Shown: in pieces, positions 1 to 64,000 of the stretch | Numbering within the stretch: the first letter of the stretch is position 1 | Layout: every line of letters starts with the position of its first letter | Assembly (NCBI RefSeq): GCF_001650195.1 | Contig: NZ_LXYR01000025.1 | Coordinates: 1-64,000, forward strand | DNA from: Phormidesmis priestleyi BC1401 | GTDB taxonomy: Bacteria > Cyanobacteriota > Cyanobacteriia > Leptolyngbyales > Leptolyngbyaceae | Length of the DNA stretch: 64,000 bases | Direction: 5' to 3' | The notes under the pieces: generated by a model | Databases searched by the model: none | What the model was told of the DNA's origin: nothing | Seen by the model: only the letters and a program-made list of their open reading frames with translations | Made by a program: the position numbers and the translations under genes

Positions 1-201
1 TGGCTATCCATCCGGTGCGCTTTGTTTCTAATCTGCACCCTAGCTGATGGATAGCTTTTCTGTCCACGTCTGACCGCAAAAACTGTCCGAACTATTGTAA
101 TTAATGAACTTCTACAAAAAATTGCTAGGCACGACAACTTTGACGACTGGTATCAAACGGGAAAGATTTCACTGGTCGTAGTCAAAGAATTCTGCCAGAA
201 A

Positions 202-1920
202 TTGAGGCAAGATGCTCGATTCGCAGGACAACCAGGGCGCTTCTACGCCTCCGTGGTCGCGATTGTCCATCGTATCTGTAAATCTTGGTTAGCTCTTCAA
301 GCACGTCTTAAGCAAAAGATTGCTGGGCAAACTCGATGGCTTGCCATTCTCCAAAGTGATGATGAGCTAACAGTTGCTATTCAGGGTAATCTGAGTACTC
401 TACAGCTCAAAGCCAGAGAGATTCTGGCTCAGTGCAGTTCTCCAACTTCAGCAGACGACGACCCTCAACCTAAAAAAGCTCGCAGCAGAAAGCAATCCGC
501 GCAAAAAACCAGGCAGCAGGGAGACAGTATTCCTAGTATGCTCTTCAGACTGTACGAACAGACAGAGGAAGTGCTGACTCAATGCGCGATCGTCTACCTA
601 CTTAAAAACGGCTGTAGAGTGCCTGAGAAACCTGAAGATTACGAAAAATTTGCTAAACGCCGTCGTAAAGTCGAAATTCGGTTAGAACGGCTCATGATGC
701 AATTCCAAAACAGCCGTCTTCCTAGTGGTCGAGATCTCTCTAATCAGACCTGGTTAAATGCATTAGCCCTTGCGACTACTCAGATGCCTGAGAACGAAAA
801 GCAAGCCACAGGCTGGCAAGCGAGTCTCCTTACTGAAGCCAGGTCTTTACCTTTTCCAGTAGATTTCGAGACGAACGAAGACCTTCGCTGGTTTCTGAAT
901 GAAAAAGGAAGACTATGTGTCAACTTTAATGGCTTAAGTGAACATTCATTTGAGATCTACTGTGATCAAAGGGATCTCCACTGGTTCAAGCGATTTCTAG
1001 AAGATCAACAAACTAGGAAAGCTAGCAAAAACCAACATTCAGCCAGCTTATTTACCTTACGCTCTGGGCGAATTGCTTGGCAGGAGGGTAAAGGCGAAGG
1101 TGAACACTGGAACATTCATCGGTTGATTTTATCCTGCACTGTAGACACTGATTCTTGGACTCAAGAAGGTACAGAACAAATTCGGCAGAAAAAAGCTAGT
1201 GAGTGTGCAAAAGTTATCGCTAGCACTAAAGTCAAGGAAAACTTGAGCAAGAACCAAGAAGCATTTATTAAAAGACGGACAACAATGCTGACTTTGCTTG
1301 ATAATCCATTTTCTCGTCCAAGCCGCCCTCTTTATCAAGGTCAGCCATCGATTTTAGCAGGTGTAAGCTATGGGCTTGATAAACCTGCTACTCTCGCGAT
1401 TGTCGATATTCAAACTGGCAAAGCTATCACGTACAGAAGTATCCGACAACTTCTGGGTGAAAACTATAAGCTTCTCAACCGATATCGTTTGCGACGGCAA
1501 CACAACGCTCATCAGCGGCACAAGAACCAGCAAAAAGGTGCATTCAATCGGTTTGGAGAATCCAACTCAGGAGAATATTTAGACCGTCTGATAGCTCATG
1601 AAATCGTGGCGATCGCTCAAAAATATCAGGTTAGCAGCCTTATATTGCCTGATCTAGGCGACATTCGAGAAATTGTCCAAGGCGAAGTTCAAGCTAAAGC
1701 AGAGCAAGAAATCCCCGGTTCTATAGAACTCCAACGACGATATGCCCTTCAGTATCGAGCCAGTGTCCATCGCTGGAGGCATGCTCAACTCAGCCAATGT
1801 ATCGGAAGCCAAGCTGCCCAAGTCGGCATTTCTATCGAGGTAGTGAAACAACCCTTTACAGGAACTCCCCAAGAAAAGGCTAAAAGTTTAGTGATCGCAG
1901 CCTATCAATCCCGAAAATAA
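202..1920 (+). CDS. cas12k: Cas12k (C2c5), RNA-guided target-binding protein of a V-K CAST
   Basis: Cas12k binds DNA as directed by a tracrRNA/crRNA pair and recruits TnsC, TniQ and TnsB; its RuvC domain does not cut. The protein tracks characterised Cas12k along its length: FAGQPGRFY near residue 9, the basic KFAKRRRKVEIRLERL segment, SLPFPVDFETNEDLRW, HWFKRFLEDQQT, a degenerate RuvC start at GVSYGLDKPATLAIVD, and the closing YRASVHRW and KAKSLVIAAY. Family members are about 630-640 aa. This open frame gives 572 aa from a TTG at 202, the first ordinary start codon. Homology clearly continues upstream in the same frame through INELL at about 106-120, to a stop at 52-54. The true N terminus appears damaged: see the separate finding. 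The tracrRNA follows directly. Confidence 0.9.
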   Translation: MRQDARFAGQPGRFYASVVAIVHRICKSWLALQARLKQKIAGQTRWLAILQSDDELTVAIQGNLSTLQLKAREILAQCSSPTSADDDPQPKKARSRKQSAQKTRQQGDSIPSMLFRLYEQTEEVLTQCAIVYLLKNGCRVPEKPEDYEKFAKRRRKVEIRLERLMMQFQNSRLPSGRDLSNQTWLNALALATTQMPENEKQATGWQASLLTEARSLPFPVDFETNEDLRWFLNEKGRLCVNFNGLSEHSFEIYCDQRDLHWFKRFLEDQQTRKASKNQHSASLFTLRSGRIAWQEGKGEGEHWNIHRLILSCTVDTDSWTQEGTEQIRQKKASECAKVIASTKVKENLSKNQEAFIKRRTTMLTLLDNPFSRPSRPLYQGQPSILAGVSYGLDKPATLAIVDIQTGKAITYRSIRQLLGENYKLLNRYRLRRQHNAHQRHKNQQKGAFNRFGESNSGEYLDRLIAHEIVAIAQKYQVSSLILPDLGDIREIVQGEVQAKAEQEIPGSIELQRRYALQYRASVHRWRHAQLSQCIGSQAAQVGISIEVVKQPFTGTPQEKAKSLVIAAYQSRK

Positions 1921-1954
1921 AAAATACTTGCAATCAGTTCAAACTTACTATATA

Positions 1955-2160
1955 AATTAGATGCGCCGTAGTTCATGCCAGAAATGGTCTCTGTGCTATC
2001 GACAATTATGAGCTAGTTTGACTATTGGAAGATAGTCTTGCTTTCTGGCTTTGGTGACTGTCCACCTCGAAGTTGGGTGCGCTCCCACCAAAAAGGTGCG
2101 GGTCTACCGCAGTGATGGTTACTGTCTTCACCTCCGAGCAAGGAGGAATCCACCTTAACT
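1955..2160 (+). ncRNA. V-K CAST tracrRNA
   Basis: The segment between cas12k and the CRISPR array has the layout of known V-K tracrRNAs: an early GCGCCG-TAGTTCATG block, TAGTTTGACTAT followed by ATAGTCTTGCTTTCTG, then GGGTGCGCTCCCA with AAGGTGCGGGTCTACCGC, and a CCTCC...GGAGG hairpin. The hairpin is followed by AATCCACC at 2147-2154, an anti-repeat that can pair with the 3' part of CRISPR repeat 2 (GGCGGATT, one mismatch). The ends are approximate. No obvious promoter was identified. Confidence 0.85.
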
Positions 2161-2356
2161 GTTCAAATTGACAAACCGAAGCAAGGGCAAAATTCCTAGG
2201 AGGTTTGCCAAAAGGCTGTATTTCGCTCTGAGACTTCTTTTCGGAGGTTGTTCTCTAACCTTAAACGGCTGATGAAAAGCTAGAAATCAGGTTGAAAGCG
2301 AGGTTTGCCAAAAGTACTGCTGAAAAGCCTTTTGTGACTGAGTTTCAACGCTTAGG
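2161..2356. other. Spacer between tracrRNA and CRISPR array with a 15-bp direct repeat
   Basis: No gene is visible. GAGGTTTGCCAAAAG occurs twice, at about 2202-2216 and 2299-2313. A repeat-like 3' end, GGTTGAAAG, sits at 2289-2297, and GTTTCAAC, typical of the 5' end of V-K repeats, at 2342-2349. These look like eroded repeat-derived material or leader sequence; no intact repeat can be defined here. Confidence 0.4.
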
Positions 2357-2611
2357 GTTGCGATCGCCTTTCCAGCGAGAGGCGGGTCGAAAGTTAAGCC
2401 CAGACGGATCGAACTGGTTTACGATGACCGTCGCGATTGCCTTTTCAGCAGACGGCGGATTGAAAGTTGTAAATCTCTCTATACCGCTTGCTCCGATGCT
2501 TGTTGCGATCGCCTCTCCAACAAAGGATAGAGCAGAAGGATGTCCAGATTCTGTGGGAGCCATAAGACTCTTCGGTAGAGATCGTCTCTTTAGTCCTAAC
2601 GGAACTGAAAG
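2357..2611 (+). CRISPR. Short V-K CRISPR array with four increasingly degenerate 37-nt repeats
   Basis: Repeat-like units of exactly 37 nt lie at 2357-2393, 2430-2466, 2502-2538 and 2575-2611, giving spacers of 36, 35 and 36 nt. Units 1, 2 and 4 end in GAAAG (GGTCGAAAG, GGATTGAAAG, AACTGAAAG); unit 3 ends in GCAGAAG. Units 1 and 3 share GTTGCGATCGCCT; unit 4 matches unit 2 at about 21 of 37 positions. Regular spacing is the main support for units 3 and 4. The repeat end GGCGGATT of unit 2 pairs with the tracrRNA anti-repeat. No adaptation genes are near, as usual for V-K. Confidence 0.8.
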
Positions 2612-2629
2612 CAGTAACTTCAAAACTAC
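2575..2629 (+). ncRNA. Candidate homing crRNA: last degenerate repeat plus guide resembling tRNA-Pro
   Basis: The last repeat unit (2575-2611) is followed by CAGTAACTTCAAAACTAC. Within it, GTAACTTCAAAAC (2614-2626) matches the minus-strand T-arm of the adjacent tRNA-Pro, GTAGGTTCAAATC, at 10 of 13 positions, and the matching tRNA segment is preceded by GTC, a fit to the GTN PAM of Cas12k. The orientation and roughly 50-bp distance to the transposon end are right for a self-homing guide of the kind known from V-K elements. The 2-nt offset from the repeat end and the mismatches leave doubt. Confidence 0.5.
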
Positions 2630-2792
2630 TTAGGAACACTTAAATACTATAAATTTTGCTTATCAAAGCTAAGTGGTAAGTTTTTTAGTTTAGATTCATT
2701 GTTAGGGTGGACTGAAAGGCGCACTTCGTTCGGGATTGACAGCTAATGATTTAGCTGCCGTCCCCACTTGTTTTAGTCGAACTGACAGTCGA

Positions 2793-2914
2793 TGACATTA
2801 ACGTGTTAACGATCGCCAAGAAGTGCTAGATGACAAAAAGTCGTTAACGACGACATCAATCTGGTAAGGACGACATCAATTCGTTAACGATGACAAATAA
2901 AGTGTTATTCGACA
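2793..2914. repeat. CAST right end: TnsB-type binding repeats
   Basis: Four head-to-tail units of 20 bp lie at 2831-2850, 2851-2870, 2871-2890 and 2891-2910, with another at 2793-2812. They share a pattern of YGACA, an A/T-rich core and GTTAACGA; for example TGACAAAAAGTCGTTAACGA and CGACATCAATTCGTTAACGA. Arrays like this mark the ends of Tn7-like and V-K transposons, where TnsB binds. The outermost unit runs into TTCGACA at 2914, the likely terminus; the next five bases would be one copy of the target duplication. Confidence 0.8.
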
Positions 2915-2938
2915 GGACAGATGGACAAAAAATCAAAG

Positions 2939-3012
2939 TCGGGATGATAGGATTTGAACCTACGACCCCCTCGTCCCGAACGAGGTGCGCTACCAAGCTG
3001 CGCTACATCCCG
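2939..3012 (-). tRNA. tRNA-Pro (anticodon CGG)
   Basis: Read on the minus strand, the 7-bp acceptor CGGGATG pairs with CATCCCG followed by discriminator A. The anticodon stem-loop is CCTCG-TTCGGGA-CGAGG, giving anticodon CGG, and the T-arm contains GGTTCAAATCC. The 3' CCA is not encoded. The gene is intact although the CAST end lies only 24 bp from its 3' end, as expected for integration beyond a tRNA target. Confidence 0.95.
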
Positions 3013-3114
3013 CAATCAATATTGCCTAATCTAGATTAACACAAGAGCTTCCTCCTAAAATCTTGGGCTGCAACTTGTTAAGATAAGTCTTGCACAACTT
3101 CAGGACTAATAGGC

Positions 3115-3999
3115 GTGGTCGTTAAGCCAGACTGGTTAAGGGTTAAGGCTCCTCAATGGGAGCGGGTCGGCAACGTTAAAGAAATTTTGCGGGATTTGTC
3201 ACTCAATACCGTTTGCGAAGAGGCATCTTGCCCCAACATTGGGGAGTGCTTTAACAATGGCACTGCCACATTTTTGATCATGGGTCCCGCCTGCACGCGT
3301 GCCTGCCCCTATTGCGATATTGACTTTGAGAAGAAACCTCAGCCTCTCGACCCAACTGAGCCAGCGCGACTCGCAGAAGCTGTGCGGCGAATGCACCTCA
3401 ATCATGTGGTGATCACGTCTGTCAATCGCGATGATTTGCCCGATGGGGGAGCTTCTCAGTTTATGCGCTGCATCCAAGAGATTCGAGCCGTCTCGCCCGA
3501 CACGACGATCGAGGTTCTCATCCCCGACCTGTGCGGCAACTGGGGCGCATTAGAACAGATTCTCAGCGTCTCGCCTGACGTGCTGAATCACAATACTGAA
3601 ACGATCGCTCGTCTCTACCGTCGGGTGCGCCCTCAGGGAGACTATGCTCGATCGCTCGAACTCTTGCAGCGGACTCGCCAAATCAACCCTCACGTCTACA
3701 CAAAGTCGGGGATCATGGTCGGCTTGGGCGAAACCGATGCAGAAGTGCGGCAGGTGATTCGAGATTTGCGGGAGGTCAACTGTGACATTTTGACGATCGG
3801 GCAATATCTTCAGCCGACGCAGAAACATCTGGGCGTTCAGTCGTTTGTGACTCCTGACGAGTTTGATGCGTGGCGAGACTATGGAGAAGGGATCGGTCTG
3901 CTGCAAGTGGTCTCTTCGCCCCTGACGCGCAGTTCTTATCACGCTGAGCAAGTGCGAGACCTGATGGCAAAGTATCCACGCAAACAGGGTGAGGAATGA
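3115..3999 (+). CDS. lipA: Lipoyl synthase
   Basis: This radical-SAM enzyme inserts two sulfur atoms into octanoyl groups on lipoyl carrier domains. Both iron-sulfur sites are visible: the auxiliary cluster cysteines C34, C39 and C45 ([12 protein letters not shown]) and the radical-SAM cluster C60, C64 and C67 (CTRACPYC). [15 protein letters not shown] and the LNHNTET segment are also typical of LipA. The length of 294 aa is normal, starting at GTG. It overlaps gpsA by four bases (ATGA), so the two are probably cotranscribed and translationally coupled. Confidence 0.95.
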
Positions 4000-4925
4000 A
4001 GGTTGCCGTGATTGGCGCAGGTGCCTGGGGTTCGACGCTAGCAGGTTTGGCTAAAGATAACGGGCACCAGGTCAGTGTGTGGTCGCGTCAAAGCTCCGAT
4101 CGCCTTGAGACGGTGATTGATGGGGCAGCGATCGTGCTGTCAGCCGTCTCGATGACAGGGGTGCGGTCAGTGATCAAATTGCTAAAATCGCAGTCTCTTT
4201 CGCCCAACACAATTCTGATTACTGCCACGAAAGGACTCGATCCCGAATCAGGAACCGAGGTAGATTTGCCGCGATTGCCCTCCCAACTCTGGCAAGCCGC
4301 GTTTCCGACTCACGCGGTCACGATTCTCTCTGGACCTAATCTCTCAAAAGAGATTCAGCACGGGTTGCCTGCTGCAAGCGTGGTTGCCAGCACCAATCTA
4401 GCCGCTGCCGAACAGGTGCAATCTGTTCTTTCGTCGTCTCGATTTCGGATCTATACCAATTCTGACCCGTTGGGGGTTGAGTTGGGAGGGGCATTAAAGA
4501 ATGTAATCGCGATCGCGGTCGGTGCTTGTGATGGCTTGCAGCTAGGAACCAACGCCAAAGCCGCCTTGGTGACTCGCGGATTAGCAGAAATGATTCGGAT
4601 TGGGGCTTATTGGGGTGCAAATGCTGAGACGTTCTACGGTTTGTCAGGGTTGGGTGACTTATTAGCGACCTGCAACAGCCCTCTAAGCCGAAACTATCAG
4701 GTGGGCTACGGGTTAGCGCAAGGAAGTTTGTTAAAGGACGTTCTCAGCCAACTAGAAGGCACGGCGGAAGGAGTCAACACGACTCACGTTTTGGTGAAGT
4801 TGGCTCATCAACAAGCTATTTCTGTCCCGATTTCTCACCAGGTTTATCAACTGATTCAAGGCGAAATCACGCCCCGATCGGCGGTCGAAGCGCTGATGCT
4901 GCGTGACAGCAAACCAGAAGGTTAG
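3996..4925 (+). CDS. gpsA: Glycerol-3-phosphate dehydrogenase [NAD(P)+]
   Basis: The enzyme reduces dihydroxyacetone phosphate to sn-glycerol-3-phosphate for phospholipid synthesis. The N terminus carries the Rossmann motif [12 protein letters not shown] (residues 4-15). [18 protein letters not shown] and the long [17 protein letters not shown] segment with the catalytic lysine follow. The end is somewhat degenerate but the 309 aa are near the usual length. It overlaps the stop of lipA in an ATGA arrangement. Confidence 0.94.
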
Positions 4926-5030
4926 TAGATTTACTGGCTTTGCCTTAAATTTCTCCCTGAAGTTCTTCGCTCAGAGTCACTAGCCCCTATACACTGTTTT
5001 GTGGCGACCTCAAAAAGGGCAAAGAATTTT

Positions 5031-6617
5031 ATGGACTCGGCTGCACTCTGGCAACGCTATCAAGACTGGCTCTATTACCATGCAGGCTTGGGTTTTTATC
5101 TTGATGTCAGTCGGATGCGGTTTGATGATGACTTTGTTCGACAGCTAAAACCCAAGTTCGACAAAGCATTTGAGGAAATGGCGGCGCTAGAATCTGGGGC
5201 GATCGCCAACCCTGACGAAAACCGCATGGTCGGTCACTACTGGCTCCGCGACCCCGATTTGGCTCCTAATCAAGAGTTTAAGCAGGACATTATTCAGACG
5301 ATCGCAGATACTGAGTCGTTTGTTCAAAAGATTCACGCTGGCGAGATTCGCCCTCTACAAGCTGAGAGATTTACGGATGTTTTGTCGATCGGCATTGGTG
5401 GGTCAGCGCTAGGACCCGAATTCATCGCAGAGGCGTTGTCTCCCGATTTTCCGCCAATGGCGATTCACTTTATTGACAACACTGACCCCGCAGGTATCGA
5501 TCGAGTGCTGGCTCGAATTGGCGATCGACTCAACAGCACTCTCGTTTTGGTCATTTCAAAATCGGGCGGCACCCCAGAACCCCGCAACGGCATGATCGAA
5601 GTTCAACACGCCTATCAGGAGCGCAACTTAGACTTCAGCAAACAAGCCGTTGCCATCACGGGCAGAGGCAGCAACTTAGATCAGATTGCCCACTCTCAGG
5701 GCTGGCTAGCTACCTTTCCCATGCACGATTGGGTGGGCGGACGGACTTCCGAATTTTCAGCCGTAGGATTGGTGCCTGCTGCTCTACAAGGCATTGATAT
5801 CCGGGCAATGTTGGCAGGTGCAAAAGAAATGGATGCCGCCACCCGTCTGCGCGAAATTAAGAACAACCCGGCGGCGATGCTGGCGTTAGCCTGGTATTTT
5901 TCGGGTAACGGTAAAGGTGAGAAAGATATGGTCGTGTTGCCCTACAAAGATAGTTTGCTGCTGTTTAGCCGCTATCTTCAGCAACTCGTGATGGAGTCGT
6001 TGGGCAAAGAAAAAGATCTAGACGGCAATACGGTCTGTCAAGGCGTCGCGGTTTACGGCAATAAGGGATCGACCGATCAACACGCTTACGTTCAACAACT
6101 GCGAGAAGGCATCCCTAATTTCTTCTTGACCTTTATTGAAGTGCTGCACGATCGGGCGGGGCACTCGATCGACGTTGAGCCAGGAGTCACCTCTGGCGAT
6201 TATCTGTCGGGTCTGCTTCAGGGCACTCGTCAGGCACTTTATGAAAATCATCGGGATTCCATCACCGTTACGATTCCTGAAGCCAATGCTCACAGTATCG
6301 GTGCGTTAATCGCTCTCTATGAACGAGCAGTCGGGCTGTATGGGTTTCTCGTCAACGTCAACGCCTATAACCAGCCCGGAGTCGAAGCAGGCAAAAAAGC
6401 CGCTGCCGGGATTCTAGACTTGCAGCGCAACGTCGTGCAGGTGTTGCAAGCCGAAAACACGCCTCTTCCGGTGGGAACGTTGGCACTCAAAGCGGGTGCT
6501 CCTGACCAGGTGGAAGCGGTTTATAAAATCGTCCGTCACCTTGAAGCCAATCAACGTGGGGTGAAGCTGCATGGCAATCCAGCCAAGCCTGAAAGCCTGA
6601 CGGTTAGCAAAGTCTAA
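5031..6617 (+). CDS. pgi: Glucose-6-phosphate isomerase
   Basis: It interconverts glucose-6-phosphate and fructose-6-phosphate. Two SIS-type phosphosugar domains are visible, with [26 protein letters not shown] and [14 protein letters not shown]. The reading frame is open from a GTG at 5001, but the ATG at 5031 is chosen because the protein then begins [17 protein letters not shown], as in other cyanobacteria, with AAGGGC upstream. That gives 528 aa. The 3' end overlaps the stop of the convergent tyrA gene by two bases. Confidence 0.95.
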
Positions 6618-7453
6618 TCTACAAATCTGGTGCGAGCGGCTTGCGTCTGCTGAAGGGTTTCTTCAAGAGTCGTCCAATCCTGCTGGTCGATCGTGTGAAT
6701 CATCCGATCGAGCGTTTCCCGGTAGACTCGGAGCGATCGCAGCACTTCTTCGCGGTTATATCGTGCCATCATCAGCCCTAATTCGGGGTTGCCGCCGCCC
6801 ACTCGACTGGTATCCCGAAACCCGGAGCTAGCCAGCAATTGAGCGAGTTTGAGGCTGGCGGGATCAGCATCGCTTAGACAGGCAGTGATTAGACTTGCGC
6901 TCACCATTACAGGCAGGTGAGAGATCCAGGCAACTGCCCGATCGTGCTCGTCGGGCTGACAGTGATAAAGCCGCACTTGCAGCGGACGAATAATCGATTC
7001 GACCAGCGCGATCGCGTCCAATGGCGTTGCTTCAGTCGGCGTTAACACATAGGGGTTTCCCGCAAACAGACCGTGTTGGGCTGCTTCGATGCCGCTTTCG
7101 GCAGTTCCCGCCATCGGGTGCCCTCCCACAAAGTTACGCCACAGAGGAGTGATGTCTCGCACGATCGCAGCTTTCACCGACCCGACATCTGTTACTATTG
7201 TCGTCAGAGAAATATGCGGGATCAGTTGAGCGACCGTTGTTTGAACATATGCCAGCGGGGTGCAGATGAAAATTGCGTCTGTGTCTGCCAAGAGTGCTAA
7301 ATCTGTGACGGCTTCATCGGCTGCACCTCTTGCTACAGCAATGTCACAGGTTCGTTCTTGACGACTAACTCCTAAGACTCGATGACCGAGCGATCGTAAA
7401 TCTAACCCCAGCGATCCCCCAATCAACCCCAGACCCACGATCCCAATTTTCAT
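6614..7453 (-). CDS. tyrA: Prephenate/arogenate dehydrogenase
   Basis: This NAD(P)-dependent enzyme makes tyrosine precursors. It begins [20 protein letters not shown], a Rossmann fold with GxGxxG, and contains VTDVGSVKA and the [15 protein letters not shown] motif. The frame continues upstream to 7591, but the ATG at 7453 (279 aa) fits the family. The stop overlaps that of pgi. The start is 111 bp from the divergent pentapeptide-repeat gene, so both probably use the intervening region for promoters. Confidence 0.9.
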
Positions 7454-7564
7454 GCCTTGTCCATCCAACTTGCGTGCAGTGCTCCAGGCTAATTTTGATC
7501 TAGATCTGGGTACGTTAGCACCAAGCCGCCCCCCAATCTTGGGGATATTAGTCAGAAACTGTAG

Positions 7565-9121
7565 ATGAAAGCCGAGGACGTTCTGAAACAATATGCCGCT
7601 GGGTCACGAGAGTTTTCTGCCCTTGATTTGAGAGAAATCAACCTCGGCGGAGCTAATTTGAGCGGTGCAGATCTTAGCGGTGCTGATCTGAGCGTCGCCA
7701 ATCTTGCAGGAGCGAACCTCAGCCACGCTGACCTGAGCCAGACAAACCTCAGTGTTACTAAACTCAATGGTGCCAACCTCAGTAATGCAAAACTCAACGG
7801 TGCCAAGCTCAGTGCTGCCAATCTCACGATGGCTGATCTGCGAGAAGCCAAGCTTGTGCAAGCAGAGCTGATTAAGGCAGAGTTGACGCGATCGGACTTG
7901 AGCGGGGCTGACCTGCGGGGAGCCAATCTCAGCAATGCCGATCTGCGAGATGCCAAATTGCGCTACGCCAACCTCAGTCAAACTAACCTGAGTCGAGCCG
8001 ATTTGCGTCATGCCATTCTCACCGAGGCAAATTTAGAGCAAGCCAACTTAACCAGCAGTGATTTGAGCAGCACCGATCTCACGGGCGTTGATCTCAACCA
8101 TGCCGAACTTCGACAAACCAATCTCAGCCGCGCCAATCTGCAAGGGGCAAACTTATCAGGTGCCAATCTCCGATGGGCTGATTTGAGTGGTGCCAACCTC
8201 CGATGGGCGGATTTGAGTGGCGCGAAACTCAGTGGTGCCAACCTGACGGGAGCCGATTTGAGCCATGCCACCTTACTCAATGCCACGCTGGTGCACGTTG
8301 ACCTGACTCGTGCTAACTTAGCAAACGCCGACTGGTCAGGAGCCGACCTCAGCGGTTCTACAATGACGGGCATCAAGCTTCATGGTGTGTCGCCCTTTGG
8401 GATCAAAACGACTGGGGCAACCTGTCGCTGGATTGATCTCAGTCAGAATGGCGATCAAAGTCAGATTTATACCTTTGCCACTGAGAGTTGCCAGGAATAT
8501 TTTAATGAGATGCCCCCGATCGTGGAAGTGGTCATCGACGCTCGGCTCGACACAGATGCCAACTGCGCGTTAGCCGTCACCTATCAGCAGGTGGCGCGAC
8601 AGTGCGGCTTTTTGGCTCCCCCCCCTGAGATCGAAGCCCATTTACGCCGAACCACGTTAACGTTTCGGCTAGAGCGAGATGAGCAGCTGTTGATTGCGGC
8701 TTATGTGGCAATTTTTCCCTTTGAGGATAACAAAATGACTCAACAAACGTTGATGGACTTGCTGCACCAGATCCCCACCCAAAAACTTAGTCAAGATGCT
8801 GGAAAGATTCAACAGTTTCAGCAGCTTGTAACCGTATTGAGTCAACAAGTCCAACAAGTCAACGCCGTCAAACTGCTGCAATCCATTCCGATCGCCCTCA
8901 AAAAGATGACATTCTTTCAGGCACCGACCAAGACAATTCTGGTCAACTCTAATAATCAACGGCTGACGCTCTATCACAATCCCAAGTTTGGCAAACATCC
9001 GATCGTGACCTCTCAGTCTGATCAAGTGCTGAATGCGCTGAATCAGATTCAAAGCTTCAAGCCTCCATCCTTGGAGACCGCGATCGAGTTTGTGAAAGGC
9101 TTTCACCCAGGGTTAATGTGA
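7565..9121 (+). CDS. Pentapeptide-repeat protein with C-terminal alpha/beta-like extension
   Basis: Residues about 20-270 consist almost entirely of A(N/D)LSx pentapeptides such as GANLSGADLSGADLS, which fold into a square right-handed beta-helix. Residues about 300-518 are not repetitive and contain no motif I can name. The 518 aa start from the ATG at 7565. Cyanobacterial genomes carry many such genes, and their roles are mostly unknown. The strong repeats also open long antisense frames that are not genes. Confidence 0.88.
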   Translation: MKAEDVLKQYAAGSREFSALDLREINLGGANLSGADLSGADLSVANLAGANLSHADLSQTNLSVTKLNGANLSNAKLNGAKLSAANLTMADLREAKLVQAELIKAELTRSDLSGADLRGANLSNADLRDAKLRYANLSQTNLSRADLRHAILTEANLEQANLTSSDLSSTDLTGVDLNHAELRQTNLSRANLQGANLSGANLRWADLSGANLRWADLSGAKLSGANLTGADLSHATLLNATLVHVDLTRANLANADWSGADLSGSTMTGIKLHGVSPFGIKTTGATCRWIDLSQNGDQSQIYTFATESCQEYFNEMPPIVEVVIDARLDTDANCALAVTYQQVARQCGFLAPPPEIEAHLRRTTLTFRLERDEQLLIAAYVAIFPFEDNKMTQQTLMDLLHQIPTQKLSQDAGKIQQFQQLVTVLSQQVQQVNAVKLLQSIPIALKKMTFFQAPTKTILVNSNNQRLTLYHNPKFGKHPIVTSQSDQVLNALNQIQSFKPPSLETAIEFVKGFHPGLM

Positions 9122-9186
9122 GTGAGAACAGGAATCTTTATAGGGGAACGAGTCAGATTTCTGGATATTCGCGACGACTTTCTCAC

Positions 9187-9378
9187 TCAAACATCGACCG
9201 TTCCGGCTGTTCCAGCTAAGAGTGCGGCGATCGCACCAAGGACAATGTTAGCTGTCGTGTATCGAGTACTGTTGCGCTTGAGGAGATTCTTTTGCGTTTG
9301 CGCTTTTTCGAGGCTGCTAGAGATTTGTTCCCTCATTACATCCAGTTGTCTTGCCGGATCAGTAGAATTTGTGTTCAT
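9187..9378 (-). CDS. Small membrane protein of unknown function
   Basis: This 63-aa frame begins MNTNSTDPARQLDVMREQI, followed by a charged, probably helical region (LEKAQTQKNLLKRNS) and a hydrophobic segment [17 protein letters not shown] that could span the membrane. The composition resembles small conserved cyanobacterial proteins. The chain ends directly after the hydrophobic segment, so it may be a shortened copy of a longer family; I cannot tell from this sequence alone. Confidence 0.5.
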   Translation of the reverse strand: MNTNSTDPARQLDVMREQISSSLEKAQTQKNLLKRNSTRYTTANIVLGAIAALLAGTAGTVDV

Positions 9379-9439
9379 GGGTTTTTCTTCAAGACCTAAA
9401 ATTTGTCTCTTGCAATATCTAGTGTAGTGGTGAAACAGA

Positions 9440-11291
9440 CTACAGATAATAGTGAACCGTGGTCACGACTCGACTTTTCTTCGTCCGCAAGGCTGCTTTG
9501 AGAAATAAAGTCGTCTGGTTGTGCAAAACGCTTTCCCACCAACGACGGGGCACAAAGGCAGGAATGATAATCGTAGACAGCACATCGGGGTGTTGGTCTT
9601 CAAAGTCGCTGACGAACTGTAGGATTGGCGTAACGACCGATCGATAAGGCGACTCTAAAATATAGAGGTCAATATCAGACTCTAATTCCTGCCATCGCGT
9701 TTGCAGTTTTTCGCGATTAGTTGAGCCAGTGTCTACATGAATCGCGACGACTTCATCTCCAATACTCCGCGCATAGTCTAATGCCTCAACGGTGCCCCGG
9801 TGCAGTTGACCGACGATGACGATCGCCGGATGCGTTGCGAGTGCGCCTTTGGGTCGCGTCATATAGCTGCGAGGTGCCAATTCCTGAATGCTGAGACGGT
9901 TTGCCACATATTGATAGTGCTTCCGAATGCTCACAAACAGCCACACAAAAAGCGGAATCGCCAGCACAACGATCCAAGCTCCGATCGCAAACTTCGTCCA
10001 GACTACAATGACCAGCACAACTGCTGTTGCTAAGGCTCCTAGCCCATTCATCACGGCACTGGCTTGCCATCCGCGCTCTTTGCCTTCATACCAGTGAATC
10101 ACCATTCCCGCCTGAGACAGCGTGAAAGAGGTAAACACCCCAACTGCATAGAGAGGAATAATCGCAGTCGTGTCACCCCGAAACACCACAATTAGCACGG
10201 CAGCACAAATACTGAGCAGCAAAATTCCGTTTGAGTAGACGAGGCGATCGCCCAATAGCGCCAACTGCCGAGGCAAGAATCCATCGCGTGCCAAAAAGTA
10301 GCAGAGACGCGGAAAATCTGCATAACTGGTGTTGGCTGCCAACAACAAAATCGCCGGAGTCGCAAACAAAATCAGGAAATAATAGAGGGGCGAGATGCCA
10401 AAAATCTGCCGACTCAGCAGCGATAAAACTGTTTCTGATTCGTTAGGCACCAGTTGATAAATGTGGGCAAGATAGGTGATGCCCAAGAACATCAGACCCA
10501 GAATAACGCCCAGATAAAGGAGCGTCTGACGTGCATTGATCCACTCTGGCGGCTTAAACGCCAGCACTCCATCTGAGATCGCTTCAACTCCCGTCAGTGC
10601 CGTACAGCCCGCCGCAAACGCTCTCAAAATCAAAAACAAACTCAGTTGCTCAGTGACTTTATGCACGGTTTCGGCAGGCGGGATCGGCGTGAGTTGTCCT
10701 GTAACTTGGTTAAACATTCCGACCCCGATCAACACAAAAATGCTGACGATAAAGGCATAAGTCGGCACCATAAAAATGCGCCCTGACTCTTTTACGCCTC
10801 TTAAGTTCGTCAACATCAGCAAAAAGATGGCAACCAGACACAACTCGACGGTGAACGGACGCAGCACGGGAACCGCAGACACAAAGTTATCGATTCCGGC
10901 TGAGACGCTAACCGCCACTGTGAGAATGTAGTCAATGATCAGTGAGGCACCCGCGATTAAGCCCGACAGCAGCCCCAAATTGCCACGGGCAACAATAGTA
11001 AGATCCACCCCCCTTGGGATAAGCGCGAATCGTCTGCCGATAAGACAGGATGACTAGAACTAATAGCACTACGATCGCCCCCGCGATCGGCACCGAAAAC
11101 CCTAAGATGCCTGCCCCCGATCCCGCTGCAACTAAAACGATCAGGGTTTCTTGAGTCGCATAAGCAACCGATGAGAGCGCATCTGAAGAAAGCACGGCTA
11201 GGGCGGCGGCTTTGGTTAATCGCTCTTCGTCGTGGGCACTGGTTGGTAGCGTTTTACCCAATAAAAACTGCTTGACTTGAGAGAACGTCAT
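9440..11291 (-). pseudogene. APC-superfamily amino acid permease with C-terminal Usp-like domain, broken by one frameshift
   Basis: Two overlapping frames make one protein of about 615 aa. The first part (start 11291) runs through LSSDALSSVAYATQE to AYPKGGGSY; the second (to 9440) resumes with IVARGNLGLLSGLIAGASLI and carries the remaining membrane helices and a cytoplasmic tail (AIVIVGQLHRGTVEALDYARSIGDE) like a universal-stress domain. The break is near 10996-11000, where one extra T in TCTTACTATTGTT destroys the conserved GGGSYIVAR. Deleting one base restores the full reading frame. Either a recent mutation or an assembly error is possible. The family imports amino acids or related solutes. 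Confidence 0.8.
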
Positions 11292-11518
11292 GGAAAGAAG
11301 CCACCTTCAGTTTTGAAGAAGAGATGGGTGAGTGAGAGGCGTGTGTCAGAAGATTCATACTTCAGGACGTTGCGATCATAGACCAGATAGAGGAAGGGAA
11401 ACTGCGTAATTACTGCATATCATCTCAGTTAGCTAATCTTCCGGTAGATTCAATCTTGTCAAGACCTCACTAGAATTCAGAATATCCCTCTTGAAATGGA
11501 TGAAGGGTCAGGCTAAAG

Positions 11519-12124
11519 ATGAGTTCACTGCGCGATCGCTTTAATCAATTTACTGGCAAAACTCGATTTGTCGTCTGCCGTCTATTTATCCACTTGGCTG
11601 GTCAAGAAGTCGCTCCGCTGCTGGGAGTGCTTAATCAGGCAGCGCGGCAAGCGGTGGATGCAGAAGGAGAGATGCAGGTTTTGGGCGAAGGGCTGGTCGA
11701 GATTTGTCAAAGCCTTTTGCAATATCAAACTTACTGGCAGTCTGCGGGCAACGAAGGCGACGTGTTTTGGAGCGAGGGTGAAGCCGGAGATTATGTGAAC
11801 GAGTTGTTTACAGATTCTGCCCAACGCTATTTGAGTGCGCCCGAACTGGAAGACGCGTCTGGGCAACCTGTTGATCCGCTCTCGTTGCCCGTGACTCAGA
11901 ATTTGATTGTGATGATCACGATCGCCGCAGAAGGTGAGGTTCCTGACCTGGAAACCGATCTTGCCAGCGTCCGGGCTTTAGAGACAGGATTAAAGTCAAT
12001 CATCAATCTGCACTATCAAGAGCGCTTACAGGCGGTTCAGGTTCATTTCTCCCCAGCGAGACTCGGCGAAGAACTTGACCCTGACCAGCTTCTAGAGTTT
12101 TTCCCAGAATTGATTCCCCTATAG
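11519..12124 (+). CDS. DUF1517 family protein
   Basis: This 201-aa soluble protein shows the C-terminal pattern of DUF1517: LIVMITIAAEGEVPDL, then ERLQAVQVHFSPA, and LDPDQLLEFFPELIPL at the end. The family is conserved in cyanobacteria and plastids, and its function is not established. A start at ATG 11519 fits. The downstream lipoprotein gene begins within about 50 bp on the same strand, so the two may be cotranscribed. Confidence 0.75.
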   Translation: MSSLRDRFNQFTGKTRFVVCRLFIHLAGQEVAPLLGVLNQAARQAVDAEGEMQVLGEGLVEICQSLLQYQTYWQSAGNEGDVFWSEGEAGDYVNELFTDSAQRYLSAPELEDASGQPVDPLSLPVTQNLIVMITIAAEGEVPDLETDLASVRALETGLKSIINLHYQERLQAVQVHFSPARLGEELDPDQLLEFFPELIPL

Positions 12125-12174
12125 CTAATTCTTAGAGTATGTCTTCTCCACCATTCACTTCCTGTTTAAAGTCT

Positions 12175-13038
12175 ATGTTCCGCCGACTTTTACTCCTTTC
12201 TATGACTGCCGCCTTGTGTCTAACGACGGTTGCGTGTGGTTCTCCTGGAGATTCACAAGTTAATGGACAGGGCAACCGTCCTGCTAACACTCGCACTGAG
12301 CAGACTCGCCTTCCTGATGGGCAATATTCGGTTCAGCAAGCGACCTACAACGATGGAGATGGAGAATACACGGTTTTGCTGCTAAACACACAACCGGGCG
12401 TTCCCTCATCCTTCCGCACCCAAAACTTGCCGCTCGCTCAGTTAACTCCCGATGAAGTCAAAGCGGGGCAAAAAAATTATCTCAAAGTTGAGAACAATCA
12501 GGCATCGCTGCACATTCCTGAAGATTTCAAAATTGAGTATGTTCACAACGTCGCTGAAAATGTGACAAACCCTCAAACGGGACAAACCGAGACGAGAATT
12601 GTCCGTCAAGAGCCAAGCTTTTGGAGTCCGTTTGCTGGAGCGGTAGCCGGAGGGATCGCAGGTCAAGCGATCGGAAGTCTTCTCTTTCGTCCTCAATACT
12701 ATGTTCCGCCCGTCTATCAAGCAGGTCGCCCACTGACTGGGTTTGGAGGCTATGGCAGCAGCTATGGTCAGGCGGTCGATCGCTATCAGCAGCGATATCA
12801 GGCTCCTCCTGCCGCCGTGCGAAACCGCACAACCTTCCGCTCTACGGGACGCATCAACACCCCGTCCTACAACAATCCTGGAGTCAGCCGTCCCTCGATC
12901 GGAAATGGTCGCCCTACTGGGTCTGGTTACGGCTCTAGCAATCTGCGCCGCTCTACTGGCTCTACTCCAAGCCGCGTCAACCGTCCTAGCTCGTTTGGCA
13001 GTGGGCGATCGCGAGCAGGCAGCAGCCGCAGACGCTAA
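12175..13038 (+). CDS. Lipoprotein with glycine/serine/arginine-rich tail
   Basis: The start is placed at ATG 12175, which gives an N terminus MFRRLLLLSMTAALCLTTVAC with a lipobox-like TVAC, so the product is probably a membrane-anchored lipoprotein. Residues in the middle (about 30-150) look globular, followed by a short glycine/alanine hydrophobic stretch (FAGAVAGGIAGQAIGSLLF) and a low-complexity tail full of S, G, R and N ending SSRRR. I do not recognise a specific family. A terminator follows at 13068. Confidence 0.7.
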   Translation: MFRRLLLLSMTAALCLTTVACGSPGDSQVNGQGNRPANTRTEQTRLPDGQYSVQQATYNDGDGEYTVLLLNTQPGVPSSFRTQNLPLAQLTPDEVKAGQKNYLKVENNQASLHIPEDFKIEYVHNVAENVTNPQTGQTETRIVRQEPSFWSPFAGAVAGGIAGQAIGSLLFRPQYYVPPVYQAGRPLTGFGGYGSSYGQAVDRYQQRYQAPPAAVRNRTTFRSTGRINTPSYNNPGVSRPSIGNGRPTGSGYGSSNLRRSTGSTPSRVNRPSSFGSGRSRAGSSRRR

Positions 13039-13067
13039 CGCCTCATTTATCCTTCACCCTTATTTTT

Positions 13068-13101
13068 CCCTGCGGTCAAATTAATCTCCGCAGGGTTTTT
13101 T
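13068..13101 (+). terminator. Intrinsic terminator after the lipoprotein gene
   Basis: CCCTGCGG and CCGCAGGG form a perfect 8-bp stem around a 12-nt loop, followed by TTTTTT. Confidence 0.88.
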
Positions 13102-13147
13102 ATGGGTATGTCAGAATGGTCATCTAGTACGACTTGAGTTCAAGCTT

Positions 13148-14677
13148 GTGATTGAGGTAGAAGTTCATCAGCAACTCCGCGCCTTTCTGCGAGAGCAGGG
13201 CGAACCCTATTGGTCTCACCATTTAACAATGGCTCGATTAGTGGCGCGTGCCCTACGGATCGGTCGCAGTGCTCTGATTCAAACCGGGGCACCGTCTGGC
13301 TATCATGGGCGCTATCGCCTCAGCTATCTGGTGCCGATTTTGATGTGGAAAGGGTCAGTGATTGTGGTAGCTCCCGAATCGGTTCAGCAACGGCTGCTGA
13401 TGGTTGAGATTCCACGGTTGCGACAGTGGATCGATACGCCCAAGCCGATTCGCACAGGCGATCGCTGGGTCAGTCCTGATTTTGAAGGAATTTTGCTCAC
13501 GACTCCAGAAGCTTGGTTAAGCGATCGACTCAACAATGAAGGCAGATTTCCGTCTGATATTCCGACCATTATTGACAACGTAGATGATCTCGAAAGCTGG
13601 GTGCGAAATCAACTCACGATCGATCTACAGCCTTCAGACTGGAATGATTTGATGTTGGCGTGTCCTGAACAGACCGAAGAGATTCGGGATGCACGGGTTC
13701 AATTGACGAAAACGATTTTTCATCATCCCGCCAATCCCTACGAGTGTTACTTAATTGAGCAATCCGAACAGGATATTCTCGATTCACTGGCTCAAATCCT
13801 TCCTTCCTCATTGCCCGATCGCTGGGGTAACTTTTTCGATCGCGTCCAGTCTGAAGAACAGCTTGTTTGGGCAACGATCGCCCGTCCGTTAGGGCAGTTT
13901 TCTCTCCACTGTGCCCCTATTGAAATCGCGTCGAGATTAACGTCGATTTGGTCGCAGCAGCCAACTGTTTTAATTGGCGGCGCACTGGATCTTGAATCGG
14001 ATGCCATGACTTATCGACAAAAATTAGGGTTGAGTCAAGATCTCACCTGTTTGAAATTTTCGCTCGATCGTCAAGATGACCTCATTCAGCTTTATCAGCC
14101 TGACGGCATTCCGATGCCCAACACGCCTCAATTTCAAGGAGGGTTGCTGCAAGAACTGCGATCGCTTCTGAGTGCCAGCACTGCCGTGCAAGGGCTATCG
14201 GTAATTTTGGTTGGTGATATGCCGCTCAAAGCCCAGGTAGGAAGCGTTTTGGCATCTGAGTTTGGCTCTAGAGTCCAAGTTGAGCGCACCTGTCTCGACG
14301 ACAACGGCATTTTAGTGACGGGCTGGGAATTTTGGCGAGAGCATCAGAGTGTGCTGCCTGCGCCCCGACTGTTGGCGATCGCGACTCTGCCCATTCCCTC
14401 GCTAGAAAATCCGCTGGTTGCTGGGCGGGTTGCTCACTACAAAAAGCTCCGTCAAGACTGGTTTCGGCTCTACTTATTTCCAGAAGCGTTGAGTGAATTG
14501 CAGCGCGCGATCGCTCCAGTTCGCGAATGTCAAGGAGTCGTTGCACTTCTAGACAGTCGAGTGATTCACCGCAGCTATGGCAATCAAGTTTTGGCAGCTC
14601 TTAGCCCTCTAGCGCGAATTAATTATCTAGATGCCAGCTTGTTTACAAATCTGCCAGGAACAGGTTGGCAAGATTAA
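13148..14677 (+). CDS. DinG/XPD-like helicase homologue with degenerate ATPase motifs
   Basis: The 509-aa layout follows DinG-type superfamily 2 helicases. The Walker A position reads QTGAPSGYHGRYRLSYL (residues 45-61) without the GKS/T lysine. The DEAH position reads TIIDNVDDLE (140-149). A C-terminal half has LPIPSLENPL and a late VVALLDSRVIHRSYGNQVL as in the helicase C2 domain. Related cyanobacterial proteins are often annotated as helicases. Loss of both ATP motifs suggests a non-catalytic DNA-binding or scaffold role, which is inference. The start is GTG 13148. Confidence 0.65.
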   Translation: MIEVEVHQQLRAFLREQGEPYWSHHLTMARLVARALRIGRSALIQTGAPSGYHGRYRLSYLVPILMWKGSVIVVAPESVQQRLLMVEIPRLRQWIDTPKPIRTGDRWVSPDFEGILLTTPEAWLSDRLNNEGRFPSDIPTIIDNVDDLESWVRNQLTIDLQPSDWNDLMLACPEQTEEIRDARVQLTKTIFHHPANPYECYLIEQSEQDILDSLAQILPSSLPDRWGNFFDRVQSEEQLVWATIARPLGQFSLHCAPIEIASRLTSIWSQQPTVLIGGALDLESDAMTYRQKLGLSQDLTCLKFSLDRQDDLIQLYQPDGIPMPNTPQFQGGLLQELRSLLSASTAVQGLSVILVGDMPLKAQVGSVLASEFGSRVQVERTCLDDNGILVTGWEFWREHQSVLPAPRLLAIATLPIPSLENPLVAGRVAHYKKLRQDWFRLYLFPEALSELQRAIAPVRECQGVVALLDSRVIHRSYGNQVLAALSPLARINYLDASLFTNLPGTGWQD

Positions 14678-14777
14678 CCTTCTAGCGCTTATTAAGATTC
14701 TTGACTTTCGAGACTGAAAATCGGTAAACCAGAAGCGCTATTATCAGGACAAATCCTTTATCTAAAAGCGAAGAACA

Positions 14778-14990
14778 ATGGGAGAAGCAAAGCGCCGTAA
14801 AGAATCTCTAGGAGAAAGCTATGGCAAAGAGTCCAATATTTCCCCCTGGCTGCCCGTCACCAAGACTCAGGCACAACAATTTGTCAAGTGGTCTTCTACA
14901 GGTGCTTGGATCGGCATTGTCGGTCTTGTGGCGGCTTGGGTCATAGTCCTTTTTGTCGGTCCTCTTTTTGGCTGGTGGCAAGTTGACTGA
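14778..14990 (+). CDS. DUF2839 small membrane protein
   Basis: This 70-aa protein starts MGEAKRRKESLGESYG, the hallmark of the cyanobacterial DUF2839 family, and has one transmembrane helix near the C terminus (WIGIVGLVAAWVIVLFVGP). It stands alone between noncoding stretches of about 100 and 290 bp. The function of the family is unknown. Confidence 0.85.
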   Translation: MGEAKRRKESLGESYGKESNISPWLPVTKTQAQQFVKWSSTGAWIGIVGLVAAWVIVLFVGPLFGWWQVD

Positions 14991-15283
14991 TTGAGCAGGA
15001 ACTTTAGAATAATAGAGTCGTCAAGACACTCTTAATTCTATAAAATCATGCTGCATCCGCAATTCTACAAAAAACCTGAAGACTGAGAGATTTGACCAGA
15101 CTTGTGATAGACGATACGTTGTGACTTTACATGACTCGTTACCATAGTATAGTGAAGTGTCTCTGAATGCTTTGCTAGCATTCGCTGGTATGTCTTTTTA
15201 GAGAGATAGCTCACTGCTTAAGAGTAGACCGTCAAATTTTTAATAAAGGGTTTAGAATTGGTTGTGGTGATTGGAGGACGATT

Positions 15284-15634
15284 GTGTTCTTAAGACTTGC
15301 AGAACAACACCGACAGTTTGTACAAGACCTCGTGATGAATCTCCAAGCGATGGCGATCGTGTTAGAGAATCGAGGTTATCTGGCTTCTTGCTATACCTGC
15401 GGCGGTCAGATGAATAGCGCTTCGTTTATGGTGAGTTTGGGAGACAACCACCTAATCCGTTTTTTGGTGTCGGATTATGGAATCACCTGGACGGAGATGC
15501 GTGACGATCGAGAGTTGATGAAGCTTGAAGGTGCCGAAGCTATCAGCCAGCTTCAAGAACTAGCTAATTTAGTCAAGTTCCACATTGAGCCTTCCGACTA
15601 TCGCCCTGCGGTTCCGGCACAAAGCCTTCACTAG
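15284..15634 (+). CDS. DUF1815 family protein
   Basis: The 116-aa protein begins MFLRLAEQHRQFVQDLVMNLQAMA and contains CYTCGG and FMVSLGDNHLIRFLVSDYGITW, as in the cyanobacterial DUF1815 family of unknown function. It starts at GTG 15284 with GGAGGA close upstream, a strong ribosome-binding site. A 290-bp gene-free region precedes it. Confidence 0.82.
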   Translation: MFLRLAEQHRQFVQDLVMNLQAMAIVLENRGYLASCYTCGGQMNSASFMVSLGDNHLIRFLVSDYGITWTEMRDDRELMKLEGAEAISQLQELANLVKFHIEPSDYRPAVPAQSLH

Positions 15635-16168
15635 GTTGTGTCAGACCGCTCTAGGTTTTCACTGAAGTTTAGAGAGCTGGTTTGATCCCCTCGGATGTCA
15701 GCTTTTGCCAATCCAACAGGATTAAAGCTTCCAGTGATAATCTGGATGGCGGGGTTATTCTTTCAACAGTTGATGTCCTTTGGAATCAGATCATTGGGCG
15801 CTTCGTAGCTGCTCCAATTTAATTCGTGACCTTCCCCCTTTGCCAAATAGCAGTACCCTTTTTTGAAGGCAACCCTATTTGTCTACGCTGCGTGACGCAA
15901 GGAAGCTTTTACTAAAGAGAATGTTCGACTTTATTGATCTGCTCTGAAGAAGTCCGGCGCTGTCTGCTGCAGTCAAGCTATCGTCAACTCTCTACGTCTC
16001 TTCAATGCGCGTGAGACAGGAGATGATCTCCCTACCTTGTTGCGATCCCAAATTCAGTGCTTTGGGTGAGGAAATTCAATCTCGAACTGCGATTCTTGGC
16101 ACTAAGTATTAAAAGTTTAGATCAGGCTGATGATGTACAGATTTCCTGCCTCATCAGAATCTAGCTGA
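15635..16168. other. Intergenic region without a recognisable gene
   Basis: About 530 bp have no convincing coding frame on either strand. Stops are frequent in all frames and no RNA gene is recognised. It could contain eroded coding sequence or the untranslated regions of the flanking genes. Confidence 0.4.
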
Positions 16169-16204
16169 TTGGGGTTTAGATGCTAGAACCAATCTAAACC
16201 CCAA
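16169..16204 (-). terminator. Perfect 13-bp hairpin beyond a small ORF
   Basis: TTGGGGTTTAGAT and ATCTAAACCCCAA pair without mismatch around a 10-nt loop, just after the stop of the minus-strand small ORF at 16211. There is no good T-tract on either side, so it may stabilise a transcript end rather than act as a classical terminator. Confidence 0.5.
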
Positions 16205-16210
16205 GTTGAG

Positions 16211-16387
16211 CTAATTTCTCGAAAAACGTCTGTCGTCTTTTACACGGATTGCGATCATCTGAAGTTCTTGCGAGTTCCAGCTTTGTGCTTGACGCGACCC
16301 AGATTGGTCATCAAGAAAATAGTCCTGATTTCCTAAGACGGTGATCGCGACCCAAGCAGTAACAAAAAGTGCAGCTAGAATAATCAT
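16211..16387 (-). CDS. Small membrane-anchored protein (58 aa)
   Basis: The frame starts at ATG 16387 with AGAGG a few bases upstream, a good ribosome-binding site. It encodes an N-terminal hydrophobic helix, MIILAALFVTAWVAITVLG, followed by a polar tail with SGSRQAQSWNSQELQ that ends RRFSRN. A strong hairpin follows the stop. No family is recognised. The ribosome-binding site and hairpin placement make it more likely than chance. Confidence 0.5.
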   Translation of the reverse strand: MIILAALFVTAWVAITVLGNQDYFLDDQSGSRQAQSWNSQELQMIAIRVKDDRRFSRN

Positions 16388-16676
16388 TGATGACCTCTTA
16401 AAGTTTTTATATCCTTATTATTAAGAAATATAACATATATTAATCAGCGATACAGTCTGCCTTTCGTCGAGTTTAAAGTTGCCAGTTGCTCACGCAAAAA
16501 CTGAGGGTAGCATATTATACTGAGAAGTAAGAAGTCTGCTGAGTCGAGTGTTTGAAGTTAAGAAGCCAGGGCACACTAAACATCATCGTCTAGTCTCAAG
16601 GCTAATTTAGCGTCTATCAGGAAGTGGCAGAACCGTTAAAACCGATCGTTAGTCTTTGCATAACTGATGCACGCGA

Positions 16677-17498
16677 ATGAACAAGCCTATCAAAAAATCA
16701 GACCCGATCGTCAAGCCCATTCCATCGGCTTCTTCTCAAGAATCTCAAGTTAAAAATATTCTCAATAAGCTACCTTCAGAAGCTAAGAATTGGGCAGAAA
16801 GCTTGCCTTGGAATCAGCGACGATATGTGCTTTCACTCTGCCACTTGCTCTGTGCAGCAACTCCTGATATCCAGGCAGAGTTTTTAGATGAATATACTGC
16901 CAATGGTTTGATCGCAAAGCTGGTTGAAAATCGAGAAGTCAAACAAAAAGTCAGAGACAATCTCAATCGATTTCACATTCACACCGAGTTGAGTGAAAGC
17001 TTTGTGAGAAGCTACATTCGACAATTTTATATTCACTCAGCCCAAGACGCTCGTAGAACGCCCGATTTGTTTTTAGAATCAGCCCTTCGGATCGTTGCCA
17101 GCACTGAAGAACGCAGCAATATCTTGAACTACATTTTGGGATTTGAACTGATCAAAATGATGTTCACAATGAGTTGGCTACAGCACGAAAAACTTTATCG
17201 GCTGCAAAAAAATCAAGAAGAGTTTATCGAAACCTATATTAAGCCAATTCGACACGCCCATCGAGTTAATAAAATCATCGTGCCGCGAGACGAAAAATTA
17301 TTCTTCGCACGACGAGACTACTTTGTCCAAAAACCCAAGCTTTCAGATAAAAAATTAGTAGAGCTAGCGATCGCCACCTTCACGACAGAAGTGACGACAA
17401 GCTTTGGGTTTTCAATCATTCGCCATGCTCATTCGTTTGACTTTGACTACGAGGAGATTTTCTCAAACGAGCAAGAACCGATTTTTCCAAACTCCTAA
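16677..17498 (+). CDS. Conserved-looking protein of unknown function
   Basis: This 273-aa soluble, largely helical protein starts at ATG 16677. Notable segments are AKNWAESLPWNQRRYVLSLCHLL (shortened here), SFVRSYIRQFYIHSAQDARRTPDLFLESALRI, and IKPIRHAHRVNKIIVPRDEKLFF; no enzyme motif is visible. It is convergent with pyrB, whose stop is only about 10 bp away. I do not recognise a family; codon use matches its neighbours. Confidence 0.7.
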   Translation: MNKPIKKSDPIVKPIPSASSQESQVKNILNKLPSEAKNWAESLPWNQRRYVLSLCHLLCAATPDIQAEFLDEYTANGLIAKLVENREVKQKVRDNLNRFHIHTELSESFVRSYIRQFYIHSAQDARRTPDLFLESALRIVASTEERSNILNYILGFELIKMMFTMSWLQHEKLYRLQKNQEEFIETYIKPIRHAHRVNKIIVPRDEKLFFARRDYFVQKPKLSDKKLVELAIATFTTEVTTSFGFSIIRHAHSFDFDYEEIFSNEQEPIFPNS

Positions 17499-17508
17499 AA
17501 AGCAACTT

Positions 17509-18513
17509 CTAAGCAACTTTGCCGCCTCCCATCAGGTAGAGCAACGCCATCCGCACTGCAACGCCGCTAGTCACCTGCTGCGAAATCAAACTAAACTGGG
17601 GATCATCCATCAAATCAGAGCTAATTTCTACCCCCCGGTTGACCGGACCGGGATGAAGAACTTTGACCTCTGGCTTGCACCGCTTGAGACGATCGCGCGT
17701 GATGCCAAACTGCTGATGATATTCTCGCAAACTCGGTAGCAGATGACTGGTCATTCGCTCTTTTTGCAGCCGCAGCGTCATCACAAAATCAGCATCTTCA
17801 AGCGCTGGGTCAAGCGCCCAGTGTAGAAAAAGCTGGCGAGGCTTGGCAGCAGACTGATTATCTGAGTCTGTGACGTACTCAGCAAACCACTTGGGCAACA
17901 GCGTCGGCGGAGCCGCTAAATGAACTTCAGCCCCGCTTGCGGTCAGACTCCAAATGTTAGACCGGGCAACGCGAGAATGGAGAATATCACCCACGATCGC
18001 GATTTTTTTTCCCTCTAACAGCGACAGCGTTGGCTGCTCAGAATCTAACAGCGTACAGATGGTAAATAAGTCTAGAAGCGCCTGAGAAGGATGCTCGTGC
18101 TGACCGTCTCCCGCATTGAGAACCCCAACTCGAACCCCCAAACGGTCCATTTCGGCGGCGATCGCTTGCGGCACTCCCGCTTCTTTGTGACGAATCACCA
18201 TCATGTCAGTGCCCATCGCTAGATACGTTTTTGCCGTGTCGAGAATCGTTTCTCCTTTCGACAGGGAAGACGTTCCGGCAGCAAAGTTAATCGTGTCGGC
18301 AGATAGGCGTTTGGCGGCTAGCTCAAAGCTGCTGCGAGTGCGAGTAGACGACTCAAAAAACAGATTGGCGACGACCTGCCCCTGTAGCGTGGGCACCTTC
18401 TTAGTCCGGCGCGACAGCACCTCTCGAAAGCTGCTAGCCGTCTGCAAAACGACATCATACTCAGCTTGAGAAAAGTCAGCGAGGGAGAGAATGTGGCGAC
18501 GAGTCCAAACCAT
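17509..18513 (-). CDS. pyrB: Aspartate carbamoyltransferase, catalytic subunit
   Basis: The enzyme joins carbamoyl phosphate and aspartate in pyrimidine synthesis. It shows the carbamoyl-phosphate site [10 protein letters not shown] (residues 55-64), the [10 protein letters not shown] motif, and [12 protein letters not shown] for aspartate binding. The 334 aa are normal. The start ATG at 18513 lies close to the divergent gene at 18630. No regulatory subunit gene is adjacent. Confidence 0.95.
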
Positions 18514-18629
18514 TGAAGGGGTGCGTGAGAGAACAACTCACCATTCATAACGCAAAACGATCGTCCCAACAACCCACGTCTAGATTTCCTCGAAAGAAGT
18601 ATGCTTGTACTTATTCGACGATCGCTTGC

Positions 18630-19526
18630 ATGACGCGCACTCCTTTTGATGCCTTCTCTAAACAGCTTTTAGAAGAATTTCTCTCGCCCTTCGGCACCGT
18701 TGAACTGAATCGAGAAATTGCTGGAGAATCTCGATTTGTGGATGTTTGGTTTTCGCCATCTGCTCCGCCCGATCGCAGTCTAGGTCTACTGGCACGCATC
18801 GCCGCAACGCCCTGCCTGATCGAACCTTATCGTAACGCACCTGGCTTTTCAGAGATCCGATCGTGCTTACTCAAGCTATTTCTCGTTCACTCTGACCAAC
18901 AGCGCCAAGCTAGACGCGAAGATGCCTCGCTCTCAGAGGATAGACTTCCCCACCTGTGGATTTTGTCGCCCACTGCTTCAGAGATGTCTCTCAACAGTTT
19001 TGGTGCCATTCAATCTCTAGACTGGCTGTCCGGAATCTACTCGTTTCCTGCCGCTTTGAGAACCTCGATCGTGGTGATTCATCAGCTTCCTAAAACTCCA
19101 GACACCCTCTGGCTCAGGATTTTGGGAAGAGGCAAAACTCAGCAGCAAGCCGTTGAAGAAATTCTTGCACTGCCTGAAGATGACCCGCGCCGTTTCCAAA
19201 CTTTAAACCTCTTAACAGCTTGGAGAATTACTATGAGAGTTGAAGACCTTGATGAGGACGATCGGATTTCATTTATGGCAATTAACCAAGCTTATTTACA
19301 GTGGGAACGAGAAACCGTCGAGCGCGGTAGACAAGAAGGCAGACAAGAAGGTACGCAAGCAGGACAACGCTTGGTCGTCGAGAACTTACTGAAAGCTCGG
19401 TTTGGTGAAGTAGATGCTCAACTCGCTGCTTTGATTTCTACGGTCCTGACATTCCCCGCTGAGGAATACACACCACTTCTACTACAACTGTCGCGAGAAC
19501 AACTGCTAGAAAGGTTTCGGGGTTAA
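18630..19526 (+). CDS. Rpn/PD-(D/E)XK-like protein common in cyanobacteria
   Basis: The start at ATG 18630 gives MTRTPFDAFSKQLLEEFLSPFGTVE (298 aa). The N-terminal part, with FDAFSKQLLEEFL and FVDVWFSPS, resembles the nuclease-like domain of the many cyanobacterial Rpn/transposase-like families. The C-terminal part has a charged helix with a duplicated RQEGRQEG and ends in a short helical domain (LLKARFGEVDAQLAALI) like DUF4351. Catalytic residues could not be assigned, so activity is unproven. The frame is open upstream to 18513. Confidence 0.65.
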   Translation: MTRTPFDAFSKQLLEEFLSPFGTVELNREIAGESRFVDVWFSPSAPPDRSLGLLARIAATPCLIEPYRNAPGFSEIRSCLLKLFLVHSDQQRQARREDASLSEDRLPHLWILSPTASEMSLNSFGAIQSLDWLSGIYSFPAALRTSIVVIHQLPKTPDTLWLRILGRGKTQQQAVEEILALPEDDPRRFQTLNLLTAWRITMRVEDLDEDDRISFMAINQAYLQWERETVERGRQEGRQEGTQAGQRLVVENLLKARFGEVDAQLAALISTVLTFPAEEYTPLLLQLSREQLLERFRG

Positions 19527-19546
19527 TTTGGGTGAATGTTCATGAT

Positions 19547-20900
19547 TTAAGTCGGCAGATGCAGAACATTTAAGCTGATCGTGATCAGGGTTAGGAACAG
19601 GATAAATCCGATCGTGTCTAGCATCGTCGTCACGAGAGGACCGCTAATCAAAGCCGGATCAAGTTTTAATTGCTTCAAAGCCATTGGAAGTAAGGTTCCT
19701 AGTGTCACTGCGATCACAGAATTTGCTGCCATAACTATTCCAGCGACATATCCGACCCAGCGGGTTTCGGGCGATGTCCAAATCAATGACAGCAAAACCA
19801 TTGTGGTTCCTAGTGCTAGGGCAGTTCCCAAACCCGCCAATAATTCCCTGCGAAGAATTTTCATTGTATCTGCTGGAGTGACTTCACCTACGCCTAGCGA
19901 TCGGATCGTCACCGTCAAAGCTTGGATGCCCACTGTTCCCCCGTGTTGGAGAACAGAGGCATGATCACGGCAAGAACAGGCACCATTGAAATCGTTTTTT
20001 GAAACGGCGCGATCGCGCTAGATGCCCCAATATAGAGCGCCATAACACCCACGAGCCAGGGCAGCCGATTCCGCAGCTTCTCTAGGGGATGAGAGAGCGA
20101 CGATTCATCTCCGCCGCTGACCCCTGCCAGTTTTTGAATATCTTCGGTGGCTTCTTGTTCGAGAATATCTACCACGTCATCGACTGTGATAATCCCCACG
20201 AGACGCTCTTCACGATCGACGACAGGCACCGCAATCAAGTCATAGCGCTTCATCAGTTGCGCAACTTCTTCTTGCGGCATCTCGGTTTTGGCTTTAATCA
20301 CTCGATCGCTGGCAATATCTTCAATCCGCACATCGGGAATCGAGAAGAGTAATTGCCGCAGAGAAACGACCTGTTTGAGCTTGCGATTATTGTCGGTTAC
20401 ATAGGCGTAGTAAACCGTTTTCTTATCTCGGTCAGCCAGCCGAATCTTGCTGAGTGCCTCGCCGACCGTTAAGCCCTGTCGCAGCCGGACATATTCGGTG
20501 GTCATCACCCGACCTGCGGTGCCCTCTGCATAGCCGAGAATCGTGGTGGTTGCCTGTCGTTCTTCGGGGCTGAGTTGTTGAACAAGTCGTTTAGCAATCC
20601 CGGCGGGAAGCTCGTCAAACAATTCGGCACGATCGTCGGGGCGCATCGATTCGACAATCTGACAGACCTGGACGTTATGCAACGACCCAATTAGGTCTTC
20701 TTGAATCTCTTGGGGCAGATATTCAAAAACGTCGGTTGCCTGGGTTTTGTTGAGCAGTCGAAACGCGATCGCTCGTTTTCAGGAGGAAGTTCGGTAACAT
20801 AATCGCCCACGTCGATCGGGGGCATTTCGTTTAACTCGTGCTTAAGCTGATTGAGATCAGCAATCTCAGACAGGGAAGTGCGACTTTCCGGGATTAGCAT
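19547..20900 (-). pseudogene. mgtE: MgtE-type magnesium transporter, interrupted by two frameshifts
   Basis: Three consecutive frames form one typical MgtE of about 450 aa. N domain: MLIPESRTSLSEIADL to VGDYVTELPPENER. Middle: AIAFRLLNKTQATDVFEYLP through VQVCQIVESMRPDDRAELFDELP, and two CBS domains (TVYYAYVTDNN; DLIAVPVVDREERLVGIITVDDV). Membrane part: VGIQALTVTIRSLGVGEV to the end at 19547. The first shift is near 20765-20780, next to a GCGATCGC; the second is in a C5 run at 19938-19942, where one more base would restore SNTGGTVGIQAL. MgtE gates magnesium uptake through its CBS and N domains. Both shifts are single-base and may be assembly errors. Confidence 0.88.
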
Positions 20901-21322
20901 GAAACCTCCTCAATCTCCCTCGCGCTGGAAGACTAAGGCTTCCGACGCTAAAGAAGTTTAATACTGTGGGGTAATGGACTTTGGTCCATGAACTTTAAAA
21001 AATGCAACATCAACATCCGCTTAGGGTGCTGCTAATTATATATTAACTGTGAAAAGGCACATTTCAGTCCTACAGGTTGCAGTTGAGCCTTTAGTTAAGA
21101 GGGCGATGTTAAAGCCCGCTCGACTCAGAGGATAAAGATCTGATACCTATTTAATTTTTGAATGTGACAGATCCAGTGTCGTAGCGAAATTGGCAAGACG
21201 TTCCACCGGAACGTCTCTACGGCATCGGGTCAATCAATTATCTGACGTATTCATGGATCAATTTGATATGAGTAATAGTCATGATTGCAAAGATGTGAGA
21301 CAACTGGCGAGGAACCGTGTCA
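20901..21322. other. Gene-free region with an interspersed palindrome
   Basis: No coding frame is convincing. It contains an AT-rich stretch near 21020-21050, possibly the mgtE promoter region, and one copy of an interspersed palindrome at 21196-21216. Confidence 0.4.
21196..21216. repeat. Interspersed palindrome, copy 1
   Basis: AGACGTTCC and GGAACGTCT pair around ACC. The same motif occurs twice more near 60883 and 60984. Confidence 0.7.
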
Positions 21323-22690
21323 TTACGGTTCCTCGGTGACTGCGGCAGCGACCAGCTCCGGCAGATACAGCCGATCCTCGCTGGCATCATATTCAAACAA
21401 TTCAGCATAGCGCCCCCAATCAACCACCGTTGCAAACTGCCGTTCGGCTTCTTCGTGAGGATAATATTCATCCAGTAAATCTAGGAAGAAATCTGCCCGC
21501 ATCGATCGACTACGCTTTTCTTGTAAAGTCTGCACAATACTGCTCAACATAGGCACATTCTGCAACGCCTGCTGACGGAACAAATCTTTACTTCGCAGAA
21601 TCGTCGTCGTAGCAAAATCCTGCCCAATCTCAGTTAACTGAACATCGCCTTGAGACACTTCCGCAAAGCCTAGCAGCACAACCGAATCGAGAATCGGCAA
21701 TAGGTCATCCACCTCTAGCTGAATGCGCTCTGCTAGTCGAGGAATGTCATCCTTGCCATCGGGTTGATCGATAATCAGTTCTAACAATCCGCTAATTCCG
21801 CCGACTCTAGCATGGGGCAATGCTTTAGCATAAGGCGATCTCGGTACAGGAGTTTCTGTAGGCGTTTTAGAGACAATCGCGGGTGCACTAGCGGTTACTT
21901 CCACTTCTGGGTTGGTCATGATGGTGTAGATGTAATCGACTAGGGCTTTGAACCGATCGCTAGTCCGATCGTGGGAGCGCGGCAGATCGATCACCACTTC
22001 CCCACGCACCTGCCCTGGATTAGAACCGAGAATAATCACGCGATCGGCAAGAAACACGCCTTCTTCAATATTGTGGGTCACAATCAAAATGCTTTTTGAC
22101 GGAAACGTGCCTGCATTCCACAGGTCATCTATCTCACCCCGCAGGTTCTCGGAGGTCAGCACATCCAGGGCACTGAAAGGTTCATCCATAAGCAGCACCT
22201 GGGGTTCCAGCACAAAGGCTCGCGCAAAGCCTACTCGCTGCTTCATCCCACCCGATAGCTCCTTGGGATAGGCACTCTCAAAACCATCTAAGCCTACAAG
22301 GTCGATCGCCTTTAATGCCCGATGTCGGCGTTCATCTCGCGGCATCCCCTGAGCTTCTAGACCTAGCTCAACGTTTTCTTGCACAGTCAGCCAAGGCAGC
22401 AGGGCAAAACTTTGAAACACCATCGCCACATTTTTGTTTGCCCCATATAAGGGCTTTCCATTGCTAAACACTCGCCCCTGGCTAGGAGGAATCAAGCCTG
22501 CCATGATCCGCAACAAGGTACTTTTGCCGCTACCACTGCGTCCCAACAGGGCAACCACTTCACCCGCACGAACGGTCATATTAATGTCTCGCAAAACGTT
22601 AAACTCGCCTTTCCCATCTGGTAAGGGAAAGCTTTTGTGAACCTGTTTAACTGCAATGAGCGAATCGGGGGGCGTTTGCATAGTTGTCAT
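21323..22690 (-). CDS. NitT/TauT-type ABC transporter ATP-binding protein with C-terminal AAA-associated domain
   Basis: Residues about 10-260 form an ABC ATPase with LLGRSGSGKSTLLRIMAG (Walker A), LSGGMKQRVGFARAF (signature), and VLLMDEPFSALD (Walker B). The sequence is closest to nitrate, sulfonate and bicarbonate importers. Residues about 300-455 form an additional domain often called AAA-associated (LLELIIDQPDGKDDIPRLAERIQ...). It lies just downstream of its permease gene; a binding protein is not adjacent. The substrate cannot be predicted from this window. Confidence 0.88.
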   Translation of the reverse strand: MTTMQTPPDSLIAVKQVHKSFPLPDGKGEFNVLRDINMTVRAGEVVALLGRSGSGKSTLLRIMAGLIPPSQGRVFSNGKPLYGANKNVAMVFQSFALLPWLTVQENVELGLEAQGMPRDERRHRALKAIDLVGLDGFESAYPKELSGGMKQRVGFARAFVLEPQVLLMDEPFSALDVLTSENLRGEIDDLWNAGTFPSKSILIVTHNIEEGVFLADRVIILGSNPGQVRGEVVIDLPRSHDRTSDRFKALVDYIYTIMTNPEVEVTASAPAIVSKTPTETPVPRSPYAKALPHARVGGISGLLELIIDQPDGKDDIPRLAERIQLEVDDLLPILDSVVLLGFAEVSQGDVQLTEIGQDFATTTILRSKDLFRQQALQNVPMLSSIVQTLQEKRSRSMRADFFLDLLDEYYPHEEAERQFATVVDWGRYAELFEYDASEDRLYLPELVAAAVTEEP

Positions 22691-22730
22691 CGTTACACGT
22701 CTCTTTACCGATGATATCTTGCACGTCTTT

Positions 22731-24458
22731 CTAGAGATGATATTTGGTCTCTGCCAGTCGATAGAGTCGCCGCCACAACAGACGATTGATCCCTACGACA
22801 AACAAGCTCATCATGCCGATGCCCAAGGTGATGCGAGGCCAGTCGCCAACGGCTGTAGCTTGGGCAATATAGGCTCCTAGCCCTGTTGCAATCAGGGTGC
22901 TTTGCCCCCAAGAGACAATCTCTGAAACAATGCTGGCGTTCCAGGCTCCGCCACTGGCAGTCACGCCGCCCGTCACCCAGGCAGAGAAAATACCGGGAAT
23001 GATCAGTCTACGCCAGCGCTGCCAGCCTTGCAGTCCTACATCCATCGACATTTCACGCAGGTCAGTTGGAATGCCTTGAGCGCCCGCGATCGAGTTAAAT
23101 AAGATATACCACTGACTACCCAAAGACATCAGCAAAATGCTGCCCCAGTTGATGCTGATATGGGTGTGAATGAAGAAGAGCGTGGCAAACGGGAAAATAA
23201 AGTTTGCTGGGAAAGATGCCAGAAACTGCACCACAGGCTGCAATAGCCGCGCCAGTTTTGGATTGAAGCCGATCGCTACGCCGATCGGTGTCCAGATTAG
23301 CGTGGCAAAAATCAATAGCACCGTTACCCGCAACAACGTCAGCAAGCCCAGCCCAAAGGTCGTCACCACTTCGTTGATGCCCACAGTCGTCAAGATGAAA
23401 TGGATGGCAGTCACGACCAGCGCCCCTACGACAAACAGCAAAATCAAGCTGTAGAGGCGATCGTTTGGTTGCTCTGGTGCATCAGAACGTGGAGGAGAAG
23501 GAGGCGTGAGGGCAGACAACAGCCGATTGATCCTGTCTTGAATCGGAGTGAGAGCCTTCCCTAAGAGCCGAGGAATCCGAGCGGTTTGCAGCAGGTCATA
23601 GACCCAGGATTGCGGTGTATCGGCAGAGGCGCTTTGCTCTAAGCGAAACTTGTCTGACCAGGCAATTAAAGGTCTCCAAAACATTTGATCAACGAGCAGA
23701 ATCACTACGGCGATCGTCAGCAGTGCCCAGCCCAAAGAGGGGAGATCTTCTTTGGCGATCGCGGCTGCTACGTATGATCCAATCCCCGGTAGCGTATAGT
23801 TCTGATTCAACACGCTGATGGCTTCACTCGCCGCCACAAAAAACCAGCCTCCACCGAAGCTCATCATTGCATTCCAGACCAGTCCAATCATGGCAGAAGG
23901 CACTTCAAGCTTGGTGAACCGCTGCCAACGCGACAGACGATAGAGCGTCATAGCTTCATCCAGTTCCTTAGGCACTGTCCGCAGTGATTGGTAAAACGAA
24001 AAGGTCATGTTCCAAACTTGGCTGGTAAACGTTGCAAAAATCGAGGCAGCTTCCAACCCCAGCAGACTACCTGGAAACAGGGCAATAAAGCCCGTCACCG
24101 TGATCGACAAAAAGCCTAGCACTGGCACAGACTGCAAAATATCTAGCAGTGGAATCATCACCCGTTCAGCACGACGGCTATTGGCAGCGACATAGCCATA
24201 AACGAGAGTGAATACTGTTGAACAAAGCAAAGCGATGAACATTCGCAGGGTCGATCGCCCTGCATAATACGGCAGATTGCGTGGATCGAGATCAATTCCT
24301 GGCATTACATCGGGTGGCTGAAAACTGACTAGCGTTCCTGCACCGATCCGGGCGATTAGGGCAAGGAGTACTAGCGTTCCCAGAATGACAGCAATATCTG
24401 CCAGCCCAAAGGGGAATCGTCGTAGAGCTTCAGGAGAGGGAAACGTTCGCTTTAGCAT
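22731..24458 (-). CDS. ABC transporter permease with two fused NitT/TauT-type permease domains
   Basis: The 575-aa protein has two sets of membrane helices, each with a permease inner-membrane motif of this family (first copy around SLRTVPKELDEAMTLYRLSRWQRFTKLEVPSAM, second around GIPTDLREMSMDVGLQGWQRWRRLIIPGIF). This is one polypeptide that replaces the usual dimer. It ends 40 bp before the ATPase gene, so they are likely one operon. The start at 24458 has no competitor nearby. Confidence 0.85.
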   Translation of the reverse strand: MLKRTFPSPEALRRFPFGLADIAVILGTLVLLALIARIGAGTLVSFQPPDVMPGIDLDPRNLPYYAGRSTLRMFIALLCSTVFTLVYGYVAANSRRAERVMIPLLDILQSVPVLGFLSITVTGFIALFPGSLLGLEAASIFATFTSQVWNMTFSFYQSLRTVPKELDEAMTLYRLSRWQRFTKLEVPSAMIGLVWNAMMSFGGGWFFVAASEAISVLNQNYTLPGIGSYVAAAIAKEDLPSLGWALLTIAVVILLVDQMFWRPLIAWSDKFRLEQSASADTPQSWVYDLLQTARIPRLLGKALTPIQDRINRLLSALTPPSPPRSDAPEQPNDRLYSLILLFVVGALVVTAIHFILTTVGINEVVTTFGLGLLTLLRVTVLLIFATLIWTPIGVAIGFNPKLARLLQPVVQFLASFPANFIFPFATLFFIHTHISINWGSILLMSLGSQWYILFNSIAGAQGIPTDLREMSMDVGLQGWQRWRRLIIPGIFSAWVTGGVTASGGAWNASIVSEIVSWGQSTLIATGLGAYIAQATAVGDWPRITLGIGMMSLFVVGINRLLWRRLYRLAETKYHL

Positions 24459-24492
24459 AGAAATAACGTTATAAAGTTTTTATGGCGCTTCC

Positions 24493-24678
24493 ATCGATCA
24501 ATACTCCGGACAAAATTTGAGCAGATTTTAAGGCTCAAACCCTTATTCTGCCGTGGACAAGATCTTTTTTTCCAAGTCAGAGGCAGAGCTAACTTTGAAA
24601 AAATAGCTCGATCCTTGAACCATAAACTCTGAAAGCCTTGTGGAACCGTTCAAAAAAATGTCCGGAGTATTGATCGAT
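24493..24678. repeat. 186-bp element bounded by a perfect 20-bp inverted repeat
   Basis: ATCGATCAATACTCCGGACA at 24493-24512 is repeated in inverted orientation at 24659-24678. The interior has no gene. It lies directly upstream of the permease start. It could be a small nonautonomous element or a regulatory hairpin. Confidence 0.75.
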
Positions 24679-24744
24679 CATTCTATTGAGAAAACTCTTC
24701 GCGAAGGCGTTCAGTAGATTCAATTCAAAGTAAGCTGAAAACTG

Positions 24745-24936
24745 ATGCAGACGCAAGGAGATCTACGACAGCTTACCAACTGGCTCGACTCTATCGGGTT
24801 ACCGCTTCCAAAGCTGGTCATGCTAATCTACCCATCTTTAAAGAATGAACAGTTAGGTTTGCCAAAGCCTCTGGTAGAGCTAACTTCCACTCAAGCCGTC
24901 CACTGGTTCTGAGACCGTGGGATTCGATCACTTCTA
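24745..24936 (+). pseudogene. Remnant of a protein-coding gene, cut by a MITE-like element
   Basis: A frame from ATG 24745 reads MQTQGDLRQLTNWLDSIGLP and goes on to VELTSTQAVHWF, then hits a TGA, after which the same frame continues DRGIRSLLG up to the insertion point of the element at 24937. The composition looks like real protein, and the in-frame stop and lost 3' end suggest decay. The parent family is not recognised. Confidence 0.45.
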
Positions 24937-25113
24937 GGACTTACGCACTGTACAAAATGGACATATTGTGAATCAACGCAAATACGTCGCTTCAGCCTTT
25001 TACATATCCCGCTCTTGGGGTTTAGATCAGGCAGAAAGGAACCGAAAAATCAAGCTCAAAGGGCTGGAAACCACACCTGCTATTTTGGATCTTCTGTCAA
25101 TGCGTAAGTCCTA
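24935..25113. mobile_element. MITE-like element with TA target duplication
   Basis: Terminal inverted repeats GGACTTACGCA (24937-24947) and TGCGTAAGTCC (25101-25111) flank about 150 bp without a transposase gene. Each terminus is bordered by TA, as expected for the IS630/Tc1-type target. Similar GGACTTACGCA ends are widespread in cyanobacterial genomes. Confidence 0.75.
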
Positions 25114-25319
25114 ACTTCTATCTATATGGTTTTATTTCTGTTCTCTCTTGTTGCAGAGGTAGGATGCACGCCTTCGTTCGTCCCGAAGCCACAAACCTAC
25201 AACGGTGGAGATGGCTTTCTTAATCAAAGATCCCACTTTTGTTAACGATGATAAAGCTCATAATCAGCGCTCAGAGGTATGTCTCTCCTCTCTTAAGCAA
25301 GAAGCCAAAAACCGGAAGA

Positions 25320-25880
25320 ATGCACAAACTCTTTTTTTACGTCGTGCCGTTGACCGTTTCAGTAGTATTGAGTAGTTGCGGTACGGCTCCCTCTAATCTG
25401 CCTGTTGCATCGTCTCCAGAGACGAGTCCGACGGGCACACCTAGTCCCAGTTCATCGCCTGCTCCTAAAGAAAGCCCGTCTGCGGCATCTCGCACAAGCT
25501 CACCCGTTCAAACCTCTTCGGTAGTTTCTGCAAAGACAGTTCCTGTAAACGTTTATAAATTGGATAGCCAATGTCGAGACTTTGTGGCAGAAAAAACGGC
25601 AGTCTCGGCAAATCAACCGATCGCCGCAGCCGTGGGCAAGGTCTTAGAAAACGCGGATAGTGCCGACTTCAGCTTGTCTGGATATCGGGTGAATGTTGCC
25701 TCTGGTGTCGCAACCATTGATCTGCGAGTTGCGCCCGACTCAAAGCGCAAGTTGGTGTCTCTCTCAAGCTGCGAACAAATGGCGATTTTTGGCAGTCTTC
25801 GCAAAACTTTAACCAGCAATGCTCAATGGAAAATTAAATCAGTCCGGTTTACCGATCGAGGCAAAGAGGTGGTTCTTTAA
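25320..25880 (+). CDS. Lipoprotein with GerMN-like domain
   Basis: The start at ATG 25320 gives [20 protein letters not shown], a signal peptide with lipobox LSSC, then a Ser/Pro/Thr-rich linker of about 60 residues and a C-terminal domain ([12 protein letters not shown] to [10 protein letters not shown]). The NVYKLDSQC...[10 protein letters not shown]...W..KSVRFT layout resembles the GerMN/sporulation lipoprotein domain seen in many non-sporulating bacteria. Its role in cyanobacteria is unknown; an envelope location is inferred. The frame opens upstream at 25239 but lacks a signal peptide there. Confidence 0.7.
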
Positions 25881-26482
25881 CCTTTTTTCGAGACTGCCGC
25901 ACAATTTTTGACATACCATCGCCAAGGCGAATCGGCTCCTTGAGTTAGCCCGATGCGAGTCGTTTGAACGAACCCGATCGAGTCCTGCTCAATCTGCTCC
26001 TGAAATCGGGAACTTCGAGGCTCTAACCACAGAGGTTGTCCTGGTTGAAAGGGTTGGGCAGTCAGCGTGAGATCAATTTTGAACGCCCGACAGAGTTTGC
26101 CAGGACCTGCGGCAACGCGAGCTAACTTTTCATCTATACACCAAGGCGGCAGAGTGTCGAGTTGCAGCGCCCGAATCAATACAGCGCTGGGCACCCCGTC
26201 TCGATCGGTCACCACATTTAGACAGTGATATATCCCATAAATGAGATAGACATAGCTCATTCCCGCCGCGCCAAACATGATGCGGTTGCGATTGGTCTGT
26301 CGTCGATAGGCATGACACGCCGGGTCGCCCACCGTGTAAGCTTCGGTTTCAACAATCATGCCTCGAAGCGTTAGCCCATCGTCAAATTGGCGCACCAAAG
26401 TGCAGCCTAATAGATCAGGCGCGACTTCGAGAGACGATCGTGATAGCCACTCAGGTTGAATAAAAGATGAATCGATCGTCAT
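25877..26482 (-). CDS. mpg: DNA-3-methyladenine glycosylase (AAG/Mpg type)
   Basis: The enzyme excises alkylated purines to begin base excision repair. It matches the family from [10 protein letters not shown] through [18 protein letters not shown] and the [21 protein letters not shown] core, where the Glu of VETEAY serves catalysis. The length of 201 aa is usual. It is convergent with the GerMN-like gene, overlapping by 4 bp. Confidence 0.93.
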
Positions 26483-26631
26483 TTTCAGTCTTTAGGAGAA
26501 TCTGTCAAAAATCTTTGGTTTGCTAGGATCTGAGGATCTTTGCGGTAGTGTTGAGCTAGGAACTTCCGAGCAAAATGTGCCTCTAGCACGACTCAACTCT
26601 ACAAAAACCATCATAGAAAGCTATAACCATT

Positions 26632-26754
26632 ATGGATGTCAAACTTGTTTTACTGGTTCTCACTGGGGTTTTTACGATAGCCTGCCTGTTTTTTGGCACC
26701 CGTAACGGTTTTTATGACTCCGACAATTATCACGGTAATGGATCAGCACACTAG
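26632..26754 (+). CDS. Small membrane protein (40 aa)
   Basis: The frame MDVKLVLLVLTGVFTIACLFFG followed by a polar tail with FYDSDNYHGNGSAH matches my memory of a short conserved cyanobacterial protein with one membrane helix near the N terminus. It is shorter than most gene finders accept. No known function. No clear Shine-Dalgarno sequence. Confidence 0.7.
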   Translation: MDVKLVLLVLTGVFTIACLFFGTRNGFYDSDNYHGNGSAH

Positions 26755-26872
26755 AGATTTCAAAGGTGTGAGGGGTGAATCGAGTGTTAAGAATCGCAAA
26801 TCCCCTCCTACGATTAGCCATTCACTCAACTTAGGCTTCATAATTTTAGACAACAGAAAGTAGCCATCCAAC

Positions 26873-28549
26873 GTGACTCAACTGGAATGTTTGCCCTATG
26901 GCGTTGGTCATGCCGATGAAGGAGTGTCTCTCCTAGTTCGCATGGGACCGTATCGGATCTTGCTGGACTGTGGCTTAAGAGACGTTTCACCTCTGAGTCA
27001 GCAACGCTCTGATTTGGCGTTTCCTGCTGATTTGGTGTTGTGCAGTCACGCTCATTCAGATCATGCACGAGGATTGCTATCGCTTCATCAAGCCTTTCCT
27101 AAACTGCCGATTTATGCCAGTGAAGTCACGACTCAGTTGCTTCCACTAAACTGGATTGGGGAGTCAGTGCCTCAGTTTTGCCATGCGTTGCCGTGGCGAT
27201 CGCCCGTGGAATTTTGTGACGGGCTAACTGCTGAATTGTTTCCAGCAGGTCACTTGCCCGGAGCGGCTGTGATTTTGCTGACCTATACACCCCCTGGATC
27301 GGAGGGTCATCGCCCTTATCGGCTGATTTACACAGGCGATTTCTTTTTGTCGAATTCTCGGCTCGTCGAAGGGTTGCGGATTGAGGAATTGCGGGGATTA
27401 GAGCCAGATGTGCTGATTGTGGAAGGCAGTTATGGCACGGCTCGATATCCGCATCGGCGGCAGCAAGAAAACCAACTGATCGAGCGGATTAGTCACGCGA
27501 TCGCCCAAGGGCAATCCGTTTTGCTGCCGTTGCCAACTCTCGGTTTGGGGCAAGAACTGCTGATGCTGCTGCGGAGCCATCATTTGTTTACGGGGCGGGA
27601 TTTGACGATTTGGGTCGATGGAACGGTTGCCGCAGGCTGTGATGCCTACTTAGATTTGCTGCCTCATCTGCCCAGTTCTGTGCAGAATTTTGCGCGTCAC
27701 CAACCGCTCTTTTGGGATGAGCGAGTGCGACCCCATGTGCGGCATTTGCAGCCCGATCGACGATCTTCAATCGAGTCTCCCTGCATTGTCTTAACAGATT
27801 TGACCGTTGACCTCAACGAGTTTTGTCACTCCGATTCTTCATGGCTGGTGCTGTTTCCTCAACAGAGCAGTCAGCTAGAAATCGACTCTCAAGAGCTTTC
27901 TTCGTTCCTTTCGGCTGAGTCTGTGCAGGTGAGTGTTGAATCTTATCTGTTGGCACAGCACTGCGATGGACCGAGTACGACGCAACTGATTCACAATTTG
28001 CGTCCTCAGCATGTGGTATTTGTGCATGGGTCGCCGACTTATCTGGCAGACTTAACGGGCTTAGAAGAACTGCACAACCGATATCATCTGCATTCACCCT
28101 TGATCGGAGCCTTGGTTGAGCTGCCGATCGGAGAAACCTTTCTGCAACCTGCCGCCCCAGACCACAGCTATGAAGGAGAGTTAGCCGAACTGGGAACGGT
28201 GGTAACGATTACGCTACCCGACGCAATTAGGGCTGATCCTCGCTGGCGCACTCTTGCAGACACCGGGCTGATCGAAGCCCGTTGGCAAGGAGAAGATCTC
28301 GTTTTGCGGGGGCTACATCAGCGAGAGTTATTGAGTCCGGGGGGCGATCGCTCACCCATTTCGGCAGACGGGACGCTGAAAGACTGCTGCTCAAATTGCC
28401 GTCACTGTCGAGGGCAACGCTGCTGGAATCCGAGTTCGCCGTTGTTTAACTTTAAAGTCACGCTGGATGGCTATTGTCCAGTGTTTGAGCCACTGATGAT
28501 CTCGACAGAGGTTGAGGTGCGAGACGTTGAAGACGAGTCCGATCTATAA
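26873..28549 (+). CDS. MBL-fold/beta-CASP metallohydrolase with C-terminal cysteine cluster
   Basis: The N-terminal metallo-beta-lactamase fold shows LCSHAHSDHARGL (HxHxDH) near residue 59, LLDCGLRD and the later YTGDFFLSNS. A beta-CASP-like insertion follows with LIVEGSYG, VLLPLPTLGLGQELLMLL and HVVFVHGSP. Such proteins are mainly RNA nucleases. The C terminus adds a cysteine cluster (DCCSNCRHCRGQRCW and DGYCPVF), possibly another metal site. Start GTG 26873, 558 aa. Its substrate is unknown. Confidence 0.8.
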   Translation: MTQLECLPYGVGHADEGVSLLVRMGPYRILLDCGLRDVSPLSQQRSDLAFPADLVLCSHAHSDHARGLLSLHQAFPKLPIYASEVTTQLLPLNWIGESVPQFCHALPWRSPVEFCDGLTAELFPAGHLPGAAVILLTYTPPGSEGHRPYRLIYTGDFFLSNSRLVEGLRIEELRGLEPDVLIVEGSYGTARYPHRRQQENQLIERISHAIAQGQSVLLPLPTLGLGQELLMLLRSHHLFTGRDLTIWVDGTVAAGCDAYLDLLPHLPSSVQNFARHQPLFWDERVRPHVRHLQPDRRSSIESPCIVLTDLTVDLNEFCHSDSSWLVLFPQQSSQLEIDSQELSSFLSAESVQVSVESYLLAQHCDGPSTTQLIHNLRPQHVVFVHGSPTYLADLTGLEELHNRYHLHSPLIGALVELPIGETFLQPAAPDHSYEGELAELGTVVTITLPDAIRADPRWRTLADTGLIEARWQGEDLVLRGLHQRELLSPGGDRSPISADGTLKDCCSNCRHCRGQRCWNPSSPLFNFKVTLDGYCPVFEPLMISTEVEVRDVEDESDL

Positions 28550-28558
28550 CTTTCGTCA

Positions 28559-29095
28559 TCAGCTTTCTCGAATGGAGGGAGCCGCTGCCAAGGTTTCTGC
28601 CCCTGATTTCACCTGCTCAATGTCGTAGTGTGACCACGAACGAATCGAGCCATGATGAGCAACGAGCAACCCCCACAACCCTTTGGCGGTCAGAATCGGC
28701 ACGACTAGATTAGCGCGCACTTGCAGATTGCGAAGAAACTCACGGTGACAGGGCGCGATCACTTCGGTCTCAATGTCTGCGATCGCTCGAACTCGTCCTT
28801 CTAAATACATTCTGGCGTAGTCACCGTTAAAGCATTCATCCGGTCCAGTCGAGCCGTAGATAGAAAATCTGTCAGAACTCAAAGACTCAAAGGTGACTTG
28901 CCCTTTCCATTGGCGATAGAAATAATATAAAACCACTCGATCGACTTCAAGGGCATCACGAACTTGGTCAGCGGTCTGTTGGACTAAGTTATCTCGCTCG
29001 ATATTGCCAGCGAGTCGATCGAGCACTCGTTGAAGATTGGGAGGATGAGTCAGTTGAGGAAGACGATCGGGATCTGAATCAGAATAAACTTGCAC
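28559..29095 (-). CDS. GAF-domain protein
   Basis: A single GAF domain covers most of the 178 residues, with DNLVQQTADQVRDALEVDRVVLYYF at the start, and VIAPCHREFLRNLQVRANLVVPILTAKG and LWGLLVAHH at the end. The sequence is of the phytochrome-like class, but the conserved chromophore cysteine position is not obvious to me. There is no output domain, so it is likely a small sensor or regulator. Confidence 0.8.
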   Translation of the reverse strand: MQVYSDSDPDRLPQLTHPPNLQRVLDRLAGNIERDNLVQQTADQVRDALEVDRVVLYYFYRQWKGQVTFESLSSDRFSIYGSTGPDECFNGDYARMYLEGRVRAIADIETEVIAPCHREFLRNLQVRANLVVPILTAKGLWGLLVAHHGSIRSWSHYDIEQVKSGAETLAAAPSIRES

Positions 29096-29269
29096 GGCTC
29101 TGAGCTTGAGATTTGGACAGCAGACAGCGAGTTTTATAGAACTTATTAAACGTTACTTAAATTCATACCAGTGAAAGCAAGCGCCTTCGATTTTTGACAG
29201 CAAAATTTAAGCTTGATGGACACTAGAGCAACCGGAATCATTAAACTTCTTGCAGTCTGAAGATGTCCT

Positions 29270-29360
29270 CATTCCCCAGCCTAAGCTTGAGAGAAGGGGA
29301 GCCAGATTTCAAAGTCCCTCTTCCAAATGTGGGAGAGGGATTTAGGGTGAGGGCAGAGAC
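29270..29360. repeat. Partial CTCACCC-type interspersed repeat
   Basis: CCCTCTTCC...GGGAGAGGGATTTAGGGTGAGGG resembles the inverted repeat at 43587-43669 (GGGAGAGGGCTAGGGTGAGGG). It is the only content I see in the 278-bp gap between two minus-strand genes. Confidence 0.55.
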
Positions 29361-29373
29361 TTTTGCAAGAGGT

Positions 29374-30162
29374 CTATCGCACTAATGCTCTAGGTTTAAA
29401 CTTCACGAAGAGAATCAGCAATCCCAATCCGATCGCGAGTCCGAGCGCTGTCATCACAAGGGCAGACTGACCTATCTGACGAATAGCGATCGCCACCAAT
29501 GCCCAAATAATCACCGACGGGAACGCAACATCGCGATATCGAAGCGTGATGACTGCGGCGATCGCGGCGCTGACTGCTGACAAGATCACGGTCCAGATCG
29601 CTGGAGAAATTCCGCCACCCGTCCAGCCAGAATCATAGAAAGCGGACGCAATATTCACCACAGATGCGACGGTAATCCACCCAAAATAAACGCTGATGGG
29701 AATTTGAATCAGCCATTTCTCAGTGCGAGAAATACGATCGTCCACCTTTCTAAGCTGCAAAAATGCTGCGACTAGCGACAACAAAATGCCAATCATTATC
29801 ACAACTGAGAGCCAAAATAGCCGTCCTTGAAAGGCAAACACCCAGAGGATTTGCAGGAGAGACGCGGCGATGATGGGCGATCGCACTTTTTGCAGCCGAA
29901 CGTTCTCTCGCTGAGCCGGGGCGACTTGATAGATGCCAAAGGCGATCAGCCCTAAATAAATCACGCCCCAAATCGCAAACGCATAGTTGGCAGGAGTCAC
30001 CAAAACCCCACCAAAAAGCGTATTTGAAATTGCGCCGATGCTCAGCCCATTGAGCGGGAAGAAATTAGAGAGGGCATTCACCGCGATCGCGCCCAAAATC
30101 GCCGCGATTGTCGCAATTTGGTGACTAGAGACTGATTGAGGAGAGCGATCGGAGCGCTGCAT
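29374..30162 (-). CDS. TspO/MBR-type tryptophan-rich sensory protein
   Basis: A 262-aa membrane protein with about seven hydrophobic segments. PANYAFAIWGVIYLGLIAFGIYQ and later WLIQIPISVYFGWITVASVVNIA match the extended TspO-type proteins of cyanobacteria. The family binds tetrapyrroles and other ligands, but the extended type has not been characterised in detail. Downstream is an interspersed repeat; upstream is the replication gene block in the same orientation. Confidence 0.7.
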   Translation of the reverse strand: MQRSDRSPQSVSSHQIATIAAILGAIAVNALSNFFPLNGLSIGAISNTLFGGVLVTPANYAFAIWGVIYLGLIAFGIYQVAPAQRENVRLQKVRSPIIAASLLQILWVFAFQGRLFWLSVVIMIGILLSLVAAFLQLRKVDDRISRTEKWLIQIPISVYFGWITVASVVNIASAFYDSGWTGGGISPAIWTVILSAVSAAIAAVITLRYRDVAFPSVIIWALVAIAIRQIGQSALVMTALGLAIGLGLLILFVKFKPRALVR

Positions 30163-30245
30163 AGATGCCTATCCTTGAGTGACTCTCTTCAGGGTAACGG
30201 GAATATCAGCGCTCTATCTCTGTCTGACTTCAGGTTTTTGGATTT

Positions 30246-33200
30246 CTAAGCAGACATCTGCATCCAATCATCCATATCCTCGAATGAGCCGCATCCGGTC
30301 ACGTCCATTAAGGTTTGCAAAGTGGCTAAGTCACGCTTTTCCCACTCGTCAAAGATGGCTTTTCGATCGTCGGTTGGCGGATGATAGCGATAAACCCGAA
30401 CTCCGCCGCGTCGCCCGTCAGGAGCCTGATCGCGTCCGGTGCAGGTGAGCTTGATGCCAATTTTGCCGAGCAGCGCCTGCACGATCGCCATCGGTGCCAG
30501 TTTTTCGGTAATGGTGACGTTGAATAGAGTTTTGATGTCGTCTTTATATTGCATTGCAAATGAGACAATGTGCTGCACTTCGGGATCGGTAGCGCGGATC
30601 TTTTCGTCAAGTTTAAACACGTCGAGAAGTTTGAGCGATCGCAGCGCTTCGACTTGGGCGGTTAGCAACCGTAAATCTTGAACGGCGACTTTGCCATTTC
30701 CTCGATCCAAGTGTCCTTGAAGCTCTTGCATGTCATGCAGTTGCACAAAGTTGGGATCGTGAGTCAAATAATAATGTAGACGCAGTTGAGAATACCAACC
30801 TTCGTCATCTTTGAGTTTGACTTCTGGCGTAATTTCAACTGAGTATCGGCGTTGCAGTTCGTGTTTGCGTTTACTGTTGCGTTTGCGTGTCGTTTGTGAT
30901 GATTGACCGTTGAGTTGGTCGTATTCTGAGAGACTCAATTCAGCAGAAGTTGAAATCGCGATCGCTTCTGCTTTTTGATTTTGAGTTCTAATTTTTGTAA
31001 TCGCCTGCACGACTTGCTCAGTGGTTTGTGAGGTGTGTCGCCAGTCTAGAAATTCAAATCCAGGAACTTGTAGCGAGCCATTTTTGAGTAGATACAGCAT
31101 TTCTTCAGTGACCGCAGTTTGGGTAAAAATCTTGGTCGCATCGTCAGTAACCGTCGTCACTTGATGACCTTCCATCAATAAGCCGTTGCGAAGTTCTTTG
31201 CGATAGCTCCAGAGTGAGGCGTTGACTCGTGCCGCCATTTTTGCCCAAGTGCGAAGCGCGATCGGGTCGCTCTGTTCGTCCAAATCAAAGTCCACTTCTT
31301 TTAAGAGAGAAATGTTGTATTTGACGGCTTTGGTCATCGATTGCGCCACGTCTCGATAGTTGCAGCTTCCGTTGCCAATCTTGACCGGGCTGAAGTGCGC
31401 GCCCCACACAAACCGGGGCACTGATTCGCGCACTCGTGCCAACGCCTGACGCGATTCTGAGTCGGGCGTGACTCCCTGAAAGATGCCAAACACGGCTTTA
31501 AAGTGTCCGCGAACGTCGATCGAGACTCCGGTTCCAATGGTCGGAGTTGACAGCACAATATCGTAGTCGGGAATAATTTGATTCAGCCGATCGACGACTC
31601 GAAACGCCGGATGTTCGGGATCGGCAACACTTTCACTATCGATTCTCAAAATGCGCTTATCTGGAAAGCGTGACTTTAAATAAGTCTCTAAGTTTTTAGA
31701 ACTCCATTTGCCTTTAACTTTTTGAGAATCGACACAAACAAACACGGCTCCGGTTTTAATCACGTCTTCCATTCGAGCGACGAGCGGAGCGGGATTTTTG
31801 GTGTCATAGAGTGACACATCCCAACCCAGTTCGGGCTTCCATTGGTTGGTGACGAGCCAGGGCGCGATCGGGAATTCTGCCAGTCCTTTTAGATAGTCCA
31901 AACTGACATCCGACAAATCAGCATCTTGGGCGATTAATAATCCTTGTGTCGAGAGAACGATTTGCACCAATTCTCTCAATGTCTCTAGAATTCTGACTCG
32001 CTGGTGATAGCACGTCGAACTGTTGAGCGCGTGCCAAAGCACCTGTTCGACCTCATCGAGAATGACGATCGCGCCCTCCCAATCTTCGGGGTTAAATCGC
32101 GCTTTTGATCCGGGATGCAGCGAGTCAATACACAAGCCATAGCCATACATCCCTTGAGTTTCAGACTCTTGAACATCTTCGATCCAGTCCAGGTTTAAGC
32201 TGTTACAGATTGCTTTACCCAACTGAATCCGATGCGTAATCACTAAGACTCTTCGCCCGTCCGATCGAGCGGATTTGATCAAATTTTGCAGCGCCGTTGT
32301 CTTACCCGTCCCTTTCGGACTTTTGACTCCGACTAAACCAGACGTTGGATAAGGCAAATCTCCCAAATAGGGCTGATTGAGCGCGATCGTTGGCGCATAA
32401 GTCAAAGACCACAGCCGAGAAGCTTGCCAAAATTCCAGCGTGATCGCAGACTCGTGGATTTCTTCAAACGCCTCTTGTCCGCAAGCGATGACGAAATCGT
32501 CCACTCCTTTTTGAGGTCCCGGCAGCGCGATAATTTTGACTTCACAGCCTGCACGGGTCAGCAGTTGACCGAGCCGAGACGTTGCCAGCAAAATGTTTTG
32601 AATCGTCTTTGGTTTCGTCTCATAGTCAAAGCAGATATGCACCGATCGCCCTTCTGTCGCAAAGTGTGCCAACTCTGCAATCAGTTGCCGAGTATCTCTG
32701 CGATAGCCGCTAAAAATTCCGGGTAGCGCGATCGCCGCATATCCCAAACTCAGCAAACATCCCGCTTTTTTCTCACCCTCAGTCAAAACCAGCGGCAGAT
32801 TATTCTCCCAAACCCACTGCCAGAAAGATTTTTTATCCTCAAGTTCTGTAGGGATTGCGACCTGGTAGCGACCGGCAACGCGCCGCCAAATCGACTCAGG
32901 CACATCCAACAGCACGAGCCGGCTAGACCCCTTGCCCAAACTGGGACTGAGATACTTAGCAGGCTTGCGCTTCGCCCGATCGAACACAGGTGTATCAGCA
33001 TCTGGCTTAAACCGCCCCCATTCCATGCGCTGCCAGTCGCTAAACGGGTCAATGCCGCTCACCCACCAGCCCCGCACATTTGCCCGCGCCTCTTGCCCAA
33101 AGCGCGTCACGCTCCAGTGCAGATGCTCGGCGATTGGGTAAGAAACCTCGTGGCTAAAGGGATCGACCGCCGTGTCATGCAACGTCTGCACATTCAAGCG

Positions 33201-33380
33201 AATGAGGTCTTGATCGACTCCACTTTCAAGCCATTCTTGTTCATGCTCAACGGCAAGCTCAGAGGTCGTTGGAGCCGAATTCGAAGGTTGCCAAAATGAA
33301 GACGACTCTAGCATTGAGTCGCCACAACTGATACAATTTGTCAGCATAAGAATCGATTCCCAGCAAAATGTTGGGATCAC
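30246..33380 (-). CDS. Plasmid-type replication protein of the CyRepA1/DUF3854 family (primase-helicase-like)
   Basis: This 1044-aa protein has a TOPRIM-like DUF3854 domain (LVLTEGEKKAGCLLSLGYAAI near residue 197; ICFDYE near 249), then a P-loop domain with Walker A KSPKGTGKTT at 353-362, VLVITHRIQLGKAI, and Walker B VILDEVEQV near 439-447, followed by FQGVTPDSESRQALARVRES. Such proteins replicate cyanobacterial plasmids (CyRepA1 type). Alternative starts are the ATGs at 33347 and 33314. It diverges from an iteron-bearing spacer. Here it lies among chromosomal housekeeping genes, which is unusual. Confidence 0.78.
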   Translation of the reverse strand: MIPTFCWESILMLTNCISCGDSMLESSSFWQPSNSAPTTSELAVEHEQEWLESGVDQDLIRLNVQTLHDTAVDPFSHEVSYPIAEHLHWSVTRFGQEARANVRGWWVSGIDPFSDWQRMEWGRFKPDADTPVFDRAKRKPAKYLSPSLGKGSSRLVLLDVPESIWRRVAGRYQVAIPTELEDKKSFWQWVWENNLPLVLTEGEKKAGCLLSLGYAAIALPGIFSGYRRDTRQLIAELAHFATEGRSVHICFDYETKPKTIQNILLATSRLGQLLTRAGCEVKIIALPGPQKGVDDFVIACGQEAFEEIHESAITLEFWQASRLWSLTYAPTIALNQPYLGDLPYPTSGLVGVKSPKGTGKTTALQNLIKSARSDGRRVLVITHRIQLGKAICNSLNLDWIEDVQESETQGMYGYGLCIDSLHPGSKARFNPEDWEGAIVILDEVEQVLWHALNSSTCYHQRVRILETLRELVQIVLSTQGLLIAQDADLSDVSLDYLKGLAEFPIAPWLVTNQWKPELGWDVSLYDTKNPAPLVARMEDVIKTGAVFVCVDSQKVKGKWSSKNLETYLKSRFPDKRILRIDSESVADPEHPAFRVVDRLNQIIPDYDIVLSTPTIGTGVSIDVRGHFKAVFGIFQGVTPDSESRQALARVRESVPRFVWGAHFSPVKIGNGSCNYRDVAQSMTKAVKYNISLLKEVDFDLDEQSDPIALRTWAKMAARVNASLWSYRKELRNGLLMEGHQVTTVTDDATKIFTQTAVTEEMLYLLKNGSLQVPGFEFLDWRHTSQTTEQVVQAITKIRTQNQKAEAIAISTSAELSLSEYDQLNGQSSQTTRKRNSKRKHELQRRYSVEITPEVKLKDDEGWYSQLRLHYYLTHDPNFVQLHDMQELQGHLDRGNGKVAVQDLRLLTAQVEALRSLKLLDVFKLDEKIRATDPEVQHIVSFAMQYKDDIKTLFNVTITEKLAPMAIVQALLGKIGIKLTCTGRDQAPDGRRGGVRVYRYHPPTDDRKAIFDEWEKRDLATLQTLMDVTGCGSFEDMDDWMQMSA

Positions 33381-33410
33381 AAGGTTGCATTCAGACCCCT
33401 TTAGCAGACT

Positions 33411-33559
33411 GTGGTAGGGACGCTAGAGGGATTTTGCTTGTCTAGATAGCATCCGGTGGTAGGTCGGAGTCAGTCTGAGTGGTAGGTCAGGCTACATCTA
33501 GCAAAGCAGGGTTTGTCGTCACACCACAGATAGTAGTTTGATCAACCGCCGTGGTGTGA
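33411..33559. repeat. Second repeat set and 9-bp palindrome upstream of the CyRepA1-type gene
   Basis: GTGGTAGGTC occurs at 33456-33465 and 33479-33488, with a third, diverged copy (GTGGTAGGG) at 33411. TCACACCAC (33519-33527) and GTGGTGTGA (33551-33559) form an inverted repeat. They are candidates for control elements of the replication gene starting at 33380. Confidence 0.55.
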
Positions 33560-33611
33560 ATGAGACATTAACACTGAAGATTTGACAACTCAAGAGGCAT
33601 TCACAACCCAT

Positions 33612-33916
33612 ACGCGCAAGTTACAGGCAAATTCTACGCGCAAGTTACAGGTAAAAGCCGGACGCGGGAGTAACGGAATCAAGGGTTGTTCTGACGCAGG
33701 AGTTACAGGCGAGAGGTGGACGCTAGAGTTACAGGACAAAGGATGGAACGCTTGATGAAACAGATTTCTGTTTGCTTAGAGTGATGTCTGAGTGATGGAC
33801 TAAACGCGACGCTAAAGTTACAGGATTGAGGACCTCCTCTACGCTAAAGTTACAGGTAACAGGTAGACGCTAGAGTGACGGGTTAGCGAACGAAAAACAT
33901 ACGCGGGCGTTATAGA
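33612..33916 (+). repeat. Nine iterons (16 bp) of a plasmid-type replication origin
   Basis: Directly repeated units with consensus ACGCNNNAGTTACAGG lie at 33612, 33636, 33662 (variant), 33694, 33720, 33809, 33841, 33867 (variant) and 33901 (variant). Distances are mostly 24-34 bp, with one gap of 89 bp between the fifth and sixth. Direct repeats between two divergently oriented replication-type genes are the standard layout of iteron origins. No DnaA-box cluster was identified. Confidence 0.85.
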
Positions 33917-34040
33917 ATCAGAGCGAAAGTACTACCTAGATGCAGGGTGTCACCCAAACTCTCAGATCTCACACCGCTATAGGTAGCGTCTAATTGCTGG
34001 ACAAAATGGAAACCTTAATGCAGGATATGAACGGTTAGCC

Positions 34041-34084
34041 GTTTGTGGTTGCTGGCAAGACCCTATCAGTGGGTAACCACAAAC
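34041..34084. promoter_or_regulatory. Perfect 10-bp inverted repeat before the second replication gene
   Basis: GTTTGTGGTT (34041-34050) and AACCACAAAC (34075-34084) flank a 24-bp spacer just upstream of the likely start codon at 34114. It is a candidate operator for self-repression or a 5' UTR hairpin; nothing shows which. Confidence 0.55.
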
Positions 34085-34113
34085 CTGAGTCACCGTCCTT
34101 TTATTCACGATCG

Positions 34114-35196
34114 ATGAAAAAATTAGAGGCAACGTTCCCTGTAGACGGGCAACTCTTGATGGTGTTGCCCAGGGCTGCCGCATCTCTCAAAAACCCAGAT
34201 TTGCAACTGCCGATCTTGCGGTCTGACGCAGACGGTTATTATCTTGAAGTGCGCGTCGAAGCAGACCCGCGAGAAAACAGTGAACTCACCCTAATTCGAC
34301 GGGTGCCGCTCGAAAATCTCTCTGCCGAAGAGTGGGAAGATCTCAAAGTCGAATATGCCAAACTTGACTGGAGCGTTTGTGCCAACAAGGGCATTAGCAA
34401 AGGGTTAGAAAAGATCCAGGATCGCAAAACTCAGCGATTATTTGTGGCGTTGATGACGTTTCTCAACCCTCGCCAAGTCTCGATCGTTCTCTATCTCTAC
34501 AAACTCGCCTCTCAGCAAAACAATGGCGCGATCGTCACATTCCGATCGAATGATTTGCTAGAAATTTTGGGCTACACTCGCACGAGAGATGGCGGCTTTG
34601 CCTCGAAGCTGCGATCGCAGCTCAACTGCGATTTGGTCTCCCTTCATCGCACCGAATTAGTGCTTGCTCAATCGTTTAGAAAGGGCACTCAAAATATGGG
34701 TGCCAAAGTCATGATCAAAAGCGTGCTGCGAATCAAAGACTACGAGATTGACAACGTGCCTCGCGATTTTGATCTCAGCAAAGCCGCTGACTACACCTAT
34801 GAATTAGCCGACGCTTACACGATTTCTTTAGAATTTTTTGACGGTCCATCCCGCACGGGAGATTCTGTCTTATTCGCAAACAATATTGACATCACTCAAA
34901 AGTTGGGCAGCAATGCCAAAAGTGATTATAAAACTAAGCTCTTGATCTACTTAGCCAGCCGCATGAAATGGGACATTCTTCAAGAGGGTCAATATGTTGT
35001 TATTTCCAAACAATATCTCTTTAAGAACTTAGATTTATTAGGCAGCAATTCTTCTCGAAATAATCAAATTTTTTGGCGCACTGTCGAAGAATTAAAGCAG
35101 GAAGGCTACATTTTAGGCGCACAAGAATTGCCTGGTAAAAACAAGATTGTGAGCGTACAGTTTCAAATTAATCCAGCAAAGTTGAAATGCAGTTAA
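34114..35196 (+). CDS. Replication-initiator-like protein
   Basis: From ATG 34114 the 360-aa protein reads MKKLEATFPVDGQLLMVLPRAA and has a predicted helix-turn-helix pattern, TFRSNDLLEILGYTRTRDGGFASKL, followed by a C-terminal half with ISKQYLFKNLDLLGSNSSRNNQIFW, another helical segment. This is reminiscent of winged-helix plasmid initiators but is not assigned to a named family. Its position beside the iterons and opposite the CyRepA1-type gene is the main argument for a replication role. The frame is open from 34045. Confidence 0.6.
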   Translation: MKKLEATFPVDGQLLMVLPRAAASLKNPDLQLPILRSDADGYYLEVRVEADPRENSELTLIRRVPLENLSAEEWEDLKVEYAKLDWSVCANKGISKGLEKIQDRKTQRLFVALMTFLNPRQVSIVLYLYKLASQQNNGAIVTFRSNDLLEILGYTRTRDGGFASKLRSQLNCDLVSLHRTELVLAQSFRKGTQNMGAKVMIKSVLRIKDYEIDNVPRDFDLSKAADYTYELADAYTISLEFFDGPSRTGDSVLFANNIDITQKLGSNAKSDYKTKLLIYLASRMKWDILQEGQYVVISKQYLFKNLDLLGSNSSRNNQIFWRTVEELKQEGYILGAQELPGKNKIVSVQFQINPAKLKCS

Positions 35197-35266
35197 ATTA
35201 AATAGTACTGACTTTGCAGGAAGTCAGAGATTTGAAGCACTCAAAAACAAGATTTAATCAACCAAA

Positions 35267-36250
35267 GTGGCAGAAGTTTCTAGGCAGCTAATATTTTTGC
35301 TGATCGCGATCGCTTATCAACTGATATCCAGAATCCTTGAAGATAAAACCATAAATCCTCCCGGAACAGTCATTAAACTAGATGGGCGTAGATTTCACTG
35401 CTGGTGGAAAGGGAAGGGCGATATAACCATTGTGCTCGATCACAGTTTAGGTGGGCTAGATGGCTATTTCTTAATCGAAGAACTCTCTAAAATATCACGG
35501 GTTTTTATCTACGATCGTCCCGGCTATGGATGGAGTCAGCCCAGCCCAAAGCCTCGAACCAGCCAGCAAATTGTGAATGAATTGGATGCCTTGCTGACAA
35601 TGGCTAACATCGAGCCACCTTACCTTTTAATTGGCGATTCTTTTGGGTCTTATAATATGCGTCTCTATGCCCATCAGTTTCCCCAAAAAGTGGTTGGCAT
35701 AGTGCTGACTGATGGACTCCACGAAGATTTGATGCTCAAAATGCCCGTCTTTCTCAAACTCGTCAAAGCATTCCTGACGCTCTCTTTTGGGCTAGCACAA
35801 ATCGGAGCCTTTCTAGGAATCATTCGCCTCTGTGGAGCGATCGGACTTTTTTATCTTCTTAAGCCCACGTTGCGAAATTTTTCGACCGCCGCCCTCAAGC
35901 CTGTGATGAGATCGTTCTACCGCTCAAATCACTGGGCAGCGATGAGTCGAGAAATGCGTTCACTCAACACTAGCAGTCGCCAGCTTCAGCAAGCGCAAAA
36001 CCTGGGCAATCTCCCGATCGTCAGCATTCAAGCCAAACACTTTCTCAAACCTTCACTGGGACTGTTTTCGTTTCCGATTCCCTTTGCCGATCGCCTGAGA
36101 GACCAGATGCAATCTAAACTGAGCAAGCTCTCCACTGACGTTTCGCAGATCTCCGCCGATCGGAGCAGTCATTTTGTCTGGGTAGACCAACCCGAAGTCA
36201 TTCTCGAAGCGGTGCAACGACTTCTTTTTAAGTTCAACAATCAAGCTTAA
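35267..36250 (+). CDS. Alpha/beta-hydrolase
   Basis: A 327-aa protein with an N-terminal hydrophobic segment and an alpha/beta-hydrolase fold: VLDHSLGGLDGYFLIEELSK, YDRPGYGWSQPS, and nucleophile GDSFGSY (Ser at about residue 126). The late HFVWVDQP provides the histidine. The start is the GTG at 35267, which gives the membrane-anchoring hydrophobic N terminus. The substrate is unknown. It lies immediately after the replication gene block. Confidence 0.8.
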   Translation: MAEVSRQLIFLLIAIAYQLISRILEDKTINPPGTVIKLDGRRFHCWWKGKGDITIVLDHSLGGLDGYFLIEELSKISRVFIYDRPGYGWSQPSPKPRTSQQIVNELDALLTMANIEPPYLLIGDSFGSYNMRLYAHQFPQKVVGIVLTDGLHEDLMLKMPVFLKLVKAFLTLSFGLAQIGAFLGIIRLCGAIGLFYLLKPTLRNFSTAALKPVMRSFYRSNHWAAMSREMRSLNTSSRQLQQAQNLGNLPIVSIQAKHFLKPSLGLFSFPIPFADRLRDQMQSKLSKLSTDVSQISADRSSHFVWVDQPEVILEAVQRLLFKFNNQA

Positions 36251-36358
36251 CTATTCACTCCCTTCCCGTTACCGAGTCGTCATTATCCTTAGAACTCAAA
36301 CCCCTCCCCAGCGTTATGTGTTAGCATCACTGCAAATATTGTCTTAAGTGATTGAGCA

Positions 36359-36856
36359 ATGGGCAAGGTTCTGGTGCTTAATGCCTCCTACGAACCGCTC
36401 AACATAACCAGTTGGCGACGAGCGGTCGTTTTGTTGATCAAGGGTAAAGCAGAGCAGGTCGAACATAACGGTAAATACGTTTATTCAGGGTTTCCGTTGC
36501 CAACGGTGATCCGGCTGCGTCACTATGTCCGCGTTCCCTACAAAGAAATTCCTCTAACTCGGAAGAACCTGCTGCATCGAGACAGTCACTCATGCCAATA
36601 TTGTGGCTATTCTGGAGATGAACTGACGTTAGATCATGTGATTCCTCGATCGCGCGGCGGCGGCGACTCTTGGGAAAATATTGTGACTGCCTGTGTGCGC
36701 TGCAACGTCAAGAAAGGCAGTCGCACCCCCAAAGAGGCGAATATGCCGCTTCAACATCCACCTCGTAAGCCTTACAGCAGTCTCTACTTTGAAGTCACCA
36801 AACACGTCAAAAACGGCGTGAACCAAGAGTGGCGCAAATATGTCATTGGTATCTAA
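36359..36856 (+). CDS. HNH endonuclease
   Basis: The 165-aa protein has a complete HNH nuclease core: SCQYCGYSG, LTLDHVIPRSRGG and NIVTACVRCNVKKG (residues about 78-122), with two CxxC zinc pairs around the DH motif. The N terminus, VLVLNASYEPLNITSWRRAVVLLIKGKAE, is typical of the housekeeping HNH family found in most cyanobacteria. A short hairpin with T-run follows the stop. Confidence 0.92.
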   Translation: MGKVLVLNASYEPLNITSWRRAVVLLIKGKAEQVEHNGKYVYSGFPLPTVIRLRHYVRVPYKEIPLTRKNLLHRDSHSCQYCGYSGDELTLDHVIPRSRGGGDSWENIVTACVRCNVKKGSRTPKEANMPLQHPPRKPYSSLYFEVTKHVKNGVNQEWRKYVIGI

Positions 36857-37075
36857 CCCCTTGCCTTTTTGGTTTGGGGTTTTTGATTAATTTATGAGAT
36901 GCACAGAGTTTGGTCTGCCTTGAGGGAGAAACCTGATCAGACTTCACCGTTTTATGAGTTTTTTTGCGAAGATCAAGGAAGTGATCGCCTCAAGCGGTTA
37001 AAGATTCATTCCAAACTGGCAGAAATGCCAAACCAGGTCAGCGTCCTGGGCTTCTCCGTTGTGTCACACTCAACT

Positions 37076-38377
37076 ATGCAATCTGATTCGAGTTCATCGC
37101 TTAACACCTTACTGACCACAATGGAACCAGACTCTCTCGCGTTAAGTGCGAGTTCGACGGTTGGATATCCGACTCTTGAGCCTGCTGTCAAAGCGGCAAA
37201 TGGAATGGGATACGCCAGTGAGTATCGGGGTCGCTTTCCCTACGACGCGGCTCGATCGCCCGAACAAGAGCAAAAAATCGATGGGTTTCGGCAAACGCTA
37301 GAACGGCATCGCGGCGATCGTCAAGTTGTGATTTTGCAAGACTTTCCCGATCCCGATGCGCTCTCTTCCGCGTGGACTTATAAACTTATCGCCCAAAAAT
37401 ATGATATTCAGTGCGATATCGTCTATGCAGGAACGCTCAGTCACCAAGAAAATATTGCGCTCGTCAAGCTCACCGGGTTGCCGCTTCAACGCTGGACGGT
37501 GCAGTCGCTGAAGACGAAAGATCTGTCTCTCTATAAAGGCTGCGTGTTCATCGACAATCAGGGAACCACGAGCCAGCTATTTGCATCGATGCGGCAGGCT
37601 GGAGTGCCGATCGCGGTTGTCATCGACCATCACAGTATGCAAGAGGACATGAAGGCGGAATTTATCGATATCCGTCCTCACACTCGTGCGACCGCTACGA
37701 TATTGACGCAATACCTACAGTCTGGGCTGCTAAAGCTCGACAATAATCTGACTGAACACGTCAAATGTGCGACTTCGCTGATGCACGGGTTGCGATCAGA
37801 CACCAACCGTCTGATGCAGGCTCAAGAAGAAGATTTCTTAGCAGCCGCCTATCTGAGTCGATTTTATGACGCTCAGTTGCTTAACGCGGTGCTGCAATCG
37901 GCTCGATCGAAGCAAGTCATGGACGTGATCGAGCGATCGCTCAAAAATCGCACGATTCACAACAACTTCTCGATCGCGGGTGTGGGCTATCTGCGCTATG
38001 ACGATCGCGACGCGATCCCCCAAGCCGCCGATTTCTTAGTCACTGAAGAAAATGTCCATACCGCCGTCGTTTATGGCATCGTTCACGATGAAGATGAAGA
38101 ACTAGAGGTAGTCGTCGGTTCGCTCAGAACGAATAAGCTTACCCTTGATCCCGACGAGTTTATCAAAGAAGCTTTTGGGCAAGACGCTCAAGGGCGCTTT
38201 TTTGGCGGCGGACGACTGCAGGCAGGCGGGTTCGAGATTCCGATGGGCTTTTTGTCTGGCTTTACCGAAAACAGCGATTACGCCAAGATGAAGTGGAGCG
38301 TTCATGATGCCCAAGTCAAACAAAAACTGCTGCACTTGGTCAATCCTGAGCAAAACTATCCCAAAGGCGTGAATTAA
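37076..38377 (+). CDS. DHH/DHHA1 phosphoesterase (NrnA-type oligoribonuclease/pAp phosphatase-like)
   Basis: The start is set at ATG 37076 (MQSDSSSSLNTLLTTMEPDS), giving 433 aa; the open frame reaches 36899. The DHH core includes VVILQDFPDPDALSSAW, FIDNQGTTSQLFASM and VIDHHSMQEDM, which carry the metal ligands. The C terminus has GRFFGGGRLQAGGFEIPMG, the DHHA1 signature. NrnA-type enzymes degrade short oligonucleotides and pAp. It ends just before a strong hairpin that abuts the next gene. Confidence 0.85.
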   Translation: MQSDSSSSLNTLLTTMEPDSLALSASSTVGYPTLEPAVKAANGMGYASEYRGRFPYDAARSPEQEQKIDGFRQTLERHRGDRQVVILQDFPDPDALSSAWTYKLIAQKYDIQCDIVYAGTLSHQENIALVKLTGLPLQRWTVQSLKTKDLSLYKGCVFIDNQGTTSQLFASMRQAGVPIAVVIDHHSMQEDMKAEFIDIRPHTRATATILTQYLQSGLLKLDNNLTEHVKCATSLMHGLRSDTNRLMQAQEEDFLAAAYLSRFYDAQLLNAVLQSARSKQVMDVIERSLKNRTIHNNFSIAGVGYLRYDDRDAIPQAADFLVTEENVHTAVVYGIVHDEDEELEVVVGSLRTNKLTLDPDEFIKEAFGQDAQGRFFGGGRLQAGGFEIPMGFLSGFTENSDYAKMKWSVHDAQVKQKLLHLVNPEQNYPKGVN

Positions 38378-38387
38378 ATCATCCGTG

Positions 38388-38427
38388 AAAAGGGTAGAAC
38401 GGAAGGGAGAGCGTTCTACCCTTTTTT
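38388..38427 (+). terminator. Intrinsic terminator abutting the sixA start codon
   Basis: AAAAGGGTAGAACG (38388-38401) pairs with CGTTCTACCCTTTT (38412-38425) around a 10-nt loop, with TTTTTT at 38422-38427. The next base opens the ATG of sixA at 38428. Confidence 0.85.
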
Positions 38428-38928
38428 ATGGCAACTTTTAATCTGTATTTGATCCGTCACGGCTTGGCAGGGCAGCACGGCGACTATGACAACGATGCCG
38501 ATCGTCCTTTAACCGATGAAGGCAAGCGCAAAACTCAGCAAGTCGCTCAACGATTGGCTGAGTTGGACTTGAAGTTTGATCTAATCTTGACGAGTCCTTT
38601 AGTTCGGGCAAAGCAAACGGCTGCCATTCTCAAAGACGCTGGGCTAACCAAACATCTCGAAGACGCTGCCTATCTCGCTCCGGGTGGCAACATTCAAGAC
38701 TGGGTGAATTGGCTAGAAGGCTGGAAAGAATCTGAAAAGTCGCTCGCACTGGTGGGTCATGAGCCAGATTTGAGTGCTTGGGCTGAGATTTTGATCTGGG
38801 GTGAATCTCAAGGAAAATTCACTTTAAAAAAAGCGGGCGCGATCGGGCTAACTCTTCCTCTATCCGGGTCGCCCATCTCAAACAGCCAGCTATTTTGGCT
38901 CACTCTCCCTCGATTTTTCATCGCTTAA
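38428..38928 (+). CDS. sixA: SixA-type phosphohistidine phosphatase
   Basis: The protein begins MATFNLYLIRHGLAGQ, with the RHG catalytic motif, and has LTSPLVRAKQTA and LVGHEPDLSAW, where the second catalytic histidine sits. SixA removes phosphate from phosphohistidine on histidine-phosphotransfer domains. 166 aa is usual. The start codon directly follows the terminator, without space for a ribosome-binding site; a leaderless transcript or a start inside the hairpin-bearing leader is possible. No later ATG precedes the RHG motif. Confidence 0.85.
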   Translation: MATFNLYLIRHGLAGQHGDYDNDADRPLTDEGKRKTQQVAQRLAELDLKFDLILTSPLVRAKQTAAILKDAGLTKHLEDAAYLAPGGNIQDWVNWLEGWKESEKSLALVGHEPDLSAWAEILIWGESQGKFTLKKAGAIGLTLPLSGSPISNSQLFWLTLPRFFIA

Positions 38929-39017
38929 AAACTCTTCACGAAATTTAGAACTGATGTCACAGCAGACTCCGGTAGAATTATTTATATTAAGTGTTCTAAG
39001 TAATTCTTAAATCCAAG

Positions 39018-39986
39018 ATGATCTCTTTGCCCTCACACCATTCACCTTTGTCATCAGAGGTTCAAGGCATCTTGGCTCCGCACGGAATTGGGTATCGGAT
39101 CAAACTGCTCTCCCAGCTATCAGGGCGCAAATTTCAAGAACGTCTTGATCCCTTTGGGTTAACGCCCTTTCACTGGGTTGTGCTTTGCTGTCTCTGGCAA
39201 GAAGACGGACTGGCAACGTCTGTGCTGGGCGATCGACTACAGCAAGTGGGCGGCACTCTCACCGGGGTGCTCGATCGCATGGCAGAGCGCAATTTGATTC
39301 GCCGTACACGAGATGCTCACGATCGGCGGGTTTGGCGGATTTGGCTCACTGATGAGGGTCGCAAATTGCAGGATACCTTGCCCCCGATCGCGATCGAACT
39401 GCGGGAAGTCGCTTTGCAAGGCATCTCCTATGCTGATCGAGATCGGCTGTCTCAACTCCTCGATCGGATGCTGATTAACAGGCAGCGATTTACGCTTCCC
39501 ATCTCTGAAAAGTCGCTAGGCTCGATCGAATTAGACGTGACCGAATCGAGGCGAGGCTGGCAAGAGATTTTGGCTCCCTATAGCTTGGGCTATCGCATCA
39601 AACTATTAGCTCAACTGCTGACCCGCACTTTTCAAGAGAATTTAGAGCCGATCGGGTTAACGCCATTTCATTGGATTGTGCTCTGCTGTCTCTGGCAAGA
39701 AGACGGGCTAGCAACCTCAAATATTAGCGATCAGCTTCAGCAAGTAGGCGGCACGTTAACGGGAGTGCTCGATCGCATGGCAGAACGAAATCTAATTCGC
39801 CGCGAACGAGACTCTCACGATCGCCGCGTTTGGCGAATCTGGCTGACCGATGCAGGACAAGAACTCAGCCAAGTGCTGCCGCCGATCGCCCTTAAAGTCA
39901 TGCAAGAAACCATGCAGGGAATTTCTGCATCCGAGCAAGAGCAGTTTTCACAGTGGATCAACGAGTCGAGCGAGAATCTCACTTAG
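39018..39986 (+). CDS. Tandem-duplicated MarR-family regulator
   Basis: Two full MarR-type winged-helix domains in one 322-aa chain: residues about 18-152 and 184-318. The copies are very similar, sharing GYRIKLL, LTPFHW, VLCCLWQEDGLATS and LQQVGGTLTGVLDRMAERNLIRR. MarR proteins normally bind DNA as homodimers, so one chain could act as a covalent dimer. The target and ligand are unknown. It is monocistronic; no divergent partner gene. Confidence 0.88.
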   Translation: MISLPSHHSPLSSEVQGILAPHGIGYRIKLLSQLSGRKFQERLDPFGLTPFHWVVLCCLWQEDGLATSVLGDRLQQVGGTLTGVLDRMAERNLIRRTRDAHDRRVWRIWLTDEGRKLQDTLPPIAIELREVALQGISYADRDRLSQLLDRMLINRQRFTLPISEKSLGSIELDVTESRRGWQEILAPYSLGYRIKLLAQLLTRTFQENLEPIGLTPFHWIVLCCLWQEDGLATSNISDQLQQVGGTLTGVLDRMAERNLIRRERDSHDRRVWRIWLTDAGQELSQVLPPIALKVMQETMQGISASEQEQFSQWINESSENLT

Positions 39987-40087
39987 GATCGTGAATTAAA
40001 TAAGCTGTAAAACTTGTAGGCAGCTTCTGCCCTCCTCACGAAGGGTTGGCGAGAGCAGAAAATTGCACCTTAATGAATCCACGTTCC

Positions 40088-41668
40088 TTAACGACCCGCT
40101 AAGTCTCCGATAATTTTGGGTTTGAGCTTTTCAAACTCCCCTTTGAGAACCTCTTTGCTGAGAGCGGGGTTTCCAATCGACCTCCAATTCTGGCTGTCTA
40201 CAGTCCACGTTTGAAGTTGAGAGAGTTGAGAATCATTGAGCGCCATCGGCATCACATAGGCACAGTGCTGCGGGTCTTCGAGGGCGAAAAACAAAACGTG
40301 ATATTGCTTACGCTCGACCAACAGGCGGATAATTTGCTGCCCTTGAGCCGACTTTAAATCTAGATAGCAACGCAGCCAACGCGGATCTGCTTCTTTATGG
40401 TGAAGCTGGTTATAAAGGGCAGTCATCCACAGCAGCATTGGGTGTGGAGACATGCAGCACAAAAAGTTTTTATAGAGTTTGTTATAAAGCTTGCCTAACT
40501 GAAGGTTTTCGATCTCCTGCTGGTGCAGCATCACCCAGACGGTTGCGATTTCTTCTCGCCTAGTTTTCAACACATGAGGAAAGACAATCTGAGCGATGGG
40601 CTTATCTTGAGGCCAAGTCGTCAGTTGACACGCTTCATCGGGTGAAAGCGCTTCAGGATCTCGCGCTGGAGCTGCCACTGGTCGCCTTAGCAACGCTTCC
40701 CCAATGCGGTGACTGATTTGACGAGTCGCGTTATAGCGTTGCTCTAATGGTTCTAGTGCTCTTAACACTTCGCCCACGGTCTGCGGACGATCGTTGGCTG
40801 ATTTTGCCAGACAGCTCATCACCAGGCTCTCTAAAACTTTGGGAACCTTTAAATCAGGATTGACCGCTTCAAAACTGCGCGGCACCTGGAAGTGATGAGT
40901 TTTATACCAACTGCCGAAGGAATGGGTTTCCGCTTGCAGCGGCATCTTGCCCGTGAGCATCTCAAACAGCATCACCCCCAGACTATAGATGTCCGATCGA
41001 GAATCTAGCTCTTTTCCCTCCATCTGCTCAGGAGACGAATAGGCGAGAGTGCCCATAAATGAACTGGTCTGATTAGCATCGGCTTGCAGAATTTTGGCAA
41101 TGCCAAAGTCTAAAATCTTAACCAGCTCACCCCAGCTAGGGTCTTGGCTGACGAGAATATTACTGGGCTTGACATCGCGATGGATGATTGGATAAACCGA
41201 GCCATCGATCGCGATTCCTTGATGGGCGCACTGAAGCCCCTGGCAAATCTGACGGGCAGTGCTGAGAAACCTGGGTAGCGGCAGGTTTTGAGTCGTGATC
41301 ACTTCGCTGAGGCTGTGACCCTGCAAATATTCCATCACATAAAAGGGCACCCCCTCGTCGTTGACTCCATAGTCCATCACGCGAATGATGTGCATACTCT
41401 TGGTGCTGAGCAGCGCAGAGGTGCGAGCTTCACTGCGAAAGCGATCGCGCATTCTCGGAGTCAGCAAAGTCTGTGCTAAAAACTTGACAGCGACGATGAC
41501 TCCGCCCAGCAACACATCTTCAGCTCGATAAACCTGCCCCATTGCGCCGCGACCTATCAACTCCATTAGCCGATAGCGATTGGTCAATAGGGATTCGCTT
41601 TTAGAGTCTGCCATTGAAGGTGAACGATTCTGCACAGGGGGAAGGGGAATGCTAGGTTTGCCCGCCAA
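40088..41668 (-). CDS. Serine/threonine protein kinase
   Basis: The kinase domain covers residues about 28-310: IGRGAMGQVYRAED (glycine loop), IVAVKFL (lysine), IHRDVKPSNILV (catalytic loop), ILDFGIAK and APE-like SSPEQ. The C-terminal 200 residues have no obvious motif. Start at 41668 or, with less sequence, at the ATG giving MADSKSESLLTNRYRL at 41614. No transmembrane helix is seen, so it is cytosolic. Confidence 0.88.
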   Translation of the reverse strand: MAGKPSIPLPPVQNRSPSMADSKSESLLTNRYRLMELIGRGAMGQVYRAEDVLLGGVIVAVKFLAQTLLTPRMRDRFRSEARTSALLSTKSMHIIRVMDYGVNDEGVPFYVMEYLQGHSLSEVITTQNLPLPRFLSTARQICQGLQCAHQGIAIDGSVYPIIHRDVKPSNILVSQDPSWGELVKILDFGIAKILQADANQTSSFMGTLAYSSPEQMEGKELDSRSDIYSLGVMLFEMLTGKMPLQAETHSFGSWYKTHHFQVPRSFEAVNPDLKVPKVLESLVMSCLAKSANDRPQTVGEVLRALEPLEQRYNATRQISHRIGEALLRRPVAAPARDPEALSPDEACQLTTWPQDKPIAQIVFPHVLKTRREEIATVWVMLHQQEIENLQLGKLYNKLYKNFLCCMSPHPMLLWMTALYNQLHHKEADPRWLRCYLDLKSAQGQQIIRLLVERKQYHVLFFALEDPQHCAYVMPMALNDSQLSQLQTWTVDSQNWRSIGNPALSKEVLKGEFEKLKPKIIGDLAGR

Positions 41669-41794
41669 ACTTAGTCTGCTACTCTATTGTAGAGTTTAAG
41701 TTTTCAATCAATCAGACTAAATTAGTCGTAAAGAATGATACCGATTGGTAGCTTCAATTATGGACACTTTAAACCCTAAAGTAACGAGAGACGG

Positions 41795-42241
41795 CTACTC
41801 TAGCTGTCGTTCTAGGGTTGCTTCCATTGCGCTGGTTAAGTAGTGCCCTGAGAGAATGCCGCTTGAAAGATAGTATTTATTATCGTCGAGGCGCACCATC
41901 GTCTCAAAGCCACTGCGGCGTTGACGATCGCCTAGCACCCAATAGCGCTGCACGATCGAGTCAGGGGCGACCCATCCTTCTCCTTCGACGCGACCCAATA
42001 GACTGTGTTGCAGCACAAAGCTGTAGCGGCGCTCTCCAGAGTCTAATCGCCCCTTGTATTGAAAGCTAATTTCTTCTCGATCGGTGTTGGGAAAAACCAG
42101 TTTTGTCACCATTGTAAACCAGTCATCGCGGCTCCAAGCGACCAGTATTTTGCCTTTGACGGTGATGGGCAAGCCGTGACGTTCTAACCAGCTTCCGTGA
42201 AGGGTCCACCGTCCTGGTTCTATTAAAAAGGTGTGGGTCAC
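41795..42241 (-). CDS. Conserved hypothetical protein, probably a beta-barrel
   Basis: The 148-aa protein contains many short beta-strand-like segments (TFLIEPGRWTLHGSWLE, ISFQYKGRLDSGERRYSFVL, IVQRYWVLGDR), consistent with a lipocalin-like or CpcT/CpeS-like barrel. I cannot name the family. A small soluble protein with no signal peptide. It is flanked by gaps of about 100 bp from the kinase and anmK. Confidence 0.65.
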   Translation of the reverse strand: MTHTFLIEPGRWTLHGSWLERHGLPITVKGKILVAWSRDDWFTMVTKLVFPNTDREEISFQYKGRLDSGERRYSFVLQHSLLGRVEGEGWVAPDSIVQRYWVLGDRQRRSGFETMVRLDDNKYYLSSGILSGHYLTSAMEATLERQLE

Positions 42242-42341
42242 AGTGCCATTCCTTGCGTCATTGAGACCAACTAGATGGCTGGCAGATTTTGGGGTCTAGT
42301 GAGATTATGCCCAAAGGCGAGCCAGCGGCTCTAATGGCACT

Positions 42342-43520
42342 TTATGCTATCACGCGGGAGTTTTTGTGAGCGTAGTTGATTTCCCCTAAAAGTGCCGCTT
42401 TTGATGCACCCGTAGCCTCAGGGGAGTTACCAGGAATCTTGCGATGTCTCCAGTAGGCTAACACTGCAAAGGCGATCGCTTCTTTAAAGTCTGCATTTAA
42501 ACCTACTTCATCAGTGGTCATTGCAGGAATATTACTGAGTAGGTTCTGTATTCTTTGTTTTAAGTATAGGTTGCGACTGCCGCCACCGCAGAGCAGAACT
42601 TGGTCGGGCATCTGAGGCAGAAACGATCGGTAACTGTGAACGATCGACGCAGCCGTCAGTTCTGTTAAAGTCGCCAACATATCGGCAGAACTGAGCCGAT
42701 AAGCAACGGCATCCGCAAGACAGGTTTGCAGATAGTCCGATCCAAAATGCTCTCGCCCCGTGGATTTGGGAGGCAGTTGTTGGAAAAAGTCTTGCTGAAG
42801 CCAGCGATCGACCAAAGCTTGACACGGCTGCCCGGTGGCTGCCCAAGCGCCGTTTTGGTCATAGGTTTTTGACCCATTCGAGAACTGCTGAACGGCGAGA
42901 TCGAGCAGCACGTTTCCAGGTCCGGTGTCCCAGCCGAGAATCTTTTGGGAGTGAGGCGCGGAGGTTGCGGGCAGATAAGCTAGGTTGCCGATGCCGCCAA
43001 TGTTTTGAACACAGCGACTGTAGATGGGATGGCTCAGTAGGGCGGCATCAACGGGCGGAACGAGTGGGGCACCTTGCCCTCCGATCGCGATGTCTGCAAC
43101 TCGAAAATTGCTGACGGTTGTGATATCTGTTTTATCGGCGATCGTGGCACCTCGACCTAACTGAAGGCTATATCCTAATTGAGCCTCCATCCTTCCGTTC
43201 TCATCTTTTTCTCTCGGTCTGTGATAAACGGTCTGCCCGTGAGAGCCAATCAACTCCGCGATCGGGTGCCCAGTTTGAATCGATAATGCGGCTTGAGAAA
43301 ATTGAGCGGCGATCGCGTCATCCAACTCCGCAAAGTCTGCCATTGACAGAGCCGCCCCGCTACAGACCGAAAGGATTTTTTCTCTCAGGTTAGGGGGATA
43401 GGGATAGGTTTCTCCTGCCAAAAGCTGAACGGTGAGATCGTGGACGGTGCCTGAGATTTCAACCAGAGCCGCATCGATTCCATCGACAGAAGTGCCGCTG
43501 ATTAGACCAATTACCCGCAT
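42342..43520 (-). CDS. anmK: Anhydro-N-acetylmuramic acid kinase
   Basis: AnmK converts anhydroMurNAc from recycled peptidoglycan to MurNAc-6-phosphate. The 392-aa protein starts [20 protein letters not shown], the family signature, and has [33 protein letters not shown] and [12 protein letters not shown]. Regular length. Confidence 0.93.
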
Positions 43521-43586
43521 CGATTGTTGTCTCCTTGCTTGAATGCTAGTGCGATTTTTGGCGTTGCTGAATAGAACTATGAATGA

Positions 43587-43669
43587 CCCTCACCCCCAAC
43601 CCCTCTCCCGCAGGAGAGGAGAGCTAGAAATCCTGTTCCCTCTCCTGCGGGAGAGGGCTAGGGTGAGGG
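43587..43669. repeat. Interspersed inverted repeat (CTCACCCCCAACCCCTCTCCC type)
   Basis: Two arms, CCTCTCCCGCAGGAGAGG and CCCTCTCCTGCGGGAGAGGG, are followed by GGTGAGGG and preceded by CCCTCACCC, giving a large foldback. It overlaps the 3' end of the ABC ATPase gene at 43658, which takes its stop codon from the repeat. Confidence 0.8.
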
Positions 43670-44431
43670 CAAATTCTTTGATTCACAGCCAGATTCAGCA
43701 ACGCCCGATTTTCCTGCGCCGAGATAGAGTTCTCCCACTTTGGGATTGTCGAGCAGATCAGCCCCGCGACCCTCAAAACGATCGCGTCCCGCTTCTAAAA
43801 CATAGCCTCGGTCTGCCATCTCTAGCGCTTTACGAGCATTTTGCTCGACTAGGACGATCGCCGTTCCGCTTTGGTTAATCTGCTGAATCTGCTCAAAGAC
43901 GCTGTTGGCAAGAATCGGAGACAGCGCGGCTGAAGGCTCGTCTAGCAACAGCAAGCTGGGTTGCAGCATCAACGCTTTGCCCATTGCCAGCATTTGCCGT
44001 TCGCCTCCCGACAGCGTTCCGGCTCGCTGGCGACGACGATCGGCGAGGCGAGGAAACTTAGCAAAAATCTCGTCTTTGAGTGGCTGGAGCGAAACATCGC
44101 GGACAAACGCGCCCATTTCCAGGTTTTCTTCGACGGTGAGAGACGGGAAGACGTTGGAAATCTGCGGCACATAGCACATACCCTGTCGGACAATCTGATC
44201 GGATTTTAGCCCTGCAATGCTTTCGCCCTTAAAGACGATCGTGCCCTGATTAGGAGTCAGCAAGCCAAACACCGCCTTTGCCAGCGTCGATTTTCCGGCT
44301 CCGTTGGGACCAATAATCGCCACCAACTCGCCCGGATAAACCTTCATGCTGACCCCCTGCAAGATGTTTAGGTCTTTGATGTAGCCAGCGTAGACATTTT
44401 CAACTTCGAGCAGAGGGGCAGTGTTATTCAT
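43658..44431 (-). CDS. LivF/NatE-type branched-chain amino acid ABC transporter ATPase
   Basis: The 257-aa ATPase shows AIIGPNGAGKSTLAKAV (Walker A), LSGGERQMLAMGKALM (signature), and LLLLDEPSAALSP (Walker B). It corresponds to the LivF/NatE subunit, the second ATPase of amino acid importers. The C-terminal tail (SGVAESGCESKNLPSP) is derived partly from the repeat that provides the stop codon, so the natural end may have been replaced. Partner subunits are not in this window, so the substrate is not known. Located 12 bp from the ferredoxin gene. Confidence 0.88.
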   Translation of the reverse strand: MNNTAPLLEVENVYAGYIKDLNILQGVSMKVYPGELVAIIGPNGAGKSTLAKAVFGLLTPNQGTIVFKGESIAGLKSDQIVRQGMCYVPQISNVFPSLTVEENLEMGAFVRDVSLQPLKDEIFAKFPRLADRRRQRAGTLSGGERQMLAMGKALMLQPSLLLLDEPSAALSPILANSVFEQIQQINQSGTAIVLVEQNARKALEMADRGYVLEAGRDRFEGRGADLLDNPKVGELYLGAGKSGVAESGCESKNLPSP

Positions 44432-44442
44432 GATAAGCAGAG

Positions 44443-44670
44443 TTATTGGGGAGTGCTTTGCAGTTCCGGTCGTTCTTCGGGCACGATCGCGCCTTCAACC
44501 GGACAGACTTGCAGACAAATTCCACAGTCGATGCAGGTGGAGAAATCGATCCAATACCAATCGGTTCCTTTGGCGTTTTTGCTGGGACCTTCGTGAATGC
44601 ACGCAACGGGGCAGGCATCAACGCAATCTGCAACGCCTTCGCAAATGTTTGTAACGATCGTATGAGACAC
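44443..44670 (-). CDS. Bacterial-type 2[4Fe-4S] ferredoxin
   Basis: 75 aa with two cysteine clusters: VTNICEGVADCVDACPVACI near the N terminus and CIDCGICLQVCPVEGAI. Both halves match 4Fe-4S sites of small ferredoxins. It is a soluble electron carrier; the partner is unknown. It lies between hisZ and the LivF-like ATPase on the same strand. Confidence 0.9.
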   Translation of the reverse strand: MSHTIVTNICEGVADCVDACPVACIHEGPSKNAKGTDWYWIDFSTCIDCGICLQVCPVEGAIVPEERPELQSTPQ

Positions 44671-44723
44671 AGTAGTTGCTTCCTAAAAAATTGAGTGAGA
44701 GAATTCACTGAGAACGCTTTCTA

Positions 44724-45989
44724 TTATCGCGTCAGAATTTCATCAACCGGGGAGCCGTTGATATCCATCCAAACGATTTGGGCAATGCCACGACGACGGG
44801 CATAGTCTCGAATGGCTTCTCGACTGGTGCCGCTCAGATCGAGTTCGACCTGGAGCGGGTGGGTAGATTCTCGCAGCTTTTGGGCATGAGCAAAGGCGAT
44901 CGCGTGAGTTTGCGGAGTCTCTGACACGACTAACCAATCGCTGGCGGGGGTCTGGTCAGGCAGTTGCCCCGTAGGGAGCAGAATCTGGTGCAGTTGCTCC
45001 ATTTGCAGTGAGAACCCGATGCTCGGAATTGACTGTCCTTGAGGATGGAAAAGCCCTAAAAGCTGGTCATAGCGTCCGCCTTGACCCAAAACTTTTTGCC
45101 CCGATGCCGTCGTGCTGGTGACTTCAAACACGATTCCGGTGTAGTAGTCGAAGGTGCGAATCAGGCTTAAGTCGAGGATAATCGGCAGCGCGATCGTCGA
45201 ATCTCTCAACCGTAAATCGAGACTTTCTTGCAGCAGTTCGATCAACGATTTGAGGTTATTGACTGACTCTCGCTGTGTGTCATCGAGATCAAGACTGCTG
45301 ACTCGCTGAATCACATCGGCAGGTTTACCTCGCAAATCGAGCAGGAGGAGCGCCCGATCTTGCAATTCCGCCGAGAGTGGCAACGCCTCTAGCGCGAGTC
45401 GATCGAGTTGAGCAATAGCATAGCGGACTTTATCGCGCACATTTGCCGGGAAGGGAGAAAGGAGCGATCGCGTCAAACCCGCTTCCCCTAAAATCAGGCT
45501 CCAAGACGCATCAGATGAGCTTTTTAGCTGTCCCAATCCCAAATTATTCAAACAATCGATCAGCAATAAGAGAATTTCGGCATCGGCTAACAGCCCACCG
45601 CCGCCGAGCAGCTCAACGCCTGCCTGATAAAACTCCTGCTGACCACTGTGACTGCCTTCTTGGGCGCGACGAAACACGTTTGTGTTGTAGTAGAGCCGCT
45701 GAGGATAGGTTGCGCCAGCCATGCGAGTCACCGCAGTGCGAGCGATCGAAGCCGTCAGTTCGGGACGCAGCCCCAAAACTTCATCATCCAAATTGTTGAG
45801 TTGAATGACCGTCGATCGCTGAATTGCACCCCCTGCCATCAACGTGTCGAGCCGTTCTAGCGTCGAGGTGATGATCCGGTGATAGCCCCAGCGATGAAAG
45901 ACTTGCTGTAGCCGCTCTTCAATCCAGCGTTTTTGCGTGACATCCAAAGGCAATAAATCTCTGGCACCTGCTGGAGGTTGATAAACCAT
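44724..45989 (-). CDS. hisZ: ATP phosphoribosyltransferase regulatory subunit
   Basis: The protein resembles histidyl-tRNA synthetase but lacks its catalytic set; HisZ pairs with short HisG in the first step of histidine synthesis. The start MVYQPPAGARDLLPLDVTQ and the segments LGLRPELTASIARTAV and YYTGIVFEV match cyanobacterial HisZ. Its start ATG overlaps the stop of the upstream J-domain gene (TAATG). 421 aa. Confidence 0.9.
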   Translation of the reverse strand: MVYQPPAGARDLLPLDVTQKRWIEERLQQVFHRWGYHRIITSTLERLDTLMAGGAIQRSTVIQLNNLDDEVLGLRPELTASIARTAVTRMAGATYPQRLYYNTNVFRRAQEGSHSGQQEFYQAGVELLGGGGLLADAEILLLLIDCLNNLGLGQLKSSSDASWSLILGEAGLTRSLLSPFPANVRDKVRYAIAQLDRLALEALPLSAELQDRALLLLDLRGKPADVIQRVSSLDLDDTQRESVNNLKSLIELLQESLDLRLRDSTIALPIILDLSLIRTFDYYTGIVFEVTSTTASGQKVLGQGGRYDQLLGLFHPQGQSIPSIGFSLQMEQLHQILLPTGQLPDQTPASDWLVVSETPQTHAIAFAHAQKLRESTHPLQVELDLSGTSREAIRDYARRRGIAQIVWMDINGSPVDEILTR

Positions 45990-46912
45990 TATTTTTTCTT
46001 TCCACTAAATAAACCGCCAAACAGCCCGCCAGTGCCCTCTGACTTGTTGCGATCGGGCTTGCTGCCTGTAGTCGCCTGAGAGGCTGCTTTGTTGGTCTGT
46101 TGCTCTAGATATTTCTTTCCTTCTAGGGCGGTTGGGTCGTCTGGATTCATCGCCAACGCCTTATTGAAGTGGATTTTTGCCATCGTCCCTTGCTTTTGTT
46201 GCAGATACACCATCCCCATCAGGCTATGACAACGGCAGTGGTTGGGATCAATTTGCAACGCATCTCGCAGTTCTAACGTCGCTTGCGCGTGATTCCCCTT
46301 CTTCATAAATCCTTCTGCTCGACGATAATATTGTTCGAGGAGCGAATCTCGCTGTTCTTGGGCGGAGGGAGGAGTCACTGCTGCCGAATTAGGAGCTTCT
46401 GTAGAGGTTGGAGTCGCAGTCGTGTAAAGCGGTTTTTTGGGTTCTCCGATCGTGCCCTCGCCCTTGCCTTCTTTTCTCGCCAGGTAGACTAGATTAAGTT
46501 CACTAATCTGCGCGGTCAATTCTAAAACTTGGTCAAGCTGCTGATATTGGCGATCGGCGAGATCTTGCAGTGCAGTTCGATAAAAGTAGTCAAGATTGTT
46601 GGCAGTCAACAACTGTTTTGCCAGACTTCCTAACACTTGAGTGTGGGTTTGATGCCGCATGGCTCCTTGCCCTTTGAGTTTGAGCAAGACCGCGTGATCA
46701 ACGCGAGTGCGCTCTTGAGACAGCTTTTCCCAGGCGGGGTTGACCATTTTTGAGAGAAATTGACTTGCCAGATGACGATCGCTCTCGCTCGTTAAAACAC
46801 TGCTGTCTGGATGCAGGCGACGGGCAATTTTCAAATAATTCTTGCGAATTTCTTTGATGTCTGCTTCGACCGACACCCCGATGACCGAGTGATAGTCGGA
46901 GAAGTCCAACAT
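45989..46912 (-). CDS. J-domain protein with TPR repeats
   Basis: The start is chosen at ATG 46912 (MLDFSDYHSVIGVS); the frame is open to 46942. An N-terminal J domain with the HPD motif in ARRLHPDSS is followed by a middle region, and by two TPR units (residues about 225-290: EGFMKKGNHAQATLELRDAL, LMGMVYLQQKQGTMAKIHFNKAL). Such proteins act as Hsp70 cochaperones or tether complexes. Likely cotranscribed and coupled with hisZ. Confidence 0.82.
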   Translation of the reverse strand: MLDFSDYHSVIGVSVEADIKEIRKNYLKIARRLHPDSSVLTSESDRHLASQFLSKMVNPAWEKLSQERTRVDHAVLLKLKGQGAMRHQTHTQVLGSLAKQLLTANNLDYFYRTALQDLADRQYQQLDQVLELTAQISELNLVYLARKEGKGEGTIGEPKKPLYTTATPTSTEAPNSAAVTPPSAQEQRDSLLEQYYRRAEGFMKKGNHAQATLELRDALQIDPNHCRCHSLMGMVYLQQKQGTMAKIHFNKALAMNPDDPTALEGKKYLEQQTNKAASQATTGSKPDRNKSEGTGGLFGGLFSGKKK

Positions 46913-47035
46913 GAACAAACCTCGTTCAATTTGAAAACTCATGTGCTCTGTCTATCTGGGTAAGTGATGGGGTTTTAACGACCCGTTTTTAAGAACGATC
47001 GCCGCAATTCAAAACGTCTTTCAAAGAGTATCCGC

Positions 47036-47857
47036 TTATTCTATAGGATCTGTCCGTTTTACCTGCATCAACTCGTGACTCAATGAGTGATGAATCTTGG
47101 AATTTGTGGCTAAAATTCGCCCAGATGAGAGGTTAAAGGGAGCGCGATCGTAGGCGGTGACGCTGCCTCCTGCTTCTTCGACGAGCACGATTCCCGCTGT
47201 CATATCCCACATGGATAAGCCTCGTTCCCAATAGCCGTCAAATCGTCCGCAGGCAACGTAGGCAAGGTCAAGGGCGGCAGAGCCATCACGACGAACGCCC
47301 TGAGTTAGATGAGTCAGATGAGCAAATTCTGCGTAATTAGTGTCGGGGGTTTGGTGGCGATCGTAGGCAAACCCCGTGACGAGCAGGCTTTTACTCAATT
47401 CGTCGGTTTGCGACACTCGAATCGATCGCCGATTGCAGGTTGCCCCTAGCCCTTTGGCGGCTCTAAAAAGCTCTTGCTGAATCGGGTTAAACACGGCTCC
47501 CACTTGGGGAACGCCGTCAATCAGTAAGCCGACTGAGACCGCAAAACAAGGATATTGATGGGCGTAATTGGTCGTGCCATCCAGGGGGTCGATCGCCCAC
47601 AAATACTCACTGTCAGAGCGACCAAACTGTCCTGACTCTTCTGCCAAAATGGGGTGATCGGGCACATGACGACGCAACACCTCTAAAACGGCGGCTTCGG
47701 CGGCTTTGTCTGCCTCAGTGACTAAATCTCCTGGGCGACCTTTTTCCTGAATGTCTTCGAGCTTGCCCCAGTGAGTTTGCAGAACGGCTCCGGCGGCTAA
47801 CACTGCCTCGGTCGCGATGTCTAAAAAGATTTGGAGTTGTTGAGGCGTGTGGGACAT
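47036..47857 (-). CDS. Inositol-1-monophosphatase family protein
   Basis: The Mg-dependent phosphatase motifs are visible: EESG (residues 75-78), WAIDPLDGTTNYAHQYP and WERGLSMWDMTAGIVLVEEAGG. Substrates in this family range from inositol phosphate to other sugar phosphates, so the substrate cannot be fixed. 273 aa, typical. Confidence 0.9.
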   Translation of the reverse strand: MSHTPQQLQIFLDIATEAVLAAGAVLQTHWGKLEDIQEKGRPGDLVTEADKAAEAAVLEVLRRHVPDHPILAEESGQFGRSDSEYLWAIDPLDGTTNYAHQYPCFAVSVGLLIDGVPQVGAVFNPIQQELFRAAKGLGATCNRRSIRVSQTDELSKSLLVTGFAYDRHQTPDTNYAEFAHLTHLTQGVRRDGSAALDLAYVACGRFDGYWERGLSMWDMTAGIVLVEEAGGSVTAYDRAPFNLSSGRILATNSKIHHSLSHELMQVKRTDPIE

Positions 47858-47919
47858 GAATTTAAGCCGTGGAAATGGGGAAAGTTTAGCATCTGCTCAG
47901 GTTCGATCGAGGCGTTGGT

Positions 47920-48447
47920 CTAGGCTTGATCGCTCACGTCTCCCGGAGGCTGCCGCATTGGGTCTTGAGGATTCCAAATGCCTAGTCCTAAAATTCGAGC
48001 GCGATCTTGGGCACGACTTAACCGCAGTTCGTATGCAGATTTCGGCGGATTGGAAACCGTTATCGCGTGTCCTTCTGCAACTAGCCGTTCATTTAACAAA
48101 ACTCCATTTAGCCAAGCGTAGACCGATCGCCGTCCTTTGGCGGTGCGAGGAGTGCGATCGGACTCCAGCACCACAGACTGATTGAGAATCATCGCCTCCA
48201 ACCGGACTTTAGCCGCACTTCCCCACGGTTTTTGAGTCAGGTTTGGCACCGCGATTCCGGCAAGTCGAACTCGTTCGGTGATGTCCGGCTCCCCAGAGAT
48301 GCCTTGCAGCTCAAGTTCTTGACCGCTCAAAACGCGTTGAACGGCGATCGTGTCTCCTTGAGGAGAATTTACTGGTTGGCAGCTAACTAATAGACAAAGC
48401 AAAACAGGCACGATCCAGAACGGGACACGCTTTTTCCAAATTTTCAC
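47920..48447 (-). CDS. Staphylococcal-nuclease-like lipoprotein, catalytic residues altered
   Basis: The 175-aa protein starts with a signal peptide (FWIVPVLLCLLVSCQPV) and a lipobox SC. The rest is an SNase-like OB-fold: VQRVLSGQELELQG, RVRLAGIAVPNLTQKPWG, KGRRSVYAWLNGVLLNERLV. In active thermonucleases the loop reads RLxGIDAPE; here it is RLAGIAVPN, so both acidic residues are lost. Probably non-catalytic or altered. An envelope location is inferred. Confidence 0.8.
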   Translation of the reverse strand: MKIWKKRVPFWIVPVLLCLLVSCQPVNSPQGDTIAVQRVLSGQELELQGISGEPDITERVRLAGIAVPNLTQKPWGSAAKVRLEAMILNQSVVLESDRTPRTAKGRRSVYAWLNGVLLNERLVAEGHAITVSNPPKSAYELRLSRAQDRARILGLGIWNPQDPMRQPPGDVSDQA

Positions 48448-48470
48448 ACTTCACCGCCCCGTTTTGTTTT

Positions 48471-48839
48471 CTACTCTTCGTCGAGTGGCAACCCCCGTTT
48501 GACTCTGCCTTTGCCAAAATAGCGACCAAACTGAAGCTCATACACTTCGTCTTCATCTTGAGTTTCGACTTCTAAGTCCGATCGGGCATAGCTCACGCAC
48601 AGCAGGGCATAGCCTTGTCGCTGCAAATCGATCGATAGCCCTACTGCCTCTGGCTGATAGAGTTCCCCCGCTTTGACCCGAACCGCACATGTCGTACATG
48701 CCCCGTTGCGACACGAGAACGGTAGCTCAACGCCCTGATGTTCGGCGCTGTGGAGAATGTAGCGATCGTCGGGCACCTGAAACGAGGCATAGGTGTCTTT
48801 TTGACGGTTATAAACGCGGATGGTATGAAACTGAGTCAT
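48471..48839 (-). CDS. Plant-type [2Fe-2S] ferredoxin with C-terminal extension
   Basis: Starting at ATG 48839 (MTQFHTIRVYNRQKDTYASF), the domain has the cysteine set PFSCRNGACTTCAVRV and LLCVSYA. The roughly 15-residue acidic/basic tail (YFGKGRVKRGLPLDEE) is extra compared with photosynthetic ferredoxin. It is a soluble electron carrier of unknown partner. The frame reaches 48881. Confidence 0.88.
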   Translation of the reverse strand: MTQFHTIRVYNRQKDTYASFQVPDDRYILHSAEHQGVELPFSCRNGACTTCAVRVKAGELYQPEAVGLSIDLQRQGYALLCVSYARSDLEVETQDEDEVYELQFGRYFGKGRVKRGLPLDEE

Positions 48840-48927
48840 AAATTGCCAAAGTTCGTTCGCTCTCTTTCCAGTATGGAACAATTCTGGTAGGATAGAAATT
48901 CTGTGACTGAGAATACAGCACAGCCTT

Positions 48928-49012
48928 GGAGAGATGGCCGAGTGGTTGAAGGCGCAGCACTGGAAATGCTGTTTAGGGCAACTTAACGAGGGTTCGAATC
49001 CCTCTCTCTCCG
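48928..49012 (+). tRNA. tRNA-Ser (anticodon GGA)
   Basis: The acceptor GGAGAGA pairs with TCTCTCC and discriminator G. The anticodon stem-loop CAGCA-CTGGAAA-TGCTG gives GGA. A long variable arm (GTTTAGGGCAACTTAAC) marks class II tRNA, as for serine. GGTTCGAATCC is the T-loop. Confidence 0.95.
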
Positions 49013-49080
49013 TTTTAAATCATCAGCAGAACAGCACCTGAGATTATCTCATTGAGAATTATTCTGCTGATATAACCGTC

Positions 49081-50280
49081 TTAGGCAAGGTTCACTTCAG
49101 CCATCGGTTTAGAACTGAGGTCGATAAGCTTACCCTCTTTGGTCAGCTTGAGGTGTCGCCCTCGCCACTCAATGCGATCGCCGACAAACCCATAGCACCA
49201 GAGCGCAAATCGCATCAGATCGCTCAACGGCACCAGCCAAAATAGTTTTTTGACCGTGGGATCGTTTAAGACGTTTACCCCAACAATCCAAGCCATTGTT
49301 AGTCTAAAAAGCCAGGTGACGCTCAGCACGATCCAGCCTAGCTGAGAGGCTTGTGTGGTCAGCAAAAACAACAGGCTTGTCACCGTTCCAAAAGTGAAGA
49401 TTTGCCCTGCATATCCCCAAGGTTGGCAGACTCGAATGCCTCGATTCCAGCGAGTCTGATGTTGAATTAGATCAGAAAAGCGGTTGGTGTCTAATCCGTG
49501 GTTGACGACGTAGTGAGACAGCACCACTTGATAGCCTGCATCAAAGGGCATTCGTCCCAAGTGAAAGTCGTCATGAAGGTAGTTGGCGACTGCTTGAAAT
49601 CCTCCGATCGCGTTTAACACAGAGCGGCGAATCGCGATCGTGGCACCGATGCCAAAATTCATGCCTGACAGAGTTCGAGACACCAACGTAGTGGGGGCTA
49701 ACTCGGTTGAAATTCCTAATGCTTCAAACGCAGCCGTCCATCCTTGAACCTGTGAACGATACATACAGGTCACTACCCCGACTGAGGGATTGCACAAGGG
49801 TTGCACCACTTTGATCAGATAATCTGAACCCACCCGAATATCGCTGTCTGAAATCAGCAAAATCGCATGGTCAGCTTCGATCGCGGCATTTGCCAAATTG
49901 CTAATTTTTAGATTGGTTCCAATCGCCTGATCGCTGATCACTAACTGCATCTCGATCGCGGAAAAGTCTTGCATAATCTGTTGCACCACTGCCACGACGG
50001 GATCGTTTGGATCTTGCACTCCAAAGATGATTTGATAGTTGGGATAGTCTTGGCGACAAAATGAGGCAAGATTTTCGTAGGTGTGACTATCTAATCCGCA
50101 TAAAGGTTTGAGAATGCTGATCGGCGGATGAAACTCAGGATTCATCGGGGTAGATTGAGATAAAAATGCGATCGCAGAATAAGCGGCAAGGCAGTAATAA
50201 AAGATCGCGACGAGGCAAAACAACAAGGGAATGAATCGGGCGTAGCCACCAAATTCTGTTAAATGAAGGACTGATAGCAT
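49081..50280 (-). CDS. hpnI: HpnI-type glycosyltransferase (hopanoid), copy 2
   Basis: HpnI adds a GlcNAc to bacteriohopanetetrol. The 399-aa protein is a GT2/GT21 enzyme with membrane segments at both ends, ISILKPLCGLD, LLISDSDIRVGSDYL (DxD-type), LHDDFHLG and HQTRWNRGIR (QxxRW). It overlaps hpnK by one base and is the last gene of the cluster. A close relative is at 51176. Confidence 0.82.
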   Translation of the reverse strand: MLSVLHLTEFGGYARFIPLLFCLVAIFYYCLAAYSAIAFLSQSTPMNPEFHPPISILKPLCGLDSHTYENLASFCRQDYPNYQIIFGVQDPNDPVVAVVQQIMQDFSAIEMQLVISDQAIGTNLKISNLANAAIEADHAILLISDSDIRVGSDYLIKVVQPLCNPSVGVVTCMYRSQVQGWTAAFEALGISTELAPTTLVSRTLSGMNFGIGATIAIRRSVLNAIGGFQAVANYLHDDFHLGRMPFDAGYQVVLSHYVVNHGLDTNRFSDLIQHQTRWNRGIRVCQPWGYAGQIFTFGTVTSLLFLLTTQASQLGWIVLSVTWLFRLTMAWIVGVNVLNDPTVKKLFWLVPLSDLMRFALWCYGFVGDRIEWRGRHLKLTKEGKLIDLSSKPMAEVNLA

Positions 50281-51164
50281 TAACGGACAACCGCTCCTAA
50301 TTGAGAATAATTGGCTAACTTAAAGCCTTGATCGTGAATCATAGCCCGCACTCGATCGCTAATCAGCGCATCGCGTTCTGCCTCACCTAACCCATACGAT
50401 TCGTTGGCAGGTTCTCCCGCAATTGCAACGGCGGGGTGAAAATAGATTTCTACCCAATTTGACTGAATGTGGGGAATCAGCTTGAGCAAATAGTCTTCAG
50501 TCATCCGACCGCTGTTGAACAAGCCATACACGCGGTCGACAAACTGAATATTGCGTGACCGCAGCACAAATTCTCCATAGCGCCGTAGCACAGCATAAAC
50601 GATCGACAGCAGCAGTTTTATAGGCAGATCAGAGCGATCGGCTCGAAGAGTGGCAGACAGATCTTCAAGGGGCAACCGCATTGATCGGATGTTAAACTCA
50701 TCTGACAAGTTGACTAGATGATTCAGCACCACGGGCTGAATGTGAACATGGACGTGCCCATCCACATGAGATAGTGGCAGTCCAGTTTGACGAAATTTTT
50801 CGAGTTGCGCCCGAATCTCAAGCGGAATTTCGCGCCGTGCAGCCGCGCTGAAGTGGTAGTAAATACCCGCTTTTTCTGGCTGATTTGAGAAATTGCCGTG
50901 AGCGTCAACTAGGTGAGGAATTTGAGCGGGCGGCAGCACCGATCGTCCGCAGGCTAAAACGAGATGTAGCCCAACTGCAAGGGTCGGATGTGCCTTTGCT
51001 AGCGTCACCGCTTCTTCAAACGCATCGCCCGTCACCATCAGGCTAGTGCTGGTCAAAACGCCTCGTTCGTGCGCCTCAATAATGGCTTGATTAACGCCAG
51101 ATGAAAACCCAAAATCATCGCCGTTGATAATTAATCGACGAGGTGCTGTCTGATCGAATTTCAA
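50280..51164 (-). CDS. hpnK: HpnK-type deacetylase (YdjC/ChbG family)
   Basis: HpnK removes the acetyl group from the GlcNAc added by HpnI. The metal site is visible in LIINGDDFGFSSGVNQAI (residues 10-27) and HVDGHVHVHI (about 134-143). The 294-aa length suits the family. It sits between two HpnI-type genes, 12 bp from the upstream one and overlapping the downstream one. Confidence 0.85.
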   Translation of the reverse strand: MKFDQTAPRRLIINGDDFGFSSGVNQAIIEAHERGVLTSTSLMVTGDAFEEAVTLAKAHPTLAVGLHLVLACGRSVLPPAQIPHLVDAHGNFSNQPEKAGIYYHFSAAARREIPLEIRAQLEKFRQTGLPLSHVDGHVHVHIQPVVLNHLVNLSDEFNIRSMRLPLEDLSATLRADRSDLPIKLLLSIVYAVLRRYGEFVLRSRNIQFVDRVYGLFNSGRMTEDYLLKLIPHIQSNWVEIYFHPAVAIAGEPANESYGLGEAERDALISDRVRAMIHDQGFKLANYSQLGAVVR

Positions 51165-51175
51165 TGGTTTGTCCT

Positions 51176-52411
51176 TTAACTGATAGCTGACTTTATTTCT
51201 TCTGACAAATCGGGTGGACAGGGAACCAGTTTACCTGTTCGCGTCAATTTGAACTGGCGATCGCGCCATCGAATCGTATCGCCCAAAAATCCGTAGCACC
51301 ATAAAGCAAAACTGATCAGATCACGCAAGGGCACAAACCAAAGGAATTGTTTTGCGATCGGATCGCGAATGCTTTTGACTCCAATAAACCACGCCATTGC
51401 TAATCGAGTTGTCCACGTAATTCCTAAAACGATCCAACCCCAAATCGATCCGGCTGTGATCAGCAAGAACAATAGACTCGCCACCGTGCCGTAAGTAAAT
51501 ATTAACCCCAAATATCCCCAAGGGCGCGAGACTCGAATCCCTACCATCCAGCGCAGTTGACGCTGCCAAGAACCCATCAGAGTGCTGGTTGCAATCACAT
51601 GGTCAACAATGTGATGAGAAAGCACGACATCATAGCCAATTTGAGCAGGTAGATAACCCAACTGAAAGTCATCGGCTAGATAGTTAGCGATCGCCCCAAA
51701 CCCGCCAATTTCTTCTAGCACTGAGCGACGAATCACGATCGTTTGACCCATCGCAAACTTGATTCCCTCTAACTGGTTGCTGACCAAAACCCCCGGATGA
51801 AACTCTGTTGCTGAACTCAACGCTTCTAAATGAGTTAACCATCGGTCTGTGAGCGATCGATAGAGACAGGTTACGACTCCGACTTGAGGATTATTTAGGG
51901 GTTGAATCACCTGCTGCAAATAGTTAGGTTCAACATACACATCACTATCTGCCATCAAGATTATTTCGTGACTGGCGTTGGTCATGGCATTGCCAAGATT
52001 ACTAACTTTGCCGTTTGACCCGATCGCGCGATCGCTGACCACAAGCTGAAGGTCGATCGTCGGAAAATCGCGAATAATTTGCTTGATCACCTCAATCCCA
52101 GAGTCAGCCCAATCTTGCACTGCAAAGATAACTTGATAGTTGGGATAGTCTTGGCAACAGAAAGAGGAAAGATTTTTATAGGCATCTCGATCGCAGCCGC
52201 ACACGGGTTTTAGAATGCTGATCGGGGGATGAAAATTAGGATCAATCCGTTCAGTCTGAGAAAAAAATGTGTGCGCTGCGTAAATCGCATAGCTGTAGTA
52301 GCCAATGGCAGTAATGCAAAAAAACAATGGGAGCAACAGCAGAAAATGAGATGCAAACCAGACTTCAAAATCAAATTCTAACGTGACAGACAGTAAATTA
52401 AGACGTGTCAT
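51176..52411 (-). CDS. hpnI: HpnI-type glycosyltransferase (hopanoid), copy 1
   Basis: The 411-aa GT21-like protein has ISILKPVCGCDRDAYKNLSSF, ILMADSDVYVEPNYL, LADDFQLGYLP and QRQLRWMVGIR (QxxRW), plus membrane helices at both ends. It parallels copy 2 closely in motifs, gene length and neighbours, so the pair looks like a tandem duplication separated by hpnK. Different acceptors or sugars are possible. Confidence 0.8.
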   Translation of the reverse strand: MTRLNLLSVTLEFDFEVWFASHFLLLLPLFFCITAIGYYSYAIYAAHTFFSQTERIDPNFHPPISILKPVCGCDRDAYKNLSSFCCQDYPNYQVIFAVQDWADSGIEVIKQIIRDFPTIDLQLVVSDRAIGSNGKVSNLGNAMTNASHEIILMADSDVYVEPNYLQQVIQPLNNPQVGVVTCLYRSLTDRWLTHLEALSSATEFHPGVLVSNQLEGIKFAMGQTIVIRRSVLEEIGGFGAIANYLADDFQLGYLPAQIGYDVVLSHHIVDHVIATSTLMGSWQRQLRWMVGIRVSRPWGYLGLIFTYGTVASLLFLLITAGSIWGWIVLGITWTTRLAMAWFIGVKSIRDPIAKQFLWFVPLRDLISFALWCYGFLGDTIRWRDRQFKLTRTGKLVPCPPDLSEEIKSAIS

Positions 52412-52451
52412 GATTGATGAAGCTTTCTCTTAGATAAATTAATGGAATTAG

Positions 52452-53309
52452 CTATGGGGCTGAATTTACCAAGATGAACGCAACCCCAATGCCAATCAAC
52501 CCGGTGCCAGCGAGTCGCCCAGATGTCAGCCGCTCTTTGAGAACATAGTGGCTCCCTACAACGCTGAAAGGATAGCTCAAGGCAGTCATGGGCATGATTA
52601 AGCTCAAATCAGCCTCACTTAACAGCGCAATGAACAAGAAAAAGTCAGCCGCCATACACGCAACTCCTAAGCCTATAAAAGGATTTGTCATCGCTCGACG
52701 GGCAAGCTGCATCAGCGATCGCGCATTCACCGTTGTCACTCCACCCACCTGCTTCATGCCAGCCGTCAGCAAAATGTCGCCCGTAGACGCAGCAAGAGCC
52801 ATGATCACGATTCCGGTCAGGGCGTTGCTTTGCAAAATTGTCGTTCCCACCTTGGAGGCAGACAGAGAAAACGAGAGCGGCGCAAGCAACAAGCCAGAAA
52901 ATTGACGGTCTTTTCTGCGCTTTTTGATCTCAGCGGCGGCTTCGCCCAACGCCACTAGCAACACTCCACTTGATACTAGAGCAGTGCCCACCCAGCGAAG
53001 TTGCGAAATGCTTTCACCGAGAATTAACCCGGCAAAGCAAGCAGATAGCACATACTTAAAGGCGGTCATTGGCAGCACATAGCTCAAATCCAGTCGCGAA
53101 ATCGCGGCTAGATAAAGCAGCAGTGCGCCCACCAAAAAAGCGATGCCCAGCACAATCCAGGGATTCGTTAGTACTTGCACTCCGATCGTCAATAGCGCAG
53201 CAGGATTTGAAAGACTCACTGCCCCAATCTGCCGCATTCCTCGGCTTAACCAGACATCACCCAAGACCTGAAAAACCACCAACAGACAAAGAACAACATA
53301 CTTACGCAC
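52452..53309 (-). CDS. DMT-superfamily (EamA-like) transporter
   Basis: About ten hydrophobic helices in 285 aa, in two similar halves (first AISRLDLSYVLPMTAFKYVLSA, second ALLSEADLSLIMPMTALSYPFSV), the hallmark of EamA/SMR-type duplicated transporters. It lies between HpnJ and HpnI-type genes on the same strand. A role in moving hopanoids or precursors across membranes is inferred from position only. Confidence 0.78.
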   Translation of the reverse strand: MRKYVVLCLLVVFQVLGDVWLSRGMRQIGAVSLSNPAALLTIGVQVLTNPWIVLGIAFLVGALLLYLAAISRLDLSYVLPMTAFKYVLSACFAGLILGESISQLRWVGTALVSSGVLLVALGEAAAEIKKRRKDRQFSGLLLAPLSFSLSASKVGTTILQSNALTGIVIMALAASTGDILLTAGMKQVGGVTTVNARSLMQLARRAMTNPFIGLGVACMAADFFLFIALLSEADLSLIMPMTALSYPFSVVGSHYVLKERLTSGRLAGTGLIGIGVAFILVNSAP

Positions 53310-53368
53310 CGAGATTCTACCGTTTGATAGTCGTGATTATTGAGTGGGAGCAATTCTCTGGGCGAGAG

Positions 53369-54832
53369 TTATCTAGTAGCCGCTTGGGTGCGACGATCTT
53401 TTAGATACGAAAAGAATTCTCCCCCTTCTCGCAGTCGGCGCATCAGCATTTGCCGATCGCCCAACATTTCGCGCACGATCGGCACAATGGCTTTGGGTCG
53501 GAAGTAGAACCGACGATACATCTGCTCAACCGCATCCTCGATCTCGGCACTCGACAAATCGGGGTAGTGCAGCGTCGAGGTCTGAATGCCAGAATTGGCG
53601 ACGAGTGCCTGATCGCTAAACCAGCCGTTTGCGATTGCCTGTTGATAGAGTTCGGTGCCGGGATAGGGAGCCGCGATCGAGACTTGGATCGTGTGGGGAC
53701 TAATCTCACAGGCAAATCGAATCGTTTCTTCGATGGTTTCACGAGTTTCAATCGGCAACCCGACGATAAACGTCCCGTGAACCGTGATCCCCAAGTCGCG
53801 ACAGTGTTTCATAAACTGCCGAGCCGCCTCTAATTTGATGCCCTTGTTGATGTTGTTGAGAATCTGCTGATTGCCCGACTCAAAACCGACGAGCAATAGG
53901 CGCAGTCCATTATCACGCAGTTGCTTCAGCGTGTCGTAGTCGAGATTGGCACGAGCGTTGCAGCTCCAGGTGAGTTTTAGCCGCTTCATGTGTTCGCTAA
54001 TGGCGATCGCGCGCTGTTTGTCGATCGTGAAAGTGTCGTCGTCAAACATATATTCACGAATCCGATCTCCAAAAATCGCTTTCGCTTCTGTCAGTTCGCG
54101 CCCCACTGCTTCTGGGCTTTTGGTCCGATATTGGTGTCCTCCGATCGTTTGGGGCCATAGGCAAAAGCTGCACTTTGCCGGACAGCCGCGCCCCGTGTAA
54201 AACGAGATGTAGGGATGCAGCAAATACCCAATGAAATATTTTTCAATGTCTAAGTCACGGGCATAAACGGGGAGAACGCTAGGCATCGCATCCCAATCGT
54301 GAATCAAGTCTCGATCGGGCGTGTGGCACAGATTCCCGTCGGGGTCTCGATAGCTCAAGCCTTTGATTTGATCCCACGGGTCGCCTGCTGCGAGATCTTT
54401 GCAGGTATAGTCAAATTCGTGACGACAGACAAAATCAATGACTGGGTTGTCGCGCAGCGTTTGTTCGGGCAAAACCGCAACGTGAGCACCAATCAAACCT
54501 ACTTCTACTGCCGGATTTTGGGCTTTGAGCGCTTCGGCACACTTCACGTCATTTGCCAGCGAGGGCGTGCTGGTGTGCATGATCACTAATTCATAATCTT
54601 TAGCAATCTTCAGCACATCTTCGACAGTCTGACCATGCGGTGGGGCATCGACGAGCTTGCTTCCTGGCACGAGTGCGGCAGGCTGTGCTAACCAGGTTGG
54701 ATACCAAAACGAGGTAATCTCGCGCTTTGCTTGATATCTCGACCCGGCACCTCCATCAAATCCATTAAACGAGGGGGGACTGAGAAATAACGTCTTTTTC
54801 ATAGATGGCGCTCCTGACGCTGGGGTAATCAC
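53369..54832 (-). CDS. hpnJ: B12-binding radical SAM protein HpnJ
   Basis: The N-terminal B12-binding-like domain (LFLSPPSFNGFDGGAGSRYQ; VIMHTSTPSLANDVKCAEAL) is followed by a radical-SAM core with GRGCPAKCSFCLWP (CxxxCxxC). HpnJ turns hopanoid glycoside side chains into the cyclitol ether. The 487-aa length, the start MITPASGAPSMKKTLFLSPPSF (shortened), and the neighbouring HpnI/HpnK genes support the call. Confidence 0.88.
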   Translation of the reverse strand: MITPASGAPSMKKTLFLSPPSFNGFDGGAGSRYQAKREITSFWYPTWLAQPAALVPGSKLVDAPPHGQTVEDVLKIAKDYELVIMHTSTPSLANDVKCAEALKAQNPAVEVGLIGAHVAVLPEQTLRDNPVIDFVCRHEFDYTCKDLAAGDPWDQIKGLSYRDPDGNLCHTPDRDLIHDWDAMPSVLPVYARDLDIEKYFIGYLLHPYISFYTGRGCPAKCSFCLWPQTIGGHQYRTKSPEAVGRELTEAKAIFGDRIREYMFDDDTFTIDKQRAIAISEHMKRLKLTWSCNARANLDYDTLKQLRDNGLRLLLVGFESGNQQILNNINKGIKLEAARQFMKHCRDLGITVHGTFIVGLPIETRETIEETIRFACEISPHTIQVSIAAPYPGTELYQQAIANGWFSDQALVANSGIQTSTLHYPDLSSAEIEDAVEQMYRRFYFRPKAIVPIVREMLGDRQMLMRRLREGGEFFSYLKDRRTQAATR

Positions 54833-55138
54833 CCCGTTGGATGAGAGTTTTAGGAAGTTGGCTGCTACACCAAAGTAATATTGAATTATCTACACCCTTG
54901 ATGTGTCAATTCAATAGACTTGGCGTGGTGATTGTGAAGTCACTTGCTGCCTTTTTCAGAGTTGTGTTCATCGTCTATCTAAGTTTAGATGTGGTGTCAA
55001 CCTACCCGAAAAAAGTTAAGAACTTGGAAAAGCAACCAAACAAAATCCCCGATTTCTTTAACCGGGGATCTAGATGCACACTTGATGAGACGGCGCTACG
55101 AAACTGCATTAGGACGCTGTGTTTCTATCGAAGCACCG
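54833..55138. other. Intergenic region upstream of hpnJ
   Basis: No supported gene. ATCCCCG and CCGGGGAT form a small hairpin at about 55044-55068. The promoter of the hopanoid cluster is presumably here but is not recognisable. Confidence 0.4.
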
Positions 55139-55352
55139 GGGCTTAGACGTGGTTTAAAGCTCTAATCTTCGTTGCCATCCCGCCCTGAACTAAAGTTCGG
55201 GCTAGTGATGGCAAGTCCGTTAAGACGGACTAAACGCGAGTTATCGCCAGGTCTTCAGTCCGTGTCAGCGGACTTTCCCACGTTAGCCCGAACTTCAGTT
55301 CAGGGCGGGGCAGCATCGCAGCGAGAAAGGTTTAAACCACGCTCTAAGCCCT
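55139..55352. repeat. Large foldback element (nested inverted repeats)
   Basis: Outer arms: GGGCTTAGACGTGGTTTAAA at the left and TTTAAACCACGCTCTAAGCCC at the right (one mismatch/gap). Inner arms: CGCCCTGAACTAAAGTTCGGGCT near 55180 and AGCCCGAACTTCAGTTCAGGGCG near 55285. The interior lacks a transposase. Likely a nonautonomous mobile or structured interspersed element. Confidence 0.75.
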
Positions 55353-55385
55353 GATTCTAAAGTAGCTGCATAGGGCAAGGTCTAC

Positions 55386-56279
55386 TTACAGCTTTTTCTC
55401 AACGACAGGGCGACCCTCGGTATCGACATCTAGCTCTTCTCGCCGCACCTGCTCTTCAGCCGTGACGGTATCATGATCGACAACTTTTGTGACACGCACT
55501 TCTTCGCGCACAAAGGCTTCTTTCTGAATATTAGGAATTTCTTCGTAGACTTCAATCCGCGCCACTTCTCCCGCTTGAAAGTTGGCTTCACTTGCCGGAA
55601 TCACCGCTCCAGTGTTGCCAGCAGTTCGCTGAATGACCACGCGCTCTTTGTCGATCGGCACTGACACCCGCGCCGTTTCGGTCTCGATGTGCTTCCCGAT
55701 CGCGACTTCTCCCGTTTTTTGGCGAGTCTTGCTGGCGATCAATCGCTCTTGATAAAGACGTAGGGTCTGATGGTCTTGCTCGTTTACGCCATAGAGTGCA
55801 GGCTCTTTGTCATAGCTGTAGGTGTCGCGATCGTAGCCAGCATCTACATCTAGCATCGGTGCCGCACTTTGAATCGCAGGCGCACTGTCACCGACATAGC
55901 CAACGCCTGATGCAGCCGTGTTCAGCATAGAAGGGCGATAAATCCCTCTGACTTGCTCTTCGTGGTCATAGTCGATCGTGGCATCTTGCGTAAACTCAGG
56001 CAGGTTTTCTACTTGGGCTTTGCTGAGGCTTTTGGCGTAAACACGACGAGCAACGTAGTCAATGCGGGCACCTCCGATCGGAAGCAAGACTTTTTTGCCT
56101 AAAATCCAAACGCCTGTGTTGATGACGAGATAGCGAAACTGACCTTCATCGTCAACTAACGCATCGTCAACTGAACCAATTTTGTCGTTTCCAGTATAGA
56201 GGTCAAGCCCGACCACGTCATCGCCATCAAAATGGCTGCGATAATCGGGGTCAAAATCTTTAATCTTATGAAGAGCCAT
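55386..56279 (-). CDS. PRC-barrel and DUF2382 stress-type protein
   Basis: N-terminal PRC-barrel (VVGLDLYTGNDKIGSVDDALV, residues about 23-43), then a linker, and a C-terminal DUF2382/YsnF-type domain with repeated charged pieces (ISVPIDKERVVIQRTA, EEIPNIQKEAFVREEVRVTK). Such proteins are often stress-induced in cyanobacteria. 297 aa; a GGAGG ribosome-binding site precedes the ATG at 56279. Confidence 0.85.
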   Translation of the reverse strand: MALHKIKDFDPDYRSHFDGDDVVGLDLYTGNDKIGSVDDALVDDEGQFRYLVINTGVWILGKKVLLPIGGARIDYVARRVYAKSLSKAQVENLPEFTQDATIDYDHEEQVRGIYRPSMLNTAASGVGYVGDSAPAIQSAAPMLDVDAGYDRDTYSYDKEPALYGVNEQDHQTLRLYQERLIASKTRQKTGEVAIGKHIETETARVSVPIDKERVVIQRTAGNTGAVIPASEANFQAGEVARIEVYEEIPNIQKEAFVREEVRVTKVVDHDTVTAEEQVRREELDVDTEGRPVVEKKL

Positions 56280-56451
56280 GATTTGTTATTCCAAGGAGGT
56301 GTATTAATCTATACTCTGCGTAGAGTATAGGTTTTACCTCATTTTTCACATCCTTCCACCGACTAAATTTGTTTCATCGAAAGGACTATCTTGAACCTCA
56401 TCAGCAGGTAGATGAGATCAGTTGCTCTATGCTACTTAATGAGAATTGCTG

Positions 56452-58131
56452 TCATCGCTTAGAAATCGCTTCAAAGGGTTCCGTTCCTAGCGGGCTAGGC
56501 AGCCAACCGTCGATCGATTTGCGAGAAACAAGCAGGGGTTTAGAGTGCACGATCGGCAGCCGCACCACTTCTCGATGCAAAATTTCGTCTACTTCTGCGT
56601 AGAGCTGCGATCGGGCGGATTGATCGGCAGTCAGTCTCGCTTGATCTAATGCTTGCAGAATGCGATCGTTCTTCCAATTTCCAATATCTTTGGTGCCACC
56701 CGTCCCAAAGTGAGGATAGTAAAATGTGTCTGGATCGCCATAGTCACCCGTCCAGCCCATCATAAAAGACTGATAGCCAGGAGGTTTGATGCGATCAGCA
56801 AGATAAGCTGTCCAGTCTTTTGTTTTGAGGGAGGCGCGAATTCCTACCGCGTTGAGATCGGCGGCAAATGCCTCAGCGATCGGCTTTGGAGTCGGGAAGT
56901 AGGGACGAGAGACGGGCATATACCACAAATCCATCTCGAAGCCGTTGGGGTAGCCTGCTTGAGCCAGCAGTTCTTTAGCTTTTTGGGGGCTGTAGTCGTA
57001 GTCCTTTAAATCTGAAGACTGCGCCCACGCGAGAATAGACGGTACGAAGTGAGGTGTACTTTCTGCCAAATCACCCCAAAAGGCTTTGACGATCGCCGCT
57101 CGATTAAGGGCATGAGCGATCGCTTGCCGAACTCGCACATCAGCCAGCGGCTTATAAGTCGGATTCAGCGCCAGATAGCCAACATTAAACGACGGTCGGG
57201 CAACGGCGGTGAGATTGGAGTCTCGATCGATTTCTGCCTTCTGATCGGGTGCCAGATCGACGGTGAAATCAAGCTGTCCGGCGCGGAGTTGTGCTAGTCG
57301 TGCGGCGGGATCGGTGATGAATCGCATCACTAATTGATTGCTTTTCGGAAATCCAGCGTTCCAATAATTGGGGTTTTTTTCGAGAACAATGCGATCGCCC
57401 GATCGCCATTCTTTAAATACAAAGGCTCCTGTGCCCACGGCTCCGGCGGCAGGTGTGCCATAACTCGCCCCAGCCTTCTGAATCGCAGTCGGGCTAGCGA
57501 TGCCAAAATAACCCGACGCGATCGTGCTAGGAAATGCCGCAAACGGCTGCTTCAACCCAAACTGAATCGTGGATTTATCTGTCACAACTACATTCTGAAG
57601 CAGTGAGTTGGGTTCGCCTTTAGAGCCGCCAAAAATCTGTTCCCAAATCTCATAAGTCTTGCCCGCGTTGCGATAGCCATTGGGACTGTTTTTGTCCCAC
57701 CAGCGATCGACGTTAAACTTCACCGCGTTGGCATTAAACTCCGTTCCATCATGAAATTTAACGCCCTGACGCAGTTTGAATGTCCAGATTTTACCATCGG
57801 GTGAAGCCGTCCACGAAGTCGCTAAACCGGGCTGTAATTCTGTGGTTCCCGGCTTGAACTCGATTAGACGGTTGTAGATTTGATTGTGAACAATAAGCGA
57901 GTTGCCGTCTGTGACGTTGCCCGATTCTAGATTGATGGGCTGACCACTCGAACCGTAAACCAAAATGCCCGATTGAGCGGTTCCACCAGAAGTTGAAGGG
58001 TTGCTGCAATTGGATATGAGGAAGGCGATCGTCAACAATGCCGCTAAAAATCCAGGTTGCCAAGCGGGTTTGAATTGATATCGGACTTGTTTCAGAAATT
58101 TTTTCACAGCGTTTTGATTCCTCACTCTCAC
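56452..58131 (-). CDS. ABC transporter peptide-binding protein (family 5)
   Basis: The 559-aa protein starts with a signal peptide and lipobox LISNCSNPS, so it is a lipoprotein. The SBP_bac_5 fold is indicated by LATSWTASPDGKIWTFKLRQGVKFHDGTEFNANAV, LNPTYKPLADVRVRQAIAHALNR and YAEVDEILHREVVRLPI. It would bind oligopeptides, nickel or similar. The remaining subunits are not adjacent, so the substrate is not clear. Confidence 0.88.
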   Translation of the reverse strand: MRVRNQNAVKKFLKQVRYQFKPAWQPGFLAALLTIAFLISNCSNPSTSGGTAQSGILVYGSSGQPINLESGNVTDGNSLIVHNQIYNRLIEFKPGTTELQPGLATSWTASPDGKIWTFKLRQGVKFHDGTEFNANAVKFNVDRWWDKNSPNGYRNAGKTYEIWEQIFGGSKGEPNSLLQNVVVTDKSTIQFGLKQPFAAFPSTIASGYFGIASPTAIQKAGASYGTPAAGAVGTGAFVFKEWRSGDRIVLEKNPNYWNAGFPKSNQLVMRFITDPAARLAQLRAGQLDFTVDLAPDQKAEIDRDSNLTAVARPSFNVGYLALNPTYKPLADVRVRQAIAHALNRAAIVKAFWGDLAESTPHFVPSILAWAQSSDLKDYDYSPQKAKELLAQAGYPNGFEMDLWYMPVSRPYFPTPKPIAEAFAADLNAVGIRASLKTKDWTAYLADRIKPPGYQSFMMGWTGDYGDPDTFYYPHFGTGGTKDIGNWKNDRILQALDQARLTADQSARSQLYAEVDEILHREVVRLPIVHSKPLLVSRKSIDGWLPSPLGTEPFEAISKR

Positions 58132-58163
58132 TCATTGCCACTAGCGTTCTTGAATTGTCATCG

Positions 58164-58949
58164 CTAACCAATCTGCGCGACTTTCTGATTCACACGCGGT
58201 TTACCAAATCGCTCCCAGGCGCTGCCGCCGCGCAAAAATAGCTCCATCCAGCGAGTCTCAGCGCCATCGATCGACCAGCCAGAACTGCCCGGAGCAAACG
58301 CCAACGTGCCTTCAGGAACGCGAAAACTGCCGTCTGAGTAAATCGCATCGCTGACTACATCGCCAATCCGAATCACGACTTTGGATTCTGGCTCTAACGT
58401 CAACGAGTCAGCCGAAATCGTGGTTTTGATGTTGCCATAGCCATCGACCCAGGCAACCCGATCGCTCGGCACATCGGGAATTTGATCTGGCTTGAGAATC
58501 TCGCCCAACAAACTGAGATCTCCATGGGCGATCGCCGCCGCAGCCGGAGGAAAGACATCGCGCGATCGAAACTGTGATCCGCCTCGCGAAACATTCACAA
58601 TTTGCAAAACCTGAGCGTGATGCTTGATAAATGAGAGCGTGAACCCCGCGTTTACACCGACGACTTTCACCCCATTATTTAAGAGCGCGTAAGTCAATCC
58701 TTCACCTTCGTTGTTTTGTCGGGCTTCGGGGTCGTCTTGACGCGGCGCACAGTTGTGATAAATCAATCGCTCTGCCGGACCCGGATTCAAGCCGAGTTGG
58801 GCGATCCAAAACCCTGTCGCCAACGTGCTAAACGGCGGAACCGAGAGCAGATTAATCTGCGCTTGAGGAATGTCCGTCAACAGGCGTTGAGTCACTTCTG
58901 AAAAGGCAGGATCGCCCGTTCCATAGTCTGCAATCAAGCTGATAAACAT
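58164..58949 (-). CDS. SAM hydroxide adenosyltransferase (DUF62 family)
   Basis: These proteins hydrolyse S-adenosylmethionine to adenosine and methionine. The 261-aa chain has MFISLIADYGTGDPAFSEV, VGVNAGFTLSFIKHHAQ, SRDVFPPAAAAIAHGD and WVDGYGNIKTTI. Some homologues are halogenases, but the hydrolytic kind is the usual one in this family. It lies 33 bp upstream of the peptide-binding protein gene, in the same direction. Confidence 0.8.
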   Translation of the reverse strand: MFISLIADYGTGDPAFSEVTQRLLTDIPQAQINLLSVPPFSTLATGFWIAQLGLNPGPAERLIYHNCAPRQDDPEARQNNEGEGLTYALLNNGVKVVGVNAGFTLSFIKHHAQVLQIVNVSRGGSQFRSRDVFPPAAAAIAHGDLSLLGEILKPDQIPDVPSDRVAWVDGYGNIKTTISADSLTLEPESKVVIRIGDVVSDAIYSDGSFRVPEGTLAFAPGSSGWSIDGAETRWMELFLRGGSAWERFGKPRVNQKVAQIG

Positions 58950-59055
58950 GGTGAATTTCTAGTCTGACGGTTGCCCTGAGAACGTTTCTAGCTTAGACGC
59001 TTTAGACGCAATGAAGACACGTTAAAATCAAGTCTCTACTTGGGAGAACAAAGCC

Positions 59056-59778
59056 TTGCCTACACTTGGAGTCAACATCGACCACATTGCCACGATTCGG
59101 CAAGCCCGACGCACCGTAGAACCCGATCCCGTCGCGGCAGCAGTCTTAGCAGAACTCGCCGGAGCCGATGGCATCACCGTGCATTTGCGGGAAGATCGGC
59201 GGCACATTCAGGATCGCGATGTGCAGCTATTGCGGCAAACCGTGCGAACGCATTTAAATTTAGAAATGGCAGCGACCGATGAAATGGTAGCGATCGCCCT
59301 CAAAATCCAGCCCGATTATGTCACGCTCGTGCCCGAAAAGCGCCAAGAAGTCACCACTGAAGGCGGCTTAGATATCGCCGGACAGATAGACCGCATGAAA
59401 TTCGTCGTCAGCCAGCTTCAGGACGCAGACATTCCCGTCAGTTTGTTTATTGATGTCGATCGTCATCAAATCGATGCGTCTGCCGCGACAGGTGCCCAAT
59501 TTATCGAGCTACACACCGGACAGTATTCTGAAGCTCGCACCGAAGCGAGCCGCGCCAAAGAGTTGCAAATCTTAGCAGACGGCTGTGAACACGCGATCGC
59601 TGCTCACCTGCGCGTCAACGCCGGACATGGACTCACCTATTGGAATGTTTACCCGATCGCAGGTCTCACAGGCATGGAAGAATTGAACATTGGACATACG
59701 ATTATTAGCCGTGCTGCCCTGGTTGGGTTAGAACGTGCCGTCCGGGAAATGAAACAAGCGATTCAAGGAAAACTGTAA
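59056..59778 (+). CDS. pdxJ: Pyridoxine 5'-phosphate synthase
   Basis: It joins 3-amino-1-hydroxyacetone phosphate and 1-deoxyxylulose-5-phosphate to form PNP. Starts at TTG 59056 ([19 protein letters not shown]). [21 protein letters not shown] and [13 protein letters not shown] are diagnostic. 240 aa. The stop overlaps the next ATG (TAATG), so the two are coupled. Confidence 0.95.
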
Positions 59779-60104
59779 TGACAACTTATTACTATGTTTT
59801 GGCGAGTCAGAAGTTTCTGACCGAAGATGAACCGATCGATGAAATCTTTAAAGAACGGACTCGCAACTATCAGGAAAACGAAAAAGAAATCGATTTCTGG
59901 CTCGTCAAACAGCCTGCGTTTCTCGATGCGCCTGAAATGGCTGCGATCAAAGCTCAATGTCCTCAACCTGCGGCGGCGATCGTCTCCACCAACAAACAAT
60001 TTATTACCTGGCTAAAGCTGAGGCTAGAATATGTAATCACAGGTGAATTCCAGGTTTCAGAAACGATTCCCCAGCCGTTGGCTTCTCTAGCTGTCGTTTC
60101 GTGA
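59778..60104 (+). CDS. MgPME-cyclase complex family protein (DUF2488/Ycf-type)
   Basis: The 108-aa protein with [31 protein letters not shown] (shortened) and EIDFWLVKQPAFL is the small cyanobacterial/plastid protein associated with the Mg-protoporphyrin IX monomethyl ester cyclase. It starts in the TAATG overlap with pdxJ. A role in chlorophyll synthesis is known for the family but not shown here. Confidence 0.85.
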   Translation: MTTYYYVLASQKFLTEDEPIDEIFKERTRNYQENEKEIDFWLVKQPAFLDAPEMAAIKAQCPQPAAAIVSTNKQFITWLKLRLEYVITGEFQVSETIPQPLASLAVVS

Positions 60105-60156
60105 TAATCTGCGAATTTACTGACCCGACTCAGCTATTTGCAGCCAAAAAAGACTT

Positions 60157-60867
60157 ATGAACCCGACGATCGTGCGCTCTTATTGGACTGGCTTCAAAGC
60201 ACTTCCCGCGATCGTTGGGTTATTGGCAGCAACTCCCCATAGCGCGATCGCGCAATCAAATAATCCTCAATGTCAGCCCCCAAATGCGGGTGAATATTTG
60301 CTGTTGGTAGCAAGCACCACGCCAGACGTTCAAACTAAGTTACGCAAAGTGCTGCCGAACAATGCCAGCACTACAGTTTGTCGTTATTTAAATGATGTAG
60401 TGACTCGTGTTGGTGGTTTCAACACGGCAGAAGCCGCGAGTTCTTGGGCGCAATATTTGACTGAGACAGTCGGGCTTCAGGCATTTGTGGCACGACCTCC
60501 GATCGCCGGAAATGTCCCTCAGAGTCCTGCTATCACAAATCCCCTATCAGCAATCCTAAATCCTTCCAATACCTCGAAGTACGATCCTCAGCCTCTTGGT
60601 GCAGGCTACGCGGTTTTGGTGAGCTACTTCAATAAACCAGAGTTGGCAACTCAGCTACAGCAGGCACTTAAAAAAGACGTGGGATTAGTATCTTATGGGC
60701 AACGTCCTTATCTACTGGCGATTTATACTACGGATCAACGTGCAGCAAATTATACGCTACAGAGTCTAAGCGATCGGGGCTTTTTTGTCATGTTGGTAGA
60801 CAGTCGTCGCGTCACGTTATTAAAATCCAGCGTCCAAATTTCCCCACCCGCCGTCGGAGAACGGTAG
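60157..60867 (+). CDS. Secreted protein with two SPOR-like repeats
   Basis: The N terminus has a signal peptide ending around SAIAQSNNP. Two similar stretches follow: GEYLLLVASTTPDVQTKLRKVL with FNTAEAASSWAQYL, and GAGYAVLVSYFNKPELATQLQQAL with TTDQRAANYTLQSLSDRGFFVMLV. They resemble SPOR domains, which bind peptidoglycan lacking peptide stems. No other motif. 236 aa; the downstream gene is convergent beyond two palindromic repeats. Confidence 0.68.
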   Translation: MNPTIVRSYWTGFKALPAIVGLLAATPHSAIAQSNNPQCQPPNAGEYLLLVASTTPDVQTKLRKVLPNNASTTVCRYLNDVVTRVGGFNTAEAASSWAQYLTETVGLQAFVARPPIAGNVPQSPAITNPLSAILNPSNTSKYDPQPLGAGYAVLVSYFNKPELATQLQQALKKDVGLVSYGQRPYLLAIYTTDQRAANYTLQSLSDRGFFVMLVDSRRVTLLKSSVQISPPAVGER

Positions 60868-60882
60868 CCAACCATCCGCACC

Positions 60883-61008
60883 GTAGAGACGTTTCGGTGG
60901 AACGTCTCCTCCTCCCGACGATCGATCTCTTCACGCATTAAATTGCAAACCCGATCGACCCATTCTTTCGGGGCGACGGGAAGAGAGACGTTCCGGTGGA
61001 ACGTCTCT
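60883..61008. repeat. Two interspersed palindromes, copies 2 and 3
   Basis: GTAGAGACGTTTCGGTGG-AACGTCTCC at 60883-60909 (one arm mismatch) and AGAGACGTTCCGGTGG-AACGTCTCT at 60984-61008 share the sequence of the palindrome at 21196. They stand at the 3' ends of two convergent genes. Confidence 0.7.
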
Positions 61009-61015
61009 ACCGGGG

Positions 61016-61477
61016 TTATCGACCAAACGCAAATTCTGCGCCGAATGAAATCGCAATGCCTAAAACCGAGCCGACGATGACTTGAACAGGGGTATGTCCT
61101 AACAATTCTTTGAGGCGATCTTCGGTGAACTGATGTTCTCCCTGAAAGAACTCATCGATGATTTGGTTAAGAATTCGGGCTTGCTTCCCAGCCGCCTGAC
61201 GGACTCCTGCCGCATCATACATAACGACGATCGCGACGATCGTCGCGATCGCAAACTCACTGCTTGCCCATCCTGAAGTCTGCCCGACTCCAGCCGCAAG
61301 AGCCGTCACCAAAGCAGAGTGAGAACTGGGCATTCCGCCGCTTTCAATCACCACCCGAAAGTTTAATTTGTGATTTTTAACCAGTTCAACAATCAGCTTA
61401 GTTGCTTGAGTGAGCAGACAGGCAAAGATTGCAACGAGCAGCACTCTGTTATTCAGTAATTCGCCAAAGTCCTGCAT
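61016..61477 (-). CDS. Divergent PAP2-family protein (DUF212)
   Basis: The 153-aa membrane protein has several hydrophobic helices and the phosphatase-like motif SGGMPSSHSALVTALAAGVG (residues about 47-66), followed by IVVMYDAAGVRQAAGKQA. These match the divergent PAP2 family of uncertain function in cyanobacteria and plants. It lies directly downstream of the prenyl synthase gene. Confidence 0.88.
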   Translation of the reverse strand: MQDFGELLNNRVLLVAIFACLLTQATKLIVELVKNHKLNFRVVIESGGMPSSHSALVTALAAGVGQTSGWASSEFAIATIVAIVVMYDAAGVRQAAGKQARILNQIIDEFFQGEHQFTEDRLKELLGHTPVQVIVGSVLGIAISFGAEFAFGR

Positions 61478-61502
61478 TTTTTAAAGGATGAGGGATGAAA
61501 TA

Positions 61503-62429
61503 TTAGTGGGTACGGGCTGTGATGAAGTCGGCGATCGCCATCAGGGGCACGGCACGATCGCCAAACCCCGTGACTTCTGATTTGGCTTGCTCGATGAGCT
61601 GTTGAGCTTGGCGCTTCGACTCCTCGATTCCCCAAAAGCTGGGATAGGTCGCCTTTTGAGCGCGTAAATCTTTGCCGACCGATTTGCCCAACTCTTCTTG
61701 AGTCGAGGTGATGTCTAACACGTCATCGACGATTTGAAAGGCAAGCCCGATCGCTTGAGAATATCGAGATAATCGCTGTACATCAGTCTGGGAGGCTCCG
61801 GCAATGATGCCACCACTGACGACTGAGGCTTCTAGCAAGGCAGCCGTTTTGTGAGCATGAATGAAGTTGAGCGTTTCAATTTTCACATCGCACGCGCCTT
61901 CACAGTGCAGATCGACGACTTGACCACCGACCAGCCCCGCCGCACCTACAGCGCGACCGAGACGGGCAATCACCTTCATCAAGCGATCGGCAGGAACGTC
62001 TTTTGTCTCTTCAACAATGTGCTCAAAGGCGTATGCCAGCAGTCCGTCTCCAGCCAGAATTGCGACCGCTTCGTTAAAAACTTTGTGATTGGTCAGCTTG
62101 CCTCGACGATAATCGTCGTTATCCATCGCAGGCAAGTCATCATGAATCAGCGACATGGTGTGAATCATCTCTAGCGCGCAGGCGGTCGGCATCGCCATCT
62201 CGATCGTGCCGCCCATCAGTTCACAGGTCGCCAAACAGAGAATCGGACGCAACCGCTTGCCACCTGCCAGCAGCGAATAGCGCATCGCCTCATAAATCTG
62301 TTCAGGGTAGATCACCGGGAGGGAGCGATCGAGGGCAGCTTCTACCTGTTCTTGCCTGGTCGATAGATAAGCGCGCAAGTCAAACTGAGAGGCTCGTCTT
62401 GAAAATTGTGTTTCGTCCGTCACTACCAT
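61503..62429 (-). CDS. crtE: Geranylgeranyl/farnesyl diphosphate synthase
   Basis: The polyprenyl synthase has the first aspartate-rich motif in [18 protein letters not shown] (DDxxD-type, here DDLPAMDND) and the second in [27 protein letters not shown] is also diagnostic. The CrtE-type enzymes of cyanobacteria make GGPP for carotenoids and chlorophyll. 308 aa, with start at ATG 62429. Confidence 0.9.
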
Positions 62430-62498
62430 AGGTTCCCTCCTAACATCGTCTCGCAGTCACCTCTAAACAGAGACTATTGTGACTGTTAATTCAACTGG

Positions 62499-63365
62499 TC
62501 ATTCAAATTTTTGGCGATAGCTCCATACTGTATTGTGCAACAGCATGGTCACAGTCATTGCGCCAACTCCACCCGGAACAGGCGTTAAATATCCGGCAAC
62601 GGGCAAGACTGCCTCGAAATCAACATCGCCGACCAAGCGACTTTTGCCAGTTTCGTCGGTAATGCGGTTGATGCCGACATCGACCACAACCGCGCCAGGT
62701 TTGACCATCTCAGGGGTGATCAAACCTGGGCGACCCACAGCGGCGATCAGAATGTCAGCACTGCGAGCGATCGTGCTCAAATCATGCGATCGAGAGTGAG
62801 CGATCGTCACCGTCGCGTCGGCTTCTAATAACAGGAGTGCGATCGGTTTTCCTACCAAAATACTACGACCAATGACGACCGCTTGTTTACCTTTGAGATC
62901 AATTTGATAAGCTTCTAAAAGCCGCATCACTCCCGCAGGGGTGCAGCTTCTCAGCCCTGGTTCACCGCGCACTAATCGTCCGAGATTAAGAGGATGCAGC
63001 CCGTCTGCGTCTTTATCGGGATCGATTTGGTTGAGTAGCGCTACAGAGTCTAAATGATCGGGAAGGGGTAACTGGACTAAGATGCCGTCTACCCGATCGT
63101 CGCGATTAAGTGCTTGAATCGTCTGCTCTAACTCAGCCTGCGTCACATCTGCGGGGAAATGCTTGCCATAGGACGCGATTCCAACAGTCGTACAAGCGCG
63201 TTCTTTATTTCGCACATAGGCAGCGCTGGCGGGGTTGTCGCCTACCATCAAAACGGCTAAACCTGGAGGGCGCTGATAGCGGACTTGCAGCGTTTGAACC
63301 TGCTGGGCTAACTCTGCCTGCATCCGTTGAGCCAGAGCTTTGCCGTCGAGAAGTTGGGCTGTCAT
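62499..63365 (-). CDS. folD: Methylenetetrahydrofolate dehydrogenase/cyclohydrolase
   Basis: The bifunctional enzyme interconverts methylene-THF and formyl-THF. Signatures are [51 protein letters not shown] and [19 protein letters not shown]. 288 aa, normal. Start at ATG 63365. Confidence 0.95.
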
Positions 63366-63617
63366 AAAAAATGAAACGATGAGTGATGAATTTTGAGTGA
63401 AAATAAATTCAAAATTCAGAGTGCTCTGGGTATCTTTTAGGTCAAGAAAGAGTACGATTGCTCTGCAAAAGTCCGAATCGTTGCTAACACATCGATCAAC
63501 TTCTCCTAGCGTCGCAAATTTAGTCTACCGTGGAATGCCTTTCGGGTAGTCTTTGAGCGCGGTTGAATCAGGCTCGATGTTTCTGAAGTTTATTCATCAA
63601 AACTAGGTAGGTGAGCG

Positions 63618-64000
63618 ATGCGATCGAACGTCTCAATTCTCACGGGCGGGTTTGGGCTGTCTCTCTTGGTCGGGCTAGTGGGCTGTAGCAGTCCGGTTCT
63701 CCAGCCAGAGGAGACGAGTTTTCATCCCGAAGTGATGCTTTCGACCCTCAACTTTAGCACCGCTAAAATTAGCGATTTGCAAAGGCAGAAAACAAATTTT
63801 ACGGTGCATTTACAGGGCAAAACGGGTGCTCAAGCGCCGTTGGCAGGGTTGAGTGCCTATGAGCTTCAAGACTCGACGGGCAAAGTTTGGGTGGTGACGA
63901 AAAGTGCCCCTCCTGCCCCCAGAACCGCCGTAAAAATCACCGGAAAAGTCCGCTATCAGCGTATTGTGTTGGATGGTAGGGAGCAAGGGTCGATTTATGT
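63618..64000 (+). CDS. Lipoprotein, cut by the window edge
   Basis: The frame starts at ATG 63618 with a lipoprotein signal peptide and a GLVGCSSP lipobox. The visible 127 residues continue to the end of the window, with FHPEVMLSTLNFSTAKISDLQ, a hydrophobic-alternating middle, and VKITGKVRYQRIVLDGREQGSIYV, OB-fold-like strands. The C terminus is outside the window. Function unknown. Confidence 0.72.
   Translation, partial: MRSNVSILTGGFGLSLLVGLVGCSSPVLQPEETSFHPEVMLSTLNFSTAKISDLQRQKTNFTVHLQGKTGAQAPLAGLSAYELQDSTGKVWVVTKSAPPAPRTAVKITGKVRYQRIVLDGREQGSIY

Follow-up and report, generated by a model that had tools for sequence, protein, structure and literature searches.

A type V-K CAST beside tRNA-Pro(CGG) in Phormidesmis priestleyi BC1401 and its predicted delocalized homing crRNA

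The window, i.e., the whole 64,000-nucleotide stretch of Phormidesmis priestleyi BC1401 DNA analysed here, starts at the edge of contig C25 and inside a type V-K CAST, whose features are collected in Table 1. The cas12k product matches the PADLOC Cas12k profile (E 4e-249, profile 32-620) and, from residue 32 on, the ShCas12k structure 7n3o. A multicopy IS interrupts the gene behind codon ~32, and the N-terminal part lies at C103:7163-7266; contig C103 (L163; G000 C103:7163-7853) carries the first ~32 cas12k codons, the other IS end and a DDE transposase (PF01609), with a 7-bp duplication (TAATTAA) at both IS junctions. Since the IS splits cas12k, the CAST is probably inactive now, and probably immobile at present unless complemented. 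A degenerate array follows, and the 37-nt repeat that the initial annotation placed at 2575-2611 is indeed present there. The transposon terminus at 2914, also proposed in that annotation, lines up with the CGACA/TGTACA termini found in relatives, and the tRNA-Pro(CGG) gene lies 24 bp beyond it. A search for the right end by terminal-repeat pattern recovered only the left end itself, and since the assembly does not join the right end to contig C25, no target-site duplication could be confirmed.

Table 1. Features of the CAST and its attachment site at the start of the window.
Feature	Position	Strand	Basis
IS end (multicopy), cuts cas12k	1-97		97-98 bases that recur at seven further contig ends of the assembly
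cas12k, residue ~32 to end	98-1920	+	PADLOC and PDB matches; first ~31 codons on contig C103
tracrRNA region (limits approximate)	1955-2330	+	Identity to relatives; R* complementarity at 2059-2068
CRISPR repeat 1, degenerate array	2357-2393	+	37/37 (reference for other repeats)
CRISPR repeats 2, 3, 4	2430-2466, 2502-2538, 2575-2611	+	28/37, 25/37, 20/37 identical to repeat 1
Last degenerate array repeat and following sequence (candidate of the initial annotation)	2575-2645	+	10/13 match, chance level
Truncated repeat R*, GGGTGGACTGAAAG	2705-2718	+	Position and form as in R* of 30 other V-K loci
17-nt anchor (putative homing) spacer, GCGCACTTCGTTCGGGA	2719-2735	+	16/17 to tRNA-Pro, GTA PAM
Transposon left end, TnsB-site-like repeats, terminus ...TTATTCGACA at 2914	2791-2914	+	Repeat family; termini of relatives
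Protospacer GCGCACCTCGTTCGGGA, tRNA-Pro anticodon arm	2974-2990	-	PAM GTA at 2993-2991
tRNA-Pro(CGG), attachment site	2938-3012	-	ARAGORN; Rfam RF00005, 65.6 bits

For published V-K systems, a truncated repeat R* (~12 nt) and a 17-nt anchor spacer are described, together with a GTN PAM and 46-82 nt from the PAM to the left end (PMC9938897), and such delocalized homing crRNAs have been reviewed (PMC11406308 and PMC11656645, citing Saito 2021 and Hsieh & Peters 2021). When the region was scanned against the tRNA, a single strong match was found, namely the anchor directly 3' of R*, which agrees with the tRNA minus strand from 2990 to 2974 at zero offset and next to a GTA PAM. The analytic probability of a 16/17 match by chance is ~3e-8, and the best among 60,000 random 17-mers compared with the tRNA reached 13/17. 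R* lies outside the array, ends in GAAAG and is best complementary to the tracrRNA region within the tract listed in Table 1; from the PAM to the transposon left end there are 76 nt, inside the published range. A sigma-70 scan for a promoter belonging to the R*-anchor unit found none, and the fold of 2612-2720 was no more stable than shuffles (z -0.1). Together with the side of insertion, the transposon end and the covariation across relatives described below, the sequence match, the PAM and the distance support a homing guide at this position, and the V-K CAST was almost certainly homed to tRNA-Pro(CGG) by a delocalized crRNA composed of R* and the anchor. Transcription, loading and activity of this crRNA are predicted from sequence: paired with the tracrRNA it would load Cas12k, the loaded Cas12k would bind the tRNA-Pro anticodon arm beside the GTA PAM, and insertion would be directed to a point 76 bp from the PAM, past the 3' end of the tRNA, so that the tRNA would be left intact.

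Covariation of anchor and target was examined in a search of 386 cyanobacterial genomes, 40 of which contain Cas12k; 40 stretches were taken, mostly DNA 3' of a cas12k. R* and a 17-nt anchor with a matching adjacent target and a GTN PAM were present in 27/40 stretches, with targets in tRNA genes for Gly, Val, Ala, Pro, Thr, Phe, Lys, Met, Leu and Arg, and, in one stretch (L050), at a site without a tRNA call. Adding the window and three further loci gave 31 V-K loci, in which each anchor matches its own target at 16-17 of 17 positions (mean 16.6) and the sites of the other loci at a mean of 8.6; this own-target fit was attained by none of 20,000 permutations, a test that omitted stretches with no R*-anchor match, several of them cas12k fragments. 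As these loci were selected by their own match, two other observations constitute stronger independent evidence. One is a scan for the Pro anchor preceded by TGAAAG, carried out independently of any tRNA: it returned 30 named cyanobacterial contigs, the anchor being identical in 29 of them, and in 29/30 a tRNA-Pro(CGG) of opposite orientation, with a GTA PAM, follows at a distance of 200-393 nt (28 of these at 17/17, one at 15/17); in one of the 30 contigs (L139), a C-variant anchor is paired with a C-variant tRNA. The other is a same-genus locus (G386:C42) that shares 93% identity with the window across the tracrRNA-first repeat region (1920-2393), and yet carries a different anchor and target, tRNA-Val(UAC), matched at 17/17. 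The closest relative found, G401:C223, has a Cas12k 70% identical to that of the window and the same tRNA-Pro target, to which its anchor matches at 17/17; the anchor block is the same in both, amid a region of ~70% nucleotide identity (70% over the tracrRNA-first repeat region). Separately, L156, reverse-complemented, shows at 13300-13580 (G386 contig C116) left-end-like TnsB-site repeats ending in CGACA beside the same tRNA-Pro, with no anchor found there; these repeats are either a relic or the trace of another insertion at this site.

The idea of a built-in crRNA aimed at the adjacent tRNA-Pro, with its strand and side, was already put forward in the initial annotation and holds; the guide sequence proposed there does not. 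According to that proposal, the terminal array repeat and a spacer starting 2 nt after it direct the CAST to the T-loop, with GTC as the PAM. GTAACTTCAAAAC at 2614-2626 does match GTAGGTTCAAATC at 10/13 positions with GTC in front, the 49 bp between this PAM and the transposon end fall within the 46-68 range of relatives, and part of the post-array sequence is conserved in G401. The match is nevertheless at chance level. When 13-mers at offsets 0-4 were compared with every site in the tRNA and its flank that has a GTN in front, 10/13 or better was reached at 0.6% of positions drawn at random from the window, in 0.9% of segments after shuffling and at 1.0% of intergenic-region positions (i.e., 0.6-1% per repeat end, given the freedom of offset and PAM that had been used), and 2/114 ordinary array repeat ends (28 loci) reached 10/13. 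The similarity of the T-loop sequence in most tRNAs and the 2-nt offset from the repeat end also speak against the proposal. In G401, with the same tRNA, the homologous post-array sequence GTTACTTCAAAGC agrees with GTGGGTTCGAATC at 8/13 and has GCC at the PAM position instead of a GTN, and in G386:C42 no blastn counterpart was found beyond the first repeat. Covariation with the target tRNA, which had been suggested as a check, was seen for the anchor and not for the post-array sequence. Chance statistics and the G401 comparison are grounds to reject the 13-nt match as homing guide, and the far better guide formed by R* and the anchor accounts for the site, leaving the earlier proposal extremely improbable. 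The anchor falls within the interval originally delimited (2575-2966), where it was overlooked; the guide it forms lies ~100 bases from the location first proposed and targets the anticodon arm.

Two features count against homing by R* and the anchor, the single mismatch to the local tRNA and the PAM-to-end distance. At position 7 the anchor has T and the host tRNA C, a difference that corresponds to an rU-dG wobble, with which anchor-tRNA pairing would remain possible. It is explained by the anchor fitting the common tRNA variant, the host family mostly having the other one: the C variant occurs in 4/5 host-family genomes read at this locus, so that the element probably originated in T-variant hosts or is adapted to them. 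The same observation, together with the interrupted cas12k, would fit an anchor that is a relic: the tRNA may have matched when the element arrived, or the element may have arrived in another host, and its guide would have ceased to work on the C-variant tRNA. We consider this unlikely, as the element does occupy the predicted site, and one mismatch to the own target is also found in 12/30 other natural insertions, for which reason single mismatches look tolerated. Exactly one anchor-target mismatch occurs in 13/31 loci, at position 15 in 7 of the 13, among them four tRNA-Ala(CGC) anchors, each of which interrupts the octamer GCGATCGC there. That natural V-K anchors carry single tRNA mismatches non-randomly is an improbable proposition; the excess at position 15 was judged weak (by hand) because related loci are not independent. 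If true, such mismatches might serve to adjust homing, or they might stem from relaxed pairing at the PAM-distal end.

The PAM-to-end distance of 76 compares with 46-68 in the sampled relatives (28 scripted values; those of L056 and L075 were set by eye from printed ends), and owes its length to a ~10-nt stretch, GGACAGATGG, that follows the end and is absent in G401. At 2915-2927 the window reads GGACAGATGGACA, with GGACA repeated at 8-bp spacing, and is ~10 nt longer than G401 there; a second event at the junction may have produced this sequence.

Set beside the published R* and anchor (PMC9938897), the window likewise has an R* of ~12-14 nt ending in GAAAG, a 17-nt spacer directly after it, a GTN PAM, a target in an adjacent tRNA gene with insertion past the tRNA 3' end, 37-nt array repeats and a tracrRNA 3' of cas12k. 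It differs by the T-C mismatch to the host tRNA, by a PAM-to-end distance on the long side and by the IS interrupting cas12k. The CAST of G401:C223 is alike in Cas12k, R*-anchor position and tRNA-Pro target; its anchor matches a T-variant tRNA in full and its cas12k frame is intact, neither of which holds for the window. The locus is a further example of an arrangement whose principle is already published, and in this sense it is ordinary. Its interest lies in that the true location of the homing guide is established for this CAST, and that the same genus offers a clean case of a near-identical tracrRNA region combined with another 17-nt anchor and a correspondingly different tRNA. Single-mismatch anchors may also help studies of Cas12k mismatch tolerance in nature.

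Other CAST genes of this genome lie on separate contigs. A second, diverged Cas12k-like gene is located upstream of tRNA-Val(CAC) (L084, contig C97, ~2200-4340), where the same scan found no R*-anchor. A single V-K-type TnsB was found in the genome, accompanied by TnsC and TniQ; it starts 357 bp after dnaN on contig C8 (L089, C8:119000-130924, at 6974-10415), which is not joined to C25, and the block is either a second CAST end or the outcome of a rearrangement. That this TnsB belongs to the other half of the window CAST is plausible: on C8 the V-K TnsB, TnsC and TniQ are followed by BrxA, and PglZ and BrxL precede the cas12k start on C103. The link is unproven because C8 borders dnaN, which in relatives lies far from this tRNA-Pro (1.5 Mb apart or on different contigs). 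Before cas12k, C103 (L163, 487-6840) encodes PglZ, BrxL, ParA-like and ParB-like proteins and a DndA/SspA-like cysteine desulfurase, and a BREX defence system may be cargo of the CAST.
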